Of a stretch of 43,691 nt of DNA, positions 1 to 43,691 are shown one piece after another. Source of the DNA: Desulfuromonas sp. (GTDB lineage: Bacteria > Desulfobacterota > Desulfuromonadia > Desulfuromonadales > Geopsychrobacteraceae); NCBI GenBank assembly GCA_002868865.1, contig PKUC01000057.1, positions 1 through 43,691 on the forward strand, given 5' to 3'. Position numbers and translations under genes: made by a program. The stretch's first letter is position 1; each line of letters starts with the position of its first letter. The notes beneath the pieces are model-generated. The model searched no databases, was not told where the DNA came from, and saw only the letters and a program-made list of their open reading frames with translations.

Positions 1-3000
1 AATATTACAATTGATGTGGCATCTGGTGCTGCTAATTCTATTGTTAAAGAGAGCGTATCTCCAGCAATGATCGGTGTTAATGGGAGCGGTATCGAAGATA
101 CTGCACTCATCACATTTATGGTTCGTGACGGATCAGGGAATGCCGCTCCAGATGACACAGACGTTTCTTTTTCAATTGCGACTGGTGTAAGTGGCGGGGA
201 AAGTTTATCAGCGACTTCTGCTACAACCGCTGGTGGAAAGGTTGTTGTCGCCCTTCAGGCGGGGGATGTCTCTGGCACTGTGACAGTTGAGGCCTCTTTT
301 GTTGATGACGATGGTAATACGATTTCGACTGTCGCTCCGATTACAATCGTTAGTAACCGTCCCGATGCCGAGCACTTGACGTTGGGTGCTGAAAACTTGA
401 ACCTGGCGGGAGGAGTGACGTTAGGCTTGCAAACGACGGTCCATGCTTATCTTGGTGATCGCGCCGGAAATGTCGTTCCTGATGGCACCCCCGTTAGCTT
501 CTTTTCGGAGTGTGGGACCATCGGGGAGAGCTCAGGTTTTACAGCAACATCCAGTTTTGGGGTTGCGTCAGCCGTGTTTCAGTCGTCAGCACCTACAGTT
601 CCCAACTTGGGAGGGCTCGAATGGGATGAGGATGGGGACGGAACAGTTGCTGACGATGAAGGGCTTGGAAACGTTGGTTTGTGTCGCATAATGGCAGCGA
701 CGCCTGGAAAAGGACCGTTTCAGGATAACAACGGAAACGGAGTTTTTGATTCCGGAGATGTTTGTACTGCCGACTTTGACGAACCTTACATCGATGCCAA
801 TGATAATGGTCAGTACGATGCAGGTGAGTACTACGTTGATGTCGATGCCTCCGAGTCCTTTAGTTATGATGTCGCGGATTGCACTGAAGATGTCATGTTA
901 TGGTCGAGTATGAACCTGCTCATTTCGGGATTCTCTTCTCCATTGAATCTGCTGCCAGAGACATTCTCTTTGATGGTGGGGGAAAGCCAAACATTCGTTA
1001 TAGACTTTGAGGATGCTTTTGGAAATGCTTTGGTTGAAGGGACTCGTTTTGAGGTGAAAATGACTGACGGGTCGGGAAGTGAAATTACCGATGCGGGAGG
1101 CATGTCCGGAATTACGGAATTTACTATGCCCGACACGAACGGGTTGGGGGCCTCTTTGAGCTTTTCACTGGCAAGTGATGCTGCTGCCATAGCAGCTACG
1201 CCTGTGACTTTGGTAGCTAAAATCGTTCCTCCAAGTGGAGTTAACAATAACGGAGCAGAGTATCTAGAAATCGCTTCGGGTCAAATAAATTTACAAGAGT
1301 CTCCGGAACCTCCACCGGCTCCTTCGAGTGGAAACCCTGCAAATATCTTGATGGAAGTTTCAACGCACCAGATTTCAGTTGCCGGGGTCGGACAGGAGGA
1401 GCAGGCAAATTTCAAAATCACTATTGTTGATGATGCTGGCGTTCCTATTGTCGAAGATGCATACGCTGACGAGACCTTGAACAACGTGAGAGTTAGTTTC
1501 ATTACTTCACCCCATGGGGGAGAGTATATTGCGGGTGGACAGGCTGACGGGTCGGTAACTTCTAGTTCTGGCTCCATTTTGGTTCGCTCAGCCGATGGTA
1601 TTGTCCCATTGAACCTGCAGGCGGGAACGTTGCCAGGGAACGTGGAGCTTCAAGTAGAGGTACTATACGACGCAGATGGTGTGGCGCTTTTGTCCCCCGT
1701 AACGGCCAAGTTGCCCCAGGTTGCAATATCTTCCGGGCCACCTCATACCATTTCTTTGACCAGTGCTCTTCTCGGTTCTGTAGAAAATATGGTAGGGATG
1801 GGCGTATATCGTCGCCAGGGGACAGCGATGGTTACTGACCGTTACGGGAATAACGTTCCTGATGGCACAATAATTTACTTGGGTTTGATAGATTCTGTTA
1901 TTGCTGAAGGGACTGCTACGAGTATTGCGGGTGATACTGTCACTGCTGCTGCTGGAGCTTTCGATGCGACGATTACTCGCAATGAAATTGAGCGGGGCAT
2001 CCAGCCAAATGATCGTATTCTTCTACGAGGAGTCCCCGCTCAAGACAAAAGTCGGCACGTAGTTTCTGCGGAAGATACTCAATTAATCTCGCAGAGTAAT
2101 TATACGGATCCGGGCTATGCTGCCAAAGACTATCTCGTCGGCTCTTCATTGTTAGGGAGCTATATTTCCGGGACTGCTGTTCGTGGTGATATTTCAACGT
2201 TTTCACCGGGTTCTACAGTAACAAGAGATGGTTTGGCAGACATTTATGTTACATATCCGGCTAACGTCGACACCATAAATGTTGGTTGCGGGGTTGCACC
2301 AACACTTGACGACCGACATCCGCCCTTGGGGTCTTCTAAGGTTATTGTTGTCGCTGCTTCGAGTGATGATAGTGCAACAACCGTTGACGAAGGCCAGTTC
2401 TGTTTCACTCCTATTGCAGGTTTTGGCCTAGCTGCCAGTCCGGCAAAATTGAACGGTACAGGGACCGTTTTGTTGGAGGTTGTGGATGGAGGAGATGAAA
2501 TTCCTGTGCCCTATACCTTTGTGAGCGCTTATGTGACGATCGATACTCTTGGGATCAATGAGAGCTGTTCTGATCTAAACTATTTGGAACAGGACGACTG
2601 TCTCGAACCGACCGTCAACACGTGGACAGAAGGATCGTGTAGTGAGCCAACCCTTTTGTCGAAAACTGACTGTGAATTGGTGCGAACTTGGACCCCCGCA
2701 GGCGAATGCTCAGATGGGATATCTTTGACAAAAGCTACTTGTGTATTGGCAAACTCTTGGACTGTGTCAGGCGTATGCTCTGATGGGACGATATCGTCTG
2801 AGCCTGATTGTCTTGCCGCCTCAGGGGTCTGGACAAACACGAGTTCTTGCTCTGACCCTAGCTATGCATCGCAAGCGGCATGTGAACAACCCCACACATG
2901 GACAGATTTGAGTGCTTGTTCTGATGCGGCGTTTACAACGCAAGTGACCTGCGAGCAAGTTCGGACTTGGACAGACTCCATGTGCTCTAATCCTGTGTTT

Positions 3001-3228
3001 ACAACCCAAACGTCATGTGAAGCTGAAAAGGTTAATGACTGGCTACAGACACTCAGTGATTTTGACATTAGTGTTTCTAGTGGATACTCAGATAAGGCAG
3101 GGTCATATCTCTCAATAATTACTGTAGGAGGTGTTGAAAAAGTTGACGGGGACAAAGCAACGGTCACGTTTGTGGCAGGCGATGCGTCGGTCGATGTCGT
3201 TGTGGAGATAAAAGGTAACGATTTGTAG
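1..3228 (+). CDS. Large Ig-like-domain surface protein, 5' end outside window
   Basis: The reading frame is open from base 1, so the real start lies upstream; the visible part is about 1075 residues. It is rich in Gly, Ser, Thr, Val and Asp and has several bacterial Ig-like (invasin/Big_1-type) stretches with recurring patterns such as DxxGNxVPDGTxVxF, seen near residues 148-160 and 610-625. Around residues 235-275 there are acidic DxNxNGxxDxGE motifs, which look like calcium-binding loops. Near the C-terminus (2563-3048) seven Cys-rich repeats of 22-24 residues are inserted before a last short beta-type segment. Such proteins are normally exported to the cell surface; the signal and any anchor would be in the missing N-terminus. 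Base composition looks more AT-rich than the genes to its right. Function beyond adhesion or surface display cannot be read. Confidence 0.75.
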   Translation, partial: NITIDVASGAANSIVKESVSPAMIGVNGSGIEDTALITFMVRDGSGNAAPDDTDVSFSIATGVSGGESLSATSATTAGGKVVVALQAGDVSGTVTVEASFVDDDGNTISTVAPITIVSNRPDAEHLTLGAENLNLAGGVTLGLQTTVHAYLGDRAGNVVPDGTPVSFFSECGTIGESSGFTATSSFGVASAVFQSSAPTVPNLGGLEWDEDGDGTVADDEGLGNVGLCRIMAATPGKGPFQDNNGNGVFDSGDVCTADFDEPYIDANDNGQYDAGEYYVDVDASESFSYDVADCTEDVMLWSSMNLLISGFSSPLNLLPETFSLMVGESQTFVIDFEDAFGNALVEGTRFEVKMTDGSGSEITDAGGMSGITEFTMPDTNGLGASLSFSLASDAAAIAATPVTLVAKIVPPSGVNNNGAEYLEIASGQINLQESPEPPPAPSSGNPANILMEVSTHQISVAGVGQEEQANFKITIVDDAGVPIVEDAYADETLNNVRVSFITSPHGGEYIAGGQADGSVTSSSGSILVRSADGIVPLNLQAGTLPGNVELQVEVLYDADGVALLSPVTAKLPQVAISSGPPHTISLTSALLGSVENMVGMGVYRRQGTAMVTDRYGNNVPDGTIIYLGLIDSVIAEGTATSIAGDTVTAAAGAFDATITRNEIERGIQPNDRILLRGVPAQDKSRHVVSAEDTQLISQSNYTDPGYAAKDYLVGSSLLGSYISGTAVRGDISTFSPGSTVTRDGLADIYVTYPANVDTINVGCGVAPTLDDRHPPLGSSKVIVVAASSDDSATTVDEGQFCFTPIAGFGLAASPAKLNGTGTVLLEVVDGGDEIPVPYTFVSAYVTIDTLGINESCSDLNYLEQDDCLEPTVNTWTEGSCSEPTLLSKTDCELVRTWTPAGECSDGISLTKATCVLANSWTVSGVCSDGTISSEPDCLAASGVWTNTSSCSDPSYASQAACEQPHTWTDLSACSDAAFTTQVTCEQVRTWTDSMCSNPVFTTQTSCEAEKVNDWLQTLSDFDISVSSGYSDKAGSYLSIITVGGVEKVDGDKATVTFVAGDASVDVVVEIKGNDL
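2563..3048 (+). repeat. Seven tandem Cys-rich coding repeats (22-24 residues each)
   Basis: The translated units line up as CS(D/E/N)-x7-8-C-x4-9-W, each with two Cys and one Trp, with lengths of 24, 23, 23, 24, 23, 22 and 23 residues. The last three units are the most alike, sharing a Q-x2-C-E core. Two Cys per unit suggests one disulfide per repeat in an exported protein. Confidence 0.85.
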
Positions 3229-3258
3229 TTAGTATTAACCCTTTGTAGATCATCGAAA

Positions 3259-3287
3259 CCCCGGATATTCTCCGGGGCTTCGCTTTT
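3259..3287 (+). terminator. Intrinsic terminator between the Ig-like gene and uvrB
   Basis: CCCCGGA (3259-3265) pairs with TCCGGGG (3271-3277) around a 5-nt loop, followed by a short T run at 3284-3287. It lies between two convergent genes and best serves the plus-strand gene. Confidence 0.7.
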
Positions 3288-3297
3288 AAGGAAACAG

Positions 3298-5283
<1,986 letters not shown>

Positions 5284-5292
5284 AGATGTCTG

Positions 5293-5321
5293 ATTTCAGT
5301 AGAAACGGGCCGGTTTGTCAA
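5293..5321 (-). promoter_or_regulatory. Candidate sigma-70 promoter of uvrB
   Basis: On the minus strand TTGACA (5316-5321) and TGAAAT (5293-5298) are 17 bp apart. Only 9 nt separate the -10 from the uvrB ATG, so transcription would start at or next to the start codon. Confidence 0.45.
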
Positions 5322-5353
5322 TGACTGGATTCAGCGCGGACGGTTCGCGGGAT

Positions 5354-8239
5354 CTATTTGCTGCTGATTCCGAACTCAACCCGGGCCGCGCCGCCCTCCG
5401 AGGGCGGCTGATAGATATCGCTCGGTTTCAGAAACAGCTGCCCCTTGATGCTGTCATCGCGGGCTACGAGGGCGTCCCTGACTTGGAGGGCACGCTGTTT
5501 GGCCAGATCGGCCAATTCACTATCGCCGATTGCGATTCGGGCGAGCAGCAGCTTTTCCATATCTGATTCCGGGACGGGTTGCTGCTGTCCGACAAGATCA
5601 TTGTAAACCGTTTTGAGCAGCTGAGGATATTCCTCTTCGTCGATTTCTGGGGTGTCCGGTGTGTTCGCAGCGGCTCCCCGGGCCGCCAGTTGCTGTGTTT
5701 TGGCGGCGCGCAGCTGAGTCTGAAGCTGTGCGTTACGCAATCCGGCGGTGTCTTTTTCTCTGTCGACGAAGGCGCTGATCTCCAGGGTAAGGCCGGGGCG
5801 TTTTTTAAGGATGGTCACCAGTTTGTCCAGATGCCCGTCATTGCCTGGGCTCAGCTTGTCGTGACCACTTTCGAAGGAGAGGTGGGCCAGATCTTCGCCG
5901 TTACCGATCACGGATGCCAGCAGAGAGAAGGGGGATGCCGCGGCTTTCACCAGCAGGTTGCGCAGAATCTTAAAGATAGCGCCGCTGACGGTAAAATTGG
6001 GATCGGTCAGGTCGCCTGAGACCGGAACGTCCAGATGGATCTCACCGTTCTGGTCCTTGAGTAGGGCGACCCCCAGTCTGACAGGCAGTGCTGTCGCCTG
6101 GTCGCTGGCAACGGCATCTCCGAAGGTGAACTGATCGAGGAGGATGTCGTTTTGACCGGCAATCTTCTGTTCGGCGATTCGGTAGGAGAGGTCGAGGTGC
6201 AGCTTGCCCTTATCGACGGCGTAACCGAGGTGGGTGCCGGAATAGGGGGATAGCGGCACCAGGTCGATATCCGCGAAGTGGATTTTCAGATCGGTCGACA
6301 GCGGGGTGCTGAGGGGATTGACGGTGCCGCGGATGGTTAGCGGCGAGTGATTTTCCAGCTGCCCGCTCAGCTCGACGGTCGCCTGGCGTTCCGGGTCGGA
6401 ATGGAGACCGGAGATCTGACCGTTGACCTGATACATATCGGTGGAAAATGGTTGTGGAAGGTGCTGGTCGTTGAAGCGGATCGTCCCGTTTTGCAGCGAA
6501 AATTTCTCGATGTGGAGCTCCGGAGCCGATGCGCCTTCTGCCGGTGAGGCAGAGGCCTCCGCGGGTTCTGGTGTGTTCTGTTCCGGTGCCTGACTGGCTG
6601 TAGCGGCCGTCGCCATATTCAAGCGGCCCTGTGTGTCGAGCAGAATATTCACCAGCGCATCGCTGAGGGTGACCTGATTGATGTGCAGGACTGGGGGAGA
6701 CAGGGTCGCGTTGATGCCGTCGATGTCCATCGCGGCCCAGGTCAGCAGGGTGGATGCTGTCTGCGTTTCCTGCAGGTGGAGATCTGCGATACGGATCTGA
6801 CCGCTGATCTCTCCCTGTATGGTGTCGGGCTGCTGTGTCAGCGCAAGCGTCAGAGCGCTGGTGACATTCCCGCTTTTCAGGGCGGCGGAGATGTTTGCGG
6901 GGAGATATGGGTTAAACAGCGGCAGGGGCAGATCCGTGATCTCCACGCCCAGATCGGCGCTGACAAGGGCGAGCTGGGCGTCACCGCGAACAGCCAGATG
7001 ACTGTCGACCGAGGTGTCGATGGTGAGCGACAGGGTCGATTTATCGTCAGGGTGCGAGGAGAGGTTGTCGACGGTCAGGTTGATGGCGTTAATTTCGTGC
7101 CGAAATTCTCCGTTGGCGGCGTGATCGCTGACATGCAGGGATCCGTCGATCACCTTGAACTGCCCGATACGGAACAGTAGCGGTTGGGATTCATCGTCTG
7201 GCGCGTTTGCATGAGGGGCCTCTGCGGTCGGTGACACGAGGGATTGGTGCGCCCATATGCCCTTTTCGTCGCGGTTTAGATAGAACTGCGGACTGTCGAT
7301 TTCGGCTGACAACAGGTTGATGTCGCGTTGAAACAGATCGGCCCAGTCGAGATCGATGACCATCGACGGCAATTGCAACAGGGGGGTGTTGTCCGCAGAG
7401 CGGATGTCCAGATCGGTGAGGGCCAGTTCCCCGCCGACCAGCAGTTTTGGCTGCGCATCTGACGAAACCCGATAGGCGAGATCGATCTCGGCATCGAGCA
7501 TGCCCGATGTGACATCGATCGGAACGGGCAAGGGGAATTGATTGGCGTAAAACGCCACGTCGATCTGATCGAGGGACAGGACCAGCGAGGTTTCGATAGA
7601 GCGGTGGAACGGTTTTGTCTGTCCCTCCGCGTGGATCTCTGAACCGTTCAGCATCAGGCTGAGCTGCGGGGTGACATAGGTTTCGGTCAGTGCGGGGATA
7701 TTGCCGATGGAGGGGATCTGCAGGTTCAGTTCCCGAACCGTATGGGTCGTTTTCTTTTGCGCGCTATGGTCGGTAAAATCGATGCTGCCGTTACGGATCA
7801 CGATATTGTTGAGTGAAAAGTGAAAGGGCTGATCGGCTTCCGGAGGGGGGCTGTTTTTGTCCGAGGCGGTGAAATCGGTGAAATTAAACGTTGATGGCGA
7901 GGTCTGTTCCAGGTTGACAAAGAGGTCGTCCACCTCGATCCGGTCCAGGACCAGTGCGCGGTCGATCAGCGAGCGACTGCTGAGGGACAGGACCAGAGAC
8001 GTCAAACGGACAAACGGCTCGACGCTGTTCGGTTCGCTCAGATTGACACCCTCTACTCTCAGGGTGAGGGTGAGGGGATTAAAAGAGGCGTCTGTGATCT
8101 GCAGGGTCCGGTCCGTATGGGTTGCCATCCAGTGGATGCCCTGTTTTTTAACCTGCCACGGAACAAGCAGGTAGCTCGCCAGCATCAGCAGAAGAATCAG
8201 GGCAACTGTCCCGAAAGATATTTTTTTCGTACGGGTCAT
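5354..8239 (-). CDS. DUF748-family (AsmA-like) envelope protein
   Basis: This 961-residue protein has an N-terminal membrane anchor (about residues 8-27) followed by a very long periplasmic beta-rich region with repeated amphipathic segments such as SLVLSLSSRSLID, typical of the DUF748/AsmA-like group. The C-terminal part (about residues 785-870) has an OmpA-like pattern (LSFESGHDKLS, then LDKLVTIL and LTLEISAFVD). Proteins of this type are thought to act in envelope biogenesis, possibly as lipid-transfer bridges; that role is inferred from the AsmA superfamily. The start has a good Shine-Dalgarno (GGAG, 7 nt upstream). The gene is divergent from the flavin reductase at 8354 and 70 bp upstream of uvrB. 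Confidence 0.85.
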   Translation of the reverse strand: MTRTKKISFGTVALILLLMLASYLLVPWQVKKQGIHWMATHTDRTLQITDASFNPLTLTLRVEGVNLSEPNSVEPFVRLTSLVLSLSSRSLIDRALVLDRIEVDDLFVNLEQTSPSTFNFTDFTASDKNSPPPEADQPFHFSLNNIVIRNGSIDFTDHSAQKKTTHTVRELNLQIPSIGNIPALTETYVTPQLSLMLNGSEIHAEGQTKPFHRSIETSLVLSLDQIDVAFYANQFPLPVPIDVTSGMLDAEIDLAYRVSSDAQPKLLVGGELALTDLDIRSADNTPLLQLPSMVIDLDWADLFQRDINLLSAEIDSPQFYLNRDEKGIWAHQSLVSPTAEAPHANAPDDESQPLLFRIGQFKVIDGSLHVSDHAANGEFRHEINAINLTVDNLSSHPDDKSTLSLTIDTSVDSHLAVRGDAQLALVSADLGVEITDLPLPLFNPYLPANISAALKSGNVTSALTLALTQQPDTIQGEISGQIRIADLHLQETQTASTLLTWAAMDIDGINATLSPPVLHINQVTLSDALVNILLDTQGRLNMATAATASQAPEQNTPEPAEASASPAEGASAPELHIEKFSLQNGTIRFNDQHLPQPFSTDMYQVNGQISGLHSDPERQATVELSGQLENHSPLTIRGTVNPLSTPLSTDLKIHFADIDLVPLSPYSGTHLGYAVDKGKLHLDLSYRIAEQKIAGQNDILLDQFTFGDAVASDQATALPVRLGVALLKDQNGEIHLDVPVSGDLTDPNFTVSGAIFKILRNLLVKAAASPFSLLASVIGNGEDLAHLSFESGHDKLSPGNDGHLDKLVTILKKRPGLTLEISAFVDREKDTAGLRNAQLQTQLRAAKTQQLAARGAAANTPDTPEIDEEEYPQLLKTVYNDLVGQQQPVPESDMEKLLLARIAIGDSELADLAKQRALQVRDALVARDDSIKGQLFLKPSDIYQPPSEGGAARVEFGISSK

Positions 8240-8353
8240 GAAGTTCTCCGAGGATCATCTTGGGTTGTGATAGATTTTAGCACAGAGTGAAATCGGGCTT
8301 TGCTGTTTTCGCGTTTATTTCTGTTTTCTTCCCGACAGGTGAGGAGAGGTGCG

Positions 8354-8899
8354 ATGGGTGATCTGAGGGTCCTGGGAATCTGTGGCAGTTTACGGAAGGC
8401 ATCGACCAATCTTGGCCTGTTGCGCTACGCCCTGCAGCATGCTCCGGACGGCATGAGTGTCACCATTGCCGACCTGGCGGAGGTGCCCTTTTACAATGCT
8501 GATATTGTTGACAAACCGGCGGCTGTAGTCCGTCTTCTTGAGGATGTTGAACAGGCGGACGCGCTCCTGCTGGCCTGTCCGGAATACAACTATTCACTGG
8601 CCCCGGCGCTGAAAAATGCACTGGACTGGGTGTCGCGCGCTCCTGAGAACTGCCTGCTGAGCGGCAAACCGACTGCGATTCTCGGGGCCGGCGGTGGTAT
8701 GGGCTCGGCTCGCTCGCAGTATCATCTCCGGCAGGTCGCAGTGTTCCTCAATCTTCATCTGCTGAATAAGCCGGAGCTGTTCTGCAGTGCCTTTGACGGT
8801 AGCTTTGACGAACATGGCGATCTGATCAATGAAAAGATACAGGCCCAGGTTGTCACGCAGTTGCAGGCGCTGCAGGACTGGGTGTTGCGCCTGCGTTGA
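8354..8899 (+). CDS. NAD(P)H-dependent FMN reductase family protein
   Basis: A 181-residue flavodoxin-like protein. The N-terminus LRVLGICGSLRKASTN is the FMN phosphate-binding loop, and PEYNYSLAPALKNALDW at about residues 77-93 is the signature of the NADPH-dependent FMN reductase family (SsuE/ChrR/YieF-like). A GAGGGMGSARS segment follows at about 113-123. It is expected to be a soluble, cytoplasmic reductase of FMN, quinones or metal oxyanions; the substrate cannot be told. The open frame extends to 8300, but the ATG at 8354 is preceded by GAGGAGAG and matches the family start, so it is preferred. Confidence 0.9.
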   Translation: MGDLRVLGICGSLRKASTNLGLLRYALQHAPDGMSVTIADLAEVPFYNADIVDKPAAVVRLLEDVEQADALLLACPEYNYSLAPALKNALDWVSRAPENCLLSGKPTAILGAGGGMGSARSQYHLRQVAVFLNLHLLNKPELFCSAFDGSFDEHGDLINEKIQAQVVTQLQALQDWVLRLR

Positions 8900-8920
8900 C
8901 GCCTTTCGTGCTCATGTCGC

Positions 8921-8950
8921 TTGTAGCGATGAGGGTCGAAGATGTATAGT
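8921..8950 (+). promoter_or_regulatory. Weak candidate promoter before the DUF2905 gene
   Basis: TTGTAG (8921-8926) and TATAGT (8945-8950) are 18 bp apart, about 40 bp upstream of the next gene. The -10 is good and the -35 poor. An imperfect hairpin (CTCAT..CGCT with AGCGATGAG, 8911-8933) overlaps the -35. Confidence 0.3.
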
Positions 8951-8991
8951 CAGCCGCTGCGAAGCGACAAAGGGAAAGTGAGCGTATTGTG

Positions 8992-9192
8992 ATGCAGAAA
9001 ACCCTGATTCTGGCAGGGCTGGTCATTATTGTTGTCGGTCTCGGCTGGCCGTGGCTGAGCAAACTGCCTCTGGGACGTCTGCCGGGCGACATCGTCATCG
9101 ACAAGCCGGGCTTCAAACTGTTTTTTCCCGTCACCAGCATGTTGCTGGTCAGCGGGCTGGTGACGTTGCTGATGTGGTTGTTGCGTAAATGA
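8992..9192 (+). CDS. DUF2905 family small membrane protein
   Basis: A 66-residue protein with two membrane helices (about residues 5-20 and 43-63) flanking a conserved-looking loop with LPLGRLPGDIVIDKPGFKLFFP, the pattern of the DUF2905 family, whose function is unknown. A GTG at 8989 lies directly before the chosen ATG and could be the start instead. The stop overlaps the start of the next gene in an ATGA arrangement, so the two are very likely translated together. Confidence 0.85.
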   Translation: MQKTLILAGLVIIVVGLGWPWLSKLPLGRLPGDIVIDKPGFKLFFPVTSMLLVSGLVTLLMWLLRK

Positions 9193-10196
9193 ATATCGGG
9201 AAGACATCTTATCTGCGTCGCGTGTTCACCACGGGAGGGCAGGCTGTTTACGCGTTGCTGAAAGATGCGATCCGTACCAGCTTGAGCCTGTTCAAAATTC
9301 TTGTCCCCATCGGCATCGCGACCCGGATTCTTCAGCATCTGGGGCTGATCGATCAGTTCGGTGTGCTGCTCAGTCCGGTGATGGAGCTGGTCGGGTTGCC
9401 GGGGCAGATCGGTCTGGTGTGGGGTACGGCGATGTTGACCAATCTGTACGGTGGAATGGTCGTGTTTGCCTCGCTGGCTCCCGGGCTCGATCTGACCGTC
9501 GCCCAGGTGACGGTTCTGACGACGATGATGCTGGTCGCGCATGCCCTTCCGGTGGAATTGCGGATCGCGCAGCTGGCTGGAACTCGCTTCCGGACCATGC
9601 TGGTGTTACGGGTCGGCGGTGCCCTGCTGCTGGGCTGGGGTTTGCACCAGATTTACCGCCTGAGCGGAACCCTGCAGCAACCCAGTCAGGCGGTCTGGAG
9701 TCCGCCGCCGGTCGATCCCGCCTGGCAGGCCTGGGTTGTTGCCGAACTTTCCAATATGGGATCTATCTTTCTGATCATCCTCAGTTTGATGGCCCTGTTG
9801 CGGATCTTGAAGCGCATCGGTGTCAGTGATCTGCTGACTCGCTTGCTGGAACCGCTGCTGGCCTTTCTGGGGATGGGACGGCAGGCGGCTCCAGTGACGA
9901 TCATTGGCATGACTCTTGGCCTCAGCTATGGTGGCGCGCTGATTCTTGAAGAAGCCCGCTCCGGTCGTTTGACCCGGCGCGATCTGTTCAGCTCGCTGGC
10001 ACTGATGGGGCTCTGTCACAGCCTGATCGAAGACACTTTGGTGATGCTGCTGCTTGGCGGGCATCTATCCGGGATCTTCTGGGGCCGACTGGTGTTCTCC
10101 CTGCTGGTTGTCGTTCTGCTCGGCAGGCTGATAGCTGGATTGTCGGGCGCGGCCTGCGACCGTTACCTGTTCCGACCCGTCTCGCACTCTTCATAA
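9189..10196 (+). CDS. Nucleoside-recognition (Gate) domain membrane protein
   Basis: A 335-residue polytopic membrane protein with several hydrophobic helices and two Gate-type halves: one at about residues 40-130 (with GLPGQIGLVWGTAMLTNLYG) and a second at about 195-300 (with ELSNMGSIFLIILSLMALL, LGLSYGGALILEEA and LCHSLIEDTLVMLLLGG). The two halves look like an internal duplication. Gate domains occur in spore maturation proteins and nucleoside transporters; the transported substrate here is unknown. It overlaps the DUF2905 gene by 4 bp. The sequence ends in a short polar tail. Confidence 0.8.
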   Translation: MNIGKTSYLRRVFTTGGQAVYALLKDAIRTSLSLFKILVPIGIATRILQHLGLIDQFGVLLSPVMELVGLPGQIGLVWGTAMLTNLYGGMVVFASLAPGLDLTVAQVTVLTTMMLVAHALPVELRIAQLAGTRFRTMLVLRVGGALLLGWGLHQIYRLSGTLQQPSQAVWSPPPVDPAWQAWVVAELSNMGSIFLIILSLMALLRILKRIGVSDLLTRLLEPLLAFLGMGRQAAPVTIIGMTLGLSYGGALILEEARSGRLTRRDLFSSLALMGLCHSLIEDTLVMLLLGGHLSGIFWGRLVFSLLVVVLLGRLIAGLSGAACDRYLFRPVSHSS

Positions 10197-10221
10197 ACTT
10201 CAAGGTTACCAAAGGCATTCA

Positions 10222-10692
10222 ATGCGTATTTCACTGATCGCTGCGATGGCAAAAAACCGGGTCATCGGCCGCGCCGGAGGGATTCCCTGGGTGCTTCCGG
10301 GCGATCTGGCGCGCTTCAAGGATCTGACCATGGGGTATCCGTTGATTATGGGGCGGCGGACATATCTGTCCATCGGTCGACCGTTGCCCGGCCGCCGAAC
10401 CCTGGTTCTGAGTCGCCAGGCCGATTTACAGGCGCCCGGCTGTCTGGTGCTGGACAGTCTCGAACGGGCCCTCAAAGATGTGTGGGATTACGATGAGGTC
10501 TTTATCTGCGGCGGAGAAGAGCTGTATCGCCAGGCGCTACCGTTGGCGGAACGGATCTATCTGACCAGGCTTGACAGGGAGATCGAAGGCGATACCTTCT
10601 TCCCGGAGTTTCCCGAGCACTTTCTGGCGATCGAAGAGCAGCAGATCGACGGGGATGAACCGTACACCTTTACCATTTTTCAGAGGATCTGA
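10222..10692 (+). CDS. folA: Dihydrofolate reductase
   Basis: Reduces dihydrofolate to tetrahydrofolate with NADPH in the cytoplasm. At 156 residues it has normal family length. Seen are the N-terminal SLIAAMAKNRVIGRAGGIPW strand and loop, the substrate-binding segment LPGDLARFK (acidic catalytic residue at about 28), the cofactor-binding LIMGRRTYLSIGRPLPGR (about 42-58) and the GGEELYRQALPLAERIYLT segment (about 97-115). It lies 25 bp downstream of the Gate gene and converges on the small minus-strand ORF at 10700. The upstream AAAGG is a modest ribosome-binding site. Confidence 0.96.
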   Translation: MRISLIAAMAKNRVIGRAGGIPWVLPGDLARFKDLTMGYPLIMGRRTYLSIGRPLPGRRTLVLSRQADLQAPGCLVLDSLERALKDVWDYDEVFICGGEELYRQALPLAERIYLTRLDREIEGDTFFPEFPEHFLAIEEQQIDGDEPYTFTIFQRI

Positions 10693-10699
10693 CGCAACG

Positions 10700-10795
10700 C
10701 TACAGGTCGGTGAGCATGCTGTACTGGGTGTAGGCAAGGAAGGCGGCCAGCACTACGGCCAGAGCGATGAGGGCGAAAACCAGTTTTTGAGACAT
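10700..10795 (-). CDS. 31-residue single-pass membrane peptide
   Basis: A short ORF starting MSQKLVFALIALAVVLAAFL and ending YTQYSMLTDL. Nearly all of it is one membrane helix. It has a strong Shine-Dalgarno (CAGGAG) 7 nt upstream of the ATG, which is the main reason to believe it; the longer in-frame extension to 10885 lacks one. Its stop lies 7 bp from the folA stop on the other strand. No function can be assigned. Confidence 0.55.
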   Translation of the reverse strand: MSQKLVFALIALAVVLAAFLAYTQYSMLTDL

Positions 10796-10961
10796 CCGTT
10801 GCTCCTGAAGTCTGTAGGGGCGGTTGCTGAGAGGGGCGGTTCGTTCCGCCGTGGGTCTTTTCAAGTTTAGCCGAACTGGAAACAAACAGCCAGTATGTGT
10901 GACCGATGTTGGGCTGTGTTTTTATCCACCGATATTCTGACGATGTGCAGGAGGTTGTCTC

Positions 10962-11693
10962 ATGATTCGTTTTGTCGTACTGCTGTGTGCTGTCTTGCTC
11001 CTGACGGCCTGTACCGCGCCGATGTACCCTGCTACGAATGGGTACACCGTCGGTCCGCCGACAGTGACCGTGCAGGCGAGCGCCGAGGTTGAAGTGCCGC
11101 CGGACCAGCTGCGGTTGCGTCTGGTTGTTATCACCCAGGACGCAGCAGCGGAGCAGGCACTGCTCGAAAACAACCGGCGGATGAAGACCATTATCGCGGC
11201 ACTGCACGAGCTGGGGCTGAGTGAATCGGAATATCGCACCGGCCAGTTCCGCACCTTCCCGGAATGGAGCCGCCCTCCCCGGCCGATGCCTGAGGGGTGG
11301 CAGCGGCAGATCGTCGGTTACCAGGTGCAGAACGAACTGCAGGTGCGGACCTCACGGATCAAGCTGGCGGGTGCCCTGTTGGGTGCGGTGCAGAGAGCCG
11401 GGGCGGATCAGGTCGATGGTCTGGTGTTTGACCTGCAACATCCCGCGAAACACAAGGACGTCGCTATTGCCCGGGCCACGGAGCGGGCATTGGGCAAGGC
11501 TGCGGTTCTGGCGAAAGCCGCCGACGTTCATTTGGGTCAACTCAAAAGTCTGGTTCTGGATCAGGCCCGCTTTACACCAGCGGCTCCGCGGATGGAGAGG
11601 ATGGTGATGAGCGATGCGGTGGCCAGTGTTCCGGTCTCTGCTGGTGATGTGACGGTGCGGGCTGACGTCACCGCTGTCTTTGCGGTTGAGTGA
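10962..11693 (+). CDS. SIMPL-domain (DUF541) lipoprotein
   Basis: A 243-residue exported protein. The N-terminus is a lipoprotein signal with the lipobox LLTAC, lipidated Cys at residue 17. The mature part is a SIMPL/DUF541 domain: VTVQASAEVEVPPDQLRL (about residues 35-52), TIIAALHELGLSESEYRTG (about 77-95), a GYQVQNELQVR strand (about 115-125) and a C-terminal DVTVRADVTAVFAVE. The family is widespread in Gram-negative envelopes with little known function. GGAGG precedes the ATG at good spacing. It stands just upstream of the riboswitch-controlled operon and is probably a separate transcript. Confidence 0.88.
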   Translation: MIRFVVLLCAVLLLTACTAPMYPATNGYTVGPPTVTVQASAEVEVPPDQLRLRLVVITQDAAAEQALLENNRRMKTIIAALHELGLSESEYRTGQFRTFPEWSRPPRPMPEGWQRQIVGYQVQNELQVRTSRIKLAGALLGAVQRAGADQVDGLVFDLQHPAKHKDVAIARATERALGKAAVLAKAADVHLGQLKSLVLDQARFTPAAPRMERMVMSDAVASVPVSAGDVTVRADVTAVFAVE

Positions 11694-11727
11694 CCGGCAA
11701 ATGTCACGGTGACGGACGGGTTGTCCA

Positions 11728-11756
11728 TTGCAATAAACGAAAACCTCTGTTAAAAC
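11728..11756 (+). promoter_or_regulatory. Candidate promoter of the B12 operon
   Basis: TTGCAA (11728-11733) and TAAAAC (11751-11756) are 17 bp apart. Transcription would begin around 11763, just before the riboswitch aptamer at 11769, which supports the call although both boxes are only 4/6 matches. Confidence 0.4.
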
Positions 11757-11768
11757 CAGAAACATATC

Positions 11769-11938
11769 CTTCGGGTGCCTGCCGGATACCTCGCGGCGGG
11801 AGAATAGGGAAGAGGGTGTGACTCCCTCGCTGCCCCGCAACTGTAAGTGGCGATGACCGTCGGCAAAACCACCATCCAATATGTGATGGGAAGGGCCGAC
11901 CAGTAAGGTGACCCACGAGCCAGGAGACCTGCCCGAAG
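11769..11938 (+). ncRNA. Cobalamin riboswitch aptamer
   Basis: The region has the hallmarks of a B12 riboswitch: a closing helix P1 (CTTCGGG at 11769-11775 with CCCGAAG at 11932-11938), an internal segment GCTGCCCCGCAACTGTAA, and the conserved 3' B12-box-like segment GAGCCAGGAGACCTGCC just before the P1 3' strand. It precedes a run of cobalamin genes on the same strand. It should bind adenosylcobalamin or a related corrinoid and lower expression when the cofactor is plentiful. Confidence 0.93.
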
Positions 11939-12008
11939 TACACTCCGTCCGTCTGGATGGAGCGACCGCACCCTTTCGCGGGAGAGGGCCGGAGTCAGAG
12001 TTGTGCGA

Positions 12009-12041
12009 CCCCGGTACGTTGAGTGTATCGGGGTTTTTTTT
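12009..12041 (+). terminator. Riboswitch expression-platform terminator
   Basis: CCCCGGTAC (12009-12017) pairs with GTATCGGGG (12025-12033) in a 9-bp stem with a 7-nt loop, followed by eight T residues (12034-12041). It lies 70 nt after the aptamer and about 60 nt before cobU, so the switch probably works by premature termination. A hairpin CTCCGTCC/GGATGGAG just after the aptamer may take part in the switching. Confidence 0.88.
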
Positions 12042-12103
12042 ATTGTCTGCGGCGAGAAACTGGATAGACGTTTCACAGTTCGACAGAGGACGATGGTCAA
12101 ACC

Positions 12104-12625
12104 ATGAGTCGACTGATCTATGTCACCGGCGGCGCGCGTTCCGGAAAGAGCGATTACGCGCAGCAGCTGGCCGAACAGCAGCCCGGTGAATTGCTTTACA
12201 TCGCGCCGGCCGAGGTACTCGACGCCGAGATGGCAGAACGGATTGAGCTGCATCGCCAGGCCCGTGACGCACGCTGGGCGCTGTTGGAAGAACCTCGTCA
12301 ACTGGCCGAGATGCTGCCGGCCGCGGCACAGGGGAAAGCGGCCCTGCTCCTCGACTGCGTAACCATCTGGTTGAGCAATCTGTATTTTCATTACGGGGAA
12401 GACCACGGACCGGTGCTGACCGATGTCGAAGACCTGCTGAGGGTGGTGACGGAGTTGCCTGCGCCTCTCTATCTGGTGTCGAACGAGTTGGGGTCGGGAG
12501 TTGTCCCGGAAAACCGCATGGCGCGGCATTTCCGCGATCTGGCAGGGAAGGTGAATCAGCAGTTGGCCGCCGCTGCCGATGAGGCCTGGCTGGTGGTCTC
12601 CGGTCTGCCCGTACGATTGAAATAG
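12104..12625 (+). CDS. cobU: Adenosylcobinamide kinase / guanylyltransferase
   Basis: Phosphorylates adenosylcobinamide and transfers GMP to it to give AdoCbi-GDP, the activated form for nucleotide-loop assembly. The 173 residues match the family. Walker A GGARSGKS is at residues 9-16, and the helix [14 protein letters not shown] (about 45-58) carries the His that takes the guanylyl group. The C-terminal [21 protein letters not shown] is also typical. It is the first gene after the riboswitch terminator; GAGG lies about 10 nt upstream of the ATG. cobT follows after 34 bp. Confidence 0.95.
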
Positions 12626-12659
12626 AAGAGGCGCTACAGACAAATCTGGGAGAACTTTT

Positions 12660-13718
12660 ATGGATTTTCAATTGCAGAACGTACTCGATCGTATTCAACC
12701 GGTCTCCGCTGACGCTCTTGTCGCTGCTCAGTCGCGCATCGATCGACAGGCAAAACCGCAGGGTTCTTTGGGGCGGCTCGAAGAGTTTGCGCGCCGTTAT
12801 GTCGCAATCACCGGACGTGACATTATCCGCAACAAACGGATCTATACCTTCGCCGGGGATCATGGTGTGGTGGCCGAAGGGGTCAGTGCCTTTCCGCAAG
12901 ACGTGACTCCGCAGATGGTTCTTAACTTTATCGGCGGGGGCGCAGGGATTAATGCTCTGGCACGTCATGCCGGCGCCGATGTGCAGGTGGTTGACATGGG
13001 GGTGGCCAGCGACTTTGAGGTGCTGCCTGGCCTGCTGCAGAAGAAGATCGCTCGCGGCACTGCCAACTTCAGTAAGGGACCGGCGATGACGCGCCAGCAG
13101 GCGTTGAGATCCCTCGAAATCGGTGTGGAGCTGGCGTGCCGGTTGAAAAGCGAACAGGTGGATCTGGTCGGCACCGGTGATATGGGGATCGGTAACACCA
13201 CCCCTTCCGCTGCCATCGCCGCTGTTTTTACCGGATTAAGCCCGCAGCAGGTCACCCACCGTGGCACCGGTATCGACGATGCCGCGCTGGAAAATAAAAT
13301 CCGCGTGATCGCCGATGGATTGGCATTGAATCAGCCCGATACCACCGATCCGGTCGATGTGCTCGCCAAGGTTGGTGGCTTTGAGATCGGTGGTATCGCC
13401 GGTCTGGTCCTCGGCTGCGCCGCCGAACAGGTGCCGGTCGTGGTCGATGGCTTTATTTCGACTGCCGGTGCACTGATTGCTTCGGAGCTGCATCCCCATG
13501 TACGGGACTATATTTTCGCTTCTCACCAGTCGGTCGAGATCGGCCATCAGCACATGCTGCAACGGATCGGTCAGCGCCCGATCCTTGATTTGGACCTGCG
13601 CCTCGGGGAAGGAACCGGCGGGGCGCTGGCGATGACTTTGATCGAAGGTGCGCTGCAGGTTTATCGGGAGGTGTTGACCTTTGACGAGGCGGGCGTTTCC
13701 GAAGGCAGCGATCAATGA
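12660..13718 (+). CDS. cobT: Nicotinate-nucleotide:benzimidazole phosphoribosyltransferase
   Basis: Activates the lower-ligand base by transferring phosphoribose from nicotinate mononucleotide, giving an alpha-ribazole phosphate. The 352 residues are full length. Seen are the [23 protein letters not shown] region (about 81-103), [15 protein letters not shown] (about 177-191) and the C-terminal [13 protein letters not shown] (about 318-330), which holds the catalytic Glu known from Salmonella CobT. Next to a BzaF-like gene, its natural base is probably 5-hydroxybenzimidazole. The last codon overlaps the cobS ATG in an ATGA junction. Confidence 0.97.
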
Positions 13719-14464
13719 AGCAGCGCTGGGATGACCTGTGCACAGCGGCTGCGTTTTTAACCATTCTGCCGGTTGGCCGCAACCTAGAGATGTCGCCGGA
13801 GCGGCTCGGACGCAGCATGGGTCTGTTCCCGGCTGTCGGGCTGTTGATCGGCCTGGCGCTGGTGGTGATCAACTGGCTGCTCGACGATCTGATCCCGCGC
13901 GCAGTACTCGACTGCCTGCTGGTGCTGATCATGATCGCTGTTACCGGGGCCCTGCACCTCGACGGTGTCGCCGACCTGATCGATGGTTTGGCAGGGGGGA
14001 AGGATCGCGAGGGCGCGCTGCGGATCATGAAGGACAGCCGCGTCGGGGCCATGGGCGTGGTCGGACTGGTGATGGTGCTGCTGCTCAAGTATCTGAGCCT
14101 GTATCACGTCCCGCTGGAACTGAAAAACGCCGCCCTGATCTTTATGCCGACCGCCGGTCGCTGGGTGCAGGTCTGCCTGGCCTGCTACTGCCCCTACGTG
14201 CGCTCCGAAGGTGGGACCGGCGGAGCGTTTGTCGATAACGTCGATCAGCCGGAGTTCCTGCGCGCCAGCGCGACCCTGATTCTGGCCGGTCTGGTACTGT
14301 TCTGGCTGAAGGGGATTTTCCTGATCTTTCTCCTCGGGTTGGCGACCATGGTGTTGATCCGCTATTTCGAGGTGCGTCTCGGCGGCGTGACGGGAGATGT
14401 CCTTGGCGCGGTCACCGAGGTGGTCGAGGTCCTGTCCCTGCTGCTGGTGCTGGCCGTTCTCTAA
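13715..14464 (+). CDS. cobS: Adenosylcobinamide-GDP ribazoletransferase (cobalamin synthase)
   Basis: Joins AdoCbi-GDP with alpha-ribazole phosphate in the membrane, the last assembly step. A 249-residue polytopic membrane protein. The family motif [11 protein letters not shown] is at about residues 82-92, followed by [20 protein letters not shown] (about 97-116); these Asp residues are thought to bind the metal-diphosphate. Hydrophobic helices follow to the C-terminus. It overlaps cobT by 4 bp and is followed after 10 bp by cobC. Confidence 0.96.
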
Positions 14465-14474
14465 GAGGAGTGTG

Positions 14475-15074
14475 ATGGATAAGGTGCGCTGTCATCTGTT
14501 GCGACACGGGCAGGTCGAAGGGTTTGAGCAGAAACGCTACAACGGGCAGGCCGATGTGGCACTGACCGCTCTGGGCCGTGAACAGTATCGCCGTTTGCAG
14601 CAGCGGCTGTCGGTGGTGCCGGTTGCCGCGGTCTACAGCAGCGATCTGTCACGCTGCGTCTGGGGGGGCGAGCAGATTGCCGCCAAACACGATTTGACTC
14701 CACAGCAGGATATCCGCCTGCGGGAGCTGCATATCGGTCATTGGGAAGGGAAGACCTGGCAGCAGCTTCAGCAGGATCACCCCGATGAGTGGCAGGGGCG
14801 GTTGAACGATCTGGTCCATTATCAGGTGCCGGGCGGGGAGAGCCTGCAGCAGATGGCCGTGCGGGTGAGGAGTGCACTGTCCGAGATTCTGGCGCGTCAT
14901 AGCGGCGAGGAGATTGTTCTGGTGGGTCACGGCGGTATCAACCGGGTGATTCTGCTTGATGCCATCGGCGCACCGTTGACGCAGATGTTTCATATCGAGC
15001 AGGACTACGGCTGCCATAACGTCATCGATTATTTTTCTGACGGTATCGCTGTCGTCAAACAGCTGAACGGATAG
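14475..15074 (+). CDS. cobC: Alpha-ribazole phosphatase-type histidine phosphatase
   Basis: A 199-residue histidine-phosphatase (phosphoglycerate-mutase fold). LLRHGQVEG at about residues 8-16 carries the catalytic RHG triad and VGHGGINRVI at about 153-162 the second catalytic His; GGEQIAAKH and LRELHIGHWEGKTW are also family-like. It removes the 5'-phosphate from alpha-ribazole phosphate or from adenosylcobalamin phosphate. The open frame extends upstream into cobS, but the ATG at 14475 has AGAGGAG at good spacing and the right N-terminus. Position next to cobS and cobT supports the cobalamin role over a general phosphatase. Confidence 0.9.
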   Translation: MDKVRCHLLRHGQVEGFEQKRYNGQADVALTALGREQYRRLQQRLSVVPVAAVYSSDLSRCVWGGEQIAAKHDLTPQQDIRLRELHIGHWEGKTWQQLQQDHPDEWQGRLNDLVHYQVPGGESLQQMAVRVRSALSEILARHSGEEIVLVGHGGINRVILLDAIGAPLTQMFHIEQDYGCHNVIDYFSDGIAVVKQLNG

Positions 15075-15080
15075 ATTACG

Positions 15081-16430
15081 GTGATTCCCGGACTCCTGAT
15101 CGCCGCACCTGCGAGCGGAAGCGGCAAAACCAGCCTGACTCTCGGTTTGATGGCTGCATTGCGGCGGCGGGGCGTCACTGTCGCGCCCTTCAAGGTTGGT
15201 CCCGACTATATCGACCCCGGGCATCACGCCGCGATCTGCGGGCGCCCATCGAACACACTCGACAGCTGGTTCTGTAACAAAGAACAGGTCTGCGCGACGT
15301 TTGCATCTGGCTGTATAGGTGCCGATATCGCCGTTATCGAAGGAGTGATGGGGCTGTTCGACGGTGTCAGCGGTGACGATGAGGAAGGGAGTAGCGCGCA
15401 GCTCGCCAAGTGGCTCGGGCTGCCGGTGTTGCTGGTGGTCGATGCCCGCTCGCAGGCGCGCAGCTTTGCTGCGCTGGTCAAAGGGTTCTGCGCGTTTGAC
15501 CCGCAATTGAATGTTGCTGGAGTGATCGCCAACCGGGTCGGCAGCGAGCGCCATGCGCAACTGCTGCGCGAAGCGATCGCATCGACCCCGGGACTGCCAC
15601 CTTTGCTCGGCTGCCTGCCGCGACAGGAGGATATCGCCCTGCCGGCGCGGCATCTGGGACTGGTGACGGCGGAAGATCTGTCCGGAGACCATGGTGAAAA
15701 ACTGGCTGATTGGGTTGAAAAATATCTCGATCTAAACCAGTTGAAAAAAATTGCGACAAGTTCTGTTGAATCCACACCGGTCGTTTCGCCGAAGATCCAA
15801 ATAAAGCTGCGCATCGGCATCGCCCGTGACCGCGCTTTCTGCTTTTACTATCCGGAGAACCTGCGTCAGCTAGAGCGGGCCGGGGCCGAACTGGTTGAGT
15901 TTTCGCCGTTAGTAGATTCTGCCTTGCCGGAGAATCTTGACGGTCTCTATCTCGGCGGAGGCTACCCGGAGCTGGACGCCGAGCTGCTGACGAACAACGT
16001 ATCACTCCGCGAACAGATTTCCGCGCAGGCACGGGGCGGGCTGCCGATCTACGCTGAGTGCGGCGGTTTCATGTATCTCTGTAACGCGATCGACGGACAA
16101 CCGATGTGCGGTGTATTCCCGGCCCAGGCGAAGATGCTGCCGCGCCGCCGTGCACTCGGATATCGTCAGGTCGAACTGGTTGCTGATACCCTGTTCGGTC
16201 CGACCGGAACCCAGATCCGCGGTCACGAGTTTCACTATTCCGACGTCGAGATGCCGAAAACGGTTGCACGCTGCTACCGACTCAGTCGGCGCGGTGGCGA
16301 GCCACTCGGTGTCGAAGGGTATCGTATCAACAACGTACTCGGTTCCTATGTCCACCTGCATTTCGGGAGTAACCCGCGGGTCGCTGAGGAGCTGGTCAGG
16401 TTTTACCTCAACAACAAGAGAAGGACATAA
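15081..16430 (+). CDS. cbiA: Cobyrinate a,c-diamide synthase
   Basis: ATP- and glutamine-dependent amidation of the a and c carboxylates of cob(II)yrinate. 449 residues with a GTG start. The N-terminal dethiobiotin-synthetase-like domain has the P-loop APASGSGKTS (about residues 10-19) and PFKVGPDYIDPGHH (about 36-49). The C-terminal class I glutaminase-like domain has the catalytic Cys in YAECGGFMYL (about 325-334) and His in HEFHYSDVE (about 382-390). It sits 6 bp after cobC and is followed directly by the ThiC/BzaF-like gene. Confidence 0.96.
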   Translation: MIPGLLIAAPASGSGKTSLTLGLMAALRRRGVTVAPFKVGPDYIDPGHHAAICGRPSNTLDSWFCNKEQVCATFASGCIGADIAVIEGVMGLFDGVSGDDEEGSSAQLAKWLGLPVLLVVDARSQARSFAALVKGFCAFDPQLNVAGVIANRVGSERHAQLLREAIASTPGLPPLLGCLPRQEDIALPARHLGLVTAEDLSGDHGEKLADWVEKYLDLNQLKKIATSSVESTPVVSPKIQIKLRIGIARDRAFCFYYPENLRQLERAGAELVEFSPLVDSALPENLDGLYLGGGYPELDAELLTNNVSLREQISAQARGGLPIYAECGGFMYLCNAIDGQPMCGVFPAQAKMLPRRRALGYRQVELVADTLFGPTGTQIRGHEFHYSDVEMPKTVARCYRLSRRGGEPLGVEGYRINNVLGSYVHLHFGSNPRVAEELVRFYLNNKRRT

Positions 16431-16437
16431 AAACGTG

Positions 16438-17745
16438 ATGAAAACCCAGATCGAATTCGCCCGCGCGGGCGTTGTGACACCACAGATGACCGAGGTCGCT
16501 GAGCGTGAGGGCGTCAACGCCGATGAGGTGCGTGAGCAGATCGCGCTCGGCACCATCGTGATCCCCAACAACCACAACCGCAAACCGAAGGCGGTCGGTA
16601 TCGGCAAGGGGCTGGCGACCAAGGTCAATGCGTCGATCGGCACCAGCTCCGATATCGTCGACTACGCGGCTGAAGTGGGCAAAGCCAAGGCGGCCGAAAA
16701 CGCGGGCGCCGATACCTTGATGGAACTCTCTGTCGGCGGCGATCTTAACCGGGTGCGGCAGGAGGTGATCGCCGCTGTCGATCTGCCGGTCGGCAATGTG
16801 CCCCTCTACCAGGCGTTTTGTGAGGCGGCGCGCAAATATGGCGACCCGAACAAACTGGACGAGGAGATGCTGTTCGACCTGATCGAGCAGCAGTGCGCGG
16901 ACGGCATGGCCTTTATGGCGGTTCACTGCGGTATCAATCTCTACACCATCGAACGCCTCCGCAAGCAGGGCTATCGCTACGGCGGACTGGTCAGCAAAGG
17001 TGGCGTGTCGATGGTCGCCTGGATGATGAAAAACGGCCGTGAGAATCCGCTCTACGAGAAATTCGACCGAGTCATCGACATTTTGAAAAAGTACGATACC
17101 GTACTCTCTCTCGGTAATGGTCTGCGCGCCGGAGCGATCCACGATTCCCACGACCGGGCGATGGTACAGGAACTTCTGATCAACTGCGAACTGGCCGAGT
17201 TGGGGCGCGAGATGGGCTGCCAGATGCTGGTCGAGGGTCCGGGACATATGCCCCTTGATGAGATCGAAACCAACATCAAGCTGCAGAAGCGGATGAGCGG
17301 TGACGCGCCTTACTACATGCTCGGTCCGATCTCGTCCGATGTCGCCCCCGGTTACGATCATATCACCGCCGCGATCGGCTCCGCGCAATCAAGCCGTTAC
17401 GGTGCCGATCTGATCTGCTATATTACTCCGGCGGAGCATCTGGCGCTGCCGAACGAGCAGGATGTCATCGACGGCGTCAAGGCGGCCAAGGTGGCGGCAT
17501 ACGTCGGCGACATGAACAAGTATCCGGAAAAGGGGCGCGAGCGGGACAAGCAGATGAGCAAAGCGCGCCGCGATCTCGACTGGCGAAAACAGTTCGATCT
17601 AGCACTGTTTCCGCAGGACGCCGAGAAGATCCGCGCCAGCCGTGTGCCGGAAGATGAGCAGACCTGCACCATGTGCGGCGATTTCTGTGCCTCGCGCGGT
17701 GCGGGAGAACTGTTTAAAAAAGATCTGTGTGGGGATAAGATTTAG
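16438..17745 (+). CDS. bzaF: ThiC-family radical SAM enzyme, probably 5-hydroxybenzimidazole synthase
   Basis: A 435-residue member of the ThiC/BzaF family, the shorter form lacking the long N-terminal extension of E. coli ThiC. Seen are NVPLYQAF, MAVHCGINLYTIERL, SLGNGLRAGAIHDSHDRAM, LVEGPGHMPLDEI, YYMLGPISSDVAPGYDHITAAIG and a C-terminal cluster motif with Cys at 410, 413 and 417 (C-x2-C-x3-C). BzaF converts aminoimidazole ribotide to 5-hydroxybenzimidazole, an anaerobic B12 lower ligand; ThiC makes HMP-P for thiamin from the same substrate. Sequence alone does not separate them here. The place inside a B12 operon behind a B12 riboswitch, with cobT and no thiamin gene, favours BzaF. A GTG at 16435 directly precedes the ATG and has slightly better spacing from AAGGA. 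Confidence 0.8.
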   Translation: MKTQIEFARAGVVTPQMTEVAEREGVNADEVREQIALGTIVIPNNHNRKPKAVGIGKGLATKVNASIGTSSDIVDYAAEVGKAKAAENAGADTLMELSVGGDLNRVRQEVIAAVDLPVGNVPLYQAFCEAARKYGDPNKLDEEMLFDLIEQQCADGMAFMAVHCGINLYTIERLRKQGYRYGGLVSKGGVSMVAWMMKNGRENPLYEKFDRVIDILKKYDTVLSLGNGLRAGAIHDSHDRAMVQELLINCELAELGREMGCQMLVEGPGHMPLDEIETNIKLQKRMSGDAPYYMLGPISSDVAPGYDHITAAIGSAQSSRYGADLICYITPAEHLALPNEQDVIDGVKAAKVAAYVGDMNKYPEKGRERDKQMSKARRDLDWRKQFDLALFPQDAEKIRASRVPEDEQTCTMCGDFCASRGAGELFKKDLCGDKI

Positions 17746-17793
17746 CGGGGGAGCTGTTTGAGGCGGGTCTGGTCCCGTTTTCTCACAAGGACG

Positions 17794-17917
17794 TTTGCCC
17801 TGCCGCGCGGTCCTGCGCTACGCAGATTTTTCAGGGCCGCTCCCATGCGCTGCGCTTAACCTCGCGGCAAGGCTCCTGAAAAATCAGTTCCACTCCGGTA
17901 GGGGCAAAGGGGGGGGG
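17794..17917 (+). repeat. Imperfect palindromic intergenic element between bzaF and cbiC
   Basis: In this 197-bp gap, GATTTTTCAGG (17825-17835) is the exact reverse complement of CCTGAAAAATC (17875-17885), extended by GCC/GGC with one bulged base. An outer pair TTTGCCC (17794-17800) and GGGCAAA (17902-17908) brackets the whole. A third pair, TGCCGCG (17801-17807) and CGCGGCA (17863-17869), crosses the inner helix, so alternative folds compete. It ends in a run of nine G. It looks like a REP/MITE-type dispersed repeat or an RNA element that divides the operon. Confidence 0.6.
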
Positions 17918-17942
17918 CGACGAAGAGAGAGGGAGTTTGTAT

Positions 17943-18572
17943 ATGGCAGAACAGCCCAGCATCTTGAAACCGGAAACGATTGAAGCGGAAAGCTTCCGTA
18001 TCATCGACAGCGAGATCGGCCCGCATCCGTTTAACGCGCAGCAGTGGCCGATCGTGCGCCGGGTGATTCATACCACCGCCGATTTTGAACTGGCCGAGCA
18101 GATCCGTTTTTCGGCGGATGTGGTGACGCAGGCGATGACTGCGCTGCGCGCTGATGCAAAGATTCTCTGCGATACCAACATGGTGCTGGCCGGCGTCAAC
18201 AAGTCACGGTTGGCCAAGTTGAACGGCAGCATCGCCTGTCATGTCGCCGATCCGCAGGTGGCTGCTGATGCGAAAGTTGCCGGCCTGACCCGCTCGACCT
18301 TCGCCTTGCGCAAGGGGGTTGCGGAGGGCTGCACTATCTTTCTGATCGGAAACGCCCCGACGGCGCTGTTTGAGCTGCTGCGGCTGGCTGAAGAGGGGAA
18401 AGTCGATCCGGCGCTGATCGTCGGGGTGCCGGTCGGTTTTGTCGGCGCTGCTGAGTCGAAAGAGGCGTTGATGTCTGCCGAACTGCCGTACATCGCCATC
18501 GAAGGCCGCAAGGGCGGTTCGGCGATCGCCGCGGCGATTTTAAACGCGCTGATGATTCAGGCCGATGGCTGA
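17943..18572 (+). CDS. cbiC: Cobalt-precorrin-8 methylmutase
   Basis: Moves the C11 methyl group to C12, giving cobyrinate. 209 residues. RRVIHTTADFELAEQIRF (about residues 39-56) includes the catalytic His of the family; LCDTNMVLAGVNK (about 77-89), RSTFALRKGVAEGCTIFLIGNAPTAL and VGVPVGFVGAAESKE are characteristic. The ATG at 17943 has GAGGGAG at 8-9 nt; a TTG two codons upstream is less likely. The stop overlaps the cbiD start by one base (TGATG). Confidence 0.96.
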   Translation: MAEQPSILKPETIEAESFRIIDSEIGPHPFNAQQWPIVRRVIHTTADFELAEQIRFSADVVTQAMTALRADAKILCDTNMVLAGVNKSRLAKLNGSIACHVADPQVAADAKVAGLTRSTFALRKGVAEGCTIFLIGNAPTALFELLRLAEEGKVDPALIVGVPVGFVGAAESKEALMSAELPYIAIEGRKGGSAIAAAILNALMIQADG

Positions 18573-19630
18573 TGGCGAAGAAGTCGCTGCGCAGCGGATA
18601 CACCACCGGGGCCTGTGCCGCGGCGGCGGCCAAAGGGGCGGCGCTGCTGCTGCGTGACGGTGTTGCCGAAATGGTGGAGATCGATCTGCCCGCAGGGTTC
18701 AGGGCGCAGTTTTCGTTGCAGGGGCAGATGCGGTCCGACGTGGGTGCCCGCTGCTTTGTCATCAAGGATGCCGGGGATGATCCGGACGTGACCCACGGTG
18801 TTGAACTGCATGCTGATATTCGATATGGCGAGCGACCGGGCCTTGAGATTGTCGCCGGGGACGGGATCGGCACAGTGACCAAGCCGGGGCTGGCGGTGCC
18901 GGTCGGCCAGTCGGCAATCAATCCGGTGCCGTGGATGATGATCGAACAGGCGGTCGGTCAGATCTTTTCTGGAGAGACCGGTTTACGACTGACCTTGTCG
19001 ATCCCCGACGGCGAGCAGCGCGCGGCCAAAACACTCAACGCCAAGCTCGGCATCCTCGGTGGCCTCTCTCTGCTCGGCACGACCGGCGTGGTCACACCGC
19101 TGTCTCACGCTGCGTGGACCGACACCATCGATGTCGAGATCGATGTCGCGCAGGCAGCCGGGGTTTCACAAGTGATTCTGGTGACCGGGCGGACCAGCGA
19201 GGGGGCTGCGCGGGATCATTTTGCCTGTCCGGAAGAGGCCTTTGTGATGATGGGCGATTTTATCTCCCACGCCCTGGAGTCGTGTCATCGCAAAGGGGTA
19301 CAGCGTCTGGCGATCGCCGGACAGTTTGCCAAGGTTCTCAAGATCGCCTGCGGCCATCCGCAGACCCATGTGCGCAACGCGCAACTCGACCTGAAGCGTC
19401 TGCATGACTGGGGGCAAGAGATCGGCCTTGACCCTGCCGAATGCCAGCGGCTAGAGTTGGCGAACACTGCGCGGCAGGTTTTCGAACAGTATGGTTCCGC
19501 TTCGCCGTTGGTCGAACGGGTCTGTAGTGAGGCGCTGGCGGTCTGTCGCCGCCGGGTGCCGGGCGCGGACCTGTCGATTCTGCTGGTCGATTATCAGGGT
19601 CGGATTGCGCGCGTATTTGAAGTCGATTGA
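18572..19630 (+). CDS. cbiD: Cobalt-precorrin-5B C1-methyltransferase
   Basis: SAM-dependent C1 methylation in the anaerobic pathway. CbiD is specific to that route, so its presence marks early cobalt insertion. 352 residues. The N-terminal LRSGYTTGACAAAAAKGAA (about residues 6-24) is the family signature; GDGIGTVTKPGLAVPVGQSAINPVP (about 91-115), GTTGVVTPLS and the C-terminal LAIAGQFAKVLKIACGHPQTH also fit. Translationally coupled to cbiC by a one-base overlap and followed after 19 bp by cbiET. Confidence 0.97.
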   Translation: MAKKSLRSGYTTGACAAAAAKGAALLLRDGVAEMVEIDLPAGFRAQFSLQGQMRSDVGARCFVIKDAGDDPDVTHGVELHADIRYGERPGLEIVAGDGIGTVTKPGLAVPVGQSAINPVPWMMIEQAVGQIFSGETGLRLTLSIPDGEQRAAKTLNAKLGILGGLSLLGTTGVVTPLSHAAWTDTIDVEIDVAQAAGVSQVILVTGRTSEGAARDHFACPEEAFVMMGDFISHALESCHRKGVQRLAIAGQFAKVLKIACGHPQTHVRNAQLDLKRLHDWGQEIGLDPAECQRLELANTARQVFEQYGSASPLVERVCSEALAVCRRRVPGADLSILLVDYQGRIARVFEVD

Positions 19631-19649
19631 TTGCCGAGGGAGGCACGAC

Positions 19650-20861
19650 ATGAAAACGATCCATGTTATCGGAGCTGGGATCGCCGGACAGGAGGGTTTT
19701 ACTCCGTTGGCGCTCGAATTGATTGAACAGGCCGAACTGCTCCTGGGAGCGAAGCGCCTGCTTGAGCTGTTCCCGGATTTTACCGGAGAAAAGGTCGATA
19801 TCGATAAGCAGCTCGGGGTGGTCGCCGAGACGATTCAGCGCGCCGATGGCCGGGTGGTGGTGCTCGCTTCGGGCGATCCGCTCTTTTTCGGTATCGGGCG
19901 CTATCTGCTGCGTAATCTGCCCGATGAGCTGATCGAGTTTCTACCCAATGTGACCTCGGTTCAGTACGCCTTTGCCAAGATCCGTGAGCCGTGGGACGAT
20001 GCGGTCTTTATCTCGGCACACGGGCGCCAGCTCGAAGAGGCGGTCGACCGAGTTGTCGCCAGTGACAAGGCGGCGATTCTGACCGATGCCGTCAATACTC
20101 CGGCGGCGATAGCCTCCGAAATTCTCCGCCGTGGGCGCAGCGGCTACCGGGCCTACCTGTGCGAAAACCTCGGCACCGACGAAGAACGGATCCGTACCAC
20201 CGACATCAAGGGGCTGTCGGAGATCGACGCTGCCCCCCTCAACGTGCTGCTGCTGATCAAGGAGTACGAGTCGGGTGTCAGCCACTATGTGCCGACCCTC
20301 GGTATCCCCGACGATGAGTTTGTTACCGTCAAGAAGCTGATCACCAAGGAGGAGGTGCGGGTGGTGACCCTGGCCAAGCTGAAGCTGCGTCACGACATGT
20401 GTTTGTGGGATATCGGCGCCGGGTCGGGTTCAATCTGCATCGAAGCCGATCATCTGATGCCGAACGGCCGGATCTTCGCTGTCGAACGTAACGAGGAATG
20501 CCGGCAGTTTATCAAGGAGAACCTGCTTAAGTTCAATACCCGCCGCGTCAGCCTGATCGAGGGCAACGCTCCCGATTGTCTGGAAGAACTGCCAGATCCA
20601 GACCGGGTCTTTATCGGTGGCTCCGGCGGGCATCTGTGGGAGATCCTCGACGCCGTCGATCAGCGTCTTGCCAGCAATGGGCGGATCGTTCTGAACGCTA
20701 TTACCCTCGACACCCTGACCGCCGCCAACGAATATTTCGGCAATGCCGGTTATCAGGTTGAAGTGGTGACGGTCAATATCTCCCGCACCCGACCGCTCTC
20801 CAATTACAAGATGTTCGAGGCCTACAATCCGGTCTATATTCTGACCGCGGTGAAGGACTAG
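19650..20861 (+). CDS. cbiET: Cobalt-precorrin-7 C5/C15-methyltransferase and decarboxylase (CbiE-CbiT fusion)
   Basis: A 403-residue fusion. Residues 1 to about 205 are the CbiE tetrapyrrole methylase (IGAGIAGQEGFTPLALELI near the start, VVLASGDPLFFGIGRYLL at about 73-90), which methylates C5. Residues from about 215 are CbiT, a Rossmann methyltransferase that methylates C15 and decarboxylates the C12 acetate; its SAM motif DIGAGSGSICIEAD is at about 254-267. The E-T fusion is common, as in CobL. The open frame extends into cbiD, but the ATG at 19650 has GAGGGAGG upstream and the correct N-terminus. Confidence 0.95.
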   Translation: MKTIHVIGAGIAGQEGFTPLALELIEQAELLLGAKRLLELFPDFTGEKVDIDKQLGVVAETIQRADGRVVVLASGDPLFFGIGRYLLRNLPDELIEFLPNVTSVQYAFAKIREPWDDAVFISAHGRQLEEAVDRVVASDKAAILTDAVNTPAAIASEILRRGRSGYRAYLCENLGTDEERIRTTDIKGLSEIDAAPLNVLLLIKEYESGVSHYVPTLGIPDDEFVTVKKLITKEEVRVVTLAKLKLRHDMCLWDIGAGSGSICIEADHLMPNGRIFAVERNEECRQFIKENLLKFNTRRVSLIEGNAPDCLEELPDPDRVFIGGSGGHLWEILDAVDQRLASNGRIVLNAITLDTLTAANEYFGNAGYQVEVVTVNISRTRPLSNYKMFEAYNPVYILTAVKD

Positions 20862-20864
20862 CCG

Positions 20865-21653
20865 GTGGCGGAAGTGTTTCCCACAGGGACCGTACTTTTC
20901 GTCGGGGCCGGTCCCGGTGACCCGGAACTGATAACCGTCAAGGGGTTCAAAGCGCTCCAGCAGGCCGATGTGGTGGTTTATGCCGGTTCGCTGGTCAATC
21001 CGGCCCTGCTCGACGCCTGCTCCGAAGGGTGTGAAATCCATGACAGCGCGCCGCTGAATCTCGATCAGGTGCTGGCGATCCTGATCGCCGGTTGTCGCGC
21101 GGGCAAGCGGGTGGTGCGGTTGCACACCGGCGATCCGGCTCTCTACGGCGCGATCCAGGAGCAGATGGAAGCCCTCGATGCGGCCGCGGTCGATTATGCC
21201 GTTGTTCCGGGGGTGACCGCGACCTTTGCGGCGGCGGCCAGTCTGCGACAGGAGCTGACTTTGCCGGGCGTTTCGCAGAGTTTGGTTTTGACCCGTCTGG
21301 CCGGGCGGACCCCGGTTCCCGCAGCCGAGGAGCTCAGCAGAATCGCCGCTAACGGCGGAACCCTCTGCCTTTACCTGTCGGTCGGGATGATGGAGACATT
21401 GGTTGCCGAACTGCTCGCCGGCGGGCACTTCACCGAAAAGACGCCGGCCGCGGTGGTTTATCGCGCCAGTTGGCCGGACGAGCGGATCGTCGAAGGGACC
21501 CTCGCCAATATCGCCGCGCGGGTCGCAGCGGCCGACATCGACCGTCAGGCGTTGGTCCTGGTCGGAGACGTTCTGGCAGCGCGTCGGGCGGGTGTTCCCG
21601 AAAAGTCGAAACTTTACGACCCCCACTTCTCTCACGGTTACCGGCGCGCCTAG
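20865..21653 (+). CDS. cbiF: Cobalt-precorrin-4 C11-methyltransferase
   Basis: Methylates C11 of cobalt-precorrin-4. 262 residues with a GTG start 3 bp after the cbiET stop. The uroporphyrinogen-III methylase-like fold shows GAGPGDPELITVKGFKAL (about residues 14-31), the SAM-binding LHTGDPALYGAIQEQ (about 86-100) and VVPGVTATFAAAASLRQELTLPG (about 110-132), the latter typical of CbiF/CobM. The next gene, cbiG, starts 19 bp on. Confidence 0.95.
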   Translation: MAEVFPTGTVLFVGAGPGDPELITVKGFKALQQADVVVYAGSLVNPALLDACSEGCEIHDSAPLNLDQVLAILIAGCRAGKRVVRLHTGDPALYGAIQEQMEALDAAAVDYAVVPGVTATFAAAASLRQELTLPGVSQSLVLTRLAGRTPVPAAEELSRIAANGGTLCLYLSVGMMETLVAELLAGGHFTEKTPAAVVYRASWPDERIVEGTLANIAARVAAADIDRQALVLVGDVLAARRAGVPEKSKLYDPHFSHGYRRA

Positions 21654-21672
21654 CCTCCCCGTACAGACCGCT

Positions 21673-22734
21673 ATGTCGATTGTAATCGTTGCTATAACCC
21701 GCAAAGGGGCCGAGCTGGCCCGCCACCTCGCTGCCGTCCTGCCCGATGGCTCCGTTCATCTGCCGGAAAAATGCCGCGCAGACGATGGATGCCACTATTT
21801 TTCACGACCTCTGGCCGAAGAACTCCCCGATCTGTTTGGCCGGGCGGAGCGGCTGGTCTGTGTGATGGCGACCGGCATTGTGGTGCGCCTGCTGGCGCCG
21901 CATCTGCGCGGCAAGGCGTTCGATCCCGGTGTGGTGGTGCTGGACGAGGCGGGACGTTTCGCCATCAGTCTGCTGTCGGGTCATCTCGGGGGAGCCAACC
22001 GTTTGGCCGAGGAGGTCGCGGCGCATCTCGGGGGACAGGCGGTGGTGACGACCGCCACCGATGTCAACAACCTGCCGGCTTGGGATCAGGTGGCCCGCGA
22101 CGAGGGTTTAGACGTTGAACCGGTTGCTCACCTGCGGACCCTGAATCGACTGCTGCTCGAGGGCGAAACCATCGCGCTGGTCGATCGTCAGGGGTTGATT
22201 GCTGATCAATTTGTCGGTGTGCCCGGGGTGGTCCGTTACCGTTCTTACGCCGACGCGATGCAATCGGATGCGCCCGGACGGGTGTTTGTCACTCATCGCT
22301 ATCTGCCCCATATGGAAAACCGCACCGGGATGCTGGCGATCCGTCCCAAAGATCTTGTGCTGGGCATCGGTTGTAATCGAGGCACCCCGGCCGACGAGAT
22401 CGAGTCCGCGGTCAAGGACGCTCTGCAACAAGCGTTTCTGGCCTTTGCCAGTGTCGGGACCGTGGCCACTATCGACGCCAAGCAGGACGAAGCCGGGCTG
22501 AGCGCGTTTGCTCGAAAACACAAGTTGCCGGTGCTATATTTCAGTGCCGAAGAGCTCAATGGCGTCGATGGGCCGACGCCGCCGTCCGAGCATGCCCTCA
22601 AGGCGGTTGGTGCCAAGGGGGTTTGCGAACCGGCGGCGATTCTCGCGGCGGGCGGTGGCTCCCTATTGATCCGTAAACAGAAGATCGGCAATGTTGCTCT
22701 GGCGGTTGCCGAGTTCAGGATGACATCGAAATGA
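21673..22734 (+). CDS. cbiG: Cobalt-precorrin-5A hydrolase
   Basis: Opens the delta-lactone and releases the two-carbon fragment as acetaldehyde, a step specific to the anaerobic route. 353 residues with the three CbiG parts: N-terminal domain (VCVMATGIVVRLLAPHLRGKAFDPGVVVLDE, about 58-88, then SLLSGHLGGANRLA), a middle region to about residue 225, and the C-terminal domain (LVLGIGCNRGTPADEIE, about 230-246, with CEPAAILAAGGG near 320). The longer frame that begins inside cbiF is ignored because the ATG at 21673 gives the family start, though no clear Shine-Dalgarno is seen. It overlaps the next gene by 4 bp. Confidence 0.93.
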   Translation: MSIVIVAITRKGAELARHLAAVLPDGSVHLPEKCRADDGCHYFSRPLAEELPDLFGRAERLVCVMATGIVVRLLAPHLRGKAFDPGVVVLDEAGRFAISLLSGHLGGANRLAEEVAAHLGGQAVVTTATDVNNLPAWDQVARDEGLDVEPVAHLRTLNRLLLEGETIALVDRQGLIADQFVGVPGVVRYRSYADAMQSDAPGRVFVTHRYLPHMENRTGMLAIRPKDLVLGIGCNRGTPADEIESAVKDALQQAFLAFASVGTVATIDAKQDEAGLSAFARKHKLPVLYFSAEELNGVDGPTPPSEHALKAVGAKGVCEPAAILAAGGGSLLIRKQKIGNVALAVAEFRMTSK

Positions 22735-25016
22735 CGGGAAAACTTTCGGTCGTCGGCATCGGTCCCGGCGGTATGCATCATATGACTCCCGCGGCGCGGG
22801 CGGCGATTGAGTCGGCCGAAGTCGTGGCAGGCTACAAGACCTACCTCGATCTGATCCCGGATCTGATCGCCGGCAAGGAACGGCTCGCCAGCGGTATGCG
22901 TCAGGAGGTTGAGCGCTGCCGACAGGCGATTTCCGCAGCCGAATCGGGGCACAGGGTGGCGCTGGTCTGTTCAGGTGATGCCGGCATCTACGGCATGGCT
23001 GGGCTGGTGCTGGAACTGCTCGACGGCCGGGAGCTGGAGGTCGAGATGGTTCCCGGCGTGTCCGCGGTGCAGGCGGCGGCTGCCCGTCTTGGTGCGCCGT
23101 TGATGCACGACTTTGCGGTGATCTCCCTGTCCGACCTGCTTACCCCCTGGCCGCTGATCTGCCAGCGCCTCGAAGCGGCGGCGAGCGCCGATCTGGTCGT
23201 CGCTCTCTACAACCCGAAAAGCCGAAGCCGGACCACGCAGATCGAAACCGCCCGCAAAATTCTGCTGCGCCATCGCGATCCGCAGACGCCGGTGGGGATC
23301 GTCCGCCATGCCTGCCGCAGCGGGGAAGAGGTCTGTGTCACGACCCTTGAGGCGATGCTTGACCAGCAGATCGATATGTTTTCGCTGGTGCTGATCGGAA
23401 ACAGAGGAACGCGTATCGACGACCGCGGCCGGATGGTGACGCCGCGCGGTTACGCCGAAAAGTATTTTCCAGGGAAGAAAACCGCAAATTCAGCTGGCCG
23501 ACGGGCCCTGTTCGTCGGCGGGACCGGTTCCGATGTCGGTAAGAGCGTTCTTGCCGCCGGGTTGTGCCGCGTCTTGAGCCGGCGCGGATATTTGGTGGCA
23601 CCGTTCAAGGCACAGAATATGGCGCTCAATTCGGCCGTGACGCCCGGAGGCGGTGAGATCGGTCGGGCCCAGGCAACCCAGGCGGCGGCCTGCGGGCTGG
23701 AGCCGCACGTCGATATGAATCCGGTTTTGCTCAAGCCCAGCAGCGATACCGGCTCGCAGGTCATCATTCACGGTCGGCCGGTCGGGAACATGTCGGTGAA
23801 GGAGTATCACGAGTTCAAACCGATGGCGTTCGAAAAGGTGGCCGAGTCCTACCAGCGACTTTCGGCACAGGTCGATCTGGTGGTAATGGAGGGGGCTGGT
23901 AGTATCGCCGAGATCAACCTGATGGCGCACGACATCACCAACCTGCGTGCGGCGGCGCTGGCGGATGCGCCGGTGGTTCTTGTGGCCGATATCGATCGCG
24001 GGGGTGTTTTTGCGTCGATCGTCGGCACCGTCGAGCTGCTCTCGCCGGAGGAACGGGCCCAGATCAAGGGGATCATCATCAACAAGTTTCGCGGTGATGC
24101 TTCTCTGCTGACCTCGGGAATCGAGACTGTCGAGCACCGCACCGGGTTGCCGGTGCTGGGGGTGGTGCCGATGTGCGATCTGCAACTGCCCGAAGAAGAT
24201 TCGGTCGCCCTTGGCCGCAAGGAGAATCGGCAGAAAGAGGGGCTGCAGATCGGTGTTGTTCGCCTGCCGCGGATTTCCAATTACACCGATTTCGATCCGC
24301 TGGAGCAGGAAGCCGACGTGGCGCTCCGTTACATCGAGAGTCCGGAGGAGATCGATGGGCTCGACCTGCTGATTCTCCCCGGGACCAAGACTACGCTGGC
24401 CGATCTGGCGTTTGTGCGGGAACGAAAACTGTTCGAGGCGATCCGTGCCTATCACGCCGCTGGCGGGCGGGTGATCGGTATCTGCGGTGGGTTTCAGATG
24501 CTGGGAACTCAGATTACCGATCCCCATGGCGTCGAATCGCAACGGAAAGACGGCGAGGGACTCGGATTGCTTGATGTAGAAACCGAGCTGCGCCCGGGAA
24601 AACAGACCCATCAGGTTGTCGCCAGCTTTCATCAGGCCGCGGCGACGGCCGGTTTTGCAGGCTTTGAGCGGGTCAGCGGCTATGAGATCCACGCCGGAGA
24701 GTCGACCTGCGGGGTGCTGAGCCGCCCTCTGCTGCGTCTTCTGAGCCGCTCGGGGGAGAGTGTGCAACTGGATGACGGTGCCGTCTCCGCCGATGGCCGG
24801 GTCTGGGGGACCTACCTGCACGGTTTCTTCGACGATGATCGGCTGCGGGCTGCGGTGCTTGCGCCCCTGCGCGCCGGGCGTGGTCAGGCACCGAGGGTCC
24901 ATTCGTCTGCGCGGCGTCTCGATCAGGAACTGGAGCGTCTGGCGGATCATCTCGAAACCCATCTCGACGTAGAGCAGATCTGCTCCTGGCTGATTCCGGT
25001 GGGGGCTGGCAGATGA
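22731..25016 (+). CDS. Fused CbiH (C17-methyltransferase) and CbiP (cobyric acid synthase)
   Basis: One 761-residue frame joins two enzymes that act at different stages. Residues 1 to about 248 are CbiH/CobJ: GIGPGGMHHMTPAAR (9-23), CSGDAGIYGMAGLV (80-93), ALYNPKSRSR (158-167). After a short linker (about 249-257), residues 258 to 761 are CbiP/CobQ: P-loop VGGTGSDVGKS (262-272), APFKAQNMALNS, a glutaminase Cys in CGGFQMLG near residue 585 and a His in YEIHAGES. CbiH methylates C17 with ring contraction; CbiP amidates four side chains. No start codon with a ribosome-binding site is visible at the junction (about 23470-23505), so the fusion looks genuine. It overlaps cbiG and cbiB by 4 bp each. 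Confidence 0.93.
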   Translation: MTGKLSVVGIGPGGMHHMTPAARAAIESAEVVAGYKTYLDLIPDLIAGKERLASGMRQEVERCRQAISAAESGHRVALVCSGDAGIYGMAGLVLELLDGRELEVEMVPGVSAVQAAAARLGAPLMHDFAVISLSDLLTPWPLICQRLEAAASADLVVALYNPKSRSRTTQIETARKILLRHRDPQTPVGIVRHACRSGEEVCVTTLEAMLDQQIDMFSLVLIGNRGTRIDDRGRMVTPRGYAEKYFPGKKTANSAGRRALFVGGTGSDVGKSVLAAGLCRVLSRRGYLVAPFKAQNMALNSAVTPGGGEIGRAQATQAAACGLEPHVDMNPVLLKPSSDTGSQVIIHGRPVGNMSVKEYHEFKPMAFEKVAESYQRLSAQVDLVVMEGAGSIAEINLMAHDITNLRAAALADAPVVLVADIDRGGVFASIVGTVELLSPEERAQIKGIIINKFRGDASLLTSGIETVEHRTGLPVLGVVPMCDLQLPEEDSVALGRKENRQKEGLQIGVVRLPRISNYTDFDPLEQEADVALRYIESPEEIDGLDLLILPGTKTTLADLAFVRERKLFEAIRAYHAAGGRVIGICGGFQMLGTQITDPHGVESQRKDGEGLGLLDVETELRPGKQTHQVVASFHQAAATAGFAGFERVSGYEIHAGESTCGVLSRPLLRLLSRSGESVQLDDGAVSADGRVWGTYLHGFFDDDRLRAAVLAPLRAGRGQAPRVHSSARRLDQELERLADHLETHLDVEQICSWLIPVGAGR

Positions 25017-25951
25017 GCGGGTTGCTGCTGTTGGGGAGTTTTCTCCTCGATCTGGCCCTCGGCGACCCCCGGGGCTGGCCGCATCCGATCATCTGGATCG
25101 GTCGTCTTATCACCCGCCTGGAACTGTGGCTGCGTGCCGAAATTACTGATCTGCGGATTGCTGGGACGATCCTCGTCCTGCTGGTGCTGGCGATCACCGG
25201 AATGACGGCCTGGGGTGTTCTTGCCTGTGCGGCGCTGTGGTCTGCTTGGCTGGCGCTTGCTGTGGCGCTGTGGATCGGCTGGTCCTGTCTGGCGCTGAAG
25301 TCTCTTCACCGGGAGAGCGCCGAGGTGATCGCCGCACTGGAGAATAACGATCTGCCCGGTGCGCGGCAGGCATTGTCGATGATCGTCGGTCGAGAGACGT
25401 CGCAGCTGGATGAAGAGGCGATCCTTAAAGCCTGTCTCGAAACGGTCGCTGAGAATGCATCGGATGGGGTGATTGCGCCGCTGTTTTATCTGCTGTTGGG
25501 TGGTCCGATTCTGGCTCTTCTGTACAAAGCAGTGAATACCATGGATTCGATGGTCGGTTATAAGAATGAGAAATACAAAAATTTCGGTCGCAGTGCGGCG
25601 CGGCTCGACGACCTGCTTAACCTGATCCCCGCGCGGTTGACCGCTGCTCTTATCGCGGTGGCTGCGGTGCTGCTGGGGTTGAATGGGGCCGCTGCCTGGC
25701 GGGTCATGAAGCGGGATGCCCGCAAGCACGCCAGCCCCAATGCGGGCTGGCCGGAGGCCGCAGCAGCCGGAGCGCTAGGTGTCCAGCTCGGCGGGCCCTC
25801 CGACTATTTCGGCACCCGGGTTGAAAAGGCGACTTTGGGAGATGCCATCGAGACACTGTGCGTCGATCACTACCATCAGATGATCCGCCTGTTGTACGTC
25901 GCCAGTGGTCTGGCAGTGAGTGGCGGACTGCTGCTGGTATGGGACCTGTGA
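25013..25951 (+). CDS. cbiB: Adenosylcobinamide-phosphate synthase
   Basis: Attaches aminopropanol phosphate (or its precursor) to adenosylcobyric acid in the membrane. 312 residues, polytopic. Seen are LDLALGDPRGWPHPIIWIGRLI (about residues 12-33), ESAEVIAALENNDLPGARQALSMIVGRET (about 101-129), the invariant-looking ETVAENASDGVIAPLFY (about 143-159), KAVNTMDSMVGYKNEKYKNFGR (about 174-195) and LGVQLGGP near 254-261. It overlaps the fused cbiH-cbiP gene by 4 bp and cobD by one base. Confidence 0.96.
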   Translation: MSGLLLLGSFLLDLALGDPRGWPHPIIWIGRLITRLELWLRAEITDLRIAGTILVLLVLAITGMTAWGVLACAALWSAWLALAVALWIGWSCLALKSLHRESAEVIAALENNDLPGARQALSMIVGRETSQLDEEAILKACLETVAENASDGVIAPLFYLLLGGPILALLYKAVNTMDSMVGYKNEKYKNFGRSAARLDDLLNLIPARLTAALIAVAAVLLGLNGAAAWRVMKRDARKHASPNAGWPEAAAAGALGVQLGGPSDYFGTRVEKATLGDAIETLCVDHYHQMIRLLYVASGLAVSGGLLLVWDL

Positions 25952-27024
25952 TGAAACGGCCCGCACATGGCGGCGGCGTTGACCGCGCGGCGCAGGAATT
26001 GAACCTTCCCCGTGAGCAGATCCTCGATTTTTCCGCCAGTATCAATCCGCAGGGTGTGCCGGCGACGGTGCGTCTTGCACTCGACCAGGCGCTCGAGCGG
26101 ATTGCCGATTATCCGCAGATAGATGCGAATTCACTCCGTCATGCGCTGGCGAATCATCACGACCTTCCTCCCGAATGTCTGCTGCCCGGCAGCGGTTCGA
26201 CGGAACTGATCTACCTGTTGCCGCGGGCGCTCAAGCCGCGCCGGGCGGTGATCGTCGAACCCGCATTCAGCGAGTACGCCCCGGCGTTACAACAGGCCGG
26301 CTGCGTGGTCGACCGCTTTGCGCTGGACCCGGCAGACCGGTTCCGGTTTGACTCAGAGGCGCTCATCGACTCACTCCACCCCGAGGTAGATCTGGTCTGG
26401 CTGGCCAATCCGGGCAACCCCAGCGGGGTCGGGATTGACCCTGACCAGCTCCGCTGTCTGGCGATGAAGCTGGGGGCGCGGCGACTGATTATCGATGAAG
26501 CGTTCGTCGATTTTTCTCCCGAACTGTCACTGATCGACGCCGTTTTGGAACGCGATAATCTGATTATTCTCCGCTCCATGACCAAGTTTTACGCCATCCC
26601 CGGGCTACGGGTTGGCTACCTTGCCGGCCCGCCCAAGGATGTTGCCGTATTGGCGGCCGGGCGGTTGCCCTGGGCGCTCTCCGGGCTGGCCATTGCCGCC
26701 GCAGAGGCCTGCCTGTGGGACAGTGAATACCGCCGGCGTTCGCTGGACGAGCTGGATTGTTTGCGTGACCAGCTTGAGACGGGGCTTCAGCCTCTGGCGG
26801 AAGAGATCTACCCTTCGCGGGCGAACTATCTGTTGCTGCGACTTCACGCATCAGGTCCCGGCTCGCGCGATCTGTGCCGGCGGCTGCGGGGTAAAGGGAT
26901 TCTGCTACGCAATTGCTGCGATTTTTACCCTCTTGATGACCGTTATCTGCGTGTTGCGGTGCGAACTGCAGACGAGAACCGCCGATTGGTCGACGCTCTG
27001 ATCGCCGAGGTAGCCCATGGCTGA
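25951..27024 (+). CDS. cobD: Threonine-phosphate decarboxylase
   Basis: PLP enzyme that makes (R)-1-amino-2-propanol phosphate from L-threonine phosphate, the substrate for CbiB. 357 residues of aminotransferase class I/II type, close to histidinol-phosphate aminotransferase. HGGGVDRAA at residues 6-14, LDFSASINPQG (25-35), LANPGNPSG (151-159), IDEAFVDF (181-188) and the PLP Lys at 212 in SMTKFYAIPGLRVGY are seen. Position directly after cbiB decides for CobD over HisC. The ATG at 25951 overlaps the cbiB stop; an in-frame ATG at 25939 is an alternative. Confidence 0.93.
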   Translation: MKRPAHGGGVDRAAQELNLPREQILDFSASINPQGVPATVRLALDQALERIADYPQIDANSLRHALANHHDLPPECLLPGSGSTELIYLLPRALKPRRAVIVEPAFSEYAPALQQAGCVVDRFALDPADRFRFDSEALIDSLHPEVDLVWLANPGNPSGVGIDPDQLRCLAMKLGARRLIIDEAFVDFSPELSLIDAVLERDNLIILRSMTKFYAIPGLRVGYLAGPPKDVAVLAAGRLPWALSGLAIAAAEACLWDSEYRRRSLDELDCLRDQLETGLQPLAEEIYPSRANYLLLRLHASGPGSRDLCRRLRGKGILLRNCCDFYPLDDRYLRVAVRTADENRRLVDALIAEVAHG

Positions 27025-27256
27025 GACCCTGTCTGCCGATCCTGCTGAATTGTATGCCCTGGTTCGTGCTGAGATGCCGTTCGGTAAGTATGCCGGTCGC
27101 CTGCTGATCGATCTGCCTGAACCCTATGTGGTCTGGCTGGTACGGAACCGTCTGCCAGAGGGAGTGCTCGGGCGCCAACTTCTGGCGGTTTATGAAATTA
27201 AGGTCAATGGCCTGGAGGGTTTGCTGGCACCGCTGAAAGCGCAGGTTAAACGATGA
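27017..27256 (+). CDS. DUF3820 family small protein
   Basis: A 79-residue soluble protein with the DUF3820 core: MPFGKYAGRLLIDLPEPYVVWL at about residues 20-41 and GVLGRQL at about 49-55. The family is sometimes named a putative quorum-sensing-regulated virulence factor, with no firm function. It overlaps the cobD end by 8 bp and the following tRNA-dihydrouridine synthase by 4 bp (ATGA), so it is locked into the operon although no B12 role is known. Confidence 0.85.
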   Translation: MAETLSADPAELYALVRAEMPFGKYAGRLLIDLPEPYVVWLVRNRLPEGVLGRQLLAVYEIKVNGLEGLLAPLKAQVKR

Positions 27257-28215
27257 GCGCTCTCCCCTGGTCCGGGAGTGGTCCCGTTCTGATGCTGGCA
27301 CCGATGCAGGGTCTGACCAATCGTGCGCTGCGCGCCTGTCTGATCGAGCGGGCTGCTCCGGACACGGTGTTTACCGAGTTTGTAAGGGTTCAGGCCCGGT
27401 CTCGCAAACGTATACCCCGCGCGGATTTGCGGGATATCACGGCGCACACCGGACCGGTGCCCCTGGTGGTGCAGTTGATCGGCCACGGAGTGGATGCCTT
27501 GACCGAGGCAGCCCGGGTGGCAGAGGCGGCCGGGGCCTATTTTATCAATCTGAATCTCGGCTGCCCCTACGGGCGGATGACCACCGGCGCCACCGGCGGC
27601 GAGCTGCTGCGCGACCCGGCAGCTCTGGCGGTACTCCTGCGCGCGCTGCGCAGTGCGGTGACGGTGAGCTTTTCGATCAAGTGTCGGGCCGGTTACGCCG
27701 ATCCCCGGAAAATTTTCGAGTTACTGCCGATCTACGAGGATGCCGGAGTCGATTTTCTCATACTTCATCCGCGTACCGTCGAGCAGCAGTATGCCGGAGA
27801 GGCCGATCATGCCTTGACCGCCGCGGTTGTCGAGCGCACCGGGTTACCGGTGATCGCCAACGGAGATATCTGTACCGCAGAACAGGGGCATCACGTCTTG
27901 AAACAAACAGCCGCTGCAGGGCTGATGCTCGGTCGCGGTGCGTTGGCGGATCCCTTACTGTTTCGCCGTCTACGCGGGGAGTTGCCCGCCACGGTCGATG
28001 CTCTACGGCGGCGCCGTGAGGTGGGTGAATTTCTTGAAGATCTTCTGCCCCGTTATCAGGAGCTGTTCTGCGGGGATAGGCAGGTATTGATGAAGATCAA
28101 GGATGTGCTCAATTTTATCCCCGATGAGAGTCTGCAGTCGGACCTGAAACGGATGAAGCGGGCCAAGGACATGGTGACATTCCAGGAGGAGCTGCAGCGC
28201 ATGAAGCAGATTTGA
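27253..28215 (+). CDS. tRNA-dihydrouridine synthase family protein
   Basis: FMN-dependent TIM-barrel enzyme that reduces uridine to dihydrouridine in tRNA. 320 residues. APMQGLTNRALRA (about residues 16-28), the catalytic Cys in LNLGCPYGRMTTGATGGELLRDP (about 98-120), FSIKCRAGY (about 138-146), LILHPRTVEQQYAGEADH (about 165-182), VIANGDICT (about 197-205) and GLMLGRGALADPLLF (about 221-235) identify the family. The sequence after the active-site Cys differs from what I recall for E. coli DusA/B/C, so no subfamily is named. It is the last gene of the B12 transcript by overlap. Confidence 0.92.
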   Translation: MSALPWSGSGPVLMLAPMQGLTNRALRACLIERAAPDTVFTEFVRVQARSRKRIPRADLRDITAHTGPVPLVVQLIGHGVDALTEAARVAEAAGAYFINLNLGCPYGRMTTGATGGELLRDPAALAVLLRALRSAVTVSFSIKCRAGYADPRKIFELLPIYEDAGVDFLILHPRTVEQQYAGEADHALTAAVVERTGLPVIANGDICTAEQGHHVLKQTAAAGLMLGRGALADPLLFRRLRGELPATVDALRRRREVGEFLEDLLPRYQELFCGDRQVLMKIKDVLNFIPDESLQSDLKRMKRAKDMVTFQEELQRMKQI

Positions 28216-28271
28216 GCGCCCTATCCTGCTGAGTTATAAACAGAAAATAATTTTTCACACTAAAATCGGCG

Positions 28272-28299
28272 TTGCAATTTACACGGATCTCTGTTTAAT
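28272..28299 (+). promoter_or_regulatory. Candidate promoter of the small gene at 28337
   Basis: TTGCAA (28272-28277) and TTTAAT (28294-28299) are 16 bp apart in an AT-rich gap, 37 bp before the start codon. Confidence 0.4.
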
Positions 28300-28336
28300 T
28301 AAAAACACGCACTCAAACTTTATGGAGGACGCGTCT

Positions 28337-28528
28337 ATGATGATCCGGGTTGAGTACAAAGATGGCAGCGAACAGCTGGTTCGTCCATACCAGCTGAAAA
28401 AACTGATTGCCTCGGAACAGATCGTCCGTTTCGAACGTTCCGGCGGTTGGGCGACTCTGGGCGTGGATGTGTTGAGAAATCCCGGTGGTCTGGGTGATTT
28501 CAGCGGAGTTGAACGCCGCTCCCCCTGA
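28337..28528 (+). CDS. Small conserved-type protein of unknown function
   Basis: A 63-residue soluble protein: IRVEYKDGSEQLVRPYQLKKLI, then IVRFERSGGWATLGVDVLR and a C-terminal FSGVERRS. From memory, short proteins with this layout and a final GxERR are common in Geobacter and relatives, without known function. GGAGG lies 8 nt before the ATG at 28337, so this start is preferred to the in-frame ATG at 28322. It has its own promoter and a strong terminator, so it is probably monocistronic. Confidence 0.75.
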   Translation: MMIRVEYKDGSEQLVRPYQLKKLIASEQIVRFERSGGWATLGVDVLRNPGGLGDFSGVERRSP

Positions 28529-28554
28529 AGAACCGAACAACGAATAATAGAACG

Positions 28555-28593
28555 AAAGGGCACCTTCGCATTTAGCGGTGGTGCCCTTTTTTT
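28555..28593 (+). terminator. Strong intrinsic terminator
   Basis: AAAGGGCACC (28555-28564) pairs with GGTGCCCTTT (28580-28589), followed by a T run to 28593. It ends the small gene at 28337. On the other strand it could also stop transcription from the fbpC gene. Confidence 0.85.
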
Positions 28594-28748
28594 AATCTGC
28601 CCAGCAGGACCGGTAAGTCCGGTTTCGTGAAGGGATCGTCGTTTACGTGCAGACCGGTGACCAGGGTGAGGTTTCTGTGGCCGCTGGCGCCGCCCGGGCT
28701 GTGCGCTCGAGACTGGCTGGGGAGCAGGCGGAGAGTCGATACGTTGCG

Positions 28749-29807
28749 CTATGAATCTGCGAAGAGAACGAGGTGGCGGACATCGGGGCGAATACCGATC
28801 CGCTCTCCCGGTTGGTGTTCACAATGGCTGGGGACCAAAGCCTGAACCTTATCGCCGTTGTCGAGACGCAGGTTGTAGAGCACGTTGGCTCCGCGGAAAT
28901 TTCTGCGAAGAACTTCGGCGGTCACTGGGCTGTCTTCGGTGTGGATGATGTCCTCCGGGCGGATCAGTATTTTGACTGCGCTGCCGCTGGGAAAATCAAC
29001 GTTAAAGCTCCCCTGCAGGGGACCCAGCCCGGATTCGACGGTCCGGTCTTTTTTGACGGTTCCCGTGATTAAGGCGCCCTCTCCGACAAATTCGGCAATC
29101 CGTGGCGTCAAAGGCTCATGGTAAAGCTGATGGCTCCCGTCCCATTGCTGGATTTCACCGTTGTGCATGACCCCGATGCGGTCGGCTACGGCGAAGGCCT
29201 CATGCTGGTTGTGGGTGACGAACAGGGCGGTGGTACCGTTCTCTTTGAGGATGTCACGCACCTCCATCGACAGTCGTTCCCGCAGGGTGACGTCAAGATT
29301 GGAGAAAGGTTCGTCCATCAGCAGCAGTTGTGGTTTGGGAGCCAGGGCGCGGGCCAGGGCAACTCGTTGCTGCTGCCCGCCGGAGACCTCGTGGGGATAC
29401 TTGCTGTGTTCGGCATAGAGTCCGACCAGCTCCAGCGCCTCCTGGATACGGTGGACACGTTCCACGTGGGAGAACTTTCGCAACCCAAAACCAACGTTAT
29501 CCGCGATCGTCAGATGAGGGAACAGAGCGTAGTCCTGAAAGACCATGCCGATATTGCGCTTGGCCGGGGGGAGCGTGTTCTCGGGTGCGCTGACCGTCTT
29601 CCCGTTGAGTTTCACCGTTCCGTTTAGCAGCGGTTCGAAGCCGGCGATGATGCGCAGAACCGTCGTCTTACCACAACCGCTCTCGCCAAGCAGACAGCCG
29701 ATCTCTCCCTGATTCAAGGTCAGCGACAGGTTGCGGACGACCAGATGCCGGTCGTAGGCCTGAGAAATATCATCAAGTTGTAGAACGATATCGTGATGTT
29801 GCGTCAT
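28749..29807 (-). CDS. fbpC: Iron(III) ABC transporter ATP-binding protein
   Basis: Cytoplasmic ATPase of a ferric-iron importer. 352 residues. Walker A LGESGCGKTTVLR is at about residues 40-52, the signature VSGGQQQRVALARAL at about 138-152, Walker B LLLMDEPFSNLD at about 158-169 and the switch His in VTHNQHEAF near 195. The C-terminal third is a TOBE-type domain (VKILIRPEDII). The start at 29807 has AGGAG 8 nt upstream; the longer frame to 29906 runs into the permease gene and is not used. It follows the permease gene by 11 bp. Confidence 0.93.
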   Translation of the reverse strand: MTQHHDIVLQLDDISQAYDRHLVVRNLSLTLNQGEIGCLLGESGCGKTTVLRIIAGFEPLLNGTVKLNGKTVSAPENTLPPAKRNIGMVFQDYALFPHLTIADNVGFGLRKFSHVERVHRIQEALELVGLYAEHSKYPHEVSGGQQQRVALARALAPKPQLLLMDEPFSNLDVTLRERLSMEVRDILKENGTTALFVTHNQHEAFAVADRIGVMHNGEIQQWDGSHQLYHEPLTPRIAEFVGEGALITGTVKKDRTVESGLGPLQGSFNVDFPSGSAVKILIRPEDIIHTEDSPVTAEVLRRNFRGANVLYNLRLDNGDKVQALVPSHCEHQPGERIGIRPDVRHLVLFADS

Positions 29808-29818
29808 GGTGTGCGCTC

Positions 29819-31477
29819 CTATTTGTCTGCACCCCGCATCAAAAGGACGATGGGAATCAGCCCGGTCAGCAGTAAGGTTAATGAGGGAAGGGCCGCGCGC
29901 TCCCATTCACCTTCCGAAGTCAGTTCGAAGATCTTTACCGCCAAAGTGTCCCAGCCAAACGGACGGGTCATTAGGGTAATCGGCATTTCTTTCATGACAT
30001 CGACAAAGACCAGTGTCAGGGCGGTTAAGAGACCGCCGCGCAGCATGGGAAGATGGATCTTTGTCAGCAGTCGCAATCCGCGCAAGCCCATCAGTCGCGA
30101 AGCTTCGTCGATGTTGCCGGTGACCCGGTGCATGGCGCTGTCGATCGGTTTGAAGCCGGCAGCCATAAAGCGAACCAGGTAGGCGATCAGCATGACGGCG
30201 ATGGTTCCCTGCAGCAGCGGTGGCAGTTCGATGCCGAACAGGCTGCGGGCCGTGTCGATGAGCAGGTTGTCGAGCCCGGCCAGCGGGATGAAGATGCCGA
30301 CCGCCAGGACGGTTCCGGGCAGGGCGTAGCCGAGGGTGGCGAGTCGCACTAGATTGGACGTCAGGCGATCGCGATGGCGACGTCCGGCATAGGCGAGCAG
30401 CAGCGCGACGCTGGTGATGAGCAGGGCCGCGGCCAGTCCCAGGCCGAGGGAATGACCGAGCAGCTCAATGTAGCGTTTGTCGAACTCTTCACTGAAGATG
30501 TTCAGGGTCCAGATGAGTAACTGCAGAGCCGGAAGGAGAAAGGCGATCAGCAGAACCGACAGGGCATAGCCGGTGGCGGCGTAGCGTTTCCAGCCGTGCA
30601 GGTCGATTCGCTCGGCGCGGGCGGTGATGCGGCTCTGGGAGAAGCGCATCCGAGAGCGCATTCGTTGTTCGATGAGGATGAAGATAAACACCAGCACTAC
30701 CAGCAGTGATGACAACTGGGCGGCGGCCGGCAAAGAGAAGAAACCGAACCAGGCCTTGTAGATGGCGGTGGTGAAGGTGTCGAAATTGAAGATCGACACG
30801 GCGCCGAAGTCGGCCATGGTTTCCATCAGGACCAGGGTCGCGCCACCGGCGATCCACGGGCGGGCCATCGGCAGGACCACCCGAAAGAAACCGCTGACTG
30901 GTGTGCAGCCGAGGCTCTCAGCCGCTTCCAGCCCGCGTTTTCCCTGGGTTTGGAAGGCGTTGCGCGCCAGCAGGTAGACGTAAGGATAGAGAGCCAGCGA
31001 CATGACTATGACCACGCCGAAGGCTGAGCGGATATCGGGAACCCAGATCCCGTTGCCGAACCACTGACGTAACTGTGTTTGTACCGGTCCGGTAAAATCG
31101 AACAGGCCGAGAAAAACGAAGGCCAGCACGTAGGTCGGCATGGCGAGAGGTAGCAGCAACGCCCACGAAAAGATTTTCCGCCCGGGGAAATCGCAGGCAC
31201 CGGTCAGCCAGGCCAGACTGACGCCGAGCAGCAGTGTTCCTGTACCGACACCGATGATCAGCTTCAAGCTGTTGAACAGCAGGGTGGCAAGGAGTGTTTC
31301 GCGCAGGTGCTGCCAAATGTCCCAGGCGGGATCGAGCCAGGCCAGGAGCAGAACCGAGAGGGGGACAATGATCAGAACCGCGACCAAGCCGGTCACGATC
31401 TGCCAGCCCGAAGGTTTAAGCAGCCGTGAGGTGGCTGCACGCGCAGCCACCCCACATTGTCTGATCGAGTCCGTCAT
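29819..31477 (-). CDS. fbpB: Iron(III) ABC transporter permease
   Basis: A 552-residue inner-membrane protein with about twelve helices formed by two fused permease halves, as usual for FbpB/SfuB. Each half has a binding-protein-dependent transport loop: EAAESLGCTPVSGFFRVVLPMARP in the first (near residue 190) and DEASRLMGLRGLRLLTKIHLPMLRG in the second (near 475), both matching the EAA contact for the ATPase. It lies 21 bp after fbpA and 11 bp before fbpC. Confidence 0.93.
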   Translation of the reverse strand: MTDSIRQCGVAARAATSRLLKPSGWQIVTGLVAVLIIVPLSVLLLAWLDPAWDIWQHLRETLLATLLFNSLKLIIGVGTGTLLLGVSLAWLTGACDFPGRKIFSWALLLPLAMPTYVLAFVFLGLFDFTGPVQTQLRQWFGNGIWVPDIRSAFGVVIVMSLALYPYVYLLARNAFQTQGKRGLEAAESLGCTPVSGFFRVVLPMARPWIAGGATLVLMETMADFGAVSIFNFDTFTTAIYKAWFGFFSLPAAAQLSSLLVVLVFIFILIEQRMRSRMRFSQSRITARAERIDLHGWKRYAATGYALSVLLIAFLLPALQLLIWTLNIFSEEFDKRYIELLGHSLGLGLAAALLITSVALLLAYAGRRHRDRLTSNLVRLATLGYALPGTVLAVGIFIPLAGLDNLLIDTARSLFGIELPPLLQGTIAVMLIAYLVRFMAAGFKPIDSAMHRVTGNIDEASRLMGLRGLRLLTKIHLPMLRGGLLTALTLVFVDVMKEMPITLMTRPFGWDTLAVKIFELTSEGEWERAALPSLTLLLTGLIPIVLLMRGADK

Positions 31478-31498
31478 CTTGAATTCTCCGGGGACGGG

Positions 31499-32506
31499 TT
31501 AGCGGTAACCGGCGCGATCCATCAACTTGATAGCGTCGCTTTGGAGGGCGCCGGCATCAGCCAGGTTCTGGTCGCTGGCTTTGAACGTGCCCCAGGCCTT
31601 AACGTATTCGTGAGCTTCGACATTGGGGTTGACCGGGTATTCCATGTTGGCGTCAGCGAACAGGTTCTGAGCCTTTTCAGAAGAGAGCCATTCGAGAAAT
31701 TTGATGGCTGCTTCAGAATTCTTGGCGTATTTGGTGACGCCAGCCCCCGAAACGTTGACGTGGACACCGGTACTGTTCTGATTCGGCCAGTAGAGGGCCA
31801 ACTTCAGGTCGGGATTTTTCTTCAGCAAGCGACCGAAGTAGTAGGTATTGACGATCGCCACATCGCCTTGACCGGCGAGGATGGCTTCCATTGTTTTGGT
31901 ATCGTTGGAGAAGGGCGCTGCGGCCAGATTAGCAACCCAGGACTCAACGATTTCTGCGGCTTTTTTCTCGCCGTGCTCGGCGATCAGCATCGCCACCAGC
32001 GACTGATTGTAGACCTTTTTTGACGTTCTCAGCAGAAGGCGTTTGTTCCAGACGTCGTCCCCTAAGGCTTCATAGGTTGAAAGTTCTTCAGGTGTGACAC
32101 GCTCAGTGCTGTAGACGATGGTTCGAGCCCGTAGCGATAAACCGAACCAGTTGTTGTTGGGGTCACGCAGATTGGCGGGGACATTGGCATTCAGAACGTT
32201 CGAATCCACCTTTTGAAGAACTCCTTCATTGGCGGCATGCCAGAGGTTGCCGGCGTCAACAGTGATCAGCAGGTCGGCGCGGGTGTTCTTGCCTTCCGCT
32301 TTAAGGCGCTGCAGCAATGGCCCGGCCTTGTCGGTCACGTAGGTAATTTCTGTGCCGGTTTCCTGGGTGTAGGCTTCAAAGAGCGGCTTAATCAGGTGTT
32401 CCTTGCGGGCTGAATAGACGACCAGTTCAGCGGCCAAAGCCTGGCCGATGGGGATGGCGAACATCAGAAGCAGCAGGAACAGGGCGGTTTTGCGCAGGTT
32501 TGACAT
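31499..32506 (-). CDS. fbpA: Iron(III) ABC transporter substrate-binding protein
   Basis: Periplasmic ferric-iron-binding protein of the FbpA/FutA group. 335 residues with a cleavable signal peptide (residues 1 to about 25, ending QALAA). The mature start LVVYSARKEHLIKPLFEAY is typical, and NTYYFGRLLKKNP (about 219-231) has the paired tyrosines used to bind Fe(III). The C-terminal region with NVSGAGVTKYAKN and EWLSSEKAQ fits. GGAG lies about 9 nt upstream of the ATG. It is the first gene of the fbpABC operon and sits behind a promoter with a Fur box. Confidence 0.95.
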   Translation of the reverse strand: MSNLRKTALFLLLLMFAIPIGQALAAELVVYSARKEHLIKPLFEAYTQETGTEITYVTDKAGPLLQRLKAEGKNTRADLLITVDAGNLWHAANEGVLQKVDSNVLNANVPANLRDPNNNWFGLSLRARTIVYSTERVTPEELSTYEALGDDVWNKRLLLRTSKKVYNQSLVAMLIAEHGEKKAAEIVESWVANLAAAPFSNDTKTMEAILAGQGDVAIVNTYYFGRLLKKNPDLKLALYWPNQNSTGVHVNVSGAGVTKYAKNSEAAIKFLEWLSSEKAQNLFADANMEYPVNPNVEAHEYVKAWGTFKASDQNLADAGALQSDAIKLMDRAGYR

Positions 32507-32531
32507 GAGAGAAACTCCGTTTTTGTTGGTT

Positions 32532-32550
32532 GATAATGAAAACTGTTATC
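32532..32550. promoter_or_regulatory. Fur box
   Basis: GATAATGAAAACTGTTATC matches the 19-bp Fur consensus (GATAATGATAATCATTATC) at 15 positions. It lies immediately downstream of the fbp -10 box, covering the expected transcription start, the classic place for iron-dependent repression. Confidence 0.85.
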
Positions 32551-32552
32551 AA

Positions 32553-32581
32553 TTAATACGAAAACCGACTTTTCTTGTCAA
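32553..32581 (-). promoter_or_regulatory. Sigma-70 promoter of fbpABC
   Basis: On the minus strand a perfect TTGACA (32576-32581) and TATTAA (32553-32558) are exactly 17 bp apart, about 46 bp upstream of the fbpA start. Confidence 0.8.
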
Positions 32582-32626
32582 GAAAAAACGGACAAAGTCG
32601 TCTATTGAAAAAGCCTATTCTTATTT

Positions 32627-32695
32627 CAGAATGTTATTGCTGACGGCGGGTAATCGTCTTTTTGGGGATGCAACATTCTGAGATCATTATGATCT
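32627..32695. repeat. Inverted repeats between fbpA promoter and the beta-barrel gene
   Basis: CAGAATGTT (32627-32635) and AACATTCTG (32672-32680) form a 9-bp inverted repeat with a 36-nt spacer. Directly next to it, AGATCATTATGATCT (32681-32695) is a perfect 7-1-7 palindrome. Neither is followed by a T run that would make a good terminator. They may be an operator or structured RNA end. The rest of this 250-bp gap shows nothing recognisable. Confidence 0.4.
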
Positions 32696-32760
32696 TAAAA
32701 TAGAGAAACCTTCAGGGAGGCAGCTGTTGTCGCTCATGCCTGATAGGCCGACAGGGTGAA

Positions 32761-33969
32761 TTAAAAGTACCAGCGCAGCAGCATTCCTCCGCTATCACCC
32801 TGTGCGCCGAATTCGGACCGGGGCACGGGGATTGTCCCGAACTGGAGGTCAGGCTTTCTCCCGCTGTTATGGCTGTAGTAAAGATCGAGGCTGAGGTTGT
32901 CGTCCAGCGATACCTGGAGTCGTGGCCTCATCAGTGACGAATCGTCATCGAGGTTATGGATGATGAGGCTGGAGAGGGACAGCAGAGGATGGACCTCCCA
33001 TGAGGGCGCTATCAGCAGGTACTGCTGGCCGACAAGAGATGAAAGCCCTTCTGTGTGGGTCGCCGCCGTGGCCGCATCGAGATAATCTTCGGGTTGGTCG
33101 GTTCCGGCGCCGTTATAGAGATACTCGGTCAACAGGACGATGCCGCTGTCGAAACGATACCAGAGTTCGACGGCTCCGATCTCAAACCTGTGGTGCAGAT
33201 CTCCGTCCACGCTATCGGTGTTTTTTCCCTTGTAGTGACTGAGTTCCAGCTTGACTCCGAGGGGCCCGAGGTTGCCGGCGATTCCGAATCCGAGCATGGC
33301 ACGATCACGCAGGGTACCGCCGATCGCTAAAAAATCGGTGGCGACGCGGTTGTCTGAAAAGGTGATCAGGTAGCTGTTGTCCTGTTCTTCTGGTCCGAAC
33401 ACGGCTGTTGCGCCGATCTGCCCGCCCAGCCCGAAGTAGTGGACTCCGTGGATGGCATCGACCCCGGCGCGGATGTCGCTGTCGAGAACATCGGGGGCAA
33501 ATGGGGCGACGACGTCGAGGGGTGAGACGGTGGCGATCCGGCCGAAACCGATCGCTTGTCGTCCGATCGATACGTCACCATTCTTGCTGCGGGCGGTCAG
33601 GTTGAGGCGATCGATCGACAGTCGATTAGACCAGTTGTGATTCTTTTGCCAGTTCTTTTCCAGATCGACGTAGCGGTTCGGTGATTGCCCGGCAAGGGTA
33701 ACCTGCTCCGTGAGGTCACTGTAGGACAGTTGATTGTCAAGGGCCGATTCAAGTTCCAGTCGCGGGGTTGGGGTTGCGTTCACCTCGACCCTCTGACTGG
33801 CGGCGATGAGAGTTCCGGTGCTCTCTTTCCCTACCGGCCCGTTCTGATAGCTGAGTCCCAGCAGTTTGAGGTGTCCGCCGATGACCGTTTGCTCCGCAGA
33901 AAAAGCTTTAGCCGGCTGGACCAGTAGCAACAGCAGCGATATGCAGAGTACCGCCCGGGGCAAAATCAT
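32761..33969 (-). CDS. Outer-membrane beta-barrel protein, last gene of the Lol-like ABC operon
   Basis: A 402-residue exported protein. The signal peptide (residues 1 to about 24, ending KAFSA) is followed by repeated amphipathic strands with alternating hydrophobic residues, for example VGAVELWYRFDSGIVLLTEYLYNG and LSLDLYYSHNSG. The C-terminus is WYF with a final Phe, the usual outer-membrane targeting signature. It contains a conserved-looking SIGRQAIGFGRIATVSPLDVVAPF segment (about 133-155). No porin family is named. The start overlaps the ATPase gene stop by 4 bp, so it belongs to that operon and is likely the outer-membrane partner of the ABC system. Confidence 0.75.
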   Translation of the reverse strand: MILPRAVLCISLLLLLVQPAKAFSAEQTVIGGHLKLLGLSYQNGPVGKESTGTLIAASQRVEVNATPTPRLELESALDNQLSYSDLTEQVTLAGQSPNRYVDLEKNWQKNHNWSNRLSIDRLNLTARSKNGDVSIGRQAIGFGRIATVSPLDVVAPFAPDVLDSDIRAGVDAIHGVHYFGLGGQIGATAVFGPEEQDNSYLITFSDNRVATDFLAIGGTLRDRAMLGFGIAGNLGPLGVKLELSHYKGKNTDSVDGDLHHRFEIGAVELWYRFDSGIVLLTEYLYNGAGTDQPEDYLDAATAATHTEGLSSLVGQQYLLIAPSWEVHPLLSLSSLIIHNLDDDSSLMRPRLQVSLDDNLSLDLYYSHNSGRKPDLQFGTIPVPRSEFGAQGDSGGMLLRWYF

Positions 33970-34661
33970 AGGCTGTCCGGTGTGCTGCTGTCCTCTTCGA
34001 GGCGGCCATCCCGCAGGCGGATAACGCGCGCGGCATGGGCGATGACCAGCGGATCGTGTGAGCTGAACAGAAACGTCATTCCCTTGTCGCGATTCAGGCC
34101 GCGCATCAGTTCCAGCAGGTCTTCGGCGGTGCGCGAGTCGAGGTTAGCCGTCGGCTCGTCGGCAAGAATGACGGCTGGCTGTGGAGCGATCGCCCTGGCA
34201 ATGGCGACCCGCTGCTGTTGCCCGCCGGAGAGATCGTTGGGGCGGCGGTCTTCGAGCCCGCCAATGCCGAGTTCGGTAAACAGCTTTTCGATTTGGCGGC
34301 GTCTCAGTTGTGCCGGAATCCCTTGCAACATGAGGATGAATTCGGCGTTTTCGGCGGCGGTCAGGACCGGGATCAGGTTGTAAGACTGGAAGATGAAGCC
34401 GATCCGTTGCAGGCGGAAGTCGGCCCGTTCTTTAGCGGTCATCTGTTGGTAGTTTTCCCCGGCGACGGTAACTGTTCCTTCCGTTGCACTGTCAAGAGCG
34501 CCGACGATATTGAGGACTGTTGTCTTTCCGCTGCCCGAGGGTCCGGCGAGGACGGCGAATTCTCTGCGGTTGATCGTCAGATTCAGGGCGTCAACGGCGA
34601 CGATCTGCTGACTGCCGATGGGGTAGATCTTGCTTATATTGCGGAGAGTGATCAGGGCCAT
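33966..34661 (-). CDS. LolD/MacB-type ABC transporter ATP-binding protein
   Basis: A 231-residue ATPase of the LolD/MacB/FtsE branch. Walker A AGPSGSGKTTVLN is at about residues 38-50, LQRIGFIFQSYNLIPVLTAAENAEF (about 84-108) is the typical Q-loop region of this branch, the signature LSGGQQQRVAIARAI is at about 145-159, Walker B VILADEPTANLD at about 165-176 and the switch His in SSHDP near 200. It works with the two FtsX-type permeases upstream (22-bp gap). ATPases of this branch drive periplasmic mechanical work rather than substrate import. Confidence 0.92.
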   Translation of the reverse strand: MALITLRNISKIYPIGSQQIVAVDALNLTINRREFAVLAGPSGSGKTTVLNIVGALDSATEGTVTVAGENYQQMTAKERADFRLQRIGFIFQSYNLIPVLTAAENAEFILMLQGIPAQLRRRQIEKLFTELGIGGLEDRRPNDLSGGQQQRVAIARAIAPQPAVILADEPTANLDSRTAEDLLELMRGLNRDKGMTFLFSSHDPLVIAHAARVIRLRDGRLEEDSSTPDSL

Positions 34662-34683
34662 ATCGCCTCAACAGTTTTTAGTG

Positions 34684-35922
34684 TTAGTGGTGGCGCATTG
34701 CGGTTGCCGGAGCGGTCCGTGCCGCTTTGTTCGCCGGATAGAGAGCGGCGATGACCGCTAAAATCAGAACATAGATCGACATCTTGCCCATGTAGACCAG
34801 ATCCCACCCGGCGCGCATGACCGGATCAAACACGACGCCACCGAACTCCATTGTCTCAGGGACAAAATCGCGCAGATCGATACCGACATCGACCAGATAC
34901 CAGGTCACCAGTGTGCCGAGGATGTTGCCGAACAGCATCGCGATCAGGCCGATGAGAAACGCCTCTGACATCACCATGATCCGCAATTTTGCCGGCGACG
35001 CCCCGACGGCGAGGATGACGCCGAATTCACGGATCCGCTCCATCACCGACATCAGCAGGGTGTTGATGACGCCGATAGTGACGATCAGAACGATAATGAG
35101 AAAAATAAACTTCTGGCTGGCGTAGTCCAGCTTGATCGCGTTGGACAGGTTTTCCATCGCCACCTCCCAGCTGACCACATTGAGGCCTGCACCCGGCGGG
35201 ATCAGTGCAGCGATTTCGGTCGTGAGCTGATCTTCCAGATCGGGATGGTCGAGGATGATGGCCAGCTCGTGGATTGCGTTGGGATGAGCGGCCATCGCTG
35301 CGGCTCGCTGCCGACCGACCATGACCAGCGAACTGTCGACAGCGCGGATCCCGGAAGAGACCACCCCCCTGATGCGGAACAGTTCATTCGTCAGCGTTCC
35401 ATTCTCACCCCGGCTGGTGACGACAAACTTATTGCCGATGTTCAGTTTGAGTTCGGTCAGCAGGCGGCTGCCGATCAAGGCATCACGACCATCGAGGGTG
35501 CGGATCACCTCCGGCGCTGCGATATTTTTCAGGAGCGGGTTGATGTCGTTTTCGCGTGCCGGGTCGATGCCGGTCAGCAGAATGCCGCGGCTCTCGCGAC
35601 TCGACTGCGCCAGTCCCGGCAGGTAGACGCGGGGTAAAGTGGCCCTGACGCCGGGCAGCGCAGAAATTTTATGATCGAGGTCTTCCTTGTCCCAGAACAG
35701 GCGATCATCCCGGGACGAGACGTAGTCTCCCCGGTAGACGGCGATGTGCCCCGATCCGGAGCGTACGCCGCTGTCGACCATCTGAGCATAGACGCCAAAG
35801 GACAGGTTGTGAAAGGCCTGTACCAGCATCAGGCTGACGCTGATCGCGATCAGAGTGATGAGTGTGCGGCGTCGATTGCGCCAGATATTTCGCCAGGCCA
35901 GAATCAACATGTCAGTCCTCAT
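34684..35922 (-). CDS. FtsX/LolC-type ABC permease, second copy
   Basis: A 412-residue inner-membrane protein with MacB/LolC topology: one N-terminal helix after LAWRNIWRNRRRT (about residues 20-42), a large periplasmic domain (about 45-270) and three C-terminal helices (about 275-300, 320-350, 372-395). The cytoplasmic MERIREFGVILAVGASPAKLRIM (about 293-315) is the coupling segment typical of the FtsX fold. It overlaps the first permease gene by 11 bp and shares its N-terminal RNxWRNRRRTLxTL motif, so the pair looks like an old duplication (LolC/LolE-like). Confidence 0.9.
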   Translation of the reverse strand: MRTDMLILAWRNIWRNRRRTLITLIAISVSLMLVQAFHNLSFGVYAQMVDSGVRSGSGHIAVYRGDYVSSRDDRLFWDKEDLDHKISALPGVRATLPRVYLPGLAQSSRESRGILLTGIDPARENDINPLLKNIAAPEVIRTLDGRDALIGSRLLTELKLNIGNKFVVTSRGENGTLTNELFRIRGVVSSGIRAVDSSLVMVGRQRAAAMAAHPNAIHELAIILDHPDLEDQLTTEIAALIPPGAGLNVVSWEVAMENLSNAIKLDYASQKFIFLIIVLIVTIGVINTLLMSVMERIREFGVILAVGASPAKLRIMVMSEAFLIGLIAMLFGNILGTLVTWYLVDVGIDLRDFVPETMEFGGVVFDPVMRAGWDLVYMGKMSIYVLILAVIAALYPANKAARTAPATAMRHH

Positions 35923-37138
35923 GGATGGCGGTAGCCGGTTGCAGTTTTGCCGCGCGCCGGGCTGGAAAAACCCCCGCCAGAACCGCGATTATCAGCAGCA
36001 GATAGGCTGGATCTACAAAGTTCCGCAATTCAAAGATGGCTTTGAGCCGTGGCTGAATGGTGCCGCCCGCGTAGGTAACCGGACTGATCCAGGCAGAGAG
36101 ATCGATGCCGACCTGTGTCATGTAGAGACTCAGTCCGAAGCCGCATAGCAGGCCGAAGGCAGTCCCGATCAGGCCGAGCAGGAAGGATTCAAGCAGAACC
36201 ATCTGCCTGATTTGCCGGGGTTGTACGCCGAGCGCCATCAGGATGCCGAATTCGCGGCTTCGTTCCATCACTGACATGAAGATGGTGTTAAGAATCCCGA
36301 GACCGGTGGCAAAGTAAAGGATAATGACAAAGATCAGCCGACTGACGTCGAAGGATGCGATCGCTTCGCGCATCTCCGGCAGCAGTTGCCCCCAGTCGGT
36401 GACAGCGAGTTCTTGCGGTAGGGTCGATGCAAGATGTGATTTGTACTCTGTGGCGCGCAGCGGGTCATCGACGGCCACCGCAATTTCATGGAGTTTGCCG
36501 TCGATGGACATCACTGACTGCAGCCATCGCTGTGGCACCAGAATCAGATTGTTGTCGTGGCTGCTGTGTCCGGTGCGGAAGAGGCCACTGACGGTGAGCA
36601 GGTCGTTGCCGATCGATCCGTCCGCGGCCTGGGTGACGAAGATTATCTCATCCCCGGTGGACACCCCCAGTTTTTTTGCCAGGCTCACGCCGAGGATTGC
36701 CCCGGACTCTGAATCGTTATTTAGGTAGCTTCCTGAGACCAGGTGTTCATGCAGGTTGGTGACAGTTTTTTCTCGGGCGGGCTGGATGCCGAGCAGTTCG
36801 GCGGGATAGCTGTTCTCTTCGTGTGACACCAGACCGAAGCCGCGCAGCCGTGGACTGGCCCCGACGACGATTCTTTTCTCTGTCAGGGTGTGAAGTTGCT
36901 GTGGGTCGACTCTGAAGTTTTTGTACATGTCACGATCATCGAGGTAACCGGGTGCGGTGATCACTAGGTGGCCGTGGTATTGTCCGGTGGTCGAAGCAAG
37001 AATGTCCACCAGCATGCCCGAAAAGACCCCGAGCGACAGGGTCAGCAGCGCCAGCGAGATAACCATCGCCGACAGCGTCAGCAGGGTGCGGCGCCGATTG
37101 CGCCAGAGATTGCGTGATGCGAGGCGTAGGACCATCAT
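35912..37138 (-). CDS. FtsX/LolC-type ABC permease, first copy
   Basis: A 408-residue inner-membrane protein with the same layout as its downstream neighbour: N-terminal LASRNLWRNRRRTLLTL then a helix (about residues 18-42), a periplasmic domain (about 45-265) and three C-terminal helices. The coupling segment is MERSREFGILMALGVQPRQIRQM (about 290-312). Its ATG directly follows the stop of the LolA-like gene, and its end overlaps the next permease by 11 bp. It should form a heterodimer with the second permease and use the ATPase at 33966. Confidence 0.9.
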   Translation of the reverse strand: MMVLRLASRNLWRNRRRTLLTLSAMVISLALLTLSLGVFSGMLVDILASTTGQYHGHLVITAPGYLDDRDMYKNFRVDPQQLHTLTEKRIVVGASPRLRGFGLVSHEENSYPAELLGIQPAREKTVTNLHEHLVSGSYLNNDSESGAILGVSLAKKLGVSTGDEIIFVTQAADGSIGNDLLTVSGLFRTGHSSHDNNLILVPQRWLQSVMSIDGKLHEIAVAVDDPLRATEYKSHLASTLPQELAVTDWGQLLPEMREAIASFDVSRLIFVIILYFATGLGILNTIFMSVMERSREFGILMALGVQPRQIRQMVLLESFLLGLIGTAFGLLCGFGLSLYMTQVGIDLSAWISPVTYAGGTIQPRLKAIFELRNFVDPAYLLLIIAVLAGVFPARRAAKLQPATAIHED

Positions 37139-37867
37139 TTATCGTTTCAGGTTGCGCAGTGAAAAGAAATCGGTGCCGATGCCGATATCAAAATCGATGT
37201 CGGTGTAGTGAATCAGGGTTCGCTCCTCCGGCGTGTCCACCGGTTGGATGGTCATTTTAAGTGGGATGGTCCGTCCATCGATCTCGGTGACGTCACTGAA
37301 GATCATGTCACGCACCTTGATCATTTCCTCGTCAAAATAGGCGACGGTGCCGGGGACCTCCTGCGGTCGCAGGATTTCGTAGACGATCTTGCCCCAGACC
37401 ACTGCTGCATCGGGCTTGGGGATACATTCGATCAGATAGTGTTGCGGGGTCTCTTCGATCAGGGCAAAACTGTAATCTTCCTCGATCTTATTCGCCTTGA
37501 CCAGATCGTCGTTGGTGATGTGGCTTCCCATCCATGCGCCGCCCATCATCGACGGCGGCACCTTGATCACCCGGTTGACCTTGGGCAGATAGTTCCAGAC
37601 CTCTTTGTCCACTTTGAGGGTGGCGACATCCCGTTCCTTGGCCGGTTCGATGATCTTCACCAGAAAGTGATCGCGGCCGACCGACCAGGCATCCATGGTC
37701 AGGGACCGTTCCCAGTGCGCCGAACGGATGTTCATCGACATGCGCGATTTAGAAGAAAGCCCCATGTACTGTTCTTCGACCTTGCGGACCAGTTTTTTGA
37801 GGTCGAGTGACCAGGCTGTGTGGGGCATAAGAAGATTGAGAATAATCAGTAGCAGGAGACTTCGCAT
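37139..37867 (-). CDS. LolA-like outer-membrane lipoprotein-sorting family protein
   Basis: A 242-residue periplasmic protein with a signal peptide (residues 1 to about 20, ending TAWS). The mature part has the outer-membrane lipoprotein-sorting (LolA-fold) pattern: SMNIRSAHWERSLTMDAWSVGRDHFLVKI (about 43-71), KVDKEVWNYLPKVNRVIKVPPSMMGGAWMGSHITNDDLVK (about 86-125) and IHYTDIDFDIGIGTDFFSLRNL at the end. Such proteins carry lipids or lipoproteins in a half-barrel. GGGAGG lies about 7 nt upstream of the ATG. It is the first gene of a five-gene operon with two permeases, an ATPase and a beta-barrel. Confidence 0.88.
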   Translation of the reverse strand: MRSLLLLIILNLLMPHTAWSLDLKKLVRKVEEQYMGLSSKSRMSMNIRSAHWERSLTMDAWSVGRDHFLVKIIEPAKERDVATLKVDKEVWNYLPKVNRVIKVPPSMMGGAWMGSHITNDDLVKANKIEEDYSFALIEETPQHYLIECIPKPDAAVVWGKIVYEILRPQEVPGTVAYFDEEMIKVRDMIFSDVTEIDGRTIPLKMTIQPVDTPEERTLIHYTDIDFDIGIGTDFFSLRNLKR

Positions 37868-37911
37868 CTGGACCTCCCGATGTGGCGTGATGCGTTTTTT
37901 GCAAGTATATC

Positions 37912-38160
37912 TCAGCTGCGCCCGTTCTGTTTGAGAGTGTGTTTAGCGTCCGTGTCGACAGTGGGGCAACCCTGGATCCGCAGTGGAGGTTCGAGGTGAC
38001 TGCTTTTCAGCAGTGTGGCCGGCAAGCACCTCGTTGGTGGGCCCGTCTGCGGTGATCTGCCCTCTGTGAAGAACAAGGCTGTCGCCGTCGAGGAGCTGCC
38101 GGTGTGGCTGAGCTGTGCAGCAGCGATGACAGCCTGTCTGTCGTGTGTCACAGCGAACGG
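37912..38160 (-). pseudogene. Frameshifted C-terminal remnant of a CbiO-type cobalt/nickel ABC ATPase
   Basis: No intact gene lies in the 528-bp gap 37868-38395, but its left half decodes, across two reading frames, into the end of a CbiO-like ATPase. Frame a gives FAVTHDRQAVIAAA (switch-His region); after a shift near 38100 another frame gives LLDGDSLVLHRGQITADGPT followed by NEVLAG; after a second shift near 38020 the first frame resumes with LLKSSHLEPPLRIQGCP and a stop at 37912. The order, ADGPTxE motif and LExPLxxQGCP end match what I recall of CbiO C-termini. Walker motifs and the rest are gone. It is therefore read as a decayed gene end, upstream of the LolA-like operon. Confidence 0.65.
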
Positions 38161-38230
38161 TTGCGGGCAACAAAGATGGCGAAATCGCTCTGTTTTGCTG
38201 TTTTTTATCCACAGGTTGATCACATTATTC

Positions 38231-38246
38231 TCACAATATATTGTGT
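38231..38246. promoter_or_regulatory. NrdR box 1
   Basis: TCACAATATATTGTGT contains the perfect 14-bp palindrome CACAATATATTGTG and fits the NrdR consensus (ACACTATATATAGTGT type). It lies just upstream of the candidate nrdD -35 box. Confidence 0.8.
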
Positions 38247-38247
38247 T

Positions 38248-38276
38248 TTGAATGAAATATTATCGCTAGATATAGT
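38248..38276 (+). promoter_or_regulatory. Candidate promoter of nrdD
   Basis: TTGAAT (38248-38253) and TATAGT (38271-38276) are 17 bp apart and lie between and under the NrdR boxes. A second possibility is TTGATC with TATTGT just upstream, whose -10 falls in box 1. Either way NrdR bound to both boxes would block polymerase. Confidence 0.55.
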
Positions 38277-38278
38277 GT
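38263..38278. promoter_or_regulatory. NrdR box 2
   Basis: TCGCTAGATATAGTGT is a second NrdR-type site, better conserved in its right half. Its centre is 32 bp from that of box 1, the three-helical-turn spacing known for NrdR pairs. It overlaps the candidate nrdD -10. Confidence 0.75.
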
Positions 38279-38395
38279 TTTTGTTCTTCATTAGCCCCAC
38301 GGATTGTGCTACTGTTCTGACCGCTTCTTTGTAACTATTTTATCGGGACCACCGCATCGATGACCGGTGGTAGCACGCAATACAGGAGGGCGAAA

Positions 38396-40384
38396 ATGAT
38401 AGAATTTATCCGCAAACGTGACGGGCGGCTGGCTCCTTTTGAAGAGGATAAGATCGCCGGAGCCATCATCAAAGCGGTTAAGGCGGTCGGTGGCGAAGAT
38501 ATGGAAAAGGCCACCGATATTACCCGTCAGGTTTGTGGCATCCTTGCGGTTCTCTACAAGGACGGCCGTGTTCCCACAGTCGAAAACGTTCAGGATCTGG
38601 TCGAAAAGATTCTGATCGAAAACGGCCACGCCAAGGTGGCCAAGTGCTACATCCTCTACCGGAAGCAGCACGAAGCCCTCCGCGAAACCCGCGAGTTCAT
38701 GAAACAGTCGATCGAAGCGATCGATTCCTACCTGGTGCAGGAAGACTGGCGAGTCAACGAGAACGCCAACATGGGCTATTCACTGCAGGGCCTGAACAAT
38801 CATATCGCGTCCAATATCTCCAGCAACTACTGGTTGAACAAGATCTACCCGGAAGATGTGGCCGATGCTCATCGTGAGGGGGCGTATCATATCCACGATC
38901 TCGGCATGCTGTCGGTCTACTGCTGCGGCTGGGACCTCAAAGACCTGCTGCTGAAGGGCTTCACCGGCGCGTACGGCAAGGTGCAGAGTGCCCCGGCCAA
39001 GCATTTCCGTACCGCTCTCGGTCAGGTCGTCAACTTTTTCTACACCCTGCAGGGTGAAGCGGCCGGTGCGCAGGCCTTTGCCAATTTTGACACCCTGCTG
39101 GCGCCGTTTATCCACTACGATGAGCTCAGCTATGACGACGTCCGGCAGTCGATGCAGGAATTTGTCTTCAATATGAACGTGCCGACCCGGGTCGGCTTCC
39201 AGACGCCATTCACCAACATCACGATGGACATGATGGTGCCGTCGAATATGGCCAATGAAGCGGTGGTGATCGGTGGTGAGCTTCAGGATCGCACCTATGG
39301 AGAGTTTCAGAACGAGATGGACCTGCTCAATCGTGCCTTCTGCGAAGTGATGATGGCAGGCGATTCTTCGGGGCGGATCTTTTCCTTTCCGATCCCGACC
39401 TACAATATCACCCAGGGCTTCGATTGGGAGAGCTCCCGCTTCGAGCCGATCTGGGAGATGACCGCCAGATACGGCATCCCCTACTTCAGCAACTTTATTA
39501 ACTCGGATATGGACCCCGAGGACGCGCGTTCGATGTGCTGTAGGTTACGTCTCGACAACCGTGAACTGCGACGGCGCGGCGGCGGCCTGTTCGGTTCCAA
39601 TCCTCTGACCGGGTCGATCGGCGTGGTGACCCTGAACCTGCCCCGGGCGGCGTATCAGGCCGATAATAAAAGCGAATTCTTCGCCCAGATCAGTCATCTG
39701 ATGCGCCTTGCCTTTCAATCGCTGGAGCTCAAACGCAAGCAGCTGGAGCGCTTCACCGAAGAGGGACTGTACCCTTACAGTCGGTATTATCTGGGTGCGA
39801 TCCGTGAGCGCAGCGGCAGCTTCTGGGATAACCATTTTTCAACAATCGGTCTGATCGGCATGAACGAAGCCTGTCTCAATATGCTGGGAGAGGGGATCGA
39901 AACAGACAACGGTCAGGCCCTGGCGACCGAGACCCTCGATTTTATGCGTCAGCAGCTCGAAGTGTTTCAGGAAGAGACCGGTCACCTCTACAATCTCGAA
40001 GCCACCCCCGGCGAGGGAACCAGCTATCGGCTGGCCAATCGCGACCGGGCCCGCTTCCCTGACATCCAGACCGCTGGAACCGAAGAGCCGTACTATACCA
40101 ATTCCACCCAGCTGCCGGTCGGCACCACAGAAGATATCTTTGCTGCCCTGTCTCATCAGGACGGATTGCAGACGCTCTACACCGGCGGTACCGTGTTCCA
40201 CGGGTTCCTCGGTGAGCGCCTTGACGATTGGACCAGCGCCCGTCTGCTGGTGCGCAGGATCGCCGAAAACTTCCACCTGCCCTACTTTACCATCAGCCCG
40301 ACATTTACCATCTGTCCGGTTCATGGTTACATCAGTGGGGAACATTTTGCCTGCCCGCACCATCAGGACGGTAAGGCTGCCTGA
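38396..40384 (+). CDS. nrdD: Anaerobic (class III) ribonucleotide reductase, large part lacking the glycyl-radical tail
   Basis: Reduces ribonucleotides to deoxyribonucleotides without oxygen. 662 residues. An ATP-cone regulatory domain fills residues 1 to about 95 (IRKRDGRLAPFEEDKIAGAI). The reductase barrel follows with HIHDLG (165-170), paired Cys 176/177, NMNVPTRVGFQTPFTNI and FPIPTYNIT. The C-terminus ends in a Cys/His region (Cys640, His643, Cys653, His655/656) of the zinc site and then stops. The usual C-terminal RVxG(Y/F) glycyl-radical motif is missing from this frame and is found in the separate ORF at 40432. The ATG at 38396 has AGGAGG upstream. Controlled by an NrdR box pair. Confidence 0.93.
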   Translation: MIEFIRKRDGRLAPFEEDKIAGAIIKAVKAVGGEDMEKATDITRQVCGILAVLYKDGRVPTVENVQDLVEKILIENGHAKVAKCYILYRKQHEALRETREFMKQSIEAIDSYLVQEDWRVNENANMGYSLQGLNNHIASNISSNYWLNKIYPEDVADAHREGAYHIHDLGMLSVYCCGWDLKDLLLKGFTGAYGKVQSAPAKHFRTALGQVVNFFYTLQGEAAGAQAFANFDTLLAPFIHYDELSYDDVRQSMQEFVFNMNVPTRVGFQTPFTNITMDMMVPSNMANEAVVIGGELQDRTYGEFQNEMDLLNRAFCEVMMAGDSSGRIFSFPIPTYNITQGFDWESSRFEPIWEMTARYGIPYFSNFINSDMDPEDARSMCCRLRLDNRELRRRGGGLFGSNPLTGSIGVVTLNLPRAAYQADNKSEFFAQISHLMRLAFQSLELKRKQLERFTEEGLYPYSRYYLGAIRERSGSFWDNHFSTIGLIGMNEACLNMLGEGIETDNGQALATETLDFMRQQLEVFQEETGHLYNLEATPGEGTSYRLANRDRARFPDIQTAGTEEPYYTNSTQLPVGTTEDIFAALSHQDGLQTLYTGGTVFHGFLGERLDDWTSARLLVRRIAENFHLPYFTISPTFTICPVHGYISGEHFACPHHQDGKAA

Positions 40385-40431
40385 TGCCTTGATCGCCAGC
40401 AGGTACGAACCGATGATGAAAAGGAATGAAA

Positions 40432-40578
40432 ATGGCAACCAAGTGTGATGCTAAGACTGAGGTGTATTCGAGGGTGTGCGGGTTCTTTCGCCCCGTTCAG
40501 CAGTGGAATCGTGGCAAAAAAGAGGAGTTCAAGGATCGCTCCGAATACGTCGTTGCGAAGGACAAGAGCGAGCAATAG
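40432..40578 (+). CDS. Separate 48-residue glycyl-radical peptide of class III ribonucleotide reductase
   Basis: A 48-codon ORF between nrdD and nrdG. It begins MATKCDAKTEVYSRVCGFF and continues RPVQQWNRGKKEEFKDR, which is the C-terminal glycyl-radical segment normally at the end of NrdD; the radical Gly would be residue 17 and a lone Cys at residue 5 could complete the zinc site. It has its own AAGGA Shine-Dalgarno 6 nt before the ATG, lies in another frame than nrdD, starts 47 nt after the nrdD stop and has an in-frame stop just upstream (40417). It ends 12 bp before nrdG. This looks like a deliberate split, comparable in idea to the spare-part protein GrcA of pyruvate formate-lyase. Its small size explains why it is easy to miss. 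Confidence 0.88.
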   Translation: MATKCDAKTEVYSRVCGFFRPVQQWNRGKKEEFKDRSEYVVAKDKSEQ

Positions 40579-40590
40579 GCGCGACCATCG

Positions 40591-41286
40591 ATGAAGATCA
40601 AAGGTTTTCAGGGGACCAGCCTGCTTGATTTCCCGGGCCGGCTGGCGGCTCTGGTTTTTACCGGCGGCTGTAACCTCGCCTGTCCCTATTGCCATAATCC
40701 CGGACTGGTCCTTGAACCGGATCAGTATCCCGACTATCCCCTTGCGGATCTCTTCGACGATCTGCGCAGTCGTGCCGGGTTCATCGACGGGATCGTTATC
40801 TCCGGCGGTGAACCGACCCTCGATCCTGGTCTGTCTGACTTTCTGGCACGACTGAAAGAGATGGAACTCGAGGTGAAGCTCGATACCAACGGCTTGCGCC
40901 CTGATGTCTTACGTCCGCTTCTCGAAAAAAATCAGGTTGATTATCTCGCTATCGATCTTAAAACCGCCCTTGACAGGTATTCTGAACTCGACAGCCACCC
41001 CGTCGATGTCGCCCCATTAGTGGACACCATCGCCCTGACAAGAACCTTTGATGTCGCAACGGAATTTCGAACGACCTGTGTGCCGGGTTTGGTCGAAGTC
41101 GACGATATCCACGCCATGGGGACTGCCATTAAAGGGGCCGATCTGTGGGTACTGCAACAGTTCGTACCTGATCATTCCCTCGATGAAAACCTTCATGAAG
41201 TCTCTCCGCACTCTGCTGAGGTATTGCAGGGGTTCGTCCGGTCGGCGGAAGGATACGTAGAGAACCTCACTCTTCGTGGTGTGTAA
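40591..41286 (+). CDS. nrdG: Anaerobic ribonucleotide reductase activating enzyme
   Basis: Radical SAM protein that generates the glycyl radical on the reductase. 231 residues. The cluster motif is C27-x3-C31-x2-C34 in FTGGCNLACPYCHNP, and the SAM-binding GGEP is in GIVISGGEPTL (about residues 68-78). DFPGRLAALVF before the motif is typical of the longer NrdG2-type activases. Its target Gly here lies on the 48-residue peptide encoded 12 bp upstream. The three genes are one transcript by spacing. Confidence 0.94.
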   Translation: MKIKGFQGTSLLDFPGRLAALVFTGGCNLACPYCHNPGLVLEPDQYPDYPLADLFDDLRSRAGFIDGIVISGGEPTLDPGLSDFLARLKEMELEVKLDTNGLRPDVLRPLLEKNQVDYLAIDLKTALDRYSELDSHPVDVAPLVDTIALTRTFDVATEFRTTCVPGLVEVDDIHAMGTAIKGADLWVLQQFVPDHSLDENLHEVSPHSAEVLQGFVRSAEGYVENLTLRGV

Positions 41287-41314
41287 GTACTCAGAAAATA
41301 AGACGAAAAACTGT

Positions 41315-41343
41315 AAAGGCCACCTCGATCGAGGTGGCCTTTT
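41315..41343. terminator. Perfect-palindrome bidirectional terminator
   Basis: AAAGGCCACCTCGA (41315-41328) and its exact reverse complement (41329-41342) make a 14-bp palindrome with flanking A and T runs. It sits between the convergent nrdG and the gene ending at 41378 and can serve both. Confidence 0.85.
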
Positions 41344-41377
41344 GACGTTGGCGTGGTTATGCAGCAGTCCTTCGCAA

Positions 41378-42130
41378 TTAAAGGTAGGGTTTGCCTTTGG
41401 GGCCAAGTGTGAAGGTTTTAGAGGCGCTGTCGAAATAGATAGCTCCCTGGTAGTAATCGATCAGGCTCTGTGAAACCAAGGCTTCCTGCTCATCTACAGT
41501 GATTATGTAGTAATAATGGGTCAGGTCATAATTGTTCTTGTTCGCTTTTTCCATGTTTTTTCGATATGGCCTGAAATCCTTAACCGCCGTGAATGCTTCT
41601 TTAGCCCCTTTTTTAGCCGCTTTTTTTGCAACGTTCTCGGCAAGCTCTGAAACTTCGGGGCAAACAAAAGCTGTCACTTCGGCAGCTACTGCGACGGCAA
41701 ATTCCGCTGCTGCGATTTCCATTTCAAAATCATATTTTTTCAGGGCGTTAATAAAATCCTGCGTTAAAAGATAGCGTCGATACGGAACCCTTATCTCCGC
41801 ATAGTAGTCAGAGAACACGCCGCCTCTGTCTTGCGTCTGAAATGTTTTTCCAGCATTTTCTTTTTTCGACACCAGTTTGTCATTGGTCCAAGATTTCTTT
41901 CGACTCCACTCCAGCTTGGTCAGCGTCGAGCTGTTCACGCCTTTTTTAAGTTCTTTTCGTTTGACTTCAACTTTTATATCCAGTGGCCGATCGGTGTAGA
42001 TATACAGACTTTCATGGGTTTCGAAGTTATGCTTCAGGTCATAGTAGTGGGTTTTTCTCTCCGCCTCGGTCATCGCAAAAACATTCGAGTAGACACCAAT
42101 CAACATGAGTAGCAATAGCAGTCTTTTCAT
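41378..42130 (-). CDS. Exported protein of unknown function
   Basis: 250 residues with a signal peptide (MKRLLLLLMLIGVYSNVFA, cleavage about residue 19). The mature protein is basic and rich in Lys and Tyr in its first half. An Ala-rich stretch (about residues 140-180, including EIAAAEFAVAVAAEVTAFV and KKAAKKGAKEAF) may form a helix. The end has HYYYIITVDEQEALVSQSLIDYYQGAIYFD. I do not recognise a family. AGGAGG lies about 7 nt before the ATG. It is 48 bp downstream of the lipoprotein gene on the same strand, and the pair looks more AT-rich than the genes around it. Confidence 0.7.
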   Translation of the reverse strand: MKRLLLLLMLIGVYSNVFAMTEAERKTHYYDLKHNFETHESLYIYTDRPLDIKVEVKRKELKKGVNSSTLTKLEWSRKKSWTNDKLVSKKENAGKTFQTQDRGGVFSDYYAEIRVPYRRYLLTQDFINALKKYDFEMEIAAAEFAVAVAAEVTAFVCPEVSELAENVAKKAAKKGAKEAFTAVKDFRPYRKNMEKANKNNYDLTHYYYIITVDEQEALVSQSLIDYYQGAIYFDSASKTFTLGPKGKPYL

Positions 42131-42178
42131 TGAATCCTCCTGTTTTGGTCAGGCTTATGTACATAAAATGAGGCGAGC

Positions 42179-42763
42179 TCAACTGTCCGAGTCGTCTTCA
42201 GGGTCTGTTTCTGATGAGGCTTCTGGTGCGTCTGAAGAATTTGATCCATCTGAAAGGTTTGAATTGCTGGTGGTAAGCTTACTGTCGAGCGCTTTTGCCC
42301 CGCTGCTGGTTTGATTTGCTGACGTCTGATTTACCGAATTCAGAAACATGCGGTAGATTTTAAAGGTCAGTTCTTTATCTGCGTTCAGGTTTGCGCTCAT
42401 CTCACAAGCTCGATAGAGAAGTTCGCTGGTAATGAGTACTTCGGGGTTCATGCCGCCCAGAGACAGTGCCCCGGATGAGACTCCTTCTCCAATGCTCTTT
42501 GAGGCCGCAGATCCGACGCCACTGAGGTTCAGGTTTTCTTGGCGAGTTTTTACCGCGTCGGTGATGTTTTCTTTGCAAATCCAAAGGCCAGGTTTGGCTT
42601 CTTTAATATAGGAAGCCAGCCGGGTTGAGTTGTGAGTAATGACCTGAACCGCTCCCTGGTCAATGAGTGCTGGTTGTGAAATGCCGGCTGTACACCCTGA
42701 CATCATTACGGAGCCAGCAATGATGATGCTCGCAACAATGAGAAAGAATTTGTTGGGGATCAT
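42179..42763 (-). CDS. Lipoprotein of unknown function with acidic Ser-rich tail
   Basis: 194 residues. The signal ends in a lipobox MSGC (Cys at residue 24), so it should be lipid-anchored in the envelope. A middle part (about residues 40-150) is predicted mixed helix, with SELLYRACEMSANLNADKELTFKIYRMFL. The last 40 residues are low-complexity Ser/Asn/Asp/Glu with no hydrophobic content, ending ETDPEDDSDS. No family recognised. Probably co-transcribed with the exported protein at 41378. The 256-bp gap on its upstream side is AT-rich and otherwise holds only the rubrerythrin terminator. Confidence 0.7.
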   Translation of the reverse strand: MIPNKFFLIVASIIIAGSVMMSGCTAGISQPALIDQGAVQVITHNSTRLASYIKEAKPGLWICKENITDAVKTRQENLNLSGVGSAASKSIGEGVSSGALSLGGMNPEVLITSELLYRACEMSANLNADKELTFKIYRMFLNSVNQTSANQTSSGAKALDSKLTTSNSNLSDGSNSSDAPEASSETDPEDDSDS

Positions 42764-42957
42764 GTTTTTCTCCAGGCAGATAGGATGTTTCTGAGAATAA
42801 AGGAGTATAATTTAAGAATATTAATAAAGTGTCTGGATAATTTTATCAAGTAAATTGGGTGGAAAAGGGAAGAAAACTACATTTTTTGTGGGGTTATGCC
42901 GCGACTTGAAGTTTTATAATGTGCTGACCTGGTAAACAGAGTCGCTTGCTTAGAGAC

Positions 42958-42987
42958 AAAAAGCCGCTGTCGGTTGGACAACGGCTT
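42958..42987 (-). terminator. Intrinsic terminator of the rubrerythrin gene
   Basis: AAGCCGCTGTC (42961-42971) pairs with GACAACGGCTT (42977-42987) with one mismatch; read on the minus strand it is followed by a run of T (42958-42962 as A on plus). Confidence 0.75.
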
Positions 42988-43019
42988 CAGTGTGCGCGGT
43001 GCGTACTTGTGTTTGGAGT

Positions 43020-43538
43020 CTAGTCTTCCAGGCTCAGGTGATCTTCTTCAATTTCAACCAGGGCGCTGAAGACTTGTTTGGCGCGAGGAGTCGTTGCTGC
43101 TTCAGCGAATTTACTGTAAGAGCCGATGGCAATCTCTTCGCGGCGATGGCTTTCCTGAATATTGACTTCACCGTCAGCGCTTGCTTCAACGTCATGCAGC
43201 TCAGGTTTGGTGACTTTGAGGTGTTTGGCGAAGATGCTGGCGTGTTCAGATTCAACTTTCATCAACGCTTTGAAGAGAGATTTGTAGAAATCGTTTGTTG
43301 CAGCTGCTGAAGCGGCTTTGTAGAAACTTGCGTTACCGATTTCGATGTCGAGGGCAGCGCGGAAGTTGTCCTGCTCGGCTGCGGTAAAGTTATGCTCCTG
43401 AGTAAAGGGGCTCACATAGTCTCTGCCGTCGATGAAATAATGCTGCTTGGCTCCGCAATACGGACAATTGACGGGGGGGTGATCCCCCAGGTACGGGTCG
43501 CCGCAAATCTGACATTTGTACAGTTTGTAGTCCTTCAT
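43020..43538 (-). CDS. Reverse-order rubrerythrin
   Basis: 172 residues. An N-terminal rubredoxin-like iron site (Cys 9, 12, 25 and 28, in CQICG and CPYCG) is followed by a ferritin-like di-iron domain (about residues 45-172) with metal-ligand-type Glu in DIEIGNASFYKAA, KVESEHASIF, REEIAIGSYSKFAE and EIEEDHLSLE. Classical rubrerythrin has the opposite order, so this is the reverse type known from clostridia, which reduces peroxide and oxygen in anaerobes. The start at 43538 has AGGAGGAG about 9 nt upstream; the longer in-frame extension to 43595 covers the promoter and is rejected. Confidence 0.9.
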   Translation of the reverse strand: MKDYKLYKCQICGDPYLGDHPPVNCPYCGAKQHYFIDGRDYVSPFTQEHNFTAAEQDNFRAALDIEIGNASFYKAASAAATNDFYKSLFKALMKVESEHASIFAKHLKVTKPELHDVEASADGEVNIQESHRREEIAIGSYSKFAEAATTPRAKQVFSALVEIEEDHLSLED

Positions 43539-43575
43539 GGGAATGGCTCCTCCTGAATTGAATTGGTTGGCTACG

Positions 43576-43603
43576 TTCATACCATGCTCAGGCATGCCGT
43601 CAA
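43576..43603 (-). promoter_or_regulatory. Candidate promoter of rubrerythrin
   Basis: On the minus strand TTGACG (43598-43603) and TATGAA (43576-43581) are 16 bp apart. The spacer holds a small inverted repeat CATGC-CTGA-GCATG, which could be an operator. Confidence 0.5.
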
Positions 43604-43608
43604 AACAG

Positions 43609-43636
43609 AAAAAGCGACCGCAGAGGGTCGCTTTTC
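43609..43636 (-). terminator. Terminator after the tRNA-Pro gene
   Basis: AAAAGCGACC (43610-43619) pairs with GGTCGCTTTT (43626-43635) around a 6-nt loop. On the minus strand it follows the tRNA and precedes the rubrerythrin promoter. Confidence 0.75.
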
Positions 43637-43652
43637 GATAAACTCAGGAAAA

Positions 43653-43691
<39 letters not shown>

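Follow-up and report, generated by a model that had tools for sequence, protein, structure and literature searches.

Organization of the nrdD locus

The stretch of DNA analysed here (the window: 43,691 nt, contig PKUC01000057.1 of Desulfuromonas sp.) carries on its forward strand an nrdD gene in two pieces, followed by nrdG. The larger piece, the body (38396-40384; 662 aa, from ATG 38396 to TGA 40382-40384), encodes the ATP-cone and the catalytic barrel of a class III ribonucleotide reductase (RNR) with matches to PF03477 (ATP-cone, E 6.1e-20), PF13597 (NRDD, E 3.3e-179) and PRK08270 (E 0). It ends in CPVHGYISGEHFACPHHQDGKAA and holds three putative zinc ligands (C, H, C); both ORF reading and profile search find it to be without a glycyl-radical motif, and its match to the NRDD profile covers only positions 1-526 of 562. 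A gap of 47 nt (40385-40431), which contains an in-frame stop (TGA, 40417-40419) and an AAGGA element (40421-40425), separates the body from a gene of 48 codons (40432-40578), hereafter the tail, that is read in the +2 frame relative to the body and supplies the fourth zinc Cys, the RVCGFF radical loop and an RPVQQWN motif. Its probable start is ATG 40432 (MATKC...), 47 nt past the body stop, with an alternative ATG two codons upstream at 40426, and the corresponding 50-aa open frame (40426-40578) matches the remainder of the NRDD profile (positions 526-562, E 1.4e-10), such that body and tail products adjoin on one profile (Pfam, NCBIfam). Up to E 1, the window tail matches nothing but RNR models in Pfam and NCBIfam. 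The dedicated radical-SAM activase gene nrdG (40591-41286; 231 aa, NrdG2 type, TIGR02495 E 3.6e-52) lies directly downstream, its ATG 12 nt past the tail stop. Thus the radical Gly resides on a separate ORF, as a preliminary description of this DNA had proposed, and the division of nrdD which it saw here proves genuine in that the two products share out one profile and the arrangement is conserved in relatives (see below).

Upstream of the body we found an NrdR-box-like site (38231-38246, forward strand; TCACAATATATTGTGT) with 1 mismatch to the NrdR-box consensus ACACWATATATWGTGT, and a second one with 3 mismatches (38263-38278, forward strand), 32 nt past the first. Two such matches in the window compare with 0.09 expected from shuffled sequence. 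The nrdD start could be located in 31 of 55 relatives, and 20 of these 31 have an NrdR-like site (up to 3 mismatches) upstream of it. Judged by sequence, body, tail and nrdG of the window lie under these NrdR-like sites.

Conservation of the split in Desulfuromonadales

The preliminary description had named a search of relatives as its check and a single full-length nrdD in all close relatives as a finding that would speak against it. Instead, the split, which is conserved beside nrdG, is present in 56/56 loci of Desulfuromonadales type retained from named genome records (L031-L085, L092), including those of the cultured strains Malonomonas rubra DSM 5091, Desulfuromusa kysingii DSM 7343 and Geothermobacter hydrogeniphilus HR-1, and it is also seen in single-contig genomes and many independent MAGs. 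Of 41 genomes searched, the source genome among them, 38 carry the tail, which rules out a chance ORF; for the order as a whole the count is 116 of 136 (own included). In 115 of these 116 the tail sits in an open frame of 46-432 aa, where the 432-aa case (L202) was inspected and is split while most other short frames were classed by frame length; the remaining genome, G105, has only a fused NrdD, which belongs to another subfamily. The one other fused NrdD seen in the order (G079, Geoalkalibacter subterraneus) is an extra copy on a plasmid. A tail match is lacking in 20 of the 136 genomes, of which six belong to the 84 high-quality ones. When 111 loci were scanned with a strict tail pattern, three gave no match: L076 does carry a tail (VYARVCGFF), L087 is a fused NrdD (VFSR) and L086 shows no tail within the 10 kb examined.

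Across 58 comparable loci, the tail occupies all three frames relative to the body (29/20/9), the distance from the body stop to the tail Cys codon ranges from 23 to 302 nt, and a ribosome-binding core of at least 4 nt precedes the tail in every case (58/58 vs 9.7% of random positions). These variable gaps, frames and own ribosome-binding cores bear out the earlier argument against a simple frameshift. The ribosome-binding site itself is present as described; AAGGA in the window is moderate, however, rather than 'clean'. With mean pN of 0.10 vs pS of 0.85, the tail is under purifying selection. Body and tail are hence, on the reading of these loci, separate genes, each with its own start and kept with nrdG, and their split is widespread in the order and presumably old.

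The presumed zinc site at the cut and a structural model

The split separates the third zinc ligand from the fourth: in 58/58 loci the tail begins at the fourth zinc Cys, an invariant residue that lines up with the fourth ligand of fused NrdDs. In the 58 bodies, the residue at the position of the fused enzyme's fourth ligand is variable (H 29, Q 11, M 5, V 4, others 9). A zinc site made up of C-H-C from the body and C from the tail is therefore probably shared between two chains, in line with what had been surmised from the window. A Cys or His located +2 to +5 after the third ligand in 56/58 bodies could act as fourth ligand instead, and the tails of L127 and L128 (another lineage) have no Cys ahead of the radical motif.

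A structure predicted for a relative's body plus tail (mean pLDDT 83.1) is of similar quality in the radical part of the tail (residues 681-710, pLDDT 82-86) and drops to 61 in the block with the tail's first residues (671-680). It aligns with Prevotella copri NrdD over residues 95..713 (Z 33.7) and with solved NrdDs (Prevotella copri, T4, Thermotoga maritima, Streptococcus thermophilus) at Z 27-34; being a single chain read through stops and aligned with fused relatives, the model cannot test two-chain assembly. The catalytic CCR motif (381-383 of the model protein) is invariant in 21 aligned sequences.

Splits in other lineages and other RNRs

The split recurs outside the order, with 9-11 changes between split and fused states on trees of NrdD bodies. 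Of two builds that differed in their choice of rows, one (69 of 121 bodies) gave 9 changes and the other (61 of 121) gave 11, and 200 label shuffles on the second tree gave 13-24 vs the 11 observed; both trees are quick ones with open forks, and the number of independent splits is thus a rough one. L122 and L128 are absent from both trees, other rows were omitted as redundant, and L123, L124 and L125 were left out of the second following a long-branch warning (L123 with L125; probable inteins, judged by eye). Plasmid pHG1 of Cupriavidus necator H16 carries a split NrdD of a second subfamily, cut after the zinc site, whose tail gene has 66 codons. RefSeq labels some separate tails 'nrdD', and its pairs of 'ribonucleoside triphosphate reductase' plus small 'nrdD' (H16_RS32680/H16_RS32675 of pHG1, Bradyrhizobium, Sulfuricurvum) share with the window the order body - radical tail - nrdG, so that automatic annotation already shows the split; unlike the window, they belong to the second subfamily (TRVMGYHRPV) and are cut after the full zinc site. 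At L198-L201, which are weak short-frame tail matches in archaeal genomes from the same phylum as G522, a pattern search found nothing.

Most genomes of the order (129 of 136, among them 84/84 of high quality) also carry a class I/II-type RNR (PF02867), which means that the split NrdD need not be essential. Proof of function through being the sole RNR of the cell consequently fails, the more so as PF02867 is found in 21/21 further genomes of the phylum; in one of the latter (G147), the tail match lies inside a 612-aa frame. PF02867 is absent from five of nine genomes reached through loci (G522, G523, G524, G529, G530; possibly incomplete), of which G530 has a second, fused NrdD in addition. 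Three archaeal genomes (possibly incomplete) combine a split NrdD with no PF02867 match.

Tail-only genes in phages and prophages

Among 80 kept viral loci (the best 80 of at least 483 viral matches), 76 carry the tail alone, two of these 76 being interrupted. The NrdD core was absent from all 42 tail-only viral records searched whole, and no NrdG motif was found in the stretches examined around orphan tails. Our phage and prophage set comprises 91 loci, several of which repeat one another, with 85 tails analysed (75 different sequences); the six others are four full NrdDs plus L205 and L206, two contigs sharing one tail sequence interrupted by TAA. All 85 tails (75/75 different ones) retain the zinc Cys and, at tail column 31, an Arg, even though neither is demanded by the search motif, while the Gly is demanded and its conservation accordingly uncounted. 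In close pairs, pN/pS is 0.45 for phage tails (63 pairs) vs 0.18 for host tails (24 pairs). All NCBIfam matches of one phage tail (L247) at E up to 1 are RNR models.

In INPHARED (cultured phages), the window tail matches three records at E 0.01 and a phage tail six at E 1. ANMV-1 has a free tail of 144 aa with a zinc-ribbon-like front. MT835493 and an Oceanotoga phage were rejected as free tails, their matches lying inside an 810-aa frame and inside a full-length annotated NrdD gene, respectively, and one of two Rhizobium phage matches is opposite a gene on the other strand. Desulfovibrio phage ProddE is also among the matches.

Discussion

Our findings that body and tail are conserved as a pair next to their activase make it highly probable that the window system is a two-chain class III RNR. 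With known class III NrdDs it shares an ATP-cone, a barrel, a finger-loop Cys, a putative zinc site, the RVxG(Y/F) loop and an NrdG partner, but it differs from them in that zinc site and radical Gly, which they hold in one chain, are found on two. Mechanistically, the tail would dock on the body where the radical domain canonically sits and complete the zinc site across two chains; NrdG would install the radical on the tail Gly within this body-tail complex, from where it would move to the finger-loop Cys of the body as in one-piece NrdD. Less surely, a tail cleaved by oxygen may be exchangeable because it is a separate 5-kDa part, and tail-only phages may provide such a part to host NrdD.

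The draft state of the genome (109 contigs, of which the window is one) might suggest a mistake in sequencing or assembly, or a gene that broke only recently, yet conservation of the split in independent assemblies (cultured strains, single-contig genomes and many MAGs) refutes an assembly error, and gaps that differ widely among relatives together with purifying selection on the tail leave this explanation with practically no credit. Translational bypass is known from T4 gene 60, and the 47-nt gap of the window is about the length of the known bypass. Production of one polypeptide by such a bypass, or by programmed frameshifting across the gap, nevertheless seems very improbable to us given the spread in gap length, the use of all three frames, the ribosome-binding core at each of the 58 loci and the existence of orphan tails in prophages and phages, distant from any body. 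Slightly more room, albeit little, is left for the idea that split NrdD in the order is no longer a reductase, with class II doing the work and body and tail kept for another role. The near-ubiquity of class I/II-type RNR in the order would fit with it, but the nrdG gene directly downstream, the NrdR-like sites upstream, the invariant CCR, purifying selection and the three archaeal genomes with split NrdD and no PF02867 all speak against it, as does a report that C. necator needs its NrdDG, which the excerpted text of PMC2864759 describes as essential for complete denitrification in strain H16.

Free phage tails could, on the other hand, be decoys or inhibitors that occupy the radical site or NrdG and so shut down dNTP synthesis of the host. 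Orphan records without NrdD core, no NrdG motif found around orphan tails, the higher pN/pS of close phage pairs and the stop in the tail sequence shared by L205 and L206 would agree with such a role; retention of the zinc Cys and the column-31 Arg in every tail analysed would not, and a phage in need of dNTPs would, we infer, hardly block their synthesis. We regard decoys as rather unlikely, though less so than any of the other rivals above.

As for parts that can be exchanged, GrcA/YfiD from E. coli and Y06I from phage T4 are, according to excerpts of PMC8683613, autonomous glycyl radical cofactors of pyruvate formate-lyase (PFL), and the same excerpts hold that validated spare parts are limited to those of PFL and that others may exist. 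Like these, the window tail is a small free-standing glycyl-radical domain, and the likeness extends to Y06I being phage-borne and to both cofactors being activated by the host activase. The GrcA analogy drawn in the preliminary description is inexact in that GrcA and Y06I patch an oxygen-cleaved enzyme with a Gly of its own, whereas the window body has none, which makes the tail obligatory and not a spare; in addition and unlike GrcA, the tail (about 46 aa) is an NrdD tail without homology to the PFL C-terminus. The free phage tails, which lay outside the knowledge of that description, make the exchange idea more plausible. Other RNRs in pieces are on record. NrdJa and NrdJb of Pseudomonas aeruginosa (excerpts of PMC5704485, PMC4009431) are encoded by two genes with the C-terminal zinc-binding part separate, as here, but they form a class II enzyme without glycyl radical, whose separate part serves active-site reduction. 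Similarly, nrdA of Aeromonas phage Aeh1, a gene-in-pieces reported to retain function, and the fragmented nrdD of phage phiAS4 (PMC3653736, in excerpt) are RNR subunits in pieces; these splits, in contrast to ours, come from a homing endonuclease or are unexplained, concern single phages and involve no conserved separate radical domain. Neither an NrdD with its radical tail as a separate gene nor phage NrdD tails alone came up among the matches listed in our search of open-licence literature. Length filters leave the tail out, for example the 400-residue lower cut given in the excerpted part of PMC9531940.

By analogy with GrcA and T4 Y06I for PFL, the phage and prophage tails suggest portable radical parts for host NrdD. 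In the broader form of this proposal, to which we assign an even chance, phages and prophages of anaerobes carry an NrdD-tail gene of about 46 codons whose product, a spare or a replacement for the radical part, would plug into host NrdD, split or oxygen-cleaved, and be charged by host NrdG; the Desulfuromonadales split would be the evolutionary end state, with the host permanently reliant on the loose part. If true, phage NrdD tails would for the first time extend spare parts from PFL to another glycyl radical enzyme. A two-chain NrdD would also offer, as it stands, an experimental system whose radical domain and barrel can each be labelled and titrated on their own and then combined. Anaerobic synthesis of DNA precursors is most vulnerable at its glycyl radical, as oxygen cuts the protein at that very residue. 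A family that repeatedly moves the vulnerable residue to a tiny, possibly replaceable chain, together with viruses that carry only the tail, would point to 'spare parts' as a general solution to the damage done by oxygen.

The split nrdD-nrdG locus

Re-reading of the window confirms the coordinates of body, tail gene and nrdG given in the preliminary description, and with them its proposal that the missing NrdD end is carried by a small ORF. In the nrdD body (38396-40384; 662 aa) the match to NRDD (PF13597) breaks off at profile position 526 of 562, and PRK08270 matches as well. The small ORF supplies PF13597 positions 526-562 (E 1.4e-10) and the ends of TIGR02487 and PRK08270, so that body and small ORF tile one NrdD. 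The tail gene uses a frame different from that of the body and likeliest starts at ATG 40432, 47 nt past the body stop (alternatively at ATG 40426), with a ribosome-binding site (AAGGA) at 40421-40425; nrdG, of the NrdG2 type, begins 12 nt past the tail stop. At 165 and 133 nt before nrdD are two NrdR-box-like sites, spaced by 32 nt (2 matches in the window vs 0.09 expected), and a site with at most three mismatches precedes nrdD in 20 of 31 relatives, these being the ones out of 55 whose nrdD start was found by script. What we take to be the NrdR box consensus was used for these searches.

Conservation of the split across Desulfuromonadales

The preliminary description had named a single full-length nrdD in all close relatives as fatal to its reading, and this is not what is seen: the tail occurs in 38 of 41 genomes (the window's own included), and in named genome records, of whose 154 loci the best 80 were retained, the 56 of this type (L031-L085, L092) are all split; they were counted by sequence, a few being labelled as Chloroflexi, Gammaproteobacteria or Deltaproteobacteria MAGs. 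Our tail profile (A1) matches 116 of the 136 genomes of the order, 78 of 84 among the high-quality ones, and finds no match in the other 20, including all four of family f2. For 115 of the 116, open frames of 46-432 aa hold the tail, mostly judged by frame length; the 432-aa case (L202), read individually, is split. Frames above 600 aa occur twice: the sole match in G105 is to a fused NrdD (L140) of a second subfamily with the radical motif TRVMGYHRPV, and G079 has an additional fused NrdD (L139) matching plasmid NZ_CP010312 of Geoalkalibacter subterraneus. Besides this fused plasmid NrdD (on contig 2), G079 holds a split NrdD (L195) and, amid phage-like sequence, an orphan tail (L194).

Could such a split stem from frameshifting, translational bypass, an assembly or sequencing error, or gene decay? 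We compared 58 body-tail pairs (those of the window, the 56 loci and L100): relative to the body, frame 2 is used by 29 tails, frame 0 by 20 and frame 1 by 9, and the distance from body stop to tail Cys codon runs from 23 to 302 nt (median 62). A ribosome-binding core of at least 4 nt precedes the tail in 58/58 vs 9.7% of 2,200 random positions, with tail starts chosen by a loose pattern and spacing approximate. Host tails differ mainly at synonymous sites (mean pS 0.85, mean pN 0.10), with a pN/pS of 0.18 for the 24 closest pairs (pS <0.5). Given this variety of frames and gaps, the ribosome-binding cores, the low pN/pS and the order-wide split, none of the four accounts for the data.

Zinc site and placement of the tail

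The usual reading in fused relatives is CPxHGY..GEHxxCPxCGxxTEVYSRVVGY. For the order's split enzymes, the body stops just past the third zinc ligand, and the tail opens with M(A/S)TKCxxxTEVYSRVCGFF or a like sequence, its Cys aligning with the fourth ligand. This Cys is present in 58/58 tails (49 different sequences), which favors the previously suggested sharing of the zinc site between chains. Where fused enzymes have the fourth ligand the 58 bodies carry H (29), Q (11), M (5), V (4) or other residues (9). What counts against a necessarily shared site is that 56 of the bodies retain His or Cys between +2 and +5 (exceptions: L056, L100). We regard a site shared between body and tail as likely.

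For a structural view, body and tail of a relative (L075) were joined for folding into a single chain, Gly replacing the two stops between them, and aligned with four further read-throughs of this type plus 16 fused NrdDs. The model (mean pLDDT 83.1, pTM 0.79) is poorly defined in the linker (662-674, <50), better in block 671-680 (61) and good in blocks 681-710 (82-86). Structural alignment reaches Z 33.7 with P. copri NrdD (8p2s; model residues 95..713) and Z 31.4 with T4 NrdD (1h78; model residues 126..697), the ranges denoting first and last aligned residues only. This fits a tail placed in the usual radical-domain site, although a single-chain model is silent on separate-chain assembly. 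According to PMC11226230, P. copri NrdD carries a structural zinc site in its C-terminal radical domain, and this domain becomes more dynamic upon dATP binding; hence it is mobile even when covalently attached.

Split enzymes in other lineages and function in vivo

A scan of the phylum (395 genomes) gave 227 with a tail match, and the strong matches among those listed lie mostly in frames of ~690-890 aa, i.e. fused, with short frames in families f51, f86 and f36. There, the window's gene order, with a tail gene apart from the body, recurs in f51 and f86 (L121-L128) and in f36 (L129, L130); the L127 and L128 tails lack a Cys before the radical motif, and by eye four f51/f86 bodies (L123, L124, L125, L128) carry intein-like insertions besides the split. 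Among eight listed genomes of the class outside the order, seven had no match and G312 has a split enzyme of the second subfamily. In the archaeal phylum of G522, 51 of 194 genomes have a match, short and long frames being mixed among those listed, and archaeal splits with this gene order occur in Micrarchaeota/Marsarchaeota (L102, L103, L105) and other archaea (L088, L090, L095, L142-L145); L093 and L100 are further splits outside the order. Weak short-frame matches were seen in archaeal G665, G681 (several each) and G565, and tail patterns were not found in the stretches fetched (L198-L201).

The second subfamily is split in L135-L138 and on plasmid records of Cereibacter, Paracoccus, Bradyrhizobium, Sulfuricurvum and Cupriavidus, and fused in G105 and, as annotated, on Acidiphilium pACMV3. 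Its split copies (L318, L319, L322, L323, L325, L326, L135-L138) are cut after the zinc site, as are those of Micrarchaeota and f36, and in several the tail overlaps nrdG; the cut falls inside the zinc site in Desulfuromonadales, L100, L144 and L145. Body trees built without tail columns imply at least 9 (69 rows) or 11 (61 rows) split/fused changes, compared with 13-24 (mean 19.5) after label shuffling on the 61-row tree. Since these are quick trees with unresolved forks, we read them only as suggesting that split and fused forms interchanged many times.

Longer free-standing tails with a zinc-ribbon-like front were also seen: beside the split NrdD of an uncultured bacterium (L093, about 6277-6555), in L132 of G422, away from any body, and in the archaeal virus ANMV-1 (L328, 2180-2614).

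On Cupriavidus necator H16 pHG1, body (676 aa), 66-aa nrdD tail and nrdG are separate genes, and PMC2864759 reports NrdDG as essential for complete denitrification, an indication that class III enzymes of the second subfamily can function in vivo in split form. The same argument is unavailable for Desulfuromonadales, because 129 of 136 genomes of the order hold a PF02867 reductase. A split NrdD is accompanied by no PF02867 match in three small, possibly incomplete archaeal genomes (G522, G523, G524).

Tails without bodies in phages and genomes

Scanning IMG/VR with the tail profile returned at least 483 confirmed relatives, of which the best 80 loci (78 contigs; L203-L282) were kept: 76 are free-standing tails without an NrdD core motif in the surrounding stretch (e.g. 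L230, L247, L267, L276) and four are full NrdDs. When whole records were searched with PF13597 for 46 of the 80 loci, 42/42 orphan records (16-107 kb, possibly fragments) matched only at the profile end (504-562), and 4/4 controls matched in full. The NrdG motif was not found in stretches around orphan tails. Ten large proteins near tails at eight loci comprise three terminase large subunits, one integrase, three helicases or primase/helicases, one ParB-like protein and two unmatched. The zinc Cys and a later Arg, neither demanded by the motif, occur in 85/85 phage or prophage tails satisfying it (75 different); close pairs give a pN/pS of 0.45 (63 noisy pairs of 37 codons each), i.e. weaker constraint than in hosts. 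PHROGs held no family of their own for six tails tried, whose best matches were mostly NrdD family ends, the rest phrog_4132 and phrog_8473 at E 0.095-0.28.

As to individual records, G730 and G763 each hold two different tails, one tail sequence in two contigs (L205, L206, about 5001-5111) has an in-frame TAA just after RPV, and the L223 tail begins at a contig edge. Phage record MT835493 (L320, 1017-3447) encodes an NrdD-like 810-aa frame with, by eye, a glutaredoxin-like end (TTKTCPNCKMAK), followed by a thioredoxin-reductase-like frame.

Orphan tails also reside in cellular genomes: PF13597 finds one NrdD body with tail plus a second tail elsewhere in G034, G036, G038 and G039, and a body pattern was absent from 4-5-kb stretches of L183-L190, L192-L194, L196 and L197. 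Phage-like neighbours (phrog_286, which we take to be a GemA-like family, phrog_2161, phrog_846) flank L184, L186, L193, L194 and L197; others are Mu Gam (L196, phrog_491; L192, PF07352) and a phage integrase (L190), so that these eight read as prophage tails. Neighbours of L188 (SSB, HNH) are perhaps phage-like, chromosomal-looking genes surround L187 (PLP enzyme, radical SAM) and L189 (CobT), and the single L185 neighbour searched had no match; L183 and L185 tail sequences recur in IMG/VR contigs (L211, L203). In Spirochaete bin G529, the body (L086) has no tail within the surrounding 10 kb and the NrdG motif was not seen among nearby ORFs; two tails (L187, L188) lie on other contigs, one adjoining a radical SAM gene.

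A probable two-chain class III reductase

The split itself is visible in databases, since RefSeq automatic annotation places a body beside a small 'nrdD' in several genera, and our literature searches turned up nothing that describes an NrdD radical tail as a gene of its own or NrdD tails in phages; the breadth of the split, the cut at the zinc site and phage-borne tails were not found in print. PMC3653736 lists six split nrdD cases in phage genomes, among them introns, homing endonucleases or unexplained breaks. Sequences below 400 residues were removed in PMC9531940, so tails are absent from that set.

Phage tails may possibly act as decoys or inhibitors. To our minds, the likeliest reading is a class III reductase of two chains, with the radical Gly on an exchangeable tail subunit that a set of phages would supply alone. 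Its closest parallel concerns pyruvate formate-lyase, namely GrcA/YfiD of E. coli and Y06I of phage T4, which PMC8683613 gives as the only validated glycyl-radical spare parts while naming those for other glycyl radical enzymes as a possibility.
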